Origin: a virus
Virus record (IMG/VR): IMGVR_UViG_3300037882_001639
Coordinates: 1-25,651 of that record
DNA: 25,651 nt
Direction: 5' to 3' (one strand)
Part shown: positions 1-25,651 of the stretch, one piece after another
How the letters are laid out: the number at the start of each line of letters is the position of its first letter
How positions within the stretch are numbered: the stretch's first letter is position 1
Made by a program: the position numbers and the translations under genes
Notes under the pieces: generated by a model
What the model was told of the DNA's origin: nothing
The model's database searches: none
Seen by the model: the letters and a program-made list of their open reading frames with translations, nothing else

Positions 1-123
1 ATCTTGTATCGCTAAAGCTGGAGGACCACCACCACCTGACGAATCCAACGCCGCCGCTGGCACATTCATCGACTGATACACGCTGCGAAACACTGACTTT
101 GATATCGACTTATAAACGCTCAA
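1..123 (-). CDS. Partial gene downstream of the head-tail connector, unknown function
   Basis: The first 41 codons of a minus-strand gene that runs off the left edge. It starts at TTG (123-121). A GGAG Shine-Dalgarno sits 6 bases upstream, and only 11 bases separate it from the stop of the connector gene at 135, so it is the next gene in the virion operon. The visible protein has a serine-rich N-terminus with SVYKSISKSVF and SVYQSMNVPAAA, then a glycine/proline-rich stretch (SSGGGGPPA). I do not recognise a family. Its place after capsid and connector genes suggests a tail or minor virion protein, which is inference. The TTG start is chosen because of the Shine-Dalgarno and because no ATG or GTG lies nearby in frame. 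Confidence 0.6.
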   Translation of the reverse strand, partial: MSVYKSISKSVFRSVYQSMNVPAAALDSSGGGGPPALAIQD

Positions 124-134
124 TTTATTCTCCG

Positions 135-1097
135 TTATTGAATATTGCCGTCGATAGACACTGAGCCAATTCGCTGCTCTCGGAGTCGGTACGCATGGTC
201 CGTCATGCCAGACCTACCGTATGCGCTGCCATCGAGCCCCAGTGATGTTGGAGAACTGCGGTTTTGGTCATCGCGGATCGCTAGTCCAATCAACTCCATG
301 AATCGCTTTTCGTGGACATGCTCTCTTTCTTCGAAATTATGTTCCGCTGCCGCCAAACACGCTTCCAGCATAACTTGACTTAAGACCTCACCGCCAATTG
401 CGTAGCGGTTCGTTGCATCAAGCAGCACTGGTCGAAGAATCATTGGCACCCTAAGCGTGTAGGTTTGGTCGGGTGTCGGGTACATCGCCAGCACTTTGCG
501 ACTACCAACTTCTGGGTCGAACTCTACTGTTCGAACTGAATAAAACGCAGGGCGGTCAAACTCTGGGTTGTTCCCTTCAAGTTGCCGAATGGTCGCGTCG
601 TGTCTCCATTGCACCGGAGGATACCATGAATCTGCGCTTGGGTAGTATGTCAAGTCGCTATCATTCGCCACCGCATCAAAAGCCGCTTCCAGTGGTATCT
701 CTGGTCTTCCTAGTTGGTAACTCTCTCCAGCAGCAACCGTTACTGATGTTGAATCGAGTGTAATTTGGGTGTCACTCTCTCGACTTGCGACGGAGTAATA
801 TCGATTATCAACCTTCAGTACGCCATCCGCAGACCATGATGGAAAGGTTCCACCAGTAAGCGTTACAACCCCTGACGCAACTGCTACCGTCCCCGTGGTA
901 TACGGCGCTGTAGTGCTCACGTCTGCCACTGGACGCAAGAATGACCACTCGTGTGCTGAGTAAACACGTCGCAAACCATCGTTCAGGCAATCCTGAATAT
1001 CCAACTCTTGGTCTGCAGAAAAACCAGTGCGAATACCGAACAAGTAGTGTCCGACACGTCCTTGCAGTATTTCAAAGTCTACATTGGTACTGGTCAC
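135..1097 (-). CDS. Probable head-tail connector/adaptor protein
   Basis: A 320-residue protein. The N-terminal third (about residues 10-55) is helical, and 'QDCLNDGLRRVYSAHEWSFLR' resembles the opening of many phage adaptor proteins (QDxINxGxRxxxxxxxWxWL), where a conserved tryptophan follows the first helices. Residues 60-130 are beta-rich with T/V/G repeats. Residues 150-230 form a second beta region with 'YPTPD' and 'LRVPMILRP'. Residues 235-275 form a helical bundle ('EVLSQVMLEACLAAAEHNF'). This layout and the position two genes after the capsid fit a portal-proximal adaptor or tail-completion protein. Start is GTG at 1097 with GAGGTG just upstream. Assignment to a named adaptor family is by resemblance only; a structure-based search would be needed to confirm it. 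Confidence 0.6.
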   Translation of the reverse strand: MTSTNVDFEILQGRVGHYLFGIRTGFSADQELDIQDCLNDGLRRVYSAHEWSFLRPVADVSTTAPYTTGTVAVASGVVTLTGGTFPSWSADGVLKVDNRYYSVASRESDTQITLDSTSVTVAAGESYQLGRPEIPLEAAFDAVANDSDLTYYPSADSWYPPVQWRHDATIRQLEGNNPEFDRPAFYSVRTVEFDPEVGSRKVLAMYPTPDQTYTLRVPMILRPVLLDATNRYAIGGEVLSQVMLEACLAAAEHNFEEREHVHEKRFMELIGLAIRDDQNRSSPTSLGLDGSAYGRSGMTDHAYRLREQRIGSVSIDGNIQ

Positions 1098-1123
1098 TGG
1101 GTCACCTCAATCCTGGAATCGAT

Positions 1124-1160
1124 AAAAATCGGAATGGGCGAGCTGCTGCCCACCCATCCC
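1124..1160 (-). terminator. Intrinsic terminator between lectin-like gene and connector gene
   Basis: On the minus strand GGGATGGG (1160-1153) pairs with CCCATTCC (1138-1131), 8 pairs including one G-T, over a 14-base loop. GATTTTTA follows (T-run at 1128-1124). It lies between the stop at 1177 and the start at 1097, so it would reduce transcription of the connector and tail genes relative to the capsid group. Confidence 0.6.
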
Positions 1161-1176
1161 TCTAATTAACAGGCTG

Positions 1177-2025
1177 TTACTCGTATTGAGCGCATGCCCA
1201 CCAGTCGACACTGATGCTTAGTGCAGCATTACCAGCGATGTCCTTGATGCCGATGATTGGCGCGAGGAACACATCGTCAGGGAATGTTGCGGCGTCGATT
1301 TCCGTAGCTGTCAATCGAGCAGGAGTGATATTGCCACCAGGAACCGAACCGTTGACGTACCACTCAATGGACTTTGGGTGTGAGTGATAACGGAACCCGA
1401 GCTTGACGTAGGTGGTCGCAACTGCAGTATGCAGCGCGTTCAACTTCGTCTTGGTCGCACCATCTTGGTACGTCTGACCGTCTGCCTTGTAGGCACCGTC
1501 AATAGCAGCACCCTCGGCTTGCAAGTGATTGAACCCCAGGAAGTTCTTGTCTGCCAAGGCTCCTGTGGTATCCGCAAAAAGAGTGTCGGTAACAATCATG
1601 CTGGCTTCACCAAGACCAATTGCATACGACCATTTAGCAGCGGTAATGGCGCTGACCGCTAGTCGGCATTCAAAAGCCAAGTCATTATTCGCAAGGAAAA
1701 ACGGCGCGCTCGCCAATCCTCCCCACTTAATAACGGCTTCGTCATTCGCTGCGTTGCCGTCCACAGCCAGTGCCAACACGCCCTTCTCGGTCGCCGTGTC
1801 AGCAGCCAAGGCAGCCGTACAACCAGCGGTGAGCAAGTTCATGTACGGACCAACTAGCGACGTTGAATTAAACGTCAGGAAGTCGTCGAAAAATCCAAAG
1901 GCGGAATTCCCGCTAGGAGATTGGTACGAACTGCCAGAAGGTGACAGGTTTTGCGGAGAACCGAACCCTCGCCATAGTTTTGGCGAAAAAAGTCTGGTCG
2001 AAATGTCCTCGAAATGTGTGTGCAT
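1177..2025 (-). CDS. Lectin-like (concanavalin-fold) phage structural protein
   Basis: A 282-residue protein. After a serine/proline-rich N-terminus (residues 1-45) it opens into a beta-rich domain starting 'FGFFDDF'. It contains hydrophobic strands ending with 'SIEWYVNG' (about residues 220-227) and closes with 'SISVDWWACAQ'. The 'WYVNGxx' motif and the terminal 'DWW' motif are typical of concanavalin/LamG-like jelly-roll proteins seen as head decoration or minor structural proteins next to phage capsid genes. The start ATG has AAGGAG 7 bases upstream. It follows the major capsid gene, but an intrinsic terminator lies between them. It could be a capsid decoration protein or a carbohydrate-binding surface protein; the fold call is inference from motifs. 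Confidence 0.55.
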   Translation of the reverse strand: MHTHFEDISTRLFSPKLWRGFGSPQNLSPSGSSYQSPSGNSAFGFFDDFLTFNSTSLVGPYMNLLTAGCTAALAADTATEKGVLALAVDGNAANDEAVIKWGGLASAPFFLANNDLAFECRLAVSAITAAKWSYAIGLGEASMIVTDTLFADTTGALADKNFLGFNHLQAEGAAIDGAYKADGQTYQDGATKTKLNALHTAVATTYVKLGFRYHSHPKSIEWYVNGSVPGGNITPARLTATEIDAATFPDDVFLAPIIGIKDIAGNAALSISVDWWACAQYE

Positions 2026-2087
2026 TATGCACTCCTTAAGTAAAGCGGGAGGTTTACCCAGCTTAGGGTGGGTGTGTTCCCAGAATC

Positions 2088-2124
2088 AAAAAATGGCGGG
2101 TGGGGTTTATCGTCTCACCCGCCA
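2088..2124 (-). terminator. Strong intrinsic terminator after the major capsid gene
   Basis: On the minus strand GGCGGGTG (2123-2116) pairs perfectly with CACCCGCC (2102-2095), extendable by one T-A pair. The loop is 13 bases, followed directly by TTTTTT (2093-2088). It lies 48 bases downstream of the capsid stop and upstream of the lectin-like gene, the usual place to let capsid mRNA exceed downstream transcripts. Confidence 0.85.
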
Positions 2125-2148
2125 AAGACGTTTGCTTGAAGTTCAGAA

Positions 2149-2168
2149 TAGTCCACAATTGTGGACTA
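2149..2168. repeat. Perfect 20-bp palindrome, copy 1 of a dispersed element
   Basis: TAGTCCACAATTGTGGACTA is a perfect palindrome 3 bases past the major capsid stop codon. The inner 18 bases recur exactly at 21993-22010 and the inner 14 at 22349-22362. As RNA it can form a 7-8 bp hairpin with an AATT loop; as DNA it is a classic dimer-binding site. Function unknown. Confidence 0.75.
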
Positions 2169-2171
2169 AAC

Positions 2172-3290
2172 TTACGCTGTTTCAGTTACCGTGTTGGTGC
2201 AGTAACCACGGAAGTTTCCGCGACGGTTAAAGCAGACCATCTGCACCGCATCATCCATGGCGCGAACGCGAACGTTGCTCATTTCTGGGTGCTGGAATGC
2301 CTTACGCTTGCGCATCTGACGACCCGCAGCGTAGTAGCACTTGAATGTTGACCAGTTCACGCCCAGGACAATACCGTCCGTGCGAGCATTGACGCTGGCA
2401 GCATTGGTCCAGGCAGGAACCCAGTTCATCGGAGTGCCACGGACATAAACCGTGCCACTGTGCGCAGCCATATCGTCGCCAATGTTGTCGTTGCCCAATT
2501 GCAGCAAGCGACGGCATGCCGCCAAACGACTGTGCGTAGTCAACAATTCCCAGTCGTGACGCTTTTGGTCAACGATGTCGGGTCGCTTGACAGGTGGTGT
2601 GAACTGACACAAATCCATCGAGTTGATAATCTTCTCGACGAAATCATCTCGGTCTACGTTCGTGTACGGGAACGTTCTGTTCCGCCACTGATCGTAGGTG
2701 CTGCAGGAAATACCACCAACACCGTTCGAACCCCAGCCAACTGGCTCGTAACCGTCGAAGCCTTCTTCCGAGTTGTTCTCGGTCGTGCTATCGTCTGTCG
2801 CGGTGATCCACCACAACAGAGACACTGGAGGAAACGGAGTTTGTGTCGGGCTGGATGGTCCAGGTCCGAACATCAAGTCTTCCATGCCAGTGTAGAACGA
2901 TGTCATCAAATCCCGCTCAAGAGATTCGAGGTAATCGTAAATCTGACGACCGCCAGTTTGGAAAATCTCCTCGTCGATGTCGTAGTGGTAGTTATTGGTC
3001 GTTAGACCCCACTTGAGCGAACCTTCACTTAGAACGTTCACACGACTTGAGGAATCTCGGTGGTACAAGCCGACAACCTGGAAGTTGTCATTCGTGTTTA
3101 CCTTGACCTTCCACTTGCACTGCGACGTGCTCATGGTGTCCTTTTTAATGTTTCCACTAAAAAGACGTGAAGCGTACTTGTACTCCTGCAACGGCAGGGA
3201 AATATCCTGCGCCGCTAAGCTTTCCTCACCAGCAAATTTCTGGTGAATGCTGTTGACGAAATCATCAATCTGTTCAATGCCTAGTGCCAT
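2172..3290 (-). CDS. Major capsid protein (HK97-fold type expected)
   Basis: A 372-residue protein placed directly after a scaffold-like gene and before structural genes, the standard position of the major capsid protein. The N-terminal 50 residues (ending 'ASRLFSGNIKKDT') are followed by a beta segment, 'SQCKWKVKVNTNDN', and an acidic helix, 'YLESLERDLMTSFYTGMEDLMFGP'. A long variable insertion follows (about residues 145-215). The C-terminal domain contains 'VYVRGTPMNWVPAWTNA', 'DGIVLGVNWSTFKCYYAAGRQM' and a basic tail, as in HK97-fold capsid proteins of other environmental phages. A Shine-Dalgarno (AAGGA) precedes the ATG. A strong terminator and a palindrome follow the stop. The capsid role is well supported by context; the fold itself is inferred. 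Confidence 0.8.
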   Translation of the reverse strand: MALGIEQIDDFVNSIHQKFAGEESLAAQDISLPLQEYKYASRLFSGNIKKDTMSTSQCKWKVKVNTNDNFQVVGLYHRDSSSRVNVLSEGSLKWGLTTNNYHYDIDEEIFQTGGRQIYDYLESLERDLMTSFYTGMEDLMFGPGPSSPTQTPFPPVSLLWWITATDDSTTENNSEEGFDGYEPVGWGSNGVGGISCSTYDQWRNRTFPYTNVDRDDFVEKIINSMDLCQFTPPVKRPDIVDQKRHDWELLTTHSRLAACRRLLQLGNDNIGDDMAAHSGTVYVRGTPMNWVPAWTNAASVNARTDGIVLGVNWSTFKCYYAAGRQMRKRKAFQHPEMSNVRVRAMDDAVQMVCFNRRGNFRGYCTNTVTETA

Positions 3291-3309
3291 AATGCACTTT
3301 CCTTATTAG

Positions 3310-4317
3310 TTATGACTTCGAAAGTTCCCTGTAGAGCCTGTCAGCTTCATCACGAGGATTATCTGACGGCGGCAGAGGCTTTGTTGGGCTTCCGCCCTGT
3401 CTGCCATCGCTCTGTCTGGAAATCTTGCGAGTCTGTTGTTTGAGTAGTTTCTTACCGAGTTCTTCGCCGAACGCCATGTTGGCGACTCGAGCGATCAATT
3501 GCTGGGACATTTCTGCTGGCCGACCAAGTTTTTCGAGTCCGATTAACTGTGCCTTGACAGCTACATTGAGGTCTCTGCGTCGTTCCAATTCTTTCTCTGA
3601 CTCTTTCCCGGTTGTTCCGAATAAATCGGTGTGACCAAGTGAATCAACGAAACTGTCGAAACGCTGTTCTTCCGCGCTGGCACTTGCTTCCGCAAAGTAT
3701 GATTCCAGGGCTTCCAAACGAGACTCGTAGTGGTCGCGCATTCGCGTGAACTCACCGATAATCCCCTCGTCGTACTCGTCTTTGTCCAACGAAACCTGAT
3801 ACCGTCCGTCCTGCCGAGTTTCCTCTTTGGGTAGTGCGGCTTTCGGTTCTTCCTTTTTGACAAACTGACCCTTCTCGTTTCGAGTAGTGTCGCCTTCGCC
3901 TTCAGCCATAGCCTTGCGACCAGCTTCTAGCGCCGTCTTGTCAAATAGGCGTAATGCCCGATCCAACTCCTCGCGACTGGCGAAATCGAATAACTCCGAT
4001 TCATCAATGCCATACGCGGCTGCCTCGGCTTTTGCGTCATCAGTCATCCACTCAGGACTTACTGCTACGTCGTCACCGGATTCCTCGCTCTCATCAGGAG
4101 CGGATTTACTGCTGGACTTTTTCTCAGCAGGTGTTTCTTTTGTTTTGGCGGATGGCTGTTGAGTACCAGCCTGTTCGCTTGTTATCTGCGCATCGGACTT
4201 TGGTTCAGGTTCACCCTTGCGTTCCTGTGCTATCTCTTGAATGACGGTCTCCGCGTATTGCTTGATGTCGTCCGAGCTAGTGTCTAACGTTGCGTCTGTT
4301 AATTCCGATAATGCCAT
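3310..4317 (-). CDS. Scaffold-like capsid assembly protein
   Basis: A 335-residue, highly charged and low-complexity protein. Residues 30-85 are rich in E, K, S, P and Q. Residues 85-130 form an acidic helical segment ('DDAKAEAAAYGIDESELFDF'). Residues 190-245 look like a coiled coil ('MRDHYESRLEALESYFAEA'). The C-terminus (from about residue 295) is basic and disordered and ends 'ADRLYRELSKS'. This pattern, together with its place immediately before the major capsid gene and after the portal, is that of phage scaffolding proteins, which fill the procapsid and leave before packaging. No protease motif is evident. The gap to the capsid start is about 20 bases, so the two are cotranscribed. Confidence 0.7.
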   Translation of the reverse strand: MALSELTDATLDTSSDDIKQYAETVIQEIAQERKGEPEPKSDAQITSEQAGTQQPSAKTKETPAEKKSSSKSAPDESEESGDDVAVSPEWMTDDAKAEAAAYGIDESELFDFASREELDRALRLFDKTALEAGRKAMAEGEGDTTRNEKGQFVKKEEPKAALPKEETRQDGRYQVSLDKDEYDEGIIGEFTRMRDHYESRLEALESYFAEASASAEEQRFDSFVDSLGHTDLFGTTGKESEKELERRRDLNVAVKAQLIGLEKLGRPAEMSQQLIARVANMAFGEELGKKLLKQQTRKISRQSDGRQGGSPTKPLPPSDNPRDEADRLYRELSKS

Positions 4318-4337
4318 TGTGTTGTTTCTCCGTGTGT

Positions 4338-4718
4338 TTACTCAGGGCTTGCGCCAAAACGGTCGTCAGGTGTGTAACTATCACTAAAACCTCCATCGAG
4401 GTTGACTTTATTGCCGCGATATCTCTGCCACCCACGAGCACCCTGCTCGCCATTGCAGGAATACTCAACGGCACCGTCATTGCGAATGCTGACTCCAGTG
4501 AGTAGCCCACGGTCCTTCAGCGCCTGCAACTTCAATCGCTCTTCTGCAACTTGGCTTGGCATGACACCCATTGACTCTGATACACGCGGCTTATTGGTGC
4601 GGCATGCAGTCCCAATCATCGGAGGACCAGACAGCCAGTCCTTCTTTGGCGGAAGCAGCTTGTCTAACTCTGCCTTGGTGACTACCTTGCCGTTGTACTT
4701 TTGGACTATCTTGTTCAT
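4338..4718 (-). CDS. Conserved small phage head-module protein
   Basis: 126 residues if translation starts at ATG 4718 (MNKIVQKYNGK). That start overlaps the stop of the 58-aa gene upstream in an ATGA arrangement. A longer frame beginning 13 residues earlier lacks a Shine-Dalgarno and would run through that gene. The central part, 'SESMGVMPSQVAEERLKLQALKDRG' (quoted as adjoining pieces SESMGVMPSQVAEER and LKLQALKDRG), matches the recurrent phage pattern SExLGVHPxQVxEA. Proteins with this pattern sit between portal and capsid genes in many environmental phages, and their function is unknown. The C-terminus ends with glycine- and arginine-rich sequence and an acidic tail. Confidence 0.7.
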   Translation of the reverse strand: MNKIVQKYNGKVVTKAELDKLLPPKKDWLSGPPMIGTACRTNKPRVSESMGVMPSQVAEERLKLQALKDRGLLTGVSIRNDGAVEYSCNGEQGARGWQRYRGNKVNLDGGFSDSYTPDDRFGASPE

Positions 4719-4891
4719 GTCACCATTCCACCAGGAATAACACTTGCTTCGAGACATTTGGCTACATCAGGCATTCGTTCTGCAACAACTATTGCCTCTC
4801 GTAACGTAGGAGCTTCGACTTGTCTCCACTCGTATCGCCATTCACCGTTCAGATGATTGGTTTTCAATTGAACATTTACATGGCATGTCAC
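4715..4891 (-). CDS. Small coupled protein (58 aa) between portal and head gene
   Basis: A 58-residue gene starting at GTG 4891, whose last two bases are shared with the portal stop (GTGA). It ends with a TGA that overlaps the next ATG (ATGA). Coupling at both ends is strong evidence that this short frame is translated. The protein begins VTCHVNVQLKTNHLNG, followed by 'EWRYEWRQVEAPTLREAI' and a helix 'VVAERMPDVAKCLEASV'. This suggests a compact beta-beta-alpha fold, as in many small phage proteins whose beta hairpin is followed by a helix with 'EA(I/L)xxA'. No known family is claimed. It lies in the portal-scaffold-capsid operon, so a head-assembly role is possible. Confidence 0.75.
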   Translation of the reverse strand: MTCHVNVQLKTNHLNGEWRYEWRQVEAPTLREAIVVAERMPDVAKCLEASVIPGGMVT

Positions 4892-6678
4892 GCTGGTGCC
4901 CTTTGAATCATTGCGGATTGTTGCCCGTTGGTACTTGATGCACCTGACATCAAGTCTCTTACGAGCGTATTGCTTCGCGCTTCAGCCGTTCCGCCGGTTC
5001 CGACATTTTTCCGGATGTTTTCTCGCACTGTATGAGACGGCGACCTGATAGTGTTCTGGTCTCCACCTAACATCTCGGCTGGCACTGCAAACGTAATTAA
5101 CTGCTCTATCTCTGGTTTATTCATCAAACGTGCCAGCTCTTTTACCAAGACCTGAACATTGAGCGTCGCGCCGCTTGCCTGGAACATCGGCCACAAAGGA
5201 GCAATCTGCTGCATAACTTGGAAATATTCTTGAACATGCTGCTGGGGAGTCTTGAAGACCATCGAGTACGGCTCCACTCGGAAGTCGTAGTCCTCGAAGT
5301 TGCCCAATCGGTAGTCAGGAGTCCAATCAGAACTGACTTGAATCCCACTGTTACCAACTGGCATCGACGTGCGCAGCTCAAGTGTCTGGTCCTCCCACAT
5401 TAACCTTCCGAGATCCAGAATGCAGTCAGAAGCAAAATTCACTACAGCCAATCGCATATCAGCTACGTTCTTGGACAACTGACCGTGAATCAATTCTTCT
5501 TGACCGAGCGTACTTGATTGCGAACCAAGACCACCCATCGCCTGAAGGTTACCTGCAAAGCGGTCGTATTCAGTTTGAATGAATGTAGCCATCGCCATGT
5601 CGCGCTGGTCAACGCCACCCATTTCGAACTGTTTTATTTGCTCCGGGCTGGTGCCTCGCTGCCAACTGTTCCGCTCAGCAGTTTGTAAACGTTTTGCATC
5701 GTCTGCCATGTTTGGTGGATAGACGTTCACTACTCGATGCGCGTCCGAATCGTCTTCCATCCTGCGATGCAATCTATTCTGCAGATCGTGCATCCCCTTT
5801 AGGTTGATTGCTGGAGATGTTGGGATGACGTTATCGGGAGTATCGCCCAGTGACAGGAATTTGTATGGTCCAGCCTGAGAGCCAGTCCATTCACGTTCAA
5901 TCAGCGGTTCCAAGTCTCCCTGGTCGCAAGCCATCGTGACGATGGAATTGTTTTCGGCGACCCATACATCCATGAGCCAGACCATGTCTTTCAGGTCGTC
6001 GTCCTCAGCACTGCCCCAGTCGGAAGCAATATCCCGAGCAGCACCTGTTTGGTCATGGTGCTCACGACTTGTTGGTTTGAGCTTTTCCTTGACCTTCTTC
6101 GAATAGCCCGGTTCATCCATTACCTTTTCGTAGTCAGCGCGATAGCGATGACCACAATACCGCATCTTGGTCAACTCTTTGGCTGGCATATCCAGGATTA
6201 AGTCATCAAGCGAAACACGGTTAAACCAAGGTTCTCCTGGGTCAAGCCACACATCTTCCTCGGATTCAAGTATGCCGTGAAAACGCGTGTCAGTATCACG
6301 CATCATCACCACACCACATCCGATGCAAAAGAACGCATCAAGGACAATAGCCCTGAACGTCTGATCCAGCGCCATGTCGCTGATGAGCTTGTTTAAGTTG
6401 ACTTCAAACCTGCGAGCAAACGAGATTGATTCCGATCGCGGCGTAGAAACCAAGACTTGCGGGTTGTTAGCTGCCAAGGAGATTGTGTAGATGCGGGCAG
6501 TCTGGTTGATCAAATTCACCAGAGTTTTGTTTTCCGCTCCCGATTCACTGTACCAACTTCCGCAATAATCCTTAATCAACTCTTTCCGAACTCTACGGAA
6601 CGGTTCCATAGCGTTCCTGGAAGAACGTATAGCCTTCAGCAGTCGACTTCGCTTTTCTGGATTAGAAAGGTCAATCAT
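4888..6678 (-). CDS. Phage portal protein
   Basis: A 596-residue protein located between terminase and scaffold/capsid genes. The N-terminus ('LLKAIRSSRNAMEPFRRVRKELIKDYCGSWY', quoted in part) matches the opening of portal proteins, where a helix and a W/Y-containing segment precede 'NLINQTARIYTISLAANNPQ'. The central region includes 'RYCGHRYRADYEKVMDEPGY' and an extended wing with 'DVWVAENNSIV' and 'PTSPAINLKGMHDLQNRLHR'. The C-terminal part has 'MATFIQTEYDRFAGNLQAMGGLG', then a proline- and glutamine-rich tail. Portal rings form the dodecameric channel through which the terminase pumps DNA. A terminator-like hairpin with its T-run ends about 15 bases upstream of the start, and the Shine-Dalgarno is weak (AGG). 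The stop is shared with the following gene's GTG. Confidence 0.85.
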   Translation of the reverse strand: MIDLSNPEKRSRLLKAIRSSRNAMEPFRRVRKELIKDYCGSWYSESGAENKTLVNLINQTARIYTISLAANNPQVLVSTPRSESISFARRFEVNLNKLISDMALDQTFRAIVLDAFFCIGCGVVMMRDTDTRFHGILESEEDVWLDPGEPWFNRVSLDDLILDMPAKELTKMRYCGHRYRADYEKVMDEPGYSKKVKEKLKPTSREHHDQTGAARDIASDWGSAEDDDLKDMVWLMDVWVAENNSIVTMACDQGDLEPLIEREWTGSQAGPYKFLSLGDTPDNVIPTSPAINLKGMHDLQNRLHRRMEDDSDAHRVVNVYPPNMADDAKRLQTAERNSWQRGTSPEQIKQFEMGGVDQRDMAMATFIQTEYDRFAGNLQAMGGLGSQSSTLGQEELIHGQLSKNVADMRLAVVNFASDCILDLGRLMWEDQTLELRTSMPVGNSGIQVSSDWTPDYRLGNFEDYDFRVEPYSMVFKTPQQHVQEYFQVMQQIAPLWPMFQASGATLNVQVLVKELARLMNKPEIEQLITFAVPAEMLGGDQNTIRSPSHTVRENIRKNVGTGGTAEARSNTLVRDLMSGASSTNGQQSAMIQRAPA

Positions 6679-6692
6679 AAGCAGCCTAAAAG

Positions 6693-6728
6693 AAAAAAGG
6701 GTCTAACGCCGTCACTCGGCGCAGACCC
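6693..6728 (-). terminator. Terminator-like hairpin immediately upstream of the portal start
   Basis: On the minus strand GGGTCT/AGACCC and CGCCG/CGGCG arms form an 11-12 bp stem with a 5-base loop, followed by TTTTTT (6698-6693). It lies within 15 bases of the portal ATG, so it separates the terminase transcript from the portal-capsid operon or attenuates it. Confidence 0.8.
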
Positions 6729-6802
6729 TCTAAGGCTGCGAATTGTTAGAGGCAATCTCGACGGTAGCTACTCCGTCTATGCCTTTGGATTGTCAGCGCC
6801 GA

Positions 6803-6976
6803 TTAGGTAGCGCTAGACCCCTGTTTCTTTGTAGTTTTCAACTCCGTGGATAACGTGTTTCGTGCCCTCGCCAAATTGTCTACAGCTTGGGTAATCTTCA
6901 GTGCATCGTCTGCCGTATTGTTGGTACGAATCAGGTTTAGCACTACTTTAATCTTCTCTTCAATCAACTCGTCCAC
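6803..6976 (-). CDS. Small helical protein (57 aa) between terminase and portal
   Basis: A 57-residue frame starting at GTG 6976, with a strong GGAGGGAG Shine-Dalgarno about 6 bases upstream. It begins VDELIEEKIKVVLNLIRTNN and continues 'TADDALKITQAVDNLARARNTL', then a basic tail (ELKTTKKQGSSAT). It is almost entirely amphipathic helix, with heptad-like leucines and valines and no cysteines. It is too short and too early in the operon to call a terminase small subunit with confidence, although a helical DNA-binding or oligomerising role would fit that position. The reading frame is supported by the Shine-Dalgarno and by its typical composition. Upstream (6977-7153) I see only a short imperfect hairpin near 7090-7120 and no further gene. 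Confidence 0.65.
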   Translation of the reverse strand: MDELIEEKIKVVLNLIRTNNTADDALKITQAVDNLARARNTLSTELKTTKKQGSSAT

Positions 6977-7153
6977 TTTGCTCTCCCTCCAGGTTTAACC
7001 TCTGGAAAAGAATTCAACTTAAAAATGGGGCTTGGACTTGGGACTTTTTCTGTAAATGAATTTTCGTACTTGCCATGCGCTTGCGTGAATGAGTGTCACA
7101 ACACTCCAAGTGTGACTTTCCGATTCCCGTTCTCGTCCTAAGACCCCAGTGTA

Positions 7154-9085
7154 CTAATAACCGATTATATCTCGAATTCCGTAGTGAGGACTACATGATT
7201 TCACCCCTCGGCGTTCTTGTTGCTCACGCCACAAAAAGCTTCCCACCTCTGGAGTTTGACCGTTTTCTTCGTCTGTGTCAATCTTAGTGACTAAAATATC
7301 AGTGTCAAACACCAGCCATGCACCAGCCGCCGATATGGCACGGTCGGCGTGATTCTTCTCGGTCGCACCCTTATTTTTGGATGGCGCGTGGACAATACTC
7401 GCACCTTCCCACTCATACTCCCCGCACTCGACAATCATCTCTTGCGACCTAGGAACGAACTTCCCCTGTTCCATCGCAAGTGCCATTTGCTCAAACATAT
7501 CCGCCTTATCTGCATCGCGGCATGGCCAACCCGGCTTACGGCTTTTCTTCTGGGAGCCAAGCTGGGTGACGTTTCGGTAGAACACATTGCCATAGTACAA
7601 GACTTCCATGATTTCCTTGGCGAAACCACCGGAAACTCCAGAATCTTCCCAGCCCAGTAAGGCGTTTCTTAGCCACATACACAGCCCAACTACTCGCCTC
7701 GCAAACGGTCTAGGCTCGAGTCCCTTGATAGTGTATTCCAGCACCTGCTCACCTGTTCGGTCGTCTATTGCCGTCATTACCGAGTTCGACGAATAGGCTC
7801 CCACGCCACCCGACGATATGTCACAGCCAGCAGTGAACGGTCCTAAAGGTGGCGAGATGTCAATGCCAGGCTTAAACCATAGTTTTAACAATCCATCGTC
7901 TCTTGGAATCAAACCCGTTAGCTTGCATGTTTCCGAGTCAAACACTGGATTTCCTATCCAAACAGGATTCTTGCAGTGCTGGCGATTCATACGGTCTAGC
8001 AGGTCTGATGAAAAAACTTTCCCTACAGCTCCCCTCGGGTTTCTATCCAACTGCGAGGCGATGAGTCGCGGCGTACTTGTAGGTCGCAAGCATCGCATGT
8101 CGTACCACGGACTGCGAACAATCCCCTCAAATTTGAATCCCTTTCTTTCTAATCTGGCTCGCAGGTCTGGCATGCCTTTGTGGTACTTCGAGACTTCTGC
8201 CTGATCTTCTGGCTTCATGGCAACCGCAATACCCTCTCGGACAATGTAAGAGTGCTTGCTTTGCAATGGGTGATCCTTCCAGTCGAGGAAAAGGTGAACA
8301 CCGTTCTTGGCAGAATCGGGATTTTCGCAAGCGTTATGAAATACGCCAGCGTCAACGTACCTTGCAGATACAAGTCTCACGCAGTTGGTCACGTCCTGGA
8401 TAGACTCTTGCACTGCTTCGTCTTTGCCACCAGCAACAAAATCTCTTGCCCCAGCTTCATCCACAGTGAAGACAGTGCATCTACCACCGGCTGCAACGTC
8501 TTGACCAGCCGAGTAGCCTCGCAACAGCGCACCGTTTTCAGGATTGATAAACGTGTGCTGCCCCAAGTGCCTGTGCTTGGCTTGGTCATAACCTTCTGGT
8601 CGCATCCAGAACGGAAGTCGCTCAATCGCCCAAGCCACTTTCCACAGCACAGTAGACGAGTCGCTTTTGGAATCTATTAAATCTTCATTCCTTGTTACAT
8701 ATCCCGCTGAGAACATGGAGTCGCGCAGCCAGCGACGAAGGTCAACCCACAAATATCCAAACGTTCCACCTTGCGCCCTAGCTTTGTCGAGAATAACGTC
8801 AACCGAGCGTTCCTCTCGCTCTGCGGTGCTGATGGCTTCATCCATCGCCACAAACACAGATTGTTGATGTGGGTAGGGAATGAAGGGTACAACCTTAAAG
8901 CGGGCTCGTGGGTCGTAACCCCAACAAAAAGCCGCCATAAAAAAGCATAGATCGCTCATTGCGGCTTGCCACAAAGCGTCACGAAATCTTTTGTCAACCA
9001 TTGCGCGTTCGCGGCATCTGATGCGCCAACGAAGATTTTCAACCTGGTCGCGAGGCACTAAATCGTAAAAAGGAGATTTGCTCAT
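7154..9085 (-). CDS. terL: Terminase large subunit (ATPase and nuclease)
   Basis: A 643-residue packaging motor. The ATPase half shows 'FIPYPHQQ' (adenine-binding region, about residues 68-75), a deviant Walker A 'DKARAQGGTF' (about residues 99-108) and a Walker B 'TVFTVDEAGARDF' (about residues 207-219). The nuclease half begins near 'TAGCDISSGGVGAYSSN' (about residue 415), which supplies the first acidic residue of the RNase H-like site. It continues through 'GVSGGFAKEIMEVLYY' to 'KNHADRAISAAGAWLVFD', containing the last conserved aspartate. It cuts and pumps concatemeric phage DNA into the head through the portal. A terminator-like hairpin precedes the gene, and an HNH endonuclease gene on the opposite strand lies next to its 5' end. 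The start ATG has GGAAA upstream, a rather weak Shine-Dalgarno. Confidence 0.9.
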   Translation of the reverse strand: MSKSPFYDLVPRDQVENLRWRIRCRERAMVDKRFRDALWQAAMSDLCFFMAAFCWGYDPRARFKVVPFIPYPHQQSVFVAMDEAISTAEREERSVDVILDKARAQGGTFGYLWVDLRRWLRDSMFSAGYVTRNEDLIDSKSDSSTVLWKVAWAIERLPFWMRPEGYDQAKHRHLGQHTFINPENGALLRGYSAGQDVAAGGRCTVFTVDEAGARDFVAGGKDEAVQESIQDVTNCVRLVSARYVDAGVFHNACENPDSAKNGVHLFLDWKDHPLQSKHSYIVREGIAVAMKPEDQAEVSKYHKGMPDLRARLERKGFKFEGIVRSPWYDMRCLRPTSTPRLIASQLDRNPRGAVGKVFSSDLLDRMNRQHCKNPVWIGNPVFDSETCKLTGLIPRDDGLLKLWFKPGIDISPPLGPFTAGCDISSGGVGAYSSNSVMTAIDDRTGEQVLEYTIKGLEPRPFARRVVGLCMWLRNALLGWEDSGVSGGFAKEIMEVLYYGNVFYRNVTQLGSQKKSRKPGWPCRDADKADMFEQMALAMEQGKFVPRSQEMIVECGEYEWEGASIVHAPSKNKGATEKNHADRAISAAGAWLVFDTDILVTKIDTDEENGQTPEVGSFLWREQQERRGVKSCSPHYGIRDIIGY

Positions 9086-9112
9086 GGAAATATGCTACAA
9101 TATAACCTTCGT

Positions 9113-9153
9113 AAAAACGAAGCCAGCCCGATCTAGTAAATCGGGACAGGCTT
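9113..9153 (-). terminator. Intrinsic terminator upstream of terL
   Basis: On the minus strand AAGCC/GGCTT and CCCGAT/ATCGGG arms form a two-part stem around a 7-base loop, followed by CGTTTTT (T-run 9117-9113). It would stop transcription arriving from the minus-strand operon at 9752-11750 before terL. An AT-rich stretch (TTATATTGTAG, 9104-9094) downstream may hold the terL promoter, but I find no convincing -35 box. Confidence 0.65.
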
Positions 9154-9184
9154 CTCAACACCACTCAGTTTGAAGGAACCGAGC

Positions 9185-9730
9185 ATGTCTGACTCTAATT
9201 CTAGCCTACCAGAAGGATTCCGTGTAATACCTGGCTACCCGCGATACGCGCTTAACGAACACGGAACTATCTTGTCTGTTTGTCCTCGCAACGGAAGAGG
9301 GAAAGACAGACCTTGGACAAATGCTACTCACATGGCTTTTACGACAGATAAGGATGACTATCAACAAGTTCAACTTGCTCACAACGGACAACCAAAGAGC
9401 ATGCGAGTGCACGCTTTGGTACTCATTACGTTTGTCGGTCCATGTCCCGATGGCATGCAATGTAGACATCTCGACGGAAATCCTACTAACAACCATGTAT
9501 CAAATCTTGCTTGGGGAACTCCACTCGAAAACGCTCAAGACACGATTTTGCATGGCACAGTGGGTATTGGTGAGAAAAATGGACGTTCAATACTGAATGC
9601 TAATGATGTTCTGGAAATAAGATCACGCGCCGCAAATGGAGAATCACAGAGTGTTTTAGCCAAAAATTTTGGTGTAACCAAGTCTAACATCTCACTTATT
9701 GTTCGACGCAAGAAATGGACTCACATTTAA
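9185..9730 (+). CDS. NUMOD4/HNH homing endonuclease
   Basis: A 181-residue endonuclease on the strand opposite its neighbours. Residues 5-20 ('EGFRVIPGYPRYALNEHG') are the NUMOD4 DNA-recognition motif. Residues 72-110 hold the HNH core: 'RVHALVLITFVGPCPDG' followed by 'CRHLDGNPTNNHVSNLAWGT', with the H-N-N-like catalytic triad. The C-terminus ('LNANDVLEIRSRAANGESQ' and 'VLAKNFGVTKSNISLI') is a helix-turn-helix. ATG 9185 is preferred over an upstream TTG because AAGGA lies 7 bases before it. Such free-standing endonucleases cut a site in a competing phage, often in a neighbouring gene, and spread by repair. The terminase gene or a small gene to the right are the natural candidate targets, by inference from context. 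Confidence 0.9.
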   Translation: MSDSNSSLPEGFRVIPGYPRYALNEHGTILSVCPRNGRGKDRPWTNATHMAFTTDKDDYQQVQLAHNGQPKSMRVHALVLITFVGPCPDGMQCRHLDGNPTNNHVSNLAWGTPLENAQDTILHGTVGIGEKNGRSILNANDVLEIRSRAANGESQSVLAKNFGVTKSNISLIVRRKKWTHI

Positions 9731-9751
9731 CGCCATCTATTTCATCCCCGC

Positions 9752-9832
9752 TCATGTTCCAGTCACCTTCAATATCGCTGCACAGATTGCAACAGCGCGG
9801 TCCAAGTCTGGTCCTTCTTTTATCTCAATCAC
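9752..9832 (-). CDS. Very small frame at the operon end, possible truncated gene
   Basis: A 26-residue frame starting at GTG 9832, three bases after the stop of the zinc-ribbon gene, ending at TGA 9752. Its sequence, VIEIKEGPDLDRAVAICAAI followed by LKVTGT, resembles the opening of small phage proteins beginning 'PGPELDxxVAExIG'. It stops abruptly 22 bases from the end of the inserted HNH gene. It may be the remnant of a longer gene cut when the HNH gene entered, or simply a spurious frame. There is no good Shine-Dalgarno of its own; translation would rely on coupling. Confidence 0.3.
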   Translation of the reverse strand: MIEIKEGPDLDRAVAICAAILKVTGT

Positions 9833-9835
9833 GTC

Positions 9836-10075
9836 TCAGTACCTCTCTGATGCTTTCCCTAGCGGAATAGACAGTTTGTGCTCCTTGCCGCACTTTACGC
9901 AGCGGTACAAATACAAGTCGTAACAGCAATCATCAGCATCGGTTGCGTGATACTGTGTCTCGTATCGGAATGAACCGCCGCAACTGCATGCTTTGGGTAA
10001 TTGCGATTTTGCTGACTCCTGTGATGCCTTAGCTTGTGCCAATACTGCATTCCAGTCCACGTTAGAGTCAACCAC
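9836..10075 (-). CDS. Small zinc-ribbon protein
   Basis: A 79-residue protein starting at GTG 10075, which overlaps the previous gene's end by 8 bases. It has two cysteine pairs, 'CSCGG' (about residues 30-34) and 'CVKCGKEH' (about residues 59-66), 27 residues apart. This is a typical four-cysteine zinc ribbon. Between them is 'ETQYHATDADDCCYDLYLYR', containing an extra CC pair. The N-terminal 28 residues are helical (DWNAVLAQAKASQESAKSQL). Function unknown; zinc ribbons of this size in phages are often DNA- or RNA-polymerase-binding, but nothing here specifies a partner. Confidence 0.75.
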   Translation of the reverse strand: MVDSNVDWNAVLAQAKASQESAKSQLPKACSCGGSFRYETQYHATDADDCCYDLYLYRCVKCGKEHKLSIPLGKASERY

Positions 10076-10364
10076 GTTTCAGTGCCTCACCAATGTCCAT
10101 CAATTTGAGCCTTGCTCTGAGCGTTGACTCATTTAGCCCATACATTTTAGCCCATTGACGGATCGACTTACGCTGCCCCTGGTACTTAATGCCGCACATT
10201 CCGCATGTTGTTGAATGTCCTGACGTTAAATGCCCAAGGCGGACGGTTGTCCTCTGTCCACATGAGCATTGGCAGAGGAAGTGTCGTTTGCTTTTTGACT
10301 CGACCTCTTTGATGACTTTAAGATCGCCGTACTCTGTGCCGGGGATTACTTCTAGTTTTTGCAT
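10068..10364 (-). CDS. Zinc-finger/helix-turn-helix DNA-binding protein (homing-endonuclease-derived type)
   Basis: A 98-residue protein. The N-terminal half ('GTEYGDLKVIKEV', then 'HFLCQCSCGQRTTVRLGHL' and 'SGHSTTCGMCG') is a pattern common in phage proteins related to HNH/AP2 homing endonucleases: a G-x-L-x-V strand followed by CxCxCG and, after the SGHxxSCG motif, a second cysteine group. Here it is followed by 'SIRQWAKMYGLNESTLRARLK', a helix-turn-helix that resembles those at the end of homing endonucleases. No nuclease residues are present, so it probably binds DNA without cutting and may regulate transcription. Start ATG overlaps the previous stop (TAATG). Confidence 0.75.
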   Translation of the reverse strand: MQKLEVIPGTEYGDLKVIKEVESKSKRHFLCQCSCGQRTTVRLGHLTSGHSTTCGMCGIKYQGQRKSIRQWAKMYGLNESTLRARLKLMDIGEALKRG

Positions 10365-10666
10365 TACGGTATCACTTCCTCAAAACTCTTGAACTCAAGA
10401 TAATCACGAATCGCTCTCATTAGCGCCTCGGTATTGCAGTACGAACTTCCTTGTTCAGAAACTGGCATTCCACTAGGCAGTGGATCGTTGCCTTTGTAAA
10501 CATCTTCTGGCGCAACCCATTTCTTAACCTGTGCTGTCGGTTCGCTTGATATCTGGACATCTCTCTTGTCTGCAACATAAAGCACGCGATTCAGCAAACA
10601 TGCCAACTTACCTGCTTCGGTGTTAGCTGCTTTTTTTAAGGTCTGTGGACCAACTGGTAATTTCAT
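10364..10666 (-). CDS. Hypothetical phage protein
   Basis: A 100-residue protein with no recognisable family. The first 35 residues are helical and basic (LKKAANTEAGKLACLLNRVL). The middle is polar and proline-containing (QISSEPTAQVKKWVAPEDV). The last 30 residues form an amphipathic helix ('NTEALMRAIRDYLEFKSFEEV'). It lies in an operon of small overlapping genes. The stop TAA shares its A with the next ATG (TAATG), which supports translation. There is no signal peptide or membrane segment. Confidence 0.65.
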   Translation of the reverse strand: MKLPVGPQTLKKAANTEAGKLACLLNRVLYVADKRDVQISSEPTAQVKKWVAPEDVYKGNDPLPSGMPVSEQGSSYCNTEALMRAIRDYLEFKSFEEVIP

Positions 10667-10675
10667 TTTGCTTTG

Positions 10676-11137
10676 TTATCTTCCTGGATAAACTCGAAGC
10701 GGCTGATTCCTGTAAGGATTACCAGCACCGTAGGGGTTGCGAATGCTGTCCGTCGAATAAGGATTGCCGTACCTGCCATATCGGTTCGACGTTGAATCTG
10801 GCGCATAGCGATTCTTGCTCAACTCGCCATGATACGTCCCGTCCGCCGAGTAAATCTTCGGGGGACTCGTAGCGTAGGGGTTATTGGCAGACTGGTTGCT
10901 GTAAGGAGAACCGTAGCGTGAATAAGGGTTGTTTATCCCATCGGACTTGAATCGTGAACCAGAACCAAATGGATTCGACAGTGAGTTAGTGTCAAACCGA
11001 TTCCCGTTCACGGTGCCAAGTGAGCGGCTTGGTTCTGACCACTTATCCAGAGGACTACGACCGTATTTGTCAAAGTCAAAGTCCTGCCCATAAGTCACTG
11101 AACACAACAGCACCAACAACATCAACAAACTTCTCAT
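10676..11137 (-). CDS. Exported NPY/YG-repeat protein
   Basis: A 153-residue protein with a clear signal peptide: MRSLLMLLVLLCSVTYGQ, positive charge, hydrophobic core and a probable cleavage site after residue 17 or so. The mature part is built of degenerate repeats of the type 'NPYxRYGSPYSNxSxNNPY' (about residues 68-90, 112-145), rich in N, P, Y, G and S. This repeat style occurs in small secreted proteins of many bacteria; I know no defined function for it. An exported protein in a phage operon could act on the cell surface, for example in superinfection exclusion, or could be a moron picked up from the host. That role is speculation; the export signal and repeats are seen directly. Confidence 0.75.
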   Translation of the reverse strand: MRSLLMLLVLLCSVTYGQDFDFDKYGRSPLDKWSEPSRSLGTVNGNRFDTNSLSNPFGSGSRFKSDGINNPYSRYGSPYSNQSANNPYATSPPKIYSADGTYHGELSKNRYAPDSTSNRYGRYGNPYSTDSIRNPYGAGNPYRNQPLRVYPGR

Positions 11138-11167
11138 CGCTCTACTTCTTTCATGGTTAAAACCAAC

Positions 11168-11440
11168 TTAAATGTCACACGCAGGACGCTGGTTGTATCC
11201 TTCGTATCGTTCTTCGTTAATCTCTGCATCACTTGCGATATCTACAAAGTGAACGGTCTTAACGCCACCTTTCGGGTAATTGGCTTCCGCATCGCAATTA
11301 GAACAATCTCTCTTAATGGTTGCTGGTGGTTCATGACCCATTGGCGGATTCCCTTCGTAGCGATTGGCGCGTGACCGAAAGCTGCAAGCAGTACATTGCA
11401 ACCGGATATCCCACCCGCTTGTGCGTCCTTCGTGTGTCAT
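11168..11440 (-). CDS. Small cysteine-rich (zinc-ribbon) protein
   Basis: A 90-residue protein starting at ATG 11440, which overlaps the stop of the upstream gene (ATGA). An upstream in-frame extension is rejected because it runs inside that gene. It has two cysteine pairs, 'CTACSFRSR' (near residue 16) and 'CSNCDAEANY' (near residue 47), which can bind one zinc. Between them is 'GNPPMGHEPPATIKRD'. Its C-terminal half, 'GGVKTVHFVDIASDAEIN', is likely a beta strand plus helix. Function unknown. It is part of the operon at 9752-11750. Confidence 0.65.
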   Translation of the reverse strand: MTHEGRTSGWDIRLQCTACSFRSRANRYEGNPPMGHEPPATIKRDCSNCDAEANYPKGGVKTVHFVDIASDAEINEERYEGYNQRPACDI

Positions 11441-11622
11441 TTCCGCTTTGCCTCGTTCCAAATCACATCCGGCAATTTTCGAGGCGACATCCACGTTCTG
11501 ACATCCACAGCCGCTCGATACCGAGCATCCTCACGAGACAGTCCACCATCTAATTCATAGATGGCAGCTCGCTCGCCCCACAGTTCGTACAATTCAGATT
11601 CGGTGTATCCGTCGACGTTCAT
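11437..11622 (-). CDS. Small conserved phage protein (ERAAI-type)
   Basis: A 61-residue protein starting at ATG 11622 with AAGGTGAG upstream. The upstream stop overlaps this ATG (ATGA). The core, 'LWGERAAIYELDGGLSREDA', matches a very common short phage/plasmid motif (xERAAIxExDGGLSRxEAE) found in proteins near DNA-processing and replication genes. The biochemical role is unknown. The C-terminus is 'VRTWMSPRKLPDVIWNEAKRK'-like, basic and probably helical. Confidence 0.75.
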   Translation of the reverse strand: MNVDGYTESELYELWGERAAIYELDGGLSREDARYRAAVDVRTWMSPRKLPDVIWNEAKRK

Positions 11623-11750
11623 AATCTCACCTTGTCGATTAAATAGTCGATAATGCAGTACAGCAGCACAAATGGCGTCACGAGGATCATGACAACGATA
11701 AGCGAGAGTACGCAAAAAAATTCAAAAGGGTCAATGTCCTCAGCGTTCAT
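11619..11750 (-). CDS. Single-pass membrane peptide (43 aa)
   Basis: A 43-residue frame not long enough for ordinary gene callers. It starts at ATG 11750 with GAGG 6 bases upstream. It reads MNAEDIDPFEFF, then a strongly hydrophobic segment (CVLSLIVVMILVTPFVLLYC, about residues 13-32), then IIDYLIDKVRL. Its stop overlaps the next start (ATGA). The acidic N-terminus and basic C-terminus suggest an N-out or N-in single helix; topology cannot be fixed from sequence. Possible roles are holin-like, spanin-like or membrane-exclusion peptide; none is supported by neighbouring lysis genes. It is the first gene of the operon under the palindrome at 11798. Confidence 0.65.
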   Translation of the reverse strand: MNAEDIDPFEFFCVLSLIVVMILVTPFVLLYCIIDYLIDKVRL

Positions 11751-11797
11751 GCTTGACCTCTACTGTTAAATTGAATGAACCGACTAGACTTAGCATC

Positions 11798-11824
11798 GGC
11801 AGCGTGTTACAGTAACACACTGCC
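11798..11824. promoter_or_regulatory. 27-bp palindromic operator between divergent genes
   Basis: The arms GGCAGCGTGTTAC and GTAACACACTGCC flank a central A (11811), with 12 of 13 positions complementary. It lies 15 bases before the plus-strand nuclease gene (start 11840) and about 48 bases before the minus-strand operon (start 11750). A dimeric repressor binding here could control both directions. No T-run follows on either strand, so a terminator is unlikely. Clear -10/-35 boxes were not found. Confidence 0.6.
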
Positions 11825-11839
11825 AACAGGGGGAGATAT

Positions 11840-12271
11840 ATGAAAAGTAAAGTAAACGGGCAAGCCGCTGAGTTGCTTGTGATGACCGAGGCGTGTATTC
11901 GCGGATGCCGCGTGTGTATTCCGTTTTGCGGGAAGACACCATACGACTTCGTTCTTGACACTGGTACTGCGATTCACAGAATCCAGGTCAAAGAGATTTA
12001 TTTTGGAAAAATAGCCAATGGTCGGAGATGGATGGTTGACTTCATGAAACCTAAAGGTGGACAGAGGCACTTGAAGTACGAAAAATACTCGAAGAACGAC
12101 TGCGATTTTCTTGTGGCAGTATGTGTCAGTCATCGCCGGTTTTATGTTTTTCCTGTTGATCTCATTTCCACAAAACGCCAAGTCAGTTTCTACTTCGATT
12201 CCAATCCGTCTCCTCTTGCTCGAAACCATCAATGGGTGGATGAGTACGAAAATGCTTGGCCGTCTTCGTAA
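11840..12271 (+). CDS. PD-(D/E)XK endonuclease-like protein
   Basis: A 143-residue protein with the layout of PD-(D/E)XK nucleases of the I-SspI / Holliday-resolvase-like type: an N-terminal helix with a conserved glutamate ('NGQAAELLVMTEACIRGC'), then 'RVCIPFCGKTPYDFVLDTG' carrying the catalytic aspartate (about residue 40), then 'IHRIQVKEI', the Q/E-x-K strand with the catalytic lysine. A basic loop and 'CDFLVAVCVSHRRFYVFPVD' follow, as in the family. Members cut DNA as homing or repair nucleases. The start is supported by GGGGGAG 5 bases upstream. It stands alone on the plus strand beside a palindromic operator, so it is either a free-standing homing nuclease or a phage DNA-processing enzyme. 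Confidence 0.75.
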   Translation: MKSKVNGQAAELLVMTEACIRGCRVCIPFCGKTPYDFVLDTGTAIHRIQVKEIYFGKIANGRRWMVDFMKPKGGQRHLKYEKYSKNDCDFLVAVCVSHRRFYVFPVDLISTKRQVSFYFDSNPSPLARNHQWVDEYENAWPSS

Positions 12272-12305
12272 CTACCGTCGGCTTGTTAAGTGAATAATAA
12301 CCTTC

Positions 12306-12334
12306 TTGCTTTGCTGGGTCAATAGTGTTACCAT
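12306..12334 (+). promoter_or_regulatory. Promoter of the shared GGGTC type, plus strand
   Basis: TTGCTT (-35, 12306-12311), 4 bases, GGGTC (12316-12320), 8 bases, TACCAT (-10, 12329-12334), with a 17-bp spacer. Same architecture as four minus-strand sites in the window. It would drive the 29-aa peptide, the acetyltransferase and the hydrolase (12357-13430). Confidence 0.7.
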
Positions 12335-12356
12335 AACTTAGATGGAGTAACGCAAA

Positions 12357-12446
12357 ATGAACGTCGTGACTGCTGCCGGATTCGTAGTGCTCTACTTTCT
12401 ACTGTGTGTGTGCGTCGGAACATTCTTGAATTGGAGTAATCCATGA
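12357..12446 (+). CDS. Membrane peptide (29 aa)
   Basis: A 29-codon frame starting at ATG 12357 with GGAG about 10 bases upstream. It reads MNVVTAAGFV, a hydrophobic run VLYFLLCVCVGTFL, then NWSNP. It ends with TGA overlapping the ATG of the acetyltransferase (ATGA). The promoter at 12306 is 22 bases upstream, so this is the first gene of the transcript. The single hydrophobic helix is about 20 residues. It may be a leader peptide serving translation of the next gene, or a functional small membrane protein; the sequence does not tell which. Confidence 0.65.
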   Translation: MNVVTAAGFVVLYFLLCVCVGTFLNWSNP

Positions 12447-12934
12447 AACATAAGCCACCACAATGTGCCGTCCACATCGACTGGATGGTTCGAAAAGACA
12501 TGCCATTAGTATTGGCTATCGAACAAGCAAGCTTTGAGTTTCCGTGGAGCGAAGAAGATTTCATCCGTTGTTTGAGGCAGCGAACTTGCACTGGCATGGT
12601 CGCTAAATTAAATGATGAAGTGGTCGGTTTCATGATTTATGAACTGCACAAGAATCGACTGCATATTCTGAGTCTTGCTGTTGAAGAATCGCACCGTCGT
12701 ACTGGCATCGGAAAAGCGATGGTAAACGAGTTGGTCGGTAGGTTATCACCAGATCGCCGCAATCGAATCCTGCTTGAAGTTCGTGAAACGAATACTGTTG
12801 CCCAGTTGTTTTTGCGCCACCTTGGCTTTCGGGCCATCTCGATGCTGCAAGATTTTTACAAAGACACCACCACCGAAGACGCATACCTATTTCAATACAG
12901 GTGTAGTAATGAAGATGATTGCTCTTCACGGTGA
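12443..12934 (+). CDS. GNAT acetyltransferase, RimI-like
   Basis: A 163-residue N-acetyltransferase. Residues 11-45 ('MVRKDMPLVLAIEQASFEFPWSEEDF') match the RimI opening, where 'IExxxFxxPWSxxxF' is characteristic. Motif A lies near residues 75-95: 'LSLAVEESHRRTGIGKAMV', the acetyl-CoA pyrophosphate-binding R-x-x-G-x-G/A. 'LLEVRETNTVAQLFLRHLGF' (about residues 112-131) is the C-terminal motif B. RimI acetylates the N-terminus of ribosomal protein S18, and phage versions could modify host or phage proteins. The start overlaps the 29-aa gene stop, and the end overlaps the hydrolase start by 26 bases, so the three are coupled. Confidence 0.85.
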   Translation: MKHKPPQCAVHIDWMVRKDMPLVLAIEQASFEFPWSEEDFIRCLRQRTCTGMVAKLNDEVVGFMIYELHKNRLHILSLAVEESHRRTGIGKAMVNELVGRLSPDRRNRILLEVRETNTVAQLFLRHLGFRAISMLQDFYKDTTTEDAYLFQYRCSNEDDCSSR

Positions 12935-13430
12935 TTTAGCAACGGCTGACATGCTGCGGCGCGATGTTGGTGACATGAGCCAGCACATCGACATCTTCTT
13001 TAATGCTCGCGGTTGGTTGCGATTTGACTATCAACTCAACAAGCTAATAGCCGCAATTCAAGAACTTGATTCACCACCACTCTTAATCGGCTACAGTCGC
13101 GGTGGCTCTGCTATCGCGGCTATCAGCGAGCGAGTAGAGCTTGCAGCCGCAATCGTCTACGAAGCTCCCGTACTCGATTCTGCAAGCACTGGAGGCACGT
13201 TTCCAGTCTTGCAAATCTGGAACGATGCTGGGGCAAAGTACGGCATGAATCAATGGCGACGTGCAAGGGCAATTGAAGCCGATGAAATCTGGCGTAAGAA
13301 TCACGTAGTCACGGAGATGACCGGAACGGGCAAGCATATGCGACGAAACCCGCTAGGGCACGACTGGGATGTAACGCTGAATCCGTTAATCGTAGAGTGG
13401 ATAGTCAGTACCAATCTAATTGGTGCTTGA
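12909..13430 (+). CDS. Small alpha/beta-hydrolase-like protein
   Basis: A 173-residue protein starting at ATG 12909; an in-frame extension upstream would lie inside the acetyltransferase and has no Shine-Dalgarno. It begins with a beta strand (MKMIALHGDL). 'PPLLIGYSRGGSAIAAISERV' (about residues 56-76) is the nucleophile elbow GxSxG with serine as the putative nucleophile. Residues 80-110 ('AAAIVYEAPVLDSASTGGTF' then 'PVLQIWND') supply the strand carrying a candidate acidic residue. 'GKHMRRNPLGHDWDVTLNPLI' near the end holds a plausible catalytic histidine. It is much shorter than typical hydrolases of about 250 residues. Substrate unknown. The 3' end overlaps the convergent gene at 13405 by 26 bases. 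Confidence 0.7.
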   Translation: MKMIALHGDLATADMLRRDVGDMSQHIDIFFNARGWLRFDYQLNKLIAAIQELDSPPLLIGYSRGGSAIAAISERVELAAAIVYEAPVLDSASTGGTFPVLQIWNDAGAKYGMNQWRRARAIEADEIWRKNHVVTEMTGTGKHMRRNPLGHDWDVTLNPLIVEWIVSTNLIGA

Positions 13431-13677
13431 GAATCATTGGGCGACCGTTTTCGAGCCTTTTGTTTTCCTCGTTGATTTCTCGAATGATTCTAGCCCGTCT
13501 AGCAATCTCATCTGGACATGGATCGGTAGCAACAGTGTGAAATTGAAAACCACCGTCTCTCAATCGCATTTCAAGCCTACAACTCCTAGAGCACGTCTTT
13601 CGCGGACGACTGCTAGTCACGTAAGTAAACTCTACTCTACAAATCTCGCATCGACACGTTGTCTCTTTTAGTTTCAT
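13405..13677 (-). CDS. Small zinc-finger protein
   Basis: A 90-residue protein. The N-terminal 36 residues have cysteines in the pattern 'CRCEICRVEF' and 'KTCSRSCRLEM', enough for one zinc-binding knuckle like those of MYM/FCS or HNH-derived fingers ('RxTCSxxCR'). The C-terminal half, 'DPCPDEIARRARIIREINEE', matches the common phage motif CPxPEEIxxRxxxIR, a helix that often follows a zinc finger in small DNA-binding proteins. Likely a transcriptional regulator or DNA-binding accessory protein. It has its own promoter of the GGGTC type (13698-13726) and a GAGG Shine-Dalgarno. Convergent with the hydrolase. Confidence 0.7.
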   Translation of the reverse strand: MKLKETTCRCEICRVEFTYVTSSRPRKTCSRSCRLEMRLRDGGFQFHTVATDPCPDEIARRARIIREINEENKRLENGRPMILKHQLDWY

Positions 13678-13697
13678 TGGATACCTCGCTTCTCAAC

Positions 13698-13726
13698 AAT
13701 GTACTACAATAGACCCTGTTGAGCAA
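13698..13726 (-). promoter_or_regulatory. Promoter of the shared GGGTC type for the gene at 13677
   Basis: Minus strand: TTGCTC (13726-13721), 4 bases, GGGTC (13716-13712), 8 bases, TACATT (13703-13698); 17-bp spacer. A plus-strand TACAAT (13705-13710) overlaps it and could be a -10 box for the gene at 13757, so the site may fire both ways. Confidence 0.65.
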
Positions 13727-13756
13727 TACGACAATTACAGCACAAGGAAATTTCAA

Positions 13757-14118
13757 ATGTTGTTTAACTGCAAGGCGAAGACACTCTACGAAGCACTTAG
13801 TGTGTATGGTCACGATGAAGACTTTGAGCCACTGAATTTCTCATCGTCGCCAGAATACCACGGGACAAAGTATGGTCCTGGTTCTCTTGAGAAAATTGAA
13901 GTCATGCGCCGTAGGGTCGAAGTTGGTCTACCTCTTTGGCATCAGGACGACGCTAAAGTCTGCTCAAGAACTAGCTCAGATAAACCACAGAGAGAAAAGT
14001 CAGATTGCGGAATTACAAAGGTATTCCCAATGCACAAGAAGTCGATAGCAGAATAAGTCTGCTACCTATGGAAAATAAACTGCGCCGCGCAGGTTATGAA
14101 GTTGTTCGTCGTACCTAA
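13757..14118 (+). pseudogene. Small phage gene apparently broken by two frame changes
   Basis: The first frame (13757-14056) encodes MLFNCKAKTLYEALSVYG and a well-formed 'GSLEKIEVMRRRVEVGLPLW' with 'HQDD', a motif common in short phage proteins (GSxEKIEVMRxRVExGxPLxHPxD). After HQDD the sequence becomes unlikely. The +1 frame then reads protein-like: SAQELAQINHREKSQIAEL (about 13957-14013). From about 14014 the next frame reads 'NYKGIPNAQEVDSRISLLP' and 'MENKLRRAGYEVVRRT', ending at TAA 14116-14118. That stop lies exactly against the convergent gene's stop (4-base overlap), which suggests it is the true end. The simplest reading is one gene of about 120 residues with two single-base insertions, or sequencing errors. 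Start ATG has AAGGA 8 bases upstream. Confidence 0.5.
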
Positions 14119-14399
14119 TCTCGTTCACTGTCTGGAATGCAACACAGCACACGATGATTTTGCGGCACCTCTGGAGGAACATCTGAAATGAACTCGCCAG
14201 CGTATAAGATGCCAAACTCTGTGACGTGTTTGGCGTTTAGTCTTTCCAAATGCACAAACAATTCATCAAACTTGACAACCTTCGACGCCTTTCGAAATTC
14301 GTAATCGTCCAGTTCTGCTTCTGCGAAAGTGAATCCGTATCCCAGTACGCACCAATCATCACCGATTTTTCGGTATAAAATGCAATCTTCTGCACTCAC
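14115..14399 (-). CDS. Hypothetical phage protein
   Basis: 94 residues from GTG 14399, preferred because GGAG lies 6 bases upstream; a TTG four codons earlier lacks spacing. No family recognised. Residues 5-25 form strands ('DCILYRKIGDDWCVLGYGFTF', quoted in part), then a helix ('AEAELDDYEFRKASKVV'), and a C-terminal strand-rich part ending 'VLCCIPDSERD'. It has four cysteines without a clear zinc pattern. It ends tail to tail with the gene at 13757-14118. Confidence 0.6.
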   Translation of the reverse strand: MSAEDCILYRKIGDDWCVLGYGFTFAEAELDDYEFRKASKVVKFDELFVHLERLNAKHVTEFGILYAGEFISDVPPEVPQNHRVLCCIPDSERD

Positions 14400-14431
14400 G
14401 TTTAACTCCAAGGACGACGAACAAAGTCATG

Positions 14432-14492
14432 CATCGAAGCCCCCGACGCACGTTGTTTGGTTTAGTCAATGTTCACCATCGGGGGCTCGATG
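14432..14492. other. Long inverted repeat between two minus-strand genes
   Basis: CATCG-A-AGCCCCCGA (14432-14446) pairs with TCGGGGGCT-CGATG (14479-14492): 14 base pairs, one bulged A, over a 32-base loop. It lies between the stop of the gene at 14513 and the start at 14399. Only TTT follows some distance away on the minus strand, so it is a weak terminator at best and could instead be an mRNA-stabilising hairpin or a protein-binding site. Confidence 0.6.
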
Positions 14493-14512
14493 ATGACAGT
14501 CGTTCATCGGAC

Positions 14513-14725
14513 CTAAAACGTCCACGCTGGTACGTCCAACTCGATATGAATCCAGCCGCTTGGCACGATGTGCTTTCGCCCATCTTTAGTTTCAATGCGA
14601 TGCGTTCCGCTTTCGCTGACCGCAATCTTTGCCGCATTTTCAATGCGGACCTTTTCACCGCCGGGGAATGTGTACTCTCGCGAAACTTCCACCGGCTCCA
14701 AGTCAACAAACTTCGGCGTTGCCAT
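14513..14725 (-). CDS. Small phage protein, beta-rich
   Basis: A 70-residue protein starting at ATG 14725 (GGGAG 7 bases upstream), overlapping the end of the acetyltransferase-like gene by 23 bases. It is strand-rich: 'VEVSREYTFPGGEKVRIENAA' followed by 'GTHRIETKDGRKHIV', 'PSGWIHIELDVPAWTF'. The pattern (EYxFPGGxxVRIE..., GxHRIxTxDGxxHIVPxGWIHI) looks like a compact beta barrel. I have seen such short proteins in phages but cannot name the function. A long inverted repeat follows the stop. Confidence 0.65.
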   Translation of the reverse strand: MATPKFVDLEPVEVSREYTFPGGEKVRIENAAKIAVSESGTHRIETKDGRKHIVPSGWIHIELDVPAWTF

Positions 14726-15209
14726 CTGTGATCTCCCATTTGATCTTCATCTGCATCGGGTGCATGTCCACACGTGGCCGACTTGGCACGTTCCACGAAC
14801 CTCCACCCGCTTCACCTAAACACGTCATCCCAGCGGCACGGCACGATGCCCCGCCTTCTTCTGGTAGCGTGTACGTCACCAACTTCCTGTATCCCATCGC
14901 CCGAGCTGCTCGCCATGCTGCCCGATACAACATCGAACACGCATTGCGTTGACCCAACGTACATAACCTTGTGACCTCAACCGTCCATCCATCGTCAACG
15001 TGTCGCGACACTGGGCGACCTACAATCGCTATGCCGCATGGTTCCTCTGCGTCTTGTTCTGCCACTGCCACCGCAAACAATCCGCCCTGTGGTGGCTTGT
15101 GGTGTCTGTGGTGAAGTCCGACGAATACTCTTGCTTCCTTCAATGTGACCGGCACGATGAACAATGGCATGAACCCGAGTTGCGGATCAGCCGTTTTTGA
15201 TTGTGCCAT
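14703..15209 (-). CDS. XF1762-family GNAT-like protein
   Basis: A 168-residue protein from ATG 15209 with GGAGGA 5 bases upstream; the longer frame upstream is rejected. It matches the XF1762 pattern: 'FIVPVTLKEARVFVGLHHRHH' (about residues 17-37), 'GIAIVGRPVSRHVDDG' and 'VEVTRLCTLGQRNACSMLY' (about residues 66-95), 'RAAWRAARAMGYRKLVTYTL' and 'GGGSWNVPSRPR'. The family has a GNAT-like fold and is widespread in phages and plasmids, usually unassigned; acetyltransferase activity is presumed from fold only. Neighbours are small zinc-binding genes, so no pathway can be deduced. Confidence 0.85.
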   Translation of the reverse strand: MAQSKTADPQLGFMPLFIVPVTLKEARVFVGLHHRHHKPPQGGLFAVAVAEQDAEEPCGIAIVGRPVSRHVDDGWTVEVTRLCTLGQRNACSMLYRAAWRAARAMGYRKLVTYTLPEEGGASCRAAGMTCLGEAGGGSWNVPSRPRVDMHPMQMKIKWEITDGNAEVC

Positions 15210-15250
15210 GTCTTTCCTCCGCAACCGGGTTATGCCAAGCGTTCGTCGGA

Positions 15251-15391
15251 CTACGGACGCCCAAAACGAACTCTTTCGCCGCGATGATAACCGCGCAGCC
15301 AGTTCGACCACGAAGCCTTGCACCAATTCTGCTTTCCGTCTGGCTGTACCCAAATGCAAAGTGGTAAGTTTTTGTAAATCCAATGGATCAT
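15251..15391 (-). CDS. Tryptophan-rich small protein (46 aa)
   Basis: A 46-residue protein from ATG 15391 with GGAGG exactly 6 bases upstream. It begins MIHWIYKNLPLCIWVQPDGK, then 'QNWCKASWSNWLRGYHRGER'. Five tryptophans in 46 residues are unusual. A second frame (start GTG near 15434, reading QFFVRRLSGEEVQHDPLDLQ and joined in frame to the gene at 15209) covers the same bases. I prefer the 46-aa frame because of its Shine-Dalgarno; the other cannot be excluded. Function unknown. Confidence 0.5.
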   Translation of the reverse strand: MIHWIYKNLPLCIWVQPDGKQNWCKASWSNWLRGYHRGERVRFGRP

Positions 15392-15500
15392 GCTGAACCT
15401 CCTCGCCGGATAGCCGACGAACAAAAAATTGCACATGAGCCGCCGATCAGCCGTTTTGCCAGTGGACGACTCCACACCGGCGGCCATGTGAATTTAGTCG

Positions 15501-15719
15501 TTACTCTATTCCATTCAGCAATTGCTCGACGCACCACTCATTGATACTCAGTCCTTGCGCCTCAGCATGCCGGCAGACGCTTTCGTACTGCTCTCGACTC
15601 TTGAATCGGACAGTGAGCATCTTGGACTTCGCCTCACCGCTGTGCCTGCGCCCCTTTGGCTTGGGTTTTTTTTGGACGTGGTACTCTTCTCGCTCTTCGG
15701 AGCTGCTACCTTCACTCAT
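15501..15719 (-). CDS. Ribbon-helix-helix DNA-binding protein
   Basis: A 72-residue protein with a disordered basic N-terminus (residues 1-33) and a C-terminal ribbon-helix-helix: 'MLTVRFKSREQYESVCRHAE' (strand MLTVRF, helix A) then 'AQGLSINEWCVEQLLNGIE' (turn GLSINEW, helix B). This is the CopG/HicB/Arc type, where a dimer's beta ribbon enters the DNA major groove. It may regulate phage genes or act as an antitoxin, but no toxin partner is adjacent. The start overlaps the stop of the short upstream frame (ATGA). Confidence 0.8.
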   Translation of the reverse strand: MSEGSSSEEREEYHVQKKPKPKGRRHSGEAKSKMLTVRFKSREQYESVCRHAEAQGLSINEWCVEQLLNGIE

Positions 15720-15829
15720 CGTTCTTTCTCCTTACACTGTTCAATCATAGACCTGAATATCGCTTCCAAGTATTCTGATTTTTGCTGACCCCAATCATCC
15801 GCATCAAAGCAGAATCGTTCGAGTAAAAT
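15716..15829 (-). CDS. Short frame coupled to the ribbon-helix-helix gene, rare start
   Basis: A 37-codon frame ending in TGA that overlaps the ATG of the ribbon-helix-helix gene. Its sequence is protein-like: LLERFCFDADDWGQQKSEYL, then 'EAIFRSMIEQCKEKER'. It lacks ATG, GTG or TTG near its beginning; the only candidate before the upstream stop is ATT (15829). Either it starts at ATT, or an upstream frameshift joins it to the gene at 15836, or translation starts at the later TTG. A real C-terminus of some protein seems likely because of composition and coupling. Confidence 0.4.
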   Translation of the reverse strand: MLLERFCFDADDWGQQKSEYLEAIFRSMIEQCKEKER

Positions 15830-15835
15830 ACCGAA

Positions 15836-15997
15836 TCAACGAAACATCCAGCCACCATCACCCATGCCGGTTTCTATTGTCGGCTTCCATTGCCAGCGGA
15901 TTCCTCGCCAGCAGACCGACCACGTTTCCGATGGGAAGTAAATAGATAAATACTTCCAAGTTATACGGATTCGTCTGCGCTTTTCTGCACTGCTCAT
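15836..15997 (-). CDS. Small basic protein (53 aa)
   Basis: A 53-residue protein from ATG 15997 with GGGGAG 5 bases upstream and a stop-start overlap with the gene before (ATGA). Reads MSSAEKRRRIRITWKYLSIY, 'FPSETWSVCWRGIRWQWKPT' and a glycine-rich tail. Rich in R and W. No family recognised. The Shine-Dalgarno and overlap support expression. Confidence 0.55.
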   Translation of the reverse strand: MSSAEKRRRIRITWKYLSIYFPSETWSVCWRGIRWQWKPTIETGMGDGGWMFR

Positions 15998-16236
15998 GTT
16001 ATCTCCCCATCGACTTCTGACCACGACACAGGGTGTACTGACCTTCCTTGCGCCATTGCACTCTTGGACTTGTACCAAGCGCCAACATAAAACGCTTTGG
16101 CTGACGGTACATCGCCTCCAAAGTACACTGTCACCATTCTCTCACGCTCTGGTGGATGGTGCGCACAACCAGCAATGTACCCTCGCTCGCTGTCCACCTG
16201 CACTCTGCCGCATATCTCGCAAGAATAATTACTCAT
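15994..16236 (-). CDS. Small zinc-finger protein
   Basis: An 80-residue protein with an N-terminal knuckle 'CEICGRVQVDSERGYIAGCA' followed by 'HHPPERERMV'. The pattern CxxCG...GYxxGCxHHPP resembles short phage/bacterial metal-binding proteins, with C-C-C-H ligands likely. The rest ('VTVYFGGDVPSAKAFYVGAW') is strand-rich. It overlaps the upstream gene by 8 bases. Function unknown. Confidence 0.65.
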   Translation of the reverse strand: MSNYSCEICGRVQVDSERGYIAGCAHHPPERERMVTVYFGGDVPSAKAFYVGAWYKSKSAMAQGRSVHPVSWSEVDGEIT

Positions 16237-16423
16237 CCTCGATATGCTTCCTTAATTCAGCGACAATCTGTTCAATCTGCCACTTAGTCGCCTGCAATTG
16301 CTCAAGCAACTTACTGGCACTCATTCGCCAATAACACACGTCGCATAACTCAGGATGCTTCCCTGGAGTCCTACCGTGCATGGTCATATTGATTGCGTGA
16401 GATCCGCATGGACACTGCTTCAT
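16229..16423 (-). CDS. Small zinc-binding, coiled-coil protein
   Basis: A 64-residue protein. 'CPCGSHA' (residues 4-10) and 'CDVCYW' (residues 27-32) form a four-cysteine zinc site; residues 33-64 are one helix ('SASKLLEQLQATKWQIEQIV') with heptad leucines. Small zinc-head plus coiled-coil proteins often dimerise and bind DNA or other proteins. Upstream lies a weak terminator (16438-16466). Confidence 0.65.
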   Translation of the reverse strand: MKQCPCGSHAINMTMHGRTPGKHPELCDVCYWRMSASKLLEQLQATKWQIEQIVAELRKHIEDE

Positions 16424-16437
16424 GTTTGTTACTCGTT

Positions 16438-16466
16438 AAAAAAAGCCAGCCCTTAACGTATCTGGC
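16438..16466 (-). terminator. Weak intrinsic terminator
   Basis: Minus strand GCCAG (16466-16462) pairs with CTGGC (16449-16445), 12-base loop, then TTTTTTT (16444-16438). It lies between the tRNA-like RNA and the gene starting at 16423 and could set a second, longer 3' end for that RNA. Confidence 0.5.
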
Positions 16467-16543
16467 ATGAAGTGCGCCACGTAACTTCAGCACTCACGCT
16501 TGCCCTCAACATTTCACAACGGGGCAAAGTGTTGTAATCAAAA

Positions 16544-16626
16544 AAGCCACGCCGGAATTGAACCGGATGCTTTTGCACGCGACGGGATGTCGCACCCAGC
16601 CTCCCTTTCGGGTCGCCTATGGCTTC
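16544..16626 (-). ncRNA. tRNA-like small RNA
   Basis: An 83-nt minus-strand RNA with its own promoter. A 7-bp acceptor-like stem joins AAGCCAT (16625-16619) to GTGGCTT (16550-16544). The T arm is canonical: CCGG, loop TTCAATT, CCGG (16566-16552). Between them are CCC-GAAA-GGG (16612-16603), GCGAC-ATCCC-GTCGC (16593-16579) and TGC-AAAA-GCA (16577-16568), in the positions of D, anticodon and variable arms. The GAAA tetraloop replaces the D loop and there is no U33-anticodon loop, so it should not decode. The -10 box of the promoter at 16634 predicts a start at 16627-16626, precisely at the stem. TTTT follows the stem. A degenerate tRNA or a dedicated tRNA mimic are both possible; no CCA is encoded. 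Confidence 0.6.
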
Positions 16627-16633
16627 AAGAACA

Positions 16634-16662
16634 AGTATAACCACATTGACCCAGGAAAGCAA
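16634..16662 (-). promoter_or_regulatory. Promoter of the shared GGGTC type for the tRNA-like RNA
   Basis: Minus strand: TTGCTT (16662-16657), 4 bases, GGGTC (16652-16648), 8 bases, TATACT (16639-16634); 17-bp spacer. The predicted start falls at the first base of the tRNA-like RNA. Confidence 0.75.
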
Positions 16663-16778
16663 CTGCTGGTGGCAGCCGCTGTAGGGATTACCGATTTAAG
16701 CTGCTCAGATTCAAATGGTCGATCGAGAAGCGTAGGGACTACTAGGAGTACTTGCAATTTGGATCCAAACGGTATCCC

Positions 16779-16961
16779 CTACGGTTGCGGTCGCTGTTTC
16801 GCTGTGTTTTTGCGACGCCAGCGAGCTTTCGCTGCCAACTTCTCGAGATGGAACTTGCATCGTGTACTTCCAAGAGCGGCAAGATTGCTGCATTCACGAC
16901 ACTGACCAAGTTCGGTCTTGCGCTGTCGATGCCTTTTCTGCTTTGTCATCCAGTGTGTCAT
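16779..16961 (-). CDS. Small cysteine-containing basic protein
   Basis: A 60-residue protein from ATG 16961, which overlaps the stop of the YkgJ-like gene (ATGA). 'CRECSNLAALGSTRCKFHLE' (about residues 21-40) gives C-C-C-H zinc ligands in the style 'CxxCxxPAxxGxxRCxxHL' common in short phage proteins. The tail is very basic ('KARWRRKNTAKQRPQP'). Probably a nucleic-acid-binding protein; function unknown. Downstream, between its stop and the promoter at 16662, are about 115 bases with a possible CGTAGGG/CCCTACG stem but no gene. Confidence 0.65.
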   Translation of the reverse strand: MTHWMTKQKRHRQRKTELGQCRECSNLAALGSTRCKFHLEKLAAKARWRRKNTAKQRPQP

Positions 16962-17272
16962 GGTAATCCTGCGTCCTTCCGCATGTTGCGGCAATACTCT
17001 GATCCGACCTCAAACTCTCGGCAAACATCAGGACGATGCTCGTGATGCCTACACTGCCGCGTCTCCATGTCGAACCATCCGCAAGGCGTGTAATCGGTGC
17101 CGTGCGTCTGGTACTGCAATCGTCGCGTTTCTCGCACGGCATCAAGACTCTCTTTAACACGTGGCGGCAATCGCGACTCTTCGATAGGGAGAAATGGTGG
17201 CGATCCCATGTGCATACAGCACACTCCACACCCATCGCAATTGATTTGCGGAATAACAATCTCATGACTCAT
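16958..17272 (-). CDS. YkgJ-family cysteine cluster protein
   Basis: A 104-residue protein from ATG 17272 (AAGGAG 6 bases upstream; a GTG 18 bases earlier is less likely). 'CDGCGVCCMHMG' near the start, and 'CGWFDMETRQCRHHEHRPDV' followed by 'CREF', match the YkgJ/UPF0153 signature CxxCxxCC...C...CxxH..RPxxCRxF. Family members bind a metal cluster (Zn or Fe-S) through these cysteines; enzymatic roles are mostly unknown, with oxidoreductase-type activity proposed. An unusual cargo for a phage. It overlaps the gene at 17287 closely and the next gene by ATGA. Confidence 0.8.
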   Translation of the reverse strand: MSHEIVIPQINCDGCGVCCMHMGSPPFLPIEESRLPPRVKESLDAVRETRRLQYQTHGTDYTPCGWFDMETRQCRHHEHRPDVCREFEVGSEYCRNMRKDAGLP

Positions 17273-17286
17273 CGGTAACTCCTTGT

Positions 17287-17640
17287 TCACCTAAATCTTC
17301 GTCTCGACTCATGCCAATCGTCTTTGTCGTCTCGCTCGGGATCGTACGTCGTCGTCCTCTCCCGGTAGACTCTCGCCGTCACAATCAATCCATCCTTGCG
17401 TCTGACGCGCCAAACATCACCAACCCTCCTTGGCATCTCTCCCAGCCTTAGAGCGTCCACCATCCACCACGCATCTACATGATGACGCCTTACCTCGGGC
17501 TTCCAGTTCCACACTATCACCTGTGTGAAGCAGTGGCGACCGTCCACGCCCATCACATGATTGACTTCCAGAACGTCACAGCTCTGCTGCGCTGGAATCC
17601 TACTGGCATCCGACAAAATCATCATCAACAGTAGCGCCAT
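17287..17640 (-). CDS. Exported hypothetical protein of planctomycete type
   Basis: A 117-residue protein. The hydrophobic N-terminus (MALLLMMILSDASRIPAQQ) is a short signal peptide or anchor. The mature part, 'CDVLEVNHVMGVDGRHCFTQ' and 'VIVWNWKPEVRRHHVDAW', then 'VYRERTTTYDPERDD', follows a pattern I associate with planctomycete hypothetical proteins (VExNHFxDExGRxxFxQVIxWxW...; FxETWTxYDPE). AGGAGG lies 8 bases before ATG. This is one of the main reasons to suggest a planctomycete host. Function unknown. Confidence 0.7.
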   Translation of the reverse strand: MALLLMMILSDASRIPAQQSCDVLEVNHVMGVDGRHCFTQVIVWNWKPEVRRHHVDAWWMVDALRLGEMPRRVGDVWRVRRKDGLIVTARVYRERTTTYDPERDDKDDWHESRRRFR

Positions 17641-17644
17641 GAGT

Positions 17645-18060
17645 ACAACCTCCTGCCATCCAGTCTATCCGCACCGGTAGCCATGTTTTCCCCTAAGCCA
17701 TCATAAGTTCAAGGGATAACGGCGACTACTCTAGGCATTACTTCCTGCTGCTCGATTCTCTGTGGATCAGTGTTGGCTGGCTTTTCGGTCGTGGAGCAGT
17801 TGGCTTACCGCTTATTCCACTCTCCCCTTCACTGCCCCTCGCAAGGTTCCGTCGGCCTTGTTGTTTCGGAGATCGATACGCTACAGGCTGGATACCAAAG
17901 TCTTATTCTTTCCGAAACATCCCTTAGCCTTTTGAGAGGAACATCAAACGTGGTTCCCAGGCATCTCAGTCTCTAGCTTTTTTAGCGTGCGGATGTCCTA
18001 CTAGCGCTTTCGGTATTCTTTTCTCTGCTACCCCTCGTGACTGCCACGCCTAAAGGGGAC
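17645..18060 (-). ncRNA. Large structured non-coding RNA candidate
   Basis: About 415 bases without a plausible gene, yet full of paired segments on the minus strand, where loops are purine-rich (GAAA, GGAAA, GAAAA). Pairs in + coordinates: 18054-18058 with 18031-18035, enclosing CGTG/CACG (18045-18048 with 18036-18039); 17987-17994 with 17667-17674 (8 bp, long range); 18027-18032 with 17676-17681 (6 bp, long range); 17953-17957 with 17938-17942; 17919-17929 with 17886-17893 (8 bp, 3-base bulge); 17911-17918 with 17863-17870 (8 bp); 17856-17860 with 17842-17846; 17831-17838 with 17793-17800 (8 bp). Some pairs cross, implying pseudoknots. Size and phage context recall the ornate ROOL/GOLLD RNAs, but I cannot match a consensus from memory. 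It may extend upstream to about 18205, where further hairpins occur. Confidence 0.6.
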
Positions 18061-18063
18061 ACC

Positions 18064-18101
18064 AATAAAATAAGCCCTTCCATATGGAAATGGAAGGGCT
18101 T
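18064..18101 (-). terminator. 12-bp hairpin with AT-rich tail
   Basis: AAGCCCTTCCAT (18072-18083) pairs perfectly with ATGGAAGGGCTT (18090-18101) over 6 bases. The minus strand continues TATTTTATT, a fair termination tail. It lies between the gene at 18208 and the large RNA. It may end the mRNA upstream or be the first hairpin of the RNA itself. Confidence 0.6.
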
Positions 18102-18207
18102 GGCAGAGAATTTTGTCCAGAAAGGACAAGATCGGCTTGGCAGCTTCAACCATCATAACTAATCAGCAGCCATTAGCAAGTAGCGGTATTCTTTCCCGAC
18201 GACAAAA

Positions 18208-18510
18208 TTATGTCGTCGAGTTTCCGTCCTTCACTCCTTGCGCCTTACGAACTATTCGTCTAGCCTCTTCAACCATCGCCATCCCGCTAACGTCCTGTGG
18301 CAAAGAAAGCCTAAGTAGTAACTTGCAAGCGTGTAGTAATTCGGGAGCAACTGCCATCAGTCTCGCATTTGCCGTCGCAACTGCGGGATCTTCTGTTGTG
18401 TCTAAACAGGCTAATGACATCCCATCTGGTCCGAACACCTGCGCAGTAAAACAACAGTCTGGTTCTCCAATCTGTTCGCTTGAACTCCACGGTCCAGGTG
18501 TGTTGTTCAT
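18208..18510 (-). CDS. Conserved phage hypothetical protein (TPGPW type)
   Basis: A 100-residue protein of a family very common in phages: 'NNTPGPW' at the start, then 'DPAVATANARLMAVAPELLH' and 'ACKLLLRLSLP' (pattern DxxANARLIAAAPxLLEAL). Function unknown. The start overlaps the stop of the upstream gene (ATGA). After the stop come CGACGACA/TGTCGTCG arms that include the last codons (near 18188-18217), then GGACAA hairpin sequences up to the next terminator; about 110 bases hold no gene. Confidence 0.8.
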   Translation of the reverse strand: MNNTPGPWSSSEQIGEPDCCFTAQVFGPDGMSLACLDTTEDPAVATANARLMAVAPELLHACKLLLRLSLPQDVSGMAMVEEARRIVRKAQGVKDGNSTT

Positions 18511-18971
18511 TCCTTAGCTCCCAACTTCCGCAGTTCTTCCAGCGCATTTTCCATGCTCTCAACATCGATCTCCACCGTCTTCGCCCACTGCGGTACGTCC
18601 GTCTTAATCAGCGGCATGTAGCCCAGCGCCAGTTTGAGTGCCTGAATTGCAGCGTAAATCGAGTCTTTCGGAACCGACCACATTTCCTGCTCGTACACCA
18701 CATTCTCAGGTGGCTCAATCTTACGCGCGTACGGCAAATATTCTTCTTCACTCCAGGGTTTTCCGACACTGTACGCATCCGGATGCAGGAATTCCCACTC
18801 CTTATCTTTCCACATATCGCTAGCTTGGATGACTTCGCCCTCCCTAAGCAACCGATGCCCCGAAGGCGGCTCACCACTATCTGGCGCAGGAACTTCCTCC
18901 TGCACTTCCACTGGACACTCATGATCCTCGCCACAATTCCCTCCACACTTACTGCAGTATTCGTTGTTCAT
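18507..18971 (-). CDS. Hypothetical phage protein with N-terminal zinc knuckle
   Basis: A 154-residue protein. 'YCSKCGGNCGEDHECP' (residues 5-20) has four cysteines and a histidine for zinc. Residues 38-85 contain 'GHRLLREGEVIQASDMWKD' and 'EWEFLHPDAYSVGKPW', a pattern (GExIxxxDxxxxxxxW) common in phage proteins whose role is unknown. The C-terminal 60 residues form helices ending 'ESMENALEELRKLGAKE'. A promoter of the GGGTC type lies about 50 bases upstream of the ATG. Confidence 0.7.
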   Translation of the reverse strand: MNNEYCSKCGGNCGEDHECPVEVQEEVPAPDSGEPPSGHRLLREGEVIQASDMWKDKEWEFLHPDAYSVGKPWSEEEYLPYARKIEPPENVVYEQEMWSVPKDSIYAAIQALKLALGYMPLIKTDVPQWAKTVEIDVESMENALEELRKLGAKE

Positions 18972-19021
18972 TCTTTCTCTCCATCTAGCGCAGAAATTTC
19001 TGTCAACTTCGACACTTAGCT

Positions 19022-19050
19022 ATCATATCACAACGGACCCAGGAAAGCAA
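19022..19050 (-). promoter_or_regulatory. Promoter of the shared GGGTC type, in a 33-bp direct repeat
   Basis: Minus strand: TTGCTT (19050-19045), 4 bases, GGGTC (19040-19036), 8 bases, TATGAT (19027-19022); 17-bp spacer. The 33 bases 19021-19053 are identical to 20853-20885, so dcm is flanked by direct repeats. It drives the genes from 18971 leftwards, probably including the large RNA. Confidence 0.8.
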
Positions 19051-19113
19051 CTGATTCCACCTAGGCGCACCAGAAGAAGATTACAGGTCAAATAGAAAGT
19101 GGCACGAGACGGT

Positions 19114-20835
19114 TCAATTTCCGGCAAGCCGCTCACAGATCCAGCGCATCACAGGAACCGCCATGCTGTTTCCAATCGCTCGGTAACGTGGTCCGTCTGG
19201 ATTCATCTTGTTCGATTTAATCTGCGATGTCGTTGCAAGTGCATATCGCAAAGGCCATGTCCTTTGTGCTTCCTCCCACAGTCCTGAACTGAACAAAAAC
19301 GCTTCGGTCTGTGCTCTTTCGTATGACAACTTCGACACAAGTCCTTGAGATTCTCTTTCGAGTTGTTCAAAGGATTCTCGTCGATATGGTGACGGTCTAT
19401 ATTCCGAGTTGAACCGCAACGCTCGCAAGAAGTTTTCGGGCCAGACTGCCTCGCCCGATAGCGACCCTCGTGAGGAAGCACATCTTGCTGCCACATCCCA
19501 CGATATCCATCCGCCATGCACGCCCGAGAGCAATACTTGCGGCGTGAGAAGTGAAGCAGCGACTCCAAGTCTCCATCCTTCTCTCGCAAACGAACTAGCT
19601 GACTTCCACAACTCATGCAGCACTTGTGCGGCGTGGGCTTTTGCTTCCGACCCATATTTCAACTCCAAATAATCGTCTGGGAATCCTTGTAATCTCGCAC
19701 ACTCAACGGGCGTAAGCCGGCGGACTTGCATTTGCGGCGTTAGCACTCGTTCGGGTTTCGTTGCGTCAACCGTTCCCGCAATGTCGCTAATATGTTCCGG
19801 ACGTTCATATCCGCGACCATCATCACCTCGGGCCCTGCTTCCGATCGCGATTGCCTGCGTACACCCATCGGTATCAATTGGTCCAGTTCGTTCCTGCCAT
19901 GAATCAGGATCTTGCCTGGCATTGAAAGCAATCACGTTCTCAGGATTTCCATTAACTGAGTGGTGGGCCCTCAAAGTCCAGCACGGAATTACTGGATGCA
20001 TTCCGCTTGAAACTCCACCATCTGTTGCGGGAAGCGTGCAAGCAATGAACGTCTCGCAGCTTGGATCAAGCCTACCGCTACCACCTTTTGAAAGGCAGGC
20101 ATGCGAAAGCATTGGAACAAATGGGACGCCTCCGGTTGTGCTTCCGTTTCCTCTTTTCAATGTCCCCATTTCTCCAACGCTTGTTCCGTGGCATTGATAC
20201 GCTACGAAGTTATCGGAGTCCTCTCGATGACTGCTGTTAGAGCGGCCTCTAAGTGCTCTGGCAACTTCTTGTTTCTTGCCTGGGCCCTGCGAAGGATTCC
20301 CGCACACGCCTTCGCGCTCAAACAATACTTCTGCGGCACGTCGCCAGTCTCCAAGACATCCGACAACGAAGACTCTACGGCGCCGCTGTGGTACTCCGGC
20401 GAACTGAGCATCCAGGATTCTCCAAGAAAACCCATACCCGAGTTCAGCCACCGCCCCGAGGAAGGAACCAAAATCCCGTCCTCCACTTGAACTGAGCACG
20501 CCCGGGACATTTTCCCAGACGAACCACTGAGGCTTAAATCGCTCAAGTATTCCGCAATAGACGAGGGCGAGGTTGCCCCTTGGGTCGGACAAGCCTTTTC
20601 GTAAACCAGCAACGGAGAATGACTGACATGGGGTTCCTCCCACAAGAACATCAATTGCGCCAAGATCCCAACTCCTAAAGTTGTTCATATCGCCTAAATT
20701 TGGGACACCAGGAAAGCGAGCAGCTAGAACTGCAGACGGAAATGGTTCGATCTCGCTAAACGCCACTGGCTCCATCAGCCCATCCCACGCCACCGACGCC
20801 GCCTCAATTCCAGAGCAAACACTTAAATATCTCAT
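19114..20835 (-). CDS. dcm: DNA (cytosine-5)-methyltransferase with an embedded out-of-frame HNH gene
   Basis: A 573-residue C5 methyltransferase. Motif I 'MRYLSVCSGIEAASVAW' binds AdoMet, motif IV is 'GGTPCQSFSVAG' with the catalytic cysteine (about residue 69), motif VI 'WENVPGVLSS', motif VIII 'QRRRRVFVVG'. A target-recognition region follows (about residues 160-365). Motif IX is 'RRLTPVECARLQGFPDDY' (about residues 368-385) and motif X 'GPRYRAIGNSMAVPVMRW' at the end. Motifs IX and X are normally 15-30 residues apart; here about 150 extra residues lie between them, and exactly these bases also encode the HNH protein at 19203-19655 in another frame. The methyltransferase frame remains open throughout. 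The enzyme likely protects phage DNA from host restriction. Its own GGGTC promoter lies at 20854. Confidence 0.85.
   Translation of the reverse strand: MRYLSVCSGIEAASVAWDGLMEPVAFSEIEPFPSAVLAARFPGVPNLGDMNNFRSWDLGAIDVLVGGTPCQSFSVAGLRKGLSDPRGNLALVYCGILERFKPQWFVWENVPGVLSSSGGRDFGSFLGAVAELGYGFSWRILDAQFAGVPQRRRRVFVVGCLGDWRRAAEVLFEREGVCGNPSQGPGKKQEVARALRGRSNSSHREDSDNFVAYQCHGTSVGEMGTLKRGNGSTTGGVPFVPMLSHACLSKGGSGRLDPSCETFIACTLPATDGGVSSGMHPVIPCWTLRAHHSVNGNPENVIAFNARQDPDSWQERTGPIDTDGCTQAIAIGSRARGDDGRGYERPEHISDIAGTVDATKPERVLTPQMQVRRLTPVECARLQGFPDDYLELKYGSEAKAHAAQVLHELWKSASSFAREGWRLGVAASLLTPQVLLSGVHGGWISWDVAARCASSRGSLSGEAVWPENFLRALRFNSEYRPSPYRRESFEQLERESQGLVSKLSYERAQTEAFLFSSGLWEEAQRTWPLRYALATTSQIKSNKMNPDGPRYRAIGNSMAVPVMRWICERLAGN
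19203..19655 (-). CDS. HNH endonuclease encoded in another frame inside dcm
   Basis: A 150-residue protein from ATG 19655 with GGAG 7 bases upstream, in the frame shifted by +1 from dcm. Residues 14-45 hold cysteine pairs ('CCMSCGSQLVRLREKDG', 'YCSRACMADG'). The HNH core is 'CERCGSTRNIDRHHIDENPL' followed by 'NNSKENLKDLCRSCHTKEH' (about residues 77-115), with the HH, N and H catalytic residues and the two zinc pairs. The end, 'CSVQDCGRKHKGHGLCDMHL', is another zinc knuckle of a kind common in such endonucleases. Its reading frame is therefore certainly functional or recently so. It starts within a few codons of motif IX of dcm and ends just before motif X, so it entered the gene as a homing element, without an intron or intein. 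Confidence 0.85.
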   Translation of the reverse strand: MGRKQKPTPHKCCMSCGSQLVRLREKDGDLESLLHFSRRKYCSRACMADGYRGMWQQDVLPHEGRYRARQSGPKTSCERCGSTRNIDRHHIDENPLNNSKENLKDLCRSCHTKEHRPKRFCSVQDCGRKHKGHGLCDMHLQRHRRLNRTR

Positions 20836-20853
20836 AATGACTCCATCCAGAAT

Positions 20854-20882
20854 ATCATATCACAACGGACCCAGGAAAGCAA
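20854..20882 (-). promoter_or_regulatory. Promoter of the shared GGGTC type for dcm
   Basis: Minus strand: TTGCTT (20882-20877), 4 bases, GGGTC (20872-20868), 8 bases, TATGAT (20859-20854); 17-bp spacer. Identical over 33 bases to the copy at 19021-19053. Confidence 0.8.
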
Positions 20883-20959
20883 CTGGTTTCCATCCCCAAT
20901 TCCAACCACTTATTACGGGACTCAAGTTCAGAGGGTGCCACGATGCGGGTTATTTTCCG

Positions 20960-21641
20960 TCAGGCGTGAAGCCTCCAGATTTCTCCCTTCAAATACGCCG
21001 CCACATTGCATTTCTTGCCAGTGCGATGGTCAATAACCCTGTCGTTCTGCTCCTGGACTGTGCGAATCTTGTCACTGCGCTCTCCACTGCCAATCTGCAG
21101 CTTTCGCTTGCTGTTTAGCTCCCCGTGAGTCTTACTCCCAAGCTGCGATAGAACACGCTCGCGAATGGTATCGGTAGCCCTGCGGATATTGGCGCTCTGC
21201 GACCTCTCGCTCTGTATAAACGCTGTGATCCCAGTCGGTCTGTGAATCGCTCTTATCGCGCTAGATGTCTTGTTCCGATGCTGCCCGCCCGGACCATGAC
21301 CTACCGTAGCCTCAAATTCAATCTCGCTCTCGTCAAACTCCTCTAGGCTACTTCCACTCTCATCGAACACTGCAACCGTAAACGTAGAACTGTGCCGCCT
21401 CCCATTCTGCTCAGTAGGTGGCACCCGCTGCCATCTGTGTCCACCCGCCTCTCCCTCAAACAACTCCCTCGCGCCCTCCCCTTCCACAGAAAGCACTACA
21501 CACCCCTCAAAATCCGATACTATCTCGCAACTAAAGACACCTCCGCTTGCACGCCTTCGCGTAAATGCTAGCCATGTCACGTATCAGTAACTTCGAATCG
21601 TCCCCGCCCTCCGCTGACCTTATCTCTATGCGCATTACCAT
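20960..21641 (-). CDS. Class I peptide-chain release factor (RF1-type), made by +1 frameshifting
   Basis: A 226-residue release factor in two frames. The first frame (21641-21534, ATG with GGAGG upstream) gives MVMRIEIRSAEGGDDSKLLI and RDMASIYAKACKRRCL, the start of the PCRF domain. A +1 shift at CTT (21536) then enters the frame ending at 20960: 'SCEIVSDFEGC', 'GEAGGHRWQRVPPTEQNGRR', 'GHGPGGQHRNKTSSAIRAIH', 'GSGERSDKIRT' and 'DRVIDHRTGKK'. PPT matches the PxT loop with which RF1 reads UAA/UAG; RF2 would have SPF. GGQ is the peptidyl-tRNA hydrolysis motif. Domain 1, present in normal RF1/RF2 (about 360 residues), is missing, as in the shorter PrfH-like factors. It would work on the ribosome, either to enforce termination or to rescue stalled ribosomes. 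A GGGTC promoter lies about 45 bases upstream. Confidence 0.8.
21531..21544 (-). promoter_or_regulatory. Programmed +1 frameshift site of prfB type with UAG
   Basis: GGAGG (21544-21540), TGT, CTT (21536-21534), TAG (21533-21531). In bacterial prfB an internal Shine-Dalgarno, a 3-base spacer and CUU-UGA cause the ribosome to slip +1 when RF2 is scarce. The geometry here is the same, with UAG instead of UGA, fitting an RF1-type product that senses its own level. Confidence 0.85.
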
Positions 21642-21684
21642 CCAATCACCCTCCCGTACATAGTTAAACACCAAAACAACAGCT

Positions 21685-21713
21685 AGTATATTCGCACGGA
21701 CCCGGCACAGCAA
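21685..21713 (-). promoter_or_regulatory. Promoter of the shared GGGTC type for the release factor gene
   Basis: Minus strand: TTGCTG (21713-21708), 4 bases, GGGTC (21703-21699), 8 bases, TATACT (21690-21685); 17-bp spacer. Confidence 0.75.
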
Positions 21714-21992
21714 GCAGAGACAGGTGCGGTTATGACCCTTTTCCAGTCCCCTGCGCCATTTCCACTTAATGACTACATAGATGCTTCGTCGGTACCCATA
21801 CGACACGAAGATGATGCTGGTGGTTTTAACGGACCCGGTACAGCAATGGGTTTTGGGTGGGCGCCGAAATGGGACATACGTAGGGACGTTAGGACAGGGT
21901 GGCATGGTCTGGATTGAATCCCAGCCGTCTCGATGCCGACCTGGTCGCTGGCGATAGATGGCGATGCCAAGCACCACCATAAGACGTAAAAC
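21714..21992 (-). other. Intergenic stretch without a convincing gene; second TTGCT-GGGTC site
   Basis: Between the release factor promoter and the gene at 22012. Two minus-strand frames cross it. One (21773-22015, TTG start) begins with a signal-peptide-like stretch (CGLFYVLWWCLASPSIAS) but has no Shine-Dalgarno and reads the palindrome as codons; the other continues into the release factor frame. Neither is convincing. A copy of the promoter motif, TTGCTG-N4-GGGTC (21846-21832), lacks a recognisable -10 at the expected place (CCACCA). Confidence 0.4.
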
Positions 21993-22010
21993 AGTCCACA
22001 ATTGTGGACT
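21993..22010. repeat. Perfect 18-bp palindrome, copy 2
   Basis: AGTCCACAATTGTGGACT, identical to the core of 2149-2168 almost 20 kb away. It begins one base after the stop of the gene at 22012 and is followed on the minus strand by GTTTT, so it might also act as a small terminator. Confidence 0.75.
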
Positions 22011-22011
22011 T

Positions 22012-22863
22012 TCAACCATCAAGCATCTCAGCTAGTAGACCGCGGATCTCTTCGATGGCCAGCTTCTCACGTCGTACACCCTCGCGCTCATCCTCCTGAC
22101 CTGCCGTTGCCTTCACTGAGATGTCAGCAAACTTGGAGGGGAATAGGATACTGGTCTCCAGCCATGACAGAGCGGAGTAGCTCGGAGCTGGTGACAGTGC
22201 TCGCGATAGGTCGACACCCGATCCACTCCTGACGCGCAACCGATTAGCAGATACCCAAGCAATCTCCACCTGCAACGAGGCATTGGCCGGCAGCGTTCCC
22301 CAGGATCCAGGGAGATCGCCCAGCCCAGAGACTTCCTCGGAGGGTTTTTCCACAATTGTGGACTCAGCGACCGGCTCGGGGGCTGGCGACTCGCTGACTT
22401 CCTCGACTGGTTCGGGCTCGGCTTCTGGCTCGGGGATCGGAGCAGGCGGAGGGAATAGGCGCTCCACTTCTCGGGTAGCCCAGTCGTAAGCCGTTCCAGG
22501 TCCTTGCCCGCGTGGCATCCCAGCCGATCTAGCTTCCTTGCGCAATCGCTCCCAGCAGACCGACCGGCTTTCCCCCTCGCGCGTGAGGCCGACGATTGTA
22601 GCGGGCTCGCCACTTCCCAGCAAATCAGCAGCAGCACCAGAGGAAGCGACGTCCCCCGGCAATTCTACATCTGAAGCTGGTTCTACCTGTGGGGTGCTTC
22701 GCTCCTGGCTGGCTCTGTCCTTCCCTTCCAGCTTCCAGGGTGTCTCAGTGTCGCTTGTGTCTGTTCCCTCCTTAGTAGGTGCGCAATAGACGTTTCTCGT
22801 GTCTCCGGTGGGTTCCTGGTCCAGTGGTATTGGTTGCCCTTTCCCAACGTAGCGTTTTTTCAT
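22012..22863 (-). CDS. Planctomycete-type conserved hypothetical protein
   Basis: A 283-residue protein with a low-complexity middle and a conserved end. Residues 1-90 are polar; 'WERLRKEARSAGMPRGQGPG' then 'TAYDWATREVERLFP' (about residues 105-140) form a short conserved block. Residues 141-185 are proline/glutamate repeats (PEPEAEPEPVEE). The C-terminal 95 residues contain 'LPANASLQVEIAWVSANRLR', 'SPAPSYSALSWLETSILFPS' and 'REKLAIEEIRGLLAEML'. The pattern LPANASLQxEIxWVxANRLxV and SPAPSxxALSWLETSI is one I associate with planctomycete genomes and plasmids; no function is known to me. It is overlapped by the upstream gene (ATGA) and carries an internal copy of the palindrome core. Confidence 0.75.
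   Translation of the reverse strand: MKKRYVGKGQPIPLDQEPTGDTRNVYCAPTKEGTDTSDTETPWKLEGKDRASQERSTPQVEPASDVELPGDVASSGAAADLLGSGEPATIVGLTREGESRSVCWERLRKEARSAGMPRGQGPGTAYDWATREVERLFPPPAPIPEPEAEPEPVEEVSESPAPEPVAESTIVEKPSEEVSGLGDLPGSWGTLPANASLQVEIAWVSANRLRVRSGSGVDLSRALSPAPSYSALSWLETSILFPSKFADISVKATAGQEDEREGVRREKLAIEEIRGLLAEMLDG
22349..22362. repeat. Palindrome core (14 bp), copy 3, inside a gene
   Basis: TCCACAATTGTGGA within the gene at 22012, coding for part of a Ser-Thr-Ile-Val-Glu segment. It matches the central 14 bases of the two intergenic palindromes. It could be a third binding site or chance. Confidence 0.5.
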
Positions 22864-23144
22864 GATTGGCTCCCCTCAAAATAAGCCCGGGCCGCAGCCC
22901 TCGCGTGGTCTGCCAATCGTTGCAGCGTAATCGGGCTAGGATCTCCAATTAGATTTAGGCTCAAATGTTGGACCGCTAGCCGCGCGTAGATCTCTTGGGC
23001 GAGGTCATCAGCCGGATCGTCAATCGCGGTCGGCAGAAATTGCTGCTGCGGATTGCCCAGCGGCGAGGGAATCGGAACGGATGTCTTCCTTGAAAATCCC
23101 TGATTTAGATTGGCAATTCCCGGAACTGGTCTGTTATTTTGCAC
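22860..23144 (-). CDS. Planctomycete-type small hypothetical protein
   Basis: A 94-residue protein from GTG 23144, with GAGGGG about 9 bases upstream. The N-terminal half is polar (MQNNRPVPGIANLNQGFSRK). The C-terminal half is helical: 'DDLAQEIYARLAVQHLSLN', then 'ADHARAAARAYFEGSQS'. Its stop overlaps the start of the 283-residue protein (ATGA), so the pair acts together. No known function. An imperfect GGGTC element and a GTCCA-ACA-TGGAC repeat (23179-23191) lie just upstream. Confidence 0.65.
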   Translation of the reverse strand: MQNNRPVPGIANLNQGFSRKTSVPIPSPLGNPQQQFLPTAIDDPADDLAQEIYARLAVQHLSLNLIGDPSPITLQRLADHARAAARAYFEGSQS

Positions 23145-23353
23145 CTGATTTTACCCCTCAAAAACAGCAATACTAAGTGTCCAACATGGACCCGAAATAA
23201 TTATTTGCGGTGGATTATACAGGATTTCATCAGCTTTGGAAAATTTCCCAAAATGCATAGAATTGGACTAGATACGGTGGACCCCGAGTCGTACAATGAC
23301 GATAAGCCAACAGGCTATTCGCTCGGTGAGACGAGCACCACTTAGCGCGAATC

Positions 23354-23521
23354 TTGCGGTCTGGTGATTACGGGATCACTGTTTTTGACGATGACTATTT
23401 TCGATTGACGCACAACGGCGCATATATCACTACGCACCTGTGGTTTGACTACGAGAAAAAAACCGCTCCAAAAAAAGGCTCGGACAATTGGCCACCAATG
23501 CACTATTTGAACAAATGGTGA
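23354..23521 (+). pseudogene. Possible gene remnant upstream of radC
   Basis: A frame open from 23327 to TGA 23521 with protein-like composition: LRSGDYGITVFDDDYFRLTH, 'NGAYITTHLWFDYEKK', 'GSDNWPPMHYLNKW'. No ATG or GTG; TTG 23354 is the only start and lacks a Shine-Dalgarno. It looks like the 3' part of a gene whose 5' end has been lost or frameshifted. Confidence 0.35.
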
Positions 23522-23545
23522 ATAAAGCCTACGTTCTAGGGCGAG

Positions 23546-23611
23546 GGCTCCTACGGGAGCCTGAGCCCCTGCAACGTTGCAGGGCAGACTAAAAACTGTG
23601 GTGAGACACAG
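23546..23611 (+). promoter_or_regulatory. Three tandem hairpins in the radC leader
   Basis: GGCTCC-TACG-GGAGCC (23546-23561), CCCTGCA-ACGT-TGCAGGG (23567-23584) and CTGTG-GTGAGA-CACAG (23596-23611), ending 23 bases before the radC start. No T-run follows, so they are not ordinary terminators; they could control translation or mark a replication or transfer site. Confidence 0.5.
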
Positions 23612-23633
23612 TGAACAAACCGGAGAAAAGATC

Positions 23634-24077
23634 GTGAAATCAGTATTCGAAACACGTTTTGCCCGAATAGGCGAAACAGGCGAGCATTACCAAGCCGTAA
23701 AAATCAACAGCACCGCAGCCGCTTGCCAGTGGGCGAAAGACTCGCTAGGCAGCTATTTTGACGAACGGCTGGATTGTGAGGAATTCCTAATCGCGATACT
23801 CAACACAAAATTGTGTGTGCAGCGCGTCGTACGAATCACCAGAGGCACCCTAGACGCTTCGCTAGTTCACCCCCGCGAAGTATTCAGACCAGCCATCGCA
23901 GACGCCGCAGCGGCTATTCTGCTCATCCATAATCACCCATCAGGTGACCCCACCCCTTCTCCACAAGATCGTGAGATTACCGATAGGCTGAAAAAGTGTG
24001 GCGAGATGCTTGGAATCAATGTCATCGACCACATCATTGTCGGTCAAAACTGCGCTGTTTCATTGGCGGAGTGTTAA
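23634..24077 (+). CDS. radC: RadC-like JAB-domain protein
   Basis: A 147-residue protein of the RadC/DUF2466 family. GTG 23634 is chosen because GGAG lies 8 bases upstream and the family does not extend further. 'CEEFLIAILNTKLCVQRVVR', 'GTLDASLVHPREVFRPAI' and the metal-binding 'LLIHNHPSGDPTPSPQD' (JAMM motif HxHPSGD...SxxD, about residues 98-114) are all present, and 'DHIIVG' completes the domain. It has only the JAB half, without the N-terminal helix-hairpin-helix of chromosomal RadC, as in plasmid and phage versions. The biochemical role is unsettled; mobile-element versions are often next to anti-restriction genes. Confidence 0.85.
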   Translation: MKSVFETRFARIGETGEHYQAVKINSTAAACQWAKDSLGSYFDERLDCEEFLIAILNTKLCVQRVVRITRGTLDASLVHPREVFRPAIADAAAAILLIHNHPSGDPTPSPQDREITDRLKKCGEMLGINVIDHIIVGQNCAVSLAEC

Positions 24078-24080
24078 ACT

Positions 24081-24707
24081 ATGCTCTCCGTTACACCAGC
24101 AGGCGACAATGCAAAACTAGGCGCAGGTGTCGCAACTACCTACCGACCCGTAGGCTTGACCTGCCCAAAAGATTGCCCACTACTTGGCGCTGGATGCTAT
24201 GCCCAGCGCGGTCATGTGGCTATCCATGCGCCCAGGTCGAAGAATCGCAACGACAGTCTGCTACCACTCGCAGGCAATACGCTAGTCCGCCACCTCGTTT
24301 CGGGTGACTGGCTAAAGCCAACAGCCGACGATAGGAGAATCGTAGACCGTGAGCTATTGCGGTCTGTGATCGAACTACACGAGAAAGCGCCCTGGCTAAC
24401 AGGCTGGGGCTACTCCCATGCAGCCGAGAAACTAGACGCCGCTGGTTTTGGACCTGATGCCATGCCTAGCAATTTGCGAATTTTGGCATCCTGCGACAGC
24501 GCCGAAGAGAAGGCAGAGCACAACGCCCGAGGCTGGGCTACTGCCCGAGTAATCGAAGTAATAGCCGAGAGGCTACCCGACGAGTTTGTTTGCCCTGTGG
24601 ATGCTCAGAAACGCGCAGGGATACCAGCAGAGAAACGGACGAATTGCGCGCGCTGCCGAAAGTGTTTCGACGGCGAGCCAGTCAACATAGCTTTTTTGAA
24701 GTTCTAA
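24081..24707 (+). CDS. Phage/plasmid gp88-like cysteine-rich protein (DUF7227-like)
   Basis: A 208-residue protein. It opens 'GDNAKLGAGVATTYRPVGLT' then 'CPKDCPLLGAGCYAQRGHVA', matching a known mobile-element family (N-x-K-T/L-G-...-TYRPxGxTCPxxCPxLGxGCYA). The middle includes 'WLTGWGYSHAAEKLDAAGFG' and 'LRILASCDSAEEKAEHNARG'. It ends 'RTNCARCRKCFDGEPVNIAF', a zinc or Fe-S cysteine set. Members are seen in phages and conjugative plasmids; activity unknown. ATG has GGCGGAG upstream within the radC 3' end, so the two are cotranscribed. Confidence 0.75.
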   Translation: MLSVTPAGDNAKLGAGVATTYRPVGLTCPKDCPLLGAGCYAQRGHVAIHAPRSKNRNDSLLPLAGNTLVRHLVSGDWLKPTADDRRIVDRELLRSVIELHEKAPWLTGWGYSHAAEKLDAAGFGPDAMPSNLRILASCDSAEEKAEHNARGWATARVIEVIAERLPDEFVCPVDAQKRAGIPAEKRTNCARCRKCFDGEPVNIAFLKF

Positions 24708-24722
24708 CCAAAGGAAAATCCG

Positions 24723-24977
24723 ATGAAAACCACTCGCGATTATTTAGACACCCTGACATTTTTTATGATGCCCGTCGATGGTGGGCAAATCGTCGAGGTT
24801 ACCTACGCTTGCGATGCAGATGGCGTATGGTGCAGGACCTTCGACCGTAGCGACCGCTCAGAATCGTATGGATTCGCAAAATACAACGCTCGCGCAACAG
24901 AGGCACAATTGGCATTTGAGCCACAAAATGGCAAATTGCCGAAGCACAACTCTTGGAAAAAAGTATCGGTATTCTAG
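24723..24977 (+). CDS. Hypothetical protein
   Basis: An 84-residue protein with AAAGGA 7 bases before ATG. Strand-rich ('GGQIVEVTYACDADGVWCRT', then 'DRSESYGFAKYN') with a short C-terminal 'LPKHNSWKKVSVF'. No family recognised. It follows the gp88-like gene after 15 bases, in the same operon. A CCCAGGC/GCCTGGG inverted repeat (about 24999-25032) and a terminator follow. Confidence 0.6.
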   Translation: MKTTRDYLDTLTFFMMPVDGGQIVEVTYACDADGVWCRTFDRSDRSESYGFAKYNARATEAQLAFEPQNGKLPKHNSWKKVSVF

Positions 24978-25036
24978 CCCCGTTCTCCCCTTAGTCTCCC
25001 AGGCACTAGGGTAAAGTCTCACAAGCCTGGGCGCGG

Positions 25037-25065
25037 TGCGGCAGCGCGTAATCTGCCGCATTTTT
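25037..25065 (+). terminator. Intrinsic terminator
   Basis: TGCGGCA (25037-25043) pairs with TGCCGCA (25054-25060), 10-base loop, then TTTTT. It ends the radC operon, or attenuates the transcript before the gene at 25093. Confidence 0.8.
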
Positions 25066-25092
25066 CAAACACTAGCACAGAGAGAAATAATT

Positions 25093-25377
25093 ATGTTGGT
25101 AAAGCAATACGGAAATGGAAAAGGAAAAAGGATTCTTGTCTCCGAAAGTCAGGACAAGATCATCTACCAATCTGAAATTGGCCTAATCGACGAGAGGGGA
25201 GACTCGATAAACCCCAACGGCGGCTGTGGCTGGTTTGCTGGGACGCCGACGCTGAGCGACGATGAGGTAGATCTGGTAGTTGCGGGTGCAGCGGTAGTAG
25301 CATTGACTTCGCCGATGTCTGGCGCGCGAATCCTTATGACTGGAGAAATCAAAGCAGGCTCAGTGGGATTAGGCTGA
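25093..25377 (+). CDS. Hypothetical protein (94 aa)
   Basis: A 94-residue protein from ATG 25093; an upstream in-frame ATG would read through the terminator. 'KQYGNGKGKRILVSESQDKI' is followed by 'GGCGWFAGTPTLSDDEVDLV' and an alanine/valine-rich helix ('VAGAAVVALTSPMSGARILM'). The Shine-Dalgarno (AGAGAGAAA) is moderate. No family recognised. A GAAA-capped hairpin (25384-25403) separates it from the next gene. Confidence 0.6.
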   Translation: MLVKQYGNGKGKRILVSESQDKIIYQSEIGLIDERGDSINPNGGCGWFAGTPTLSDDEVDLVVAGAAVVALTSPMSGARILMTGEIKAGSVGLG

Positions 25378-25383
25378 GTGCAT

Positions 25384-25403
25384 CCGCTGGAGAAATCCAG
25401 CGG
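25384..25403 (+). other. Perfect hairpin with GAAA tetraloop
   Basis: CCGCTGGA-GAAA-TCCAGCGG, 8 bp, 6 bases after the stop at 25377. No T-run follows (GGTTCCC), so it is more likely an mRNA 3'-protecting or translation-modulating hairpin than a terminator. Confidence 0.65.
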
Positions 25404-25436
25404 GGTTCCCAACAACTTCTGCCGGAGAAAAATCGA

Positions 25437-25651
25437 ATGAACAAAGCAACAACCAACAAACGCGCCCCAACGATGTCGCCTTGGGGGCTAGTGCAAGATT
25501 CCCAGCGCCTAGCCGATGGGATCTACTTCTGCTCCTCTAGCAGTCATGGTGGCATCTGGCTGTCTAATGAGCGCGTAGCCGAACTGCACGAACTCATGGG
25601 CTACAACTACCCAACCTTCTCCCGCGATTACCATTGGTACGAGGAAGATTG
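25437..25651 (+). CDS. DUF7007-like protein, 3' end cut by the window
   Basis: The first 71 codons of a plus-strand gene with GGAG 11 bases before ATG. 'TMSPWGLVQDSQRLADGIYF' and 'CSSSSHGGIWLSNERVAELH' match the DUF7007 pattern (TPWGxxQxxxxxAxGIxxVSTxSHGGIxLSxxR), found on plasmids and phages next to anti-restriction and DNA-metabolism genes. Function unknown. The remainder lies outside the window. Confidence 0.7.
   Translation, partial: MNKATTNKRAPTMSPWGLVQDSQRLADGIYFCSSSSHGGIWLSNERVAELHELMGYNYPTFSRDYHWYEED

Follow-up and report, generated by a model that had tools for sequence, protein, structure and literature searches.

A phage RNA shaped like a class II tRNA but apparently without an anticodon loop: a putative tRNA mimic and its relatives

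Can a phage encode a tRNA-shaped RNA that does not serve to read codons? This question is raised by a locus on the minus strand of the window, as we call the whole stretch of 25,651 nucleotides of viral DNA analysed here (IMG/VR record IMGVR_UViG_3300037882_001639, positions 1 to 25,651). A first-pass annotation had described a tRNA-like element at this place, and the sequence, the predicted fold and a descriptor control bear it out. The element comprises 82 nt (16544-16625, minus strand, as are all its parts) and can be read and folded as a five-arm cloverleaf. Its 7 bp acceptor stem, with the 5' strand AAGCCAT (16625-16619) paired to 16550-16544, encloses a D-position hairpin CCC-GAAA-GGG (16603-16612), a middle arm, a variable-arm hairpin GTGC-AAAA-GCAT (16567-16578) and the T arm CCGG-TTCAATT-CCGG (16552-16566) with its canonical T loop. 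The length of the acceptor stem and the TTCRA-type loop are as in canonical tRNA, whereas the T stem has 4 bp instead of 5, the short D hairpin replaces an arm with a large, GG-carrying loop, and a 5 bp anticodon stem with a 7 nt U33 loop is absent from the predicted fold. The class II tRNAs (Ser, Leu, Tyr) likewise have five arms, one of them a long variable arm; the element differs from them by the GNRA tetraloop of its D arm and the lack of a standard anticodon arm.

All five helices are present in the minimum-energy fold (-34.6 kcal/mol, z -2.0), and 5 out of 200 dinucleotide shuffles reached an equally good fold. A descriptor consisting of a 7 bp acceptor stem, a 4 bp T stem with at least three G-C pairs and a TTCRANY loop matched one place in the window, namely this element, and none of 300 first-order randomised windows. 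As it was designed once the element had been seen, it gauges the rarity of the shape and is no blind prediction.

Directly upstream lies a sigma70-type promoter, TTGCTT-17-TATACT (16634-16662, minus strand; -35 box at 16662-16657, -10 box at 16639-16634). Its 17 nt spacer holds a phage-specific CTGGGTC block, the conservation of which is unusual for a plain sigma70 promoter. The window holds three exact copies of the 17 bp sequence AGTTGCTTTCCTGGGTC, each of them on the minus strand (mean in shuffles 0.05): before the tRNA-like RNA, at 19036-19052 before ORF 18971, and at 20868-20884 before the C5 methyltransferase gene 20835. Sites of the form TTGCnTTnCTGGGTC-TAnnnT with the conserved spacer block are found at +12306, -16662, -19050, -20882 and -21713, the first and the last of these being variants; the one at -21713, with 3 mismatches, stands ahead of a release-factor gene. 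Further variants are present in eight terminase-related loci (L069, L084, L085, L087, L096, L108, L120 and L121), each with a TANNNT box at roughly the expected spacing, and a start codon follows in six out of six for which downstream DNA was inspected. A strict TTGACA/TATAAT scan of the window does not list the site at 16634-16662; support for this promoter comes from the recurrence of the module. Since copies and variants recur in the window and in terminase-related phages, we take the AGTTGCTTTCCTGGGTC type to be a promoter type of this phage group. The conserved block hints at a dedicated regulator or sigma factor.

Spacing from the -10 box would place the transcription start at about 16627/16626 on the minus strand, that is, at the acceptor stem, with G16626 as the sole nucleotide between the inferred start region and the 82 nt fold; six T follow the fold. 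This is the arrangement proposed in the first-pass annotation: boxes and spacing are as described there, the module recurs, and the start itself is deduced. The further idea that such a transcript would need no 5' processing fits the copy in the window, but hardly the two relatives described below. These copies would need processing, because one directly follows a tRNA-like gene and the other a stop codon.

Would annotation tools see a tRNA here? ARAGORN at default settings called neither a tRNA nor a tmRNA in the window, and Rfam, searched with all families, gave no match at the gathering score and nothing tRNA-like at E<=10. A tmRNA, with its tRNA-like end and tag reading frame, was thus called by neither program. 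Both were controlled on L023, the 48-kb contig that carries the homologue described below: ARAGORN called a tRNA-Glu and a tRNA-Met adjoining the homologue, and in Rfam the tRNA-Glu passed the gathering score and the tRNA-Met gave no more than a tRNA-Sec match below threshold. With relaxed ARAGORN the window element is called as tRNA-Gly(tcc), covering the same positions, the L023 RNA as a tRNA-??? with a short loop, and the third sequence, L009, as other things. These calls carry no weight, because at the same setting (-ps50) 67 out of 100 shuffled sequences are called too.

The middle arm can be paired in two ways. An alignment of the three sequences supports GGG-TGCGACAT-CCC (16584-16597), in which 3 bp close an 8 nt loop TGNRACAY; it is paired in nine of nine cells (window, L023, L009) and one pair reads G-C, A-U and C-G, a result equalled by 90 out of 500 shuffles. 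Lower folding energy favours the pairing of 16593-16589 with 16583-16579, where 4-6 bp close a short loop. This second form is better by about 3 kcal/mol in the single-sequence fold of each RNA, but its register differs in each and only 11 of 15 cells are paired in a fixed alignment. Neither form gives a standard 7 nt U33 loop common to window, L023 and L009.

The L023 contig was among 61 stretches obtained when viral contigs were scanned with the exact T-arm 16-mer. It and the window also have GACCCGnAAGGG(n)AGGCTGnGTGCGACA in common outside the T arm, with a nearly identical core of about 28 nt, and the local alignment of this outer part scores 27, compared to a maximum of 17 over 12,000 shuffled comparisons. 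Of 18 model pairs, 16 hold in both RNAs, one is gapped and one is broken in L023. Four are compensated, three of them in the variable arm, where three of the four pairs are changed on both sides with pairing kept, and one in the acceptor stem. With slid partners we counted 0 or 1 compensated pairs; a column-shuffle control reached the observed compensation in 43 out of 500 cases and has little power with two sequences. Being invariant between the two RNAs, the D and T stems say nothing about pairing. A comparison of stems among related phages, which the first-pass annotation had suggested, could thus be made with two to three sequences and is favourable in part: the variable arm and the acceptor show compensation, as does one middle-arm pair when L009 is included, but not the D and T stems. 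Judged by the common core and the compensated pairs, the L023 RNA is clearly a homologue of the window RNA. It keeps the acceptor, a D-position hairpin (CCC-GCAA-GGG), the variable arm and the T arm, and shares no standard anticodon loop with it, which supports the earlier suggestion of a mimic rather than a decoding tRNA.

The genomic setting of the L023 copy is an array of tRNA genes. It begins 2-3 nt after another tRNA-like gene, together with the tRNA-Glu and tRNA-Met, and a tyrosine integrase adjoins the array. The neighbouring tRNA-like gene (L023 1865-1966) is likewise without an ARAGORN call; its anticodon arm is seemingly one very long hairpin with a 5 nt loop (z -6.0). The terminase of the window was sought in the L023 record and not found, so the phages are not closely related by this gene. 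In planctomycetes, 4 of 119 genomes encode relatives of the L023 integrase, with identities of up to 51% across a part of it; a separate search for relatives of this integrase returned only itself.

L009 is a probable third member. It scores 39.7 bits (E 1.5e-8) with the covariance model R1, and the highest-scoring ordinary tRNA in 84 sources has 28.5 bits; the window RNA itself reaches 104 bits by construction. On its own, L009 is predicted to fold into five arms as well (GAGTA/TGCTC, CCAC-TTAG-GTGG, a middle hairpin, GCC-GCAA-GGT and the T arm). We grade it as probable only, because the T-arm pattern was the criterion of its choice and, with about 60 loci compared, the upstream similarity taken by itself has a per-locus probability of about 0.002. 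With one certain relative, the certain family consists of two members, from phages that are partly sequenced.

Beyond these, R1 found no match in 34 other records with terminase relatives (the 35th was that of L023 itself, a match by construction), in 392 genomes from the planctomycete phylum plus 170 of one order, both searched under strict filters, or in 50 complete records of phages sharing the T-arm word (50 of the 61 contigs). Blastn of the window and L023 RNAs against 50,697 phage records gave short chance-level matches only. Pattern scans of viral contigs returned 67 stretches for GTGCGACA plus T loop, 11 for the D core, 93 for the AGGCTG core plus T loop, 10 for a relaxed core and 18 for GTGNRACAYC plus T loop; once the matches of all pattern scans had been inspected, L023 and L009 were the only relatives left among the matches listed. 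The relaxed core gave at least 118 stretches in genome contigs, with no relative among the matches listed. Three bacterial matches have a T-loop-like word within 90 nt but show no T arm or fold and were rejected; the others were listed without such a word. Relatives of the window terminase were weak matches in phage records only and none in 294 planctomycete genomes. A full-text literature search, largely outside subscription journals, found no phage RNA of this kind described.

The scan with GTGNRACAYC plus T loop also led to unannotated tRNA-like RNAs in Streptococcus prophages (L444 about 3999-4103, L445 3998-4106, L450 about 1501-1602, L457 about 1400-1527, and relatives). They were left out of the family because R1 gives them at most 12.5 bits. 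In most of 17 annotated stretches they occupy the gap that precedes terminase, HNH or methylase genes, and an ArpU-type (FIG01114733) gene often lies immediately before them. Acceptor, D and T arms look mostly canonical, the variable region is of great length and differs strongly between elements, and a hairpin with a 7 nt NUNGC loop (alanine anticodons) is present in 15 of the 17 (204 of 3400 shuffles); ARAGORN calls one of the 17.

Three other explanations have to be weighed. The element could be a real but strongly unusual decoding tRNA with the middle arm as an anticodon arm of non-standard loop, in favour of which one may cite the tRNA cluster around the L023 copy, the tRNA-Gly(tcc) span of relaxed ARAGORN, the residues C35, C36 and U73, which presumably would suit GlyRS, and the Streptococcus phage elements, which do hide an NGC loop without being annotated. 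However, the tRNA-Gly(tcc) loop carries A at position 33 and has no counterpart in L023, where the call is a short-loop tRNA-???, A1-U72 and A2-U71 clash with GlyRS identity, shuffled sequences receive relaxed calls, and default ARAGORN and Rfam make none. We consider a decoding tRNA unlikely. Degenerate genes occur in phage tRNA arrays, and the rarity of the element, not found in terminase relatives, would agree with a decaying, functionless tRNA gene. Against such decay stand the non-canonical D/middle core, which apart from the T arm is better conserved than any other part, the compensated pairs of the variable arm and a promoter of its own, of a maintained phage type; a pseudo-tRNA thus appears somewhat less likely still than a decoding tRNA.

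The 3' end bears on the last alternative, in which the tRNA-like fold would be the 5' domain of a regulatory RNA of about 180 nt or a processing or stability element of an mRNA. A T run behind the acceptor stem (16540-16545, minus strand) is a possible 3' end. The earlier statement that the RNA ends in a U-run is therefore right as to the presence of the run, but this is no standard terminator, because its first two T belong to the acceptor stem. A terminator better in shape, GCCAG-12 nt-CTGGC followed by T7 (16438-16466, minus strand), lies about 80-100 nt further downstream, just ahead of gene 16423; its hairpin appears in the fold and was identified by eye, as the 12 nt loop is beyond the limits of the terminator scan. 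It speaks for a longer RNA, as does the L009 copy directly behind a stop codon. The pseudo-tRNA tRNA-Other of Bacillus cereus, like the window RNA a tRNA-like element outside translation, is contained in a larger iron-responsive RNA according to PMC3399842; the window fold, in contrast, abuts its own promoter. Moreover, the stretch 16437-16540 as a whole folds no better than shuffles, and the cloverleaf is broken in the predicted fold of a 190 nt transcript. We regard the longer RNA as improbable, to about the same degree as the pseudo-tRNA.

With moderate confidence we thus favour a phage small RNA that imitates a class II tRNA, does not decode, and engages enzymes binding the acceptor and T arm. 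A tRNA look-alike is probable since a usable codon-reading loop appears to be missing and a clear relative stands among the tRNA genes of another phage. We infer that it would be transcribed alone from the phage's own sigma70-type promoter, starting at the acceptor stem. Short hairpins would replace the D and anticodon arms, leaving the acceptor/T-arm half and T loop, and because these are kept, enzymes that grip tRNA by acceptor stem and elbow could bind it. Such an acceptor and T arm with canonical T loop is the part of a tRNA gripped by RNase P, RNase Z, the CCA enzyme, EF-Tu and a number of enzymes of modification and defence. For SerRS and LeuRS the anticodon is dispensable, and a five-arm body without one could still be charged by them; alternatively, the RNA may be an aminoacyl carrier for a synthetase that ignores the anticodon. 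During infection it might act as a decoy or competitor for an enzyme acting on tRNA ends or the elbow, for instance a tRNA-targeting host defence nuclease. This role is doubtful in itself and the partner enzyme a guess. We prefer it, with low confidence, to the carrier because host tRNA nucleases are argued to shape phage tRNAs (PMC10264068) and a competitive-inhibitor role was suggested for the tRNA-like domain of YrlA (PMC7790460). Recognition of the tRNA elbow, and viral RNAs that mimic it to recruit tRNA-binding proteins, are treated in PMC4810234.

The first-pass annotation had speculated about a link of the RNA with the release factor; we found no support for it, the sole evidence being the same genome. 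This RF1-type protein (minus strand, 21641-20960) has a PPT motif and GGQ and is without the N-terminal domain. Its gene is split over two frames at AGG-TGT-CTT-TAG (21542-21531, minus strand), the layout of the autoregulatory +1 frameshift of RF2 (prfB) but with the RF1-specific stop TAG. Read through, the gene gains in RF1 model score without a break (157.6 bits before, 181.7 after), and the phage relatives listed align with it as uninterrupted matches; the motif by itself has a single occurrence and is held also by 12 of 100 shuffles. PMC12421855 describes this kind of autoregulation as known from prfB but not from prfA, and no prfB motif with TAG was found there. A sequencing error may be the source of the split. 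A GGQ peptidyl-tRNA hydrolase-like protein with a 32% match to the release factor is encoded in L084 (1047-1346) and L085 (1488-1787), in both just before a promoter of the AGTTGCTTTCCTGGGTC type. Another gene of the window (14706-15434, minus strand) encodes an XF1762 family/Mom-like DNA modification protein.

Are there known RNAs of this kind? Y RNAs of the YrlA type occur in phages, too. Like the window RNA they have a tRNA-like domain without a decoding role, the one for which competition with tRNA nucleases was proposed (PMC7790460, see above), but the window RNA has no Rfam Y RNA match and no extra Ro-binding stem was seen in it. A Ro60 (TROVE) gene was found in none of 14 virus records including the window and L023, which are fragments, so that Ro60 could be host-encoded; the control search matched in 1 of 14 known genomes. 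The tRNA-like structures of plant viruses and mascRNA/menRNA keep the mimicry of acceptor and T arm and have dropped a working anticodon, as has the window RNA, which in contrast to them gave no match to their kind in Rfam at E<=10, is predicted to be a separate small transcript and needs no pseudoknot.

A bolder reading, which we hold to be rather unlikely, is a new family of class II tRNA mimics without anticodon, each driven on its own by a phage promoter, which would serve as decoys shielding the tRNA pool from host enzymes that act on the acceptor end or elbow. As tRNA-finding models demand an anticodon, annotation overlooks phage RNAs of tRNA shape that lack one. The homologous pair in two phages, one of them in a tRNA array, points to the existence and maintenance of such RNAs. 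If they bind tRNA-targeting defence enzymes, this would be counter-defence through RNA mimicry, testable with one small transcript.

Follow-up and report, generated by a model that had tools for sequence, protein, structure and literature searches.

It was long believed that homing endonucleases avoid harm to the host gene only through self-splicing introns, inteins or intergenic sites. A fourth way of sparing it was reported, from few cases, with the description of the ShiLan domain, an out-of-frame HNH endonuclease in the gp65 methylase of mycobacteriophage ShiLan that is accompanied by neither intein nor intron (Arsenault et al. 2025, PMC11855218). The same report includes Pacc40 gp60, a methylase gene that carries an out-of-frame HNH-like ORF at another site and has free-standing homologues beside related methylases; its methylase belongs to another family, and its authors regard the HNH assignment as less certain (PMC11855218). 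Likewise, neither intron nor intein accompanies the HNH genes that lie within phage genes in nrdA/mobE of Aeh1 and gene 60/mobA of T4, but these host genes are broken into pieces that are translated separately (PMC2988022).

In this study, we analyzed a viral metagenome contig of 25.7 kb (hereafter, the window) in which an HNH ORF lies within dcm, a C5-cytosine DNA methyltransferase gene. Unlike in the Aeh1 and T4 genes, the host frame runs through the insert, and dcm is not cut by stops into separate ORFs as in the Aeh1 nrdA type. The locus resembles ShiLan in that a phage DNA methylase gene encloses the whole HNH ORF, which is read in a different frame and leaves the host frame open, shows no intein or intron signature, and is patchily distributed. 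However, the ShiLan host is an N6/N4 methyltransferase (PF01555) and not a C5 enzyme, its host codons begin at position 2 of the HNH codons as against position 3 in dcm, and its HNH ORF has a GTG start and no recognisable ribosome-binding site, in contrast to the ATG and Shine-Dalgarno sequence of the window. Similarity between the two HNH proteins is local only (37% over 27 aa). Given the opposite phase, the other host class and the local HNH similarity, the window is of the same kind as ShiLan but not of the same lineage. A sequence-only reading had noted that this arrangement differs from the known self-splicing strategies of homing endonucleases; the kind is not new, as a phage methylase carrying an HNH out of frame was already published in 2025 (PMC11855218). 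What is new here with respect to that paper is the breadth of the family, the fixed phase, the evidence for selection in two frames, and another methylase class.

Organization of the dcm locus

Both ORFs were recovered with their Pfam domains (Table 1), in agreement with the sequence-only reading that a complete HNH gene lies out of frame inside dcm. The insert was placed between methyltransferase motifs IX and X, and we could locate both flanks: it follows motif IX (RRLTPVECARLQGFPDDY) and precedes motif X (GPRYRAIGNSMAVPVM). The HNH gene had also been credited with a Shine-Dalgarno sequence and all catalytic residues. Indeed, a GGAG lies 7 nt upstream of the ATG, the HNH motif with zinc-binding cysteines is present in the protein, and the zinc-binding and catalytic residues vary little or not at all across 29 homologues. 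The HNH stop is found 2 nt ahead of the codons for PDGPRY and coincides in part with a dcm-frame ATG (ATGA overlap).

Table 1. Coordinates of the features found in the window
Feature	Position	Strand	Description
dcm, C5-cytosine DNA methyltransferase ORF	19114..20835	-	573 aa; PF00145; open across the insert
HNH endonuclease ORF	19203..19655	-	150 aa; ATG start; PF01844; out of frame in dcm
Inserted segment (inferred limits)	19201..19668	-	dcm residues 390-545; from comparison with uninterrupted L002-L007, L019 and L020
Shine-Dalgarno GGAG for the HNH ORF	19663..19666	-	inside dcm codons LEL
Methyltransferase motif IX	19672..19722	-	RRLTPVECARLQGFPDD; upstream flank of the insert
Methyltransferase motif X	19147..19173	-	GNSMAVPVM; downstream flank of the insert
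Second overlapping ORF over dcm	20202-20663	-	153 aa; ...SLSDVLETGDVPQKYCLSAKACAGILRRAQARNKKLP...; around dcm motifs WENVPG..RRRVFVVG
Phage class-I release factor	about 21641-20960	-	PF00472, PF03462; PPT motif as in RF1

Close uninterrupted Dcm proteins lack the ~150 residues and read ...RLQGFPDNYTNIPWRGKPESPDGPRYKALGNS... at the insert site. In these relatives the spacing from motif IX to GNS is 18-25 residues, with one at 51; hence, the window dcm carries ~145 extra codons, in frame. The comparison fixes the insert ends to within some codons, since an 11-15 aa linker is replaced by the insert.

Splicing and split-gene explanations

Introns are frequent carriers of HNH genes, and TerL inteins on other contigs contain HNH ORFs out of frame. 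On these grounds, a self-splicing element, either a group I intron or an intein, might bear the HNH gene and be removed. However, the insert extends little beyond the HNH ORF and its Shine-Dalgarno sequence, and both frames are open. Moreover, an Rfam search gave no match up to E 1, group I intron included, and Pfam detected no intein domain in the window dcm, whereas the same search finds inteins in the TerL controls. With no splicing signature found, we set aside an intein or intron identity of the insert, and removal by self-splicing is scarcely credible. The proposal that the endonuclease invaded dcm without intron or intein is thus supported.

The HNH ORFs in phage large terminase inteins deserve a description of their own. 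They lie out of frame and leave the intein frame open along their length, either in one phase (L041, L043, L047, L052, L058-L061 and L063) or in the other (L054, L056, L068, L072, L074 and L076). Of the two tested by Pfam, L041 has a TerL intein domain above the curated cut-off and L059 just under it. These ORFs share with the window a zinc-HNH, an open host frame and, in nine, the same phase, but their in-frame product is an intein, which can be spliced out. We found no description of out-of-frame HNH ORFs within TerL inteins in the literature searched. In a further locus (L033:262-3063), dcm appears to have both an in-frame intein, located after GGTP of the catalytic motif and ending VHN ahead of CQDFS, and, between motifs IX and X, an HNH out of frame.

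Alternatively, the methylase might be made in two pieces, the C-terminal one by reinitiation at the ATGA overlap formed by the HNH stop. T4-type phages do have genes split around homing endonucleases (PMC2988022), and the overlap is present in the window. Yet it is not conserved in most relatives, for which we set reinitiation aside, and a split dcm would have no need to keep its frame open. We therefore regard a split methylase as extremely unlikely. Roseobacter phage CRP-821, with three adjacent ORFs, was considered as an HNH-split dcm and rejected: the middle ORF is not an HNH and dcm is uninterrupted on translation.

The insertion recurs with an open host frame

We identified 34 non-redundant HNH-family insertions in C5-methylases, with GC contents from 33 to 63% and including the isolate Staphylococcus phage CUB-EPI_14. 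The phase is identical in all of them, with host codons that begin at position 3 of the HNH codons. In relatives, the length of the insert keeps the host frame, a check for which the sequence-only reading had called. Over the HNH, the host frame is stop-free in 32 of the 34, with 5-22 stops expected in each. One exception (L022) has a single stop, where the host ORF itself ends. The other (L207b) has 2 stops close to where the host frame ends; this frame is here that of an overlapping ORF2 and not of dcm. In the AT-rich L021, which comes from a Staphylococcus phage isolate, and in L035, there are 0 host-frame stops vs 20-22 expected, and 11-17 stops in the third frame. A tblastn search with the dcm-frame peptide against phage records gave no match at E 1e-3, and a genome scan for the HNH gave two distant matches only.

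The sequence-only reading had set dual coding against homologous Dcm proteins that carry this region in frame with conserved sequence. Such proteins do exist (L023-L033), and they leave dual coding standing because each also has an HNH in the other frame.

To what extent an open frame could arise by chance was assessed by holding the HNH protein fixed and redrawing its codons from local usage in 100,000 draws. Across the window HNH, 8.6 dcm-frame stops are expected and 0 are observed (P ~6e-5), while the third frame has 5 stops. The chance of about 0.1% suggested earlier was of the right order of magnitude, but generous. In sixteen other HNH ORFs, this frame contains 7-40 stops, in line with the simulation. 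On synonymous recoding, we reject a chance open frame in the window and in nearly every relative.

One locus, L209, provides a natural control. Its HNH is 54% identical to that of L021 and its methylase is broken, the upstream frame ending at the HNH and a stop lying within motif IX. Across the HNH its host frame contains 25 stops vs 22 expected, and the region uses all three stop codons. Hence, the second frame is not kept once the methylase is dead. In three gut-type methylases, insertions of 6-9 nt with a stop inside motif IX (L207 near 2998, L210 near 2700 and L209 near 2023) were seen near a site used by the HNH family; these are possibly repair scars.

As an HNH of the same family in a dead methylase, L209 also fits an explanation in which the HNH alone is used, dcm being disrupted and its open frame arising by chance or following from the codon usage of the HNH. 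For ShiLan, it was argued that phages can often do without their methylases (PMC11855218). Against this explanation, the chance of the open frame is small in nearly every relative and not only in the window, the sixteen unrelated HNH ORFs have no open frame, the L209 frame has 25 stops, and dcm-frame substitutions are constrained, as described below. We consider it highly improbable.

Selection in both frames

Constraint was found on the HNH and dcm frames when substitution rates were measured in nine inserts. The pSN/pSS ratio, which relates HNH-synonymous changes altering dcm to changes silent in both frames, was 0.58 [0.49-0.67] in the insert vs 1.14 [0.87-1.69] in a dcm-core control that partly overlaps another conserved ORF. 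A control taken before that overlap, in its own (rel 1) phase, gave 0.91. Similarly, pNN/pNS was 0.93 [0.73-1.17] in the insert vs 1.65 [1.38-2.03] in the control. Replacements in dcm caused by HNH-synonymous changes were also more conservative than expected, with a small effect size (BLOSUM +0.24 [0.02-0.45] vs -0.07 [-0.23-0.09] in the dcm-core control). Of note, the intervals are column bootstraps only, and insertion and substitution counts are not independent because the sequences are related. In the HNH frame, the dN/dS-like ratio was 0.25. These substitution patterns indicate that purifying selection is acting on both frames and, along with the open frames across the 34 insertions, they bear out the earlier suggestion of genuine dual coding.

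The conservation of the dcm frame and the predicted helical nature of its insert could also be explained if the dcm frame alone were used now, the HNH being a decayed remnant turned into a methylase domain. However, the HNH ORF is intact, with a Shine-Dalgarno sequence, a start codon and zinc-binding and catalytic residues conserved in the aligned homologues, and its own dN/dS-like ratio is 0.25. We find this explanation very unlikely.

Predicted protein products

The AF2 model of the HNH protein has a pLDDT of 86. Foldseek returned no match for it at E 0.001 or better; the weak matches obtained include an HNH nickase and EcoKMcrA. The dcm model is poor overall (mean pLDDT 56), and its methylase core matches M.HhaI and M.HaeIII. 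Within the insert, residues 397-480 are predicted to be helical with pLDDT ~80. This prediction is suggestive only of a helical module, since the AF2 alignment had few insert-bearing sequences. The proposal that the enzyme had acquired a 150-residue loop holds as to an extra in-frame region, but the model predicts a helical module and not a disordered loop.

Possible mobility of the insert

The insert is missing from close uninterrupted homologues and its distribution is patchy. The window dcm core is nearest to the uninterrupted L002, L003 and L005, and presence or absence of the insert requires six changes on the dcm-core tree. Insert-bearing cores do not form one clade (p-AU 0.03, delta lnL 104). 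With a p-AU no more than moderately low, the rejection of a single insert origin on the methylase tree is weak, and an appearance of mobility could also result from a few unseen losses. The insertions span several methylase subfamilies and occupy either the interval between motifs IX and X or the variable region ahead of motif IX. In L025, a 70%-identical HNH sits at the equivalent motif IX site of a clearly divergent C5-methylase, and L207 appears to carry two HNH insertions.

Other coding features near dcm

A second overlapping ORF was observed over dcm (Table 1). Its peptide was found in 80 of 85 uninterrupted dcm loci, its frame is open in 73 of 74 (9.5 expected), and pSN/pSS in the overlap is 0.36 [0.30-0.44] vs 0.91 before the overlap. 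It has a weak match to phrog_16143. From these patterns, it looks like a widespread real overlapping gene. In L174:2068-3447 and L207:1256-2227, the HNH seems to extend the frame of this second ORF (ILRRA..RGK.LP) and not that of dcm, whose N-terminal frame ends near the HNH.

A nearby phage class-I release factor is split over two frames at CGG AGG TGT CTT TAG TTG. The site resembles the prfB +1 frameshift site but has UAG; in a survey of bacterial prfB, no TAG was found at the site, nor such control of RF1 (PMC12421855). Among 38 viral relatives, 28 are split at the identical position; in these, CTT precedes TGA, TAG or TAA, and most have a purine-rich SD-like stretch ahead of the split.

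A proposed mobile gene with its own second open frame

Altogether, we favor, with a probability of about 0.82, that a mobile HNH gene with its own second open frame sits in dcm and that this DNA codes for both proteins. The gene, equipped with its own Shine-Dalgarno sequence, would have landed in a tolerant loop between motifs IX and X, and bringing its own second open frame would allow it to invade without splicing. Because the dcm frame passes into and out of the insert without a shift and meets no stop within it, ribosomes in this frame would make a single enlarged methylase. This enzyme would carry an extra, probably helical, module of ~150 residues and presumably retain its activity. The HNH protein would be made by ribosomes entering at the internal start; if it behaves like homing endonucleases, it may cut empty dcm alleles, into which the gene would be copied by repair. 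Selection could keep both frames because loss of the HNH would stop the spread of the element and loss of the dcm frame would cost the phage its methylase.

It is about an even bet that this HNH family goes further and constitutes a frame-neutral homing cassette, consisting of a nuclease frame with a Shine-Dalgarno sequence and a selected, foldable helical module that spares the host enzyme. If so, the second frame would belong to the element and not to each host, a view suggested by a phase that stays the same at several sites of divergent C5-methyltransferases as well as in terminase inteins. Long inserts in phage methylases are also at risk of being misread as domains. The fourth way of sparing a host gene is now represented by a broad family, which keeps to one phase, has ribosome-binding sites, occurs in divergent C5-methylases, and comes with a natural control and measurable selection in two frames. 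With it, the questions raised by the ShiLan paper, namely how the hidden HNH is translated and whether the in-frame product matters, become directly testable.

Follow-up and report, generated by a model that had tools for sequence, protein, structure and literature searches.

Many large phages, and a few myxobacteria, carry a small protein for ending translation, a release factor, whose own gene is interrupted by a stop codon. As inferred from sequence, ribosomes must slip past this stop or read through it, so the factor should be made when termination is failing. Such control is known for bacterial RF2 and for giant viruses of amoebae, but in the open-access literature searched, where absence is no proof of novelty, we found no description of it in phages or in RF1-type genes. 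In total 200 non-redundant genes, 92 with a +1 shift and 108 with an in-frame stop, show the interruption.

The starting point is a gene on the minus strand (21641-20960) of a 25,651-nucleotide viral stretch, IMG/VR record IMGVR_UViG_3300037882_001639, here called the window. The ATG at 21641 is preceded by the Shine-Dalgarno sequence GGGAGGG (21655-21649), and relatives have strong Shine-Dalgarno sequences at the same start. The zero frame (21641-21531) has 36 codons (MVMRIEIRSAEGGDDSKLLIRDMASIYAKACKRRCL) and ends with CGG AGG TGT CTT TAG: the internal SD-like GGAGG is at 21544-21540, the CTT at 21536-21534 and the TAG at 21533-21531. Homology resumes at once in the +1 frame (AGT TGC GAG, from 21532) and runs to the TGA at 20962-20960. 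In this second frame we find the Pfam domains RF-1 (2.3e-21) and PCRF (7.7e-11). The zero frame contains the start of domain 2, in agreement with matches to an N-part profile in relatives.

Read through the junction (TAGN as Ser), the product is a protein of 226 residues. Joining the two frames raises the NCBIfam RF1 score from 157.6 to 181.7 bits, with one continuous match to RF1 positions 108-331. The score is still below the curated prfA equivalog cut-offs (181.7 of 400; 170.5 of 423). RF1 is nevertheless the closest profile, and the best solved relatives are RF1. Domain 1 is absent, and the whole family is 218-230 residues long (5-95%). The codon-recognition tripeptide is PPT (21421-21413), of the PxT type, and the catalytic GGQ motif (21289-21281) is invariant in the alignment. 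A model of an uninterrupted family member (L119) has a pLDDT of 88.6, and its best matches are RF1 on the ribosome, with a TM score of 0.88.

Just upstream of the gene there is a sigma-70-like promoter motif, TTGCTG-17-TATACT (21713-21685, minus strand), with GGGTCCGT in the spacer, which fits the ATG at 21641 as the start. The general motif, TTGCTKT..GGGTCCGT....TATNMT, has four copies in the window while 0 are expected by chance. The others are at 20882-20854 and 19050-19022, both without mismatches, and at 16662-16634, all on the minus strand. The motif precedes the release factor gene and the cytosine methylase gene, and it looks like the phage's own set of sigma-70-like promoters. The methylase, a C5 cytosine DNA methylase of 573 aa (20835-19114, minus strand), lies directly downstream of the release factor gene, while a DUF7227/GP88-like protein is encoded at 24081-24707 on the plus strand.

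To find relatives we scanned viral and bacterial genome collections and obtained about 500 loci, which were classified using separate profiles for the N part and the C part. In 92 non-redundant genes, mostly from phages but also from some Myxococcota, the C part is in +1 relative to the N part. This is not chance: all 92 have CTT directly before the stop of the first frame, although CTT is only 14% of the Leu codons elsewhere in the same genes. The stop is TGA in 71, TAG in 19 and TAA in 2, and the next base is C in 64. An SD-like sequence is found in 80 of the 92, most often GGAGG exactly 3 nt before CTT (43 of 88 genes with the canonical site), while 12 have no recognisable one. At codon -4 CGG is found in 60 of 87 genes, against 16% of Arg codons elsewhere, and at codon -3 AGG is found in 46 of 87, against 10%.

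In a codon alignment synonymous conservation is at background (about 1.0) along the gene, with the exception of codons -4 to 0, where the ratios are 3.8, 4.0, 1.8, 5.1 and 1.9; the value of 5.1 is that of the CTT. This is the mark of a selected RNA element and not of sequencing error. Uninterrupted relatives are few, and they also lack the SD-like sequence. The observation made in the initial annotation is therefore confirmed, and neither of the results that would have spoken against it, a junction that is not conserved among uninterrupted homologues or a sequencing error, was obtained.

The shift class includes Myxococcota chromosomes: Sandaracinaceae, Kofleriaceae (with TAG), Labilithrix, Nannocystis and the complete chromosome of the isolate Minicystis rosea DSM 24000. 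These genomes also have full-length RF1 and RF2, so this is a third factor. It is sporadic and not a widespread Myxococcota orthologue, as among 113 genomes drawn from its phylum only Minicystis itself gave a third strong match. Four genes (L101, L124, L155 and L238), from two proteobacterial contigs (Novimethylophilus, Hydrogenophilales) and phages, use a different CTT-TGA +1 site about ten codons further on. Some records named as Staphylococcus, Listeria or Enterococcus phages (hits H7, H8, H11, H17 and similar; OR84xxxx/OR85xxxx) also match the query, but these are possibly host release factor genes in host DNA within phage records.

Another 108 non-redundant phage genes have an in-frame stop and no shift. 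The stop is TGA in 107 and TAG in one (L241, AAT TAG CTG). It is usually at the same codon as in the shift class, following a Gly codon, at the position of the conserved aromatic residue of RF1 (KGW-KTE), so that insertion of Trp at UGA would restore the protein. Only 2 of the 108 have an SD-like sequence there. Public phage genomes of over 600 kb, LR756501 (735 kb), LR756502, LR745206 and LR756504, have one or two in-frame TGA codons in this gene, 35 and/or 43 residues after the start of the conserved motif (30 and 43 in LR756501), while their RNR genes have none.

We considered whether these phages read TGA as Trp throughout (code 4), and this was rejected. ORF coverage alone does not discriminate between codes in GC-rich loci, and we therefore used family searches. 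Matches to terminase, ThyA and RNR in the same phages have no internal stops, apart from one TGA in a weak second ThyA-like match of one genome (G031). Further, in three sampled genomes TGA ends 26-33% of the ORFs, TGG is used normally, and no UCA suppressor tRNA was found. One phage (G037, carrying family member L070) has a tRNA with a CUA anticodon (L545:7193-7266), amber suppressor-like, although it uses TAG as a normal stop.

In the in-frame class synonymous conservation peaks in codons +1 to +5 after the UGA. Windows of 70 nt after the UGA fold better than shuffles (mean z -2.4, against 0.1 in a control). A consensus fold by RNAalifold over all 33 sequences found nothing, and the support comes from individual folds and from a stem found by scanning the same alignment. 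This unbiased scan of pairings found a stem between alignment columns 10-21 and 62-73, with more covariation than any of 500 shuffles; a register slid by +1 scores similarly, in line with sequences that use that register. In contrast, the shift class shows no such stem (z -0.05).

On a tree of the C part the two classes together separate from canonical RF1 and RF2 (support 93). The Myxococcota members are nested among phage ones, while uninterrupted members are few and mostly sister. L119 and L103 mark a loss of the stop and a change of mode inside the shift class. The stop changed at least 16 times within the shift class, and the mode of passage changed at least 10 times while a stop was kept. 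What is conserved is a stop codon as a gate, not which stop. Uninterrupted relatives read GGA TTT GAA or AAA TTT GAG at the site, so one inserted base would make CTT TGA.

The closest known systems are bacterial prfB and the eRF1 of giant viruses. With prfB the family shares an SD-like element 3 nt before CUU, the CUU slip codon, a stop, the +1 continuation and a class-I release factor as product. However, the factor here is RF1-type without domain 1. Further, the site lies in domain 2, at the codon after the RRxx stretch, whereas that of prfB is near codon 26 in domain 1 (PMC5009743), from which we infer a separate origin. In prfB the stop is nearly always TGA, 0 of 8,164 genomes surveyed have TAG, and prfA has no such site (PMC12421855). 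The UGA of prfB is read by the encoded factor, RF2, whereas the window has UAG and the family has mixed stops with RF1-type loops. In the eRF1 genes of Mimivirus (R726) and Megavirus (mg280), the nearest precedent, there is both UGA readthrough, with Trp proposed at the UGA, and a +1 shift at CUU-UAG-C or CUU-UAA-C, and stop identity varies between relatives (PMC3521657). That factor is of an unrelated eukaryotic/archaeal type, both events occur in one gene while here it is one or the other, and we found no mention of a bacterial-type internal SD.

PrfH also lacks domain 1 and is of similar length (window match 5-198 to model 3-198 of 200), but it has GP for GG, an SXY loop with a 3-residue gap and an rtcB partner (PMC1586002). 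The window protein has GG (AEGGDDS) and PPT without a gap (VPPTEQ), and its PrfH profile score of 98.2 bits is below the cut-off of 166.65. There is no link to rtcB, which was found in 4 of 35 virus records, at most one of them within a few kb of the gene, and there is no recurrent neighbour. PrfH is excluded by loop, GP motif, partner and score. Huge phages have been reported to encode RF1 and RF2, without any frameshift mentioned in the main text (PMC7162821).

The best explanation, in which we have high confidence, is that the gene encodes a compact RF1-type factor (domains 2-4 only) whose synthesis is gated by a stop codon inside its own reading frame. In this view the ribosome of the window's class pauses with CUU in the P site and the stop in the A site, while GGAGG upstream pairs with 16S rRNA. 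If no release factor arrives in time the peptidyl-tRNA(Leu) slips +1 from CUU to UUU and the full factor is made; otherwise a 36-residue peptide is released. In the sister class the same point would be passed by reading the in-frame UGA, most likely as Trp, helped by the 3' stem. The product should therefore rise when termination is slow or release factor is short. It should be kept in mind that all phage members are uncultured. The split, its register, the selected cis elements, the standard code elsewhere and the wide conservation are established by sequence. In contrast, that frameshifting and readthrough occur, how efficient they are, that they respond to release factor supply, and which codons the factor reads are inferred. 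As the stop is not fixed, unlike in prfB, a specific feedback loop is not demonstrated.

The initial annotation proposed that stop and specificity have been matched at this locus, so that an RF1-type factor limits its own synthesis at UAG. This interpretation is only partly supported. The prfB-type +1 site, the RF1-type factor with its PPT loop, the lack of domain 1, the UAG at the junction and the phage record hold, as does the absence of an earlier description in phages in the literature searched, but matching does not hold for the family. Most factors with PPT or PPN loops have UGA, which RF1-type loops are not expected to read: about 63 TGA against 16 TAG and 1 TAA in the shift class, and 106 of 107 TGA in the in-frame class. 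The few S-type loops, SPL or SPT with S as in RF2 in an otherwise RF1-like factor (among them L015, L398, L112, L030 and L082), tend to have UAG or UAA instead (4 of 6 against 15 of 82; Fisher p = 0.018, not corrected for relatedness and with too few independent pairs). That is the opposite of matching.

Three logics remain for what the gate senses, the product itself or the host RF1/RF2, none of them more than tentative. The first is cross-sensing, where the gate reports shortage of a host release factor, mainly RF2 at UGA, so that the phage factor is made when host termination is limiting. UGA is the gate stop in 178 of 200 genes, nearly all with RF1-type loops, and UAA, read by both host factors, is depleted at the junction against ordinary gene ends (2 observed, 25 expected; p = 6e-9). 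However, an RF1-type factor would not relieve a UGA shortage unless its specificity is wider, and members with TAG, including the window, need the mirror case. Somewhat less likely, the factor may read more stops than its loop suggests, so that any stop can serve, as for the eRF1 of Mimivirus (UAG) and Megavirus (UAA). All three stops exchange freely at one site, and there is a family-specific change from GGxE to GGxD at the helix tip, a region described as contacting the first stop base (PMC1586002), but UAA is strongly depleted and every other feature is RF1-like. Matched RF1 autoregulation is doubtful. It fits this locus alone, and loci with TAG at the junction also use TAG more at gene ends (0.35 against 0.22, p = 0.002), but the loops and the repeated changes of stop in the family speak against it.

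Two separate products are very unlikely. The +1 ORF of the window opens with a GTG at 21580, but 25 of 91 shift genes and 49 of 88 in-frame genes have no ATG, GTG or TTG in the second frame from 12 codons before to 17 after the stop, homology is seamless at the junction, and the selected sites are the slip site and the SD, not a start. Although the window alone is a metagenomic contig, sequencing error or a decaying pseudogene is refuted for the family by the same register and motif in 92 non-redundant genes, a complete isolate chromosome and intact frames on both sides.

A broader reading, which we consider likely, is that one phage-centred release factor family is defined by a regulatory stop codon inside domain 2. 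This stop is kept while both its identity (UGA, UAG, UAA) and the way of passing it (+1 shift with internal SD, or UGA readthrough with a 3' stem) change, making it a general termination-failure sensor. It would include the in-frame UGA readthrough circuit once imagined for RF2 and an RF1/UAG version, both described in a 2016 review as unknown apart from the giant virus (PMC5009743).

As far as the searched literature shows, this would be the first RF1-type gene and the first phage gene with a prfB-like gate, at a new place in the protein and therefore arisen separately. The sister class supplies over a hundred examples of the readthrough-controlled release factor that the 2016 review said had never been found. 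Such genes are easily mis-annotated as truncated or broken. The repeated swaps of stop and mechanism at one codon give natural experiments on why release factors need such control. They also make testable the long-standing question of why RF2 and not RF1 is regulated this way, and suggest that large phages monitor or take over translation termination.
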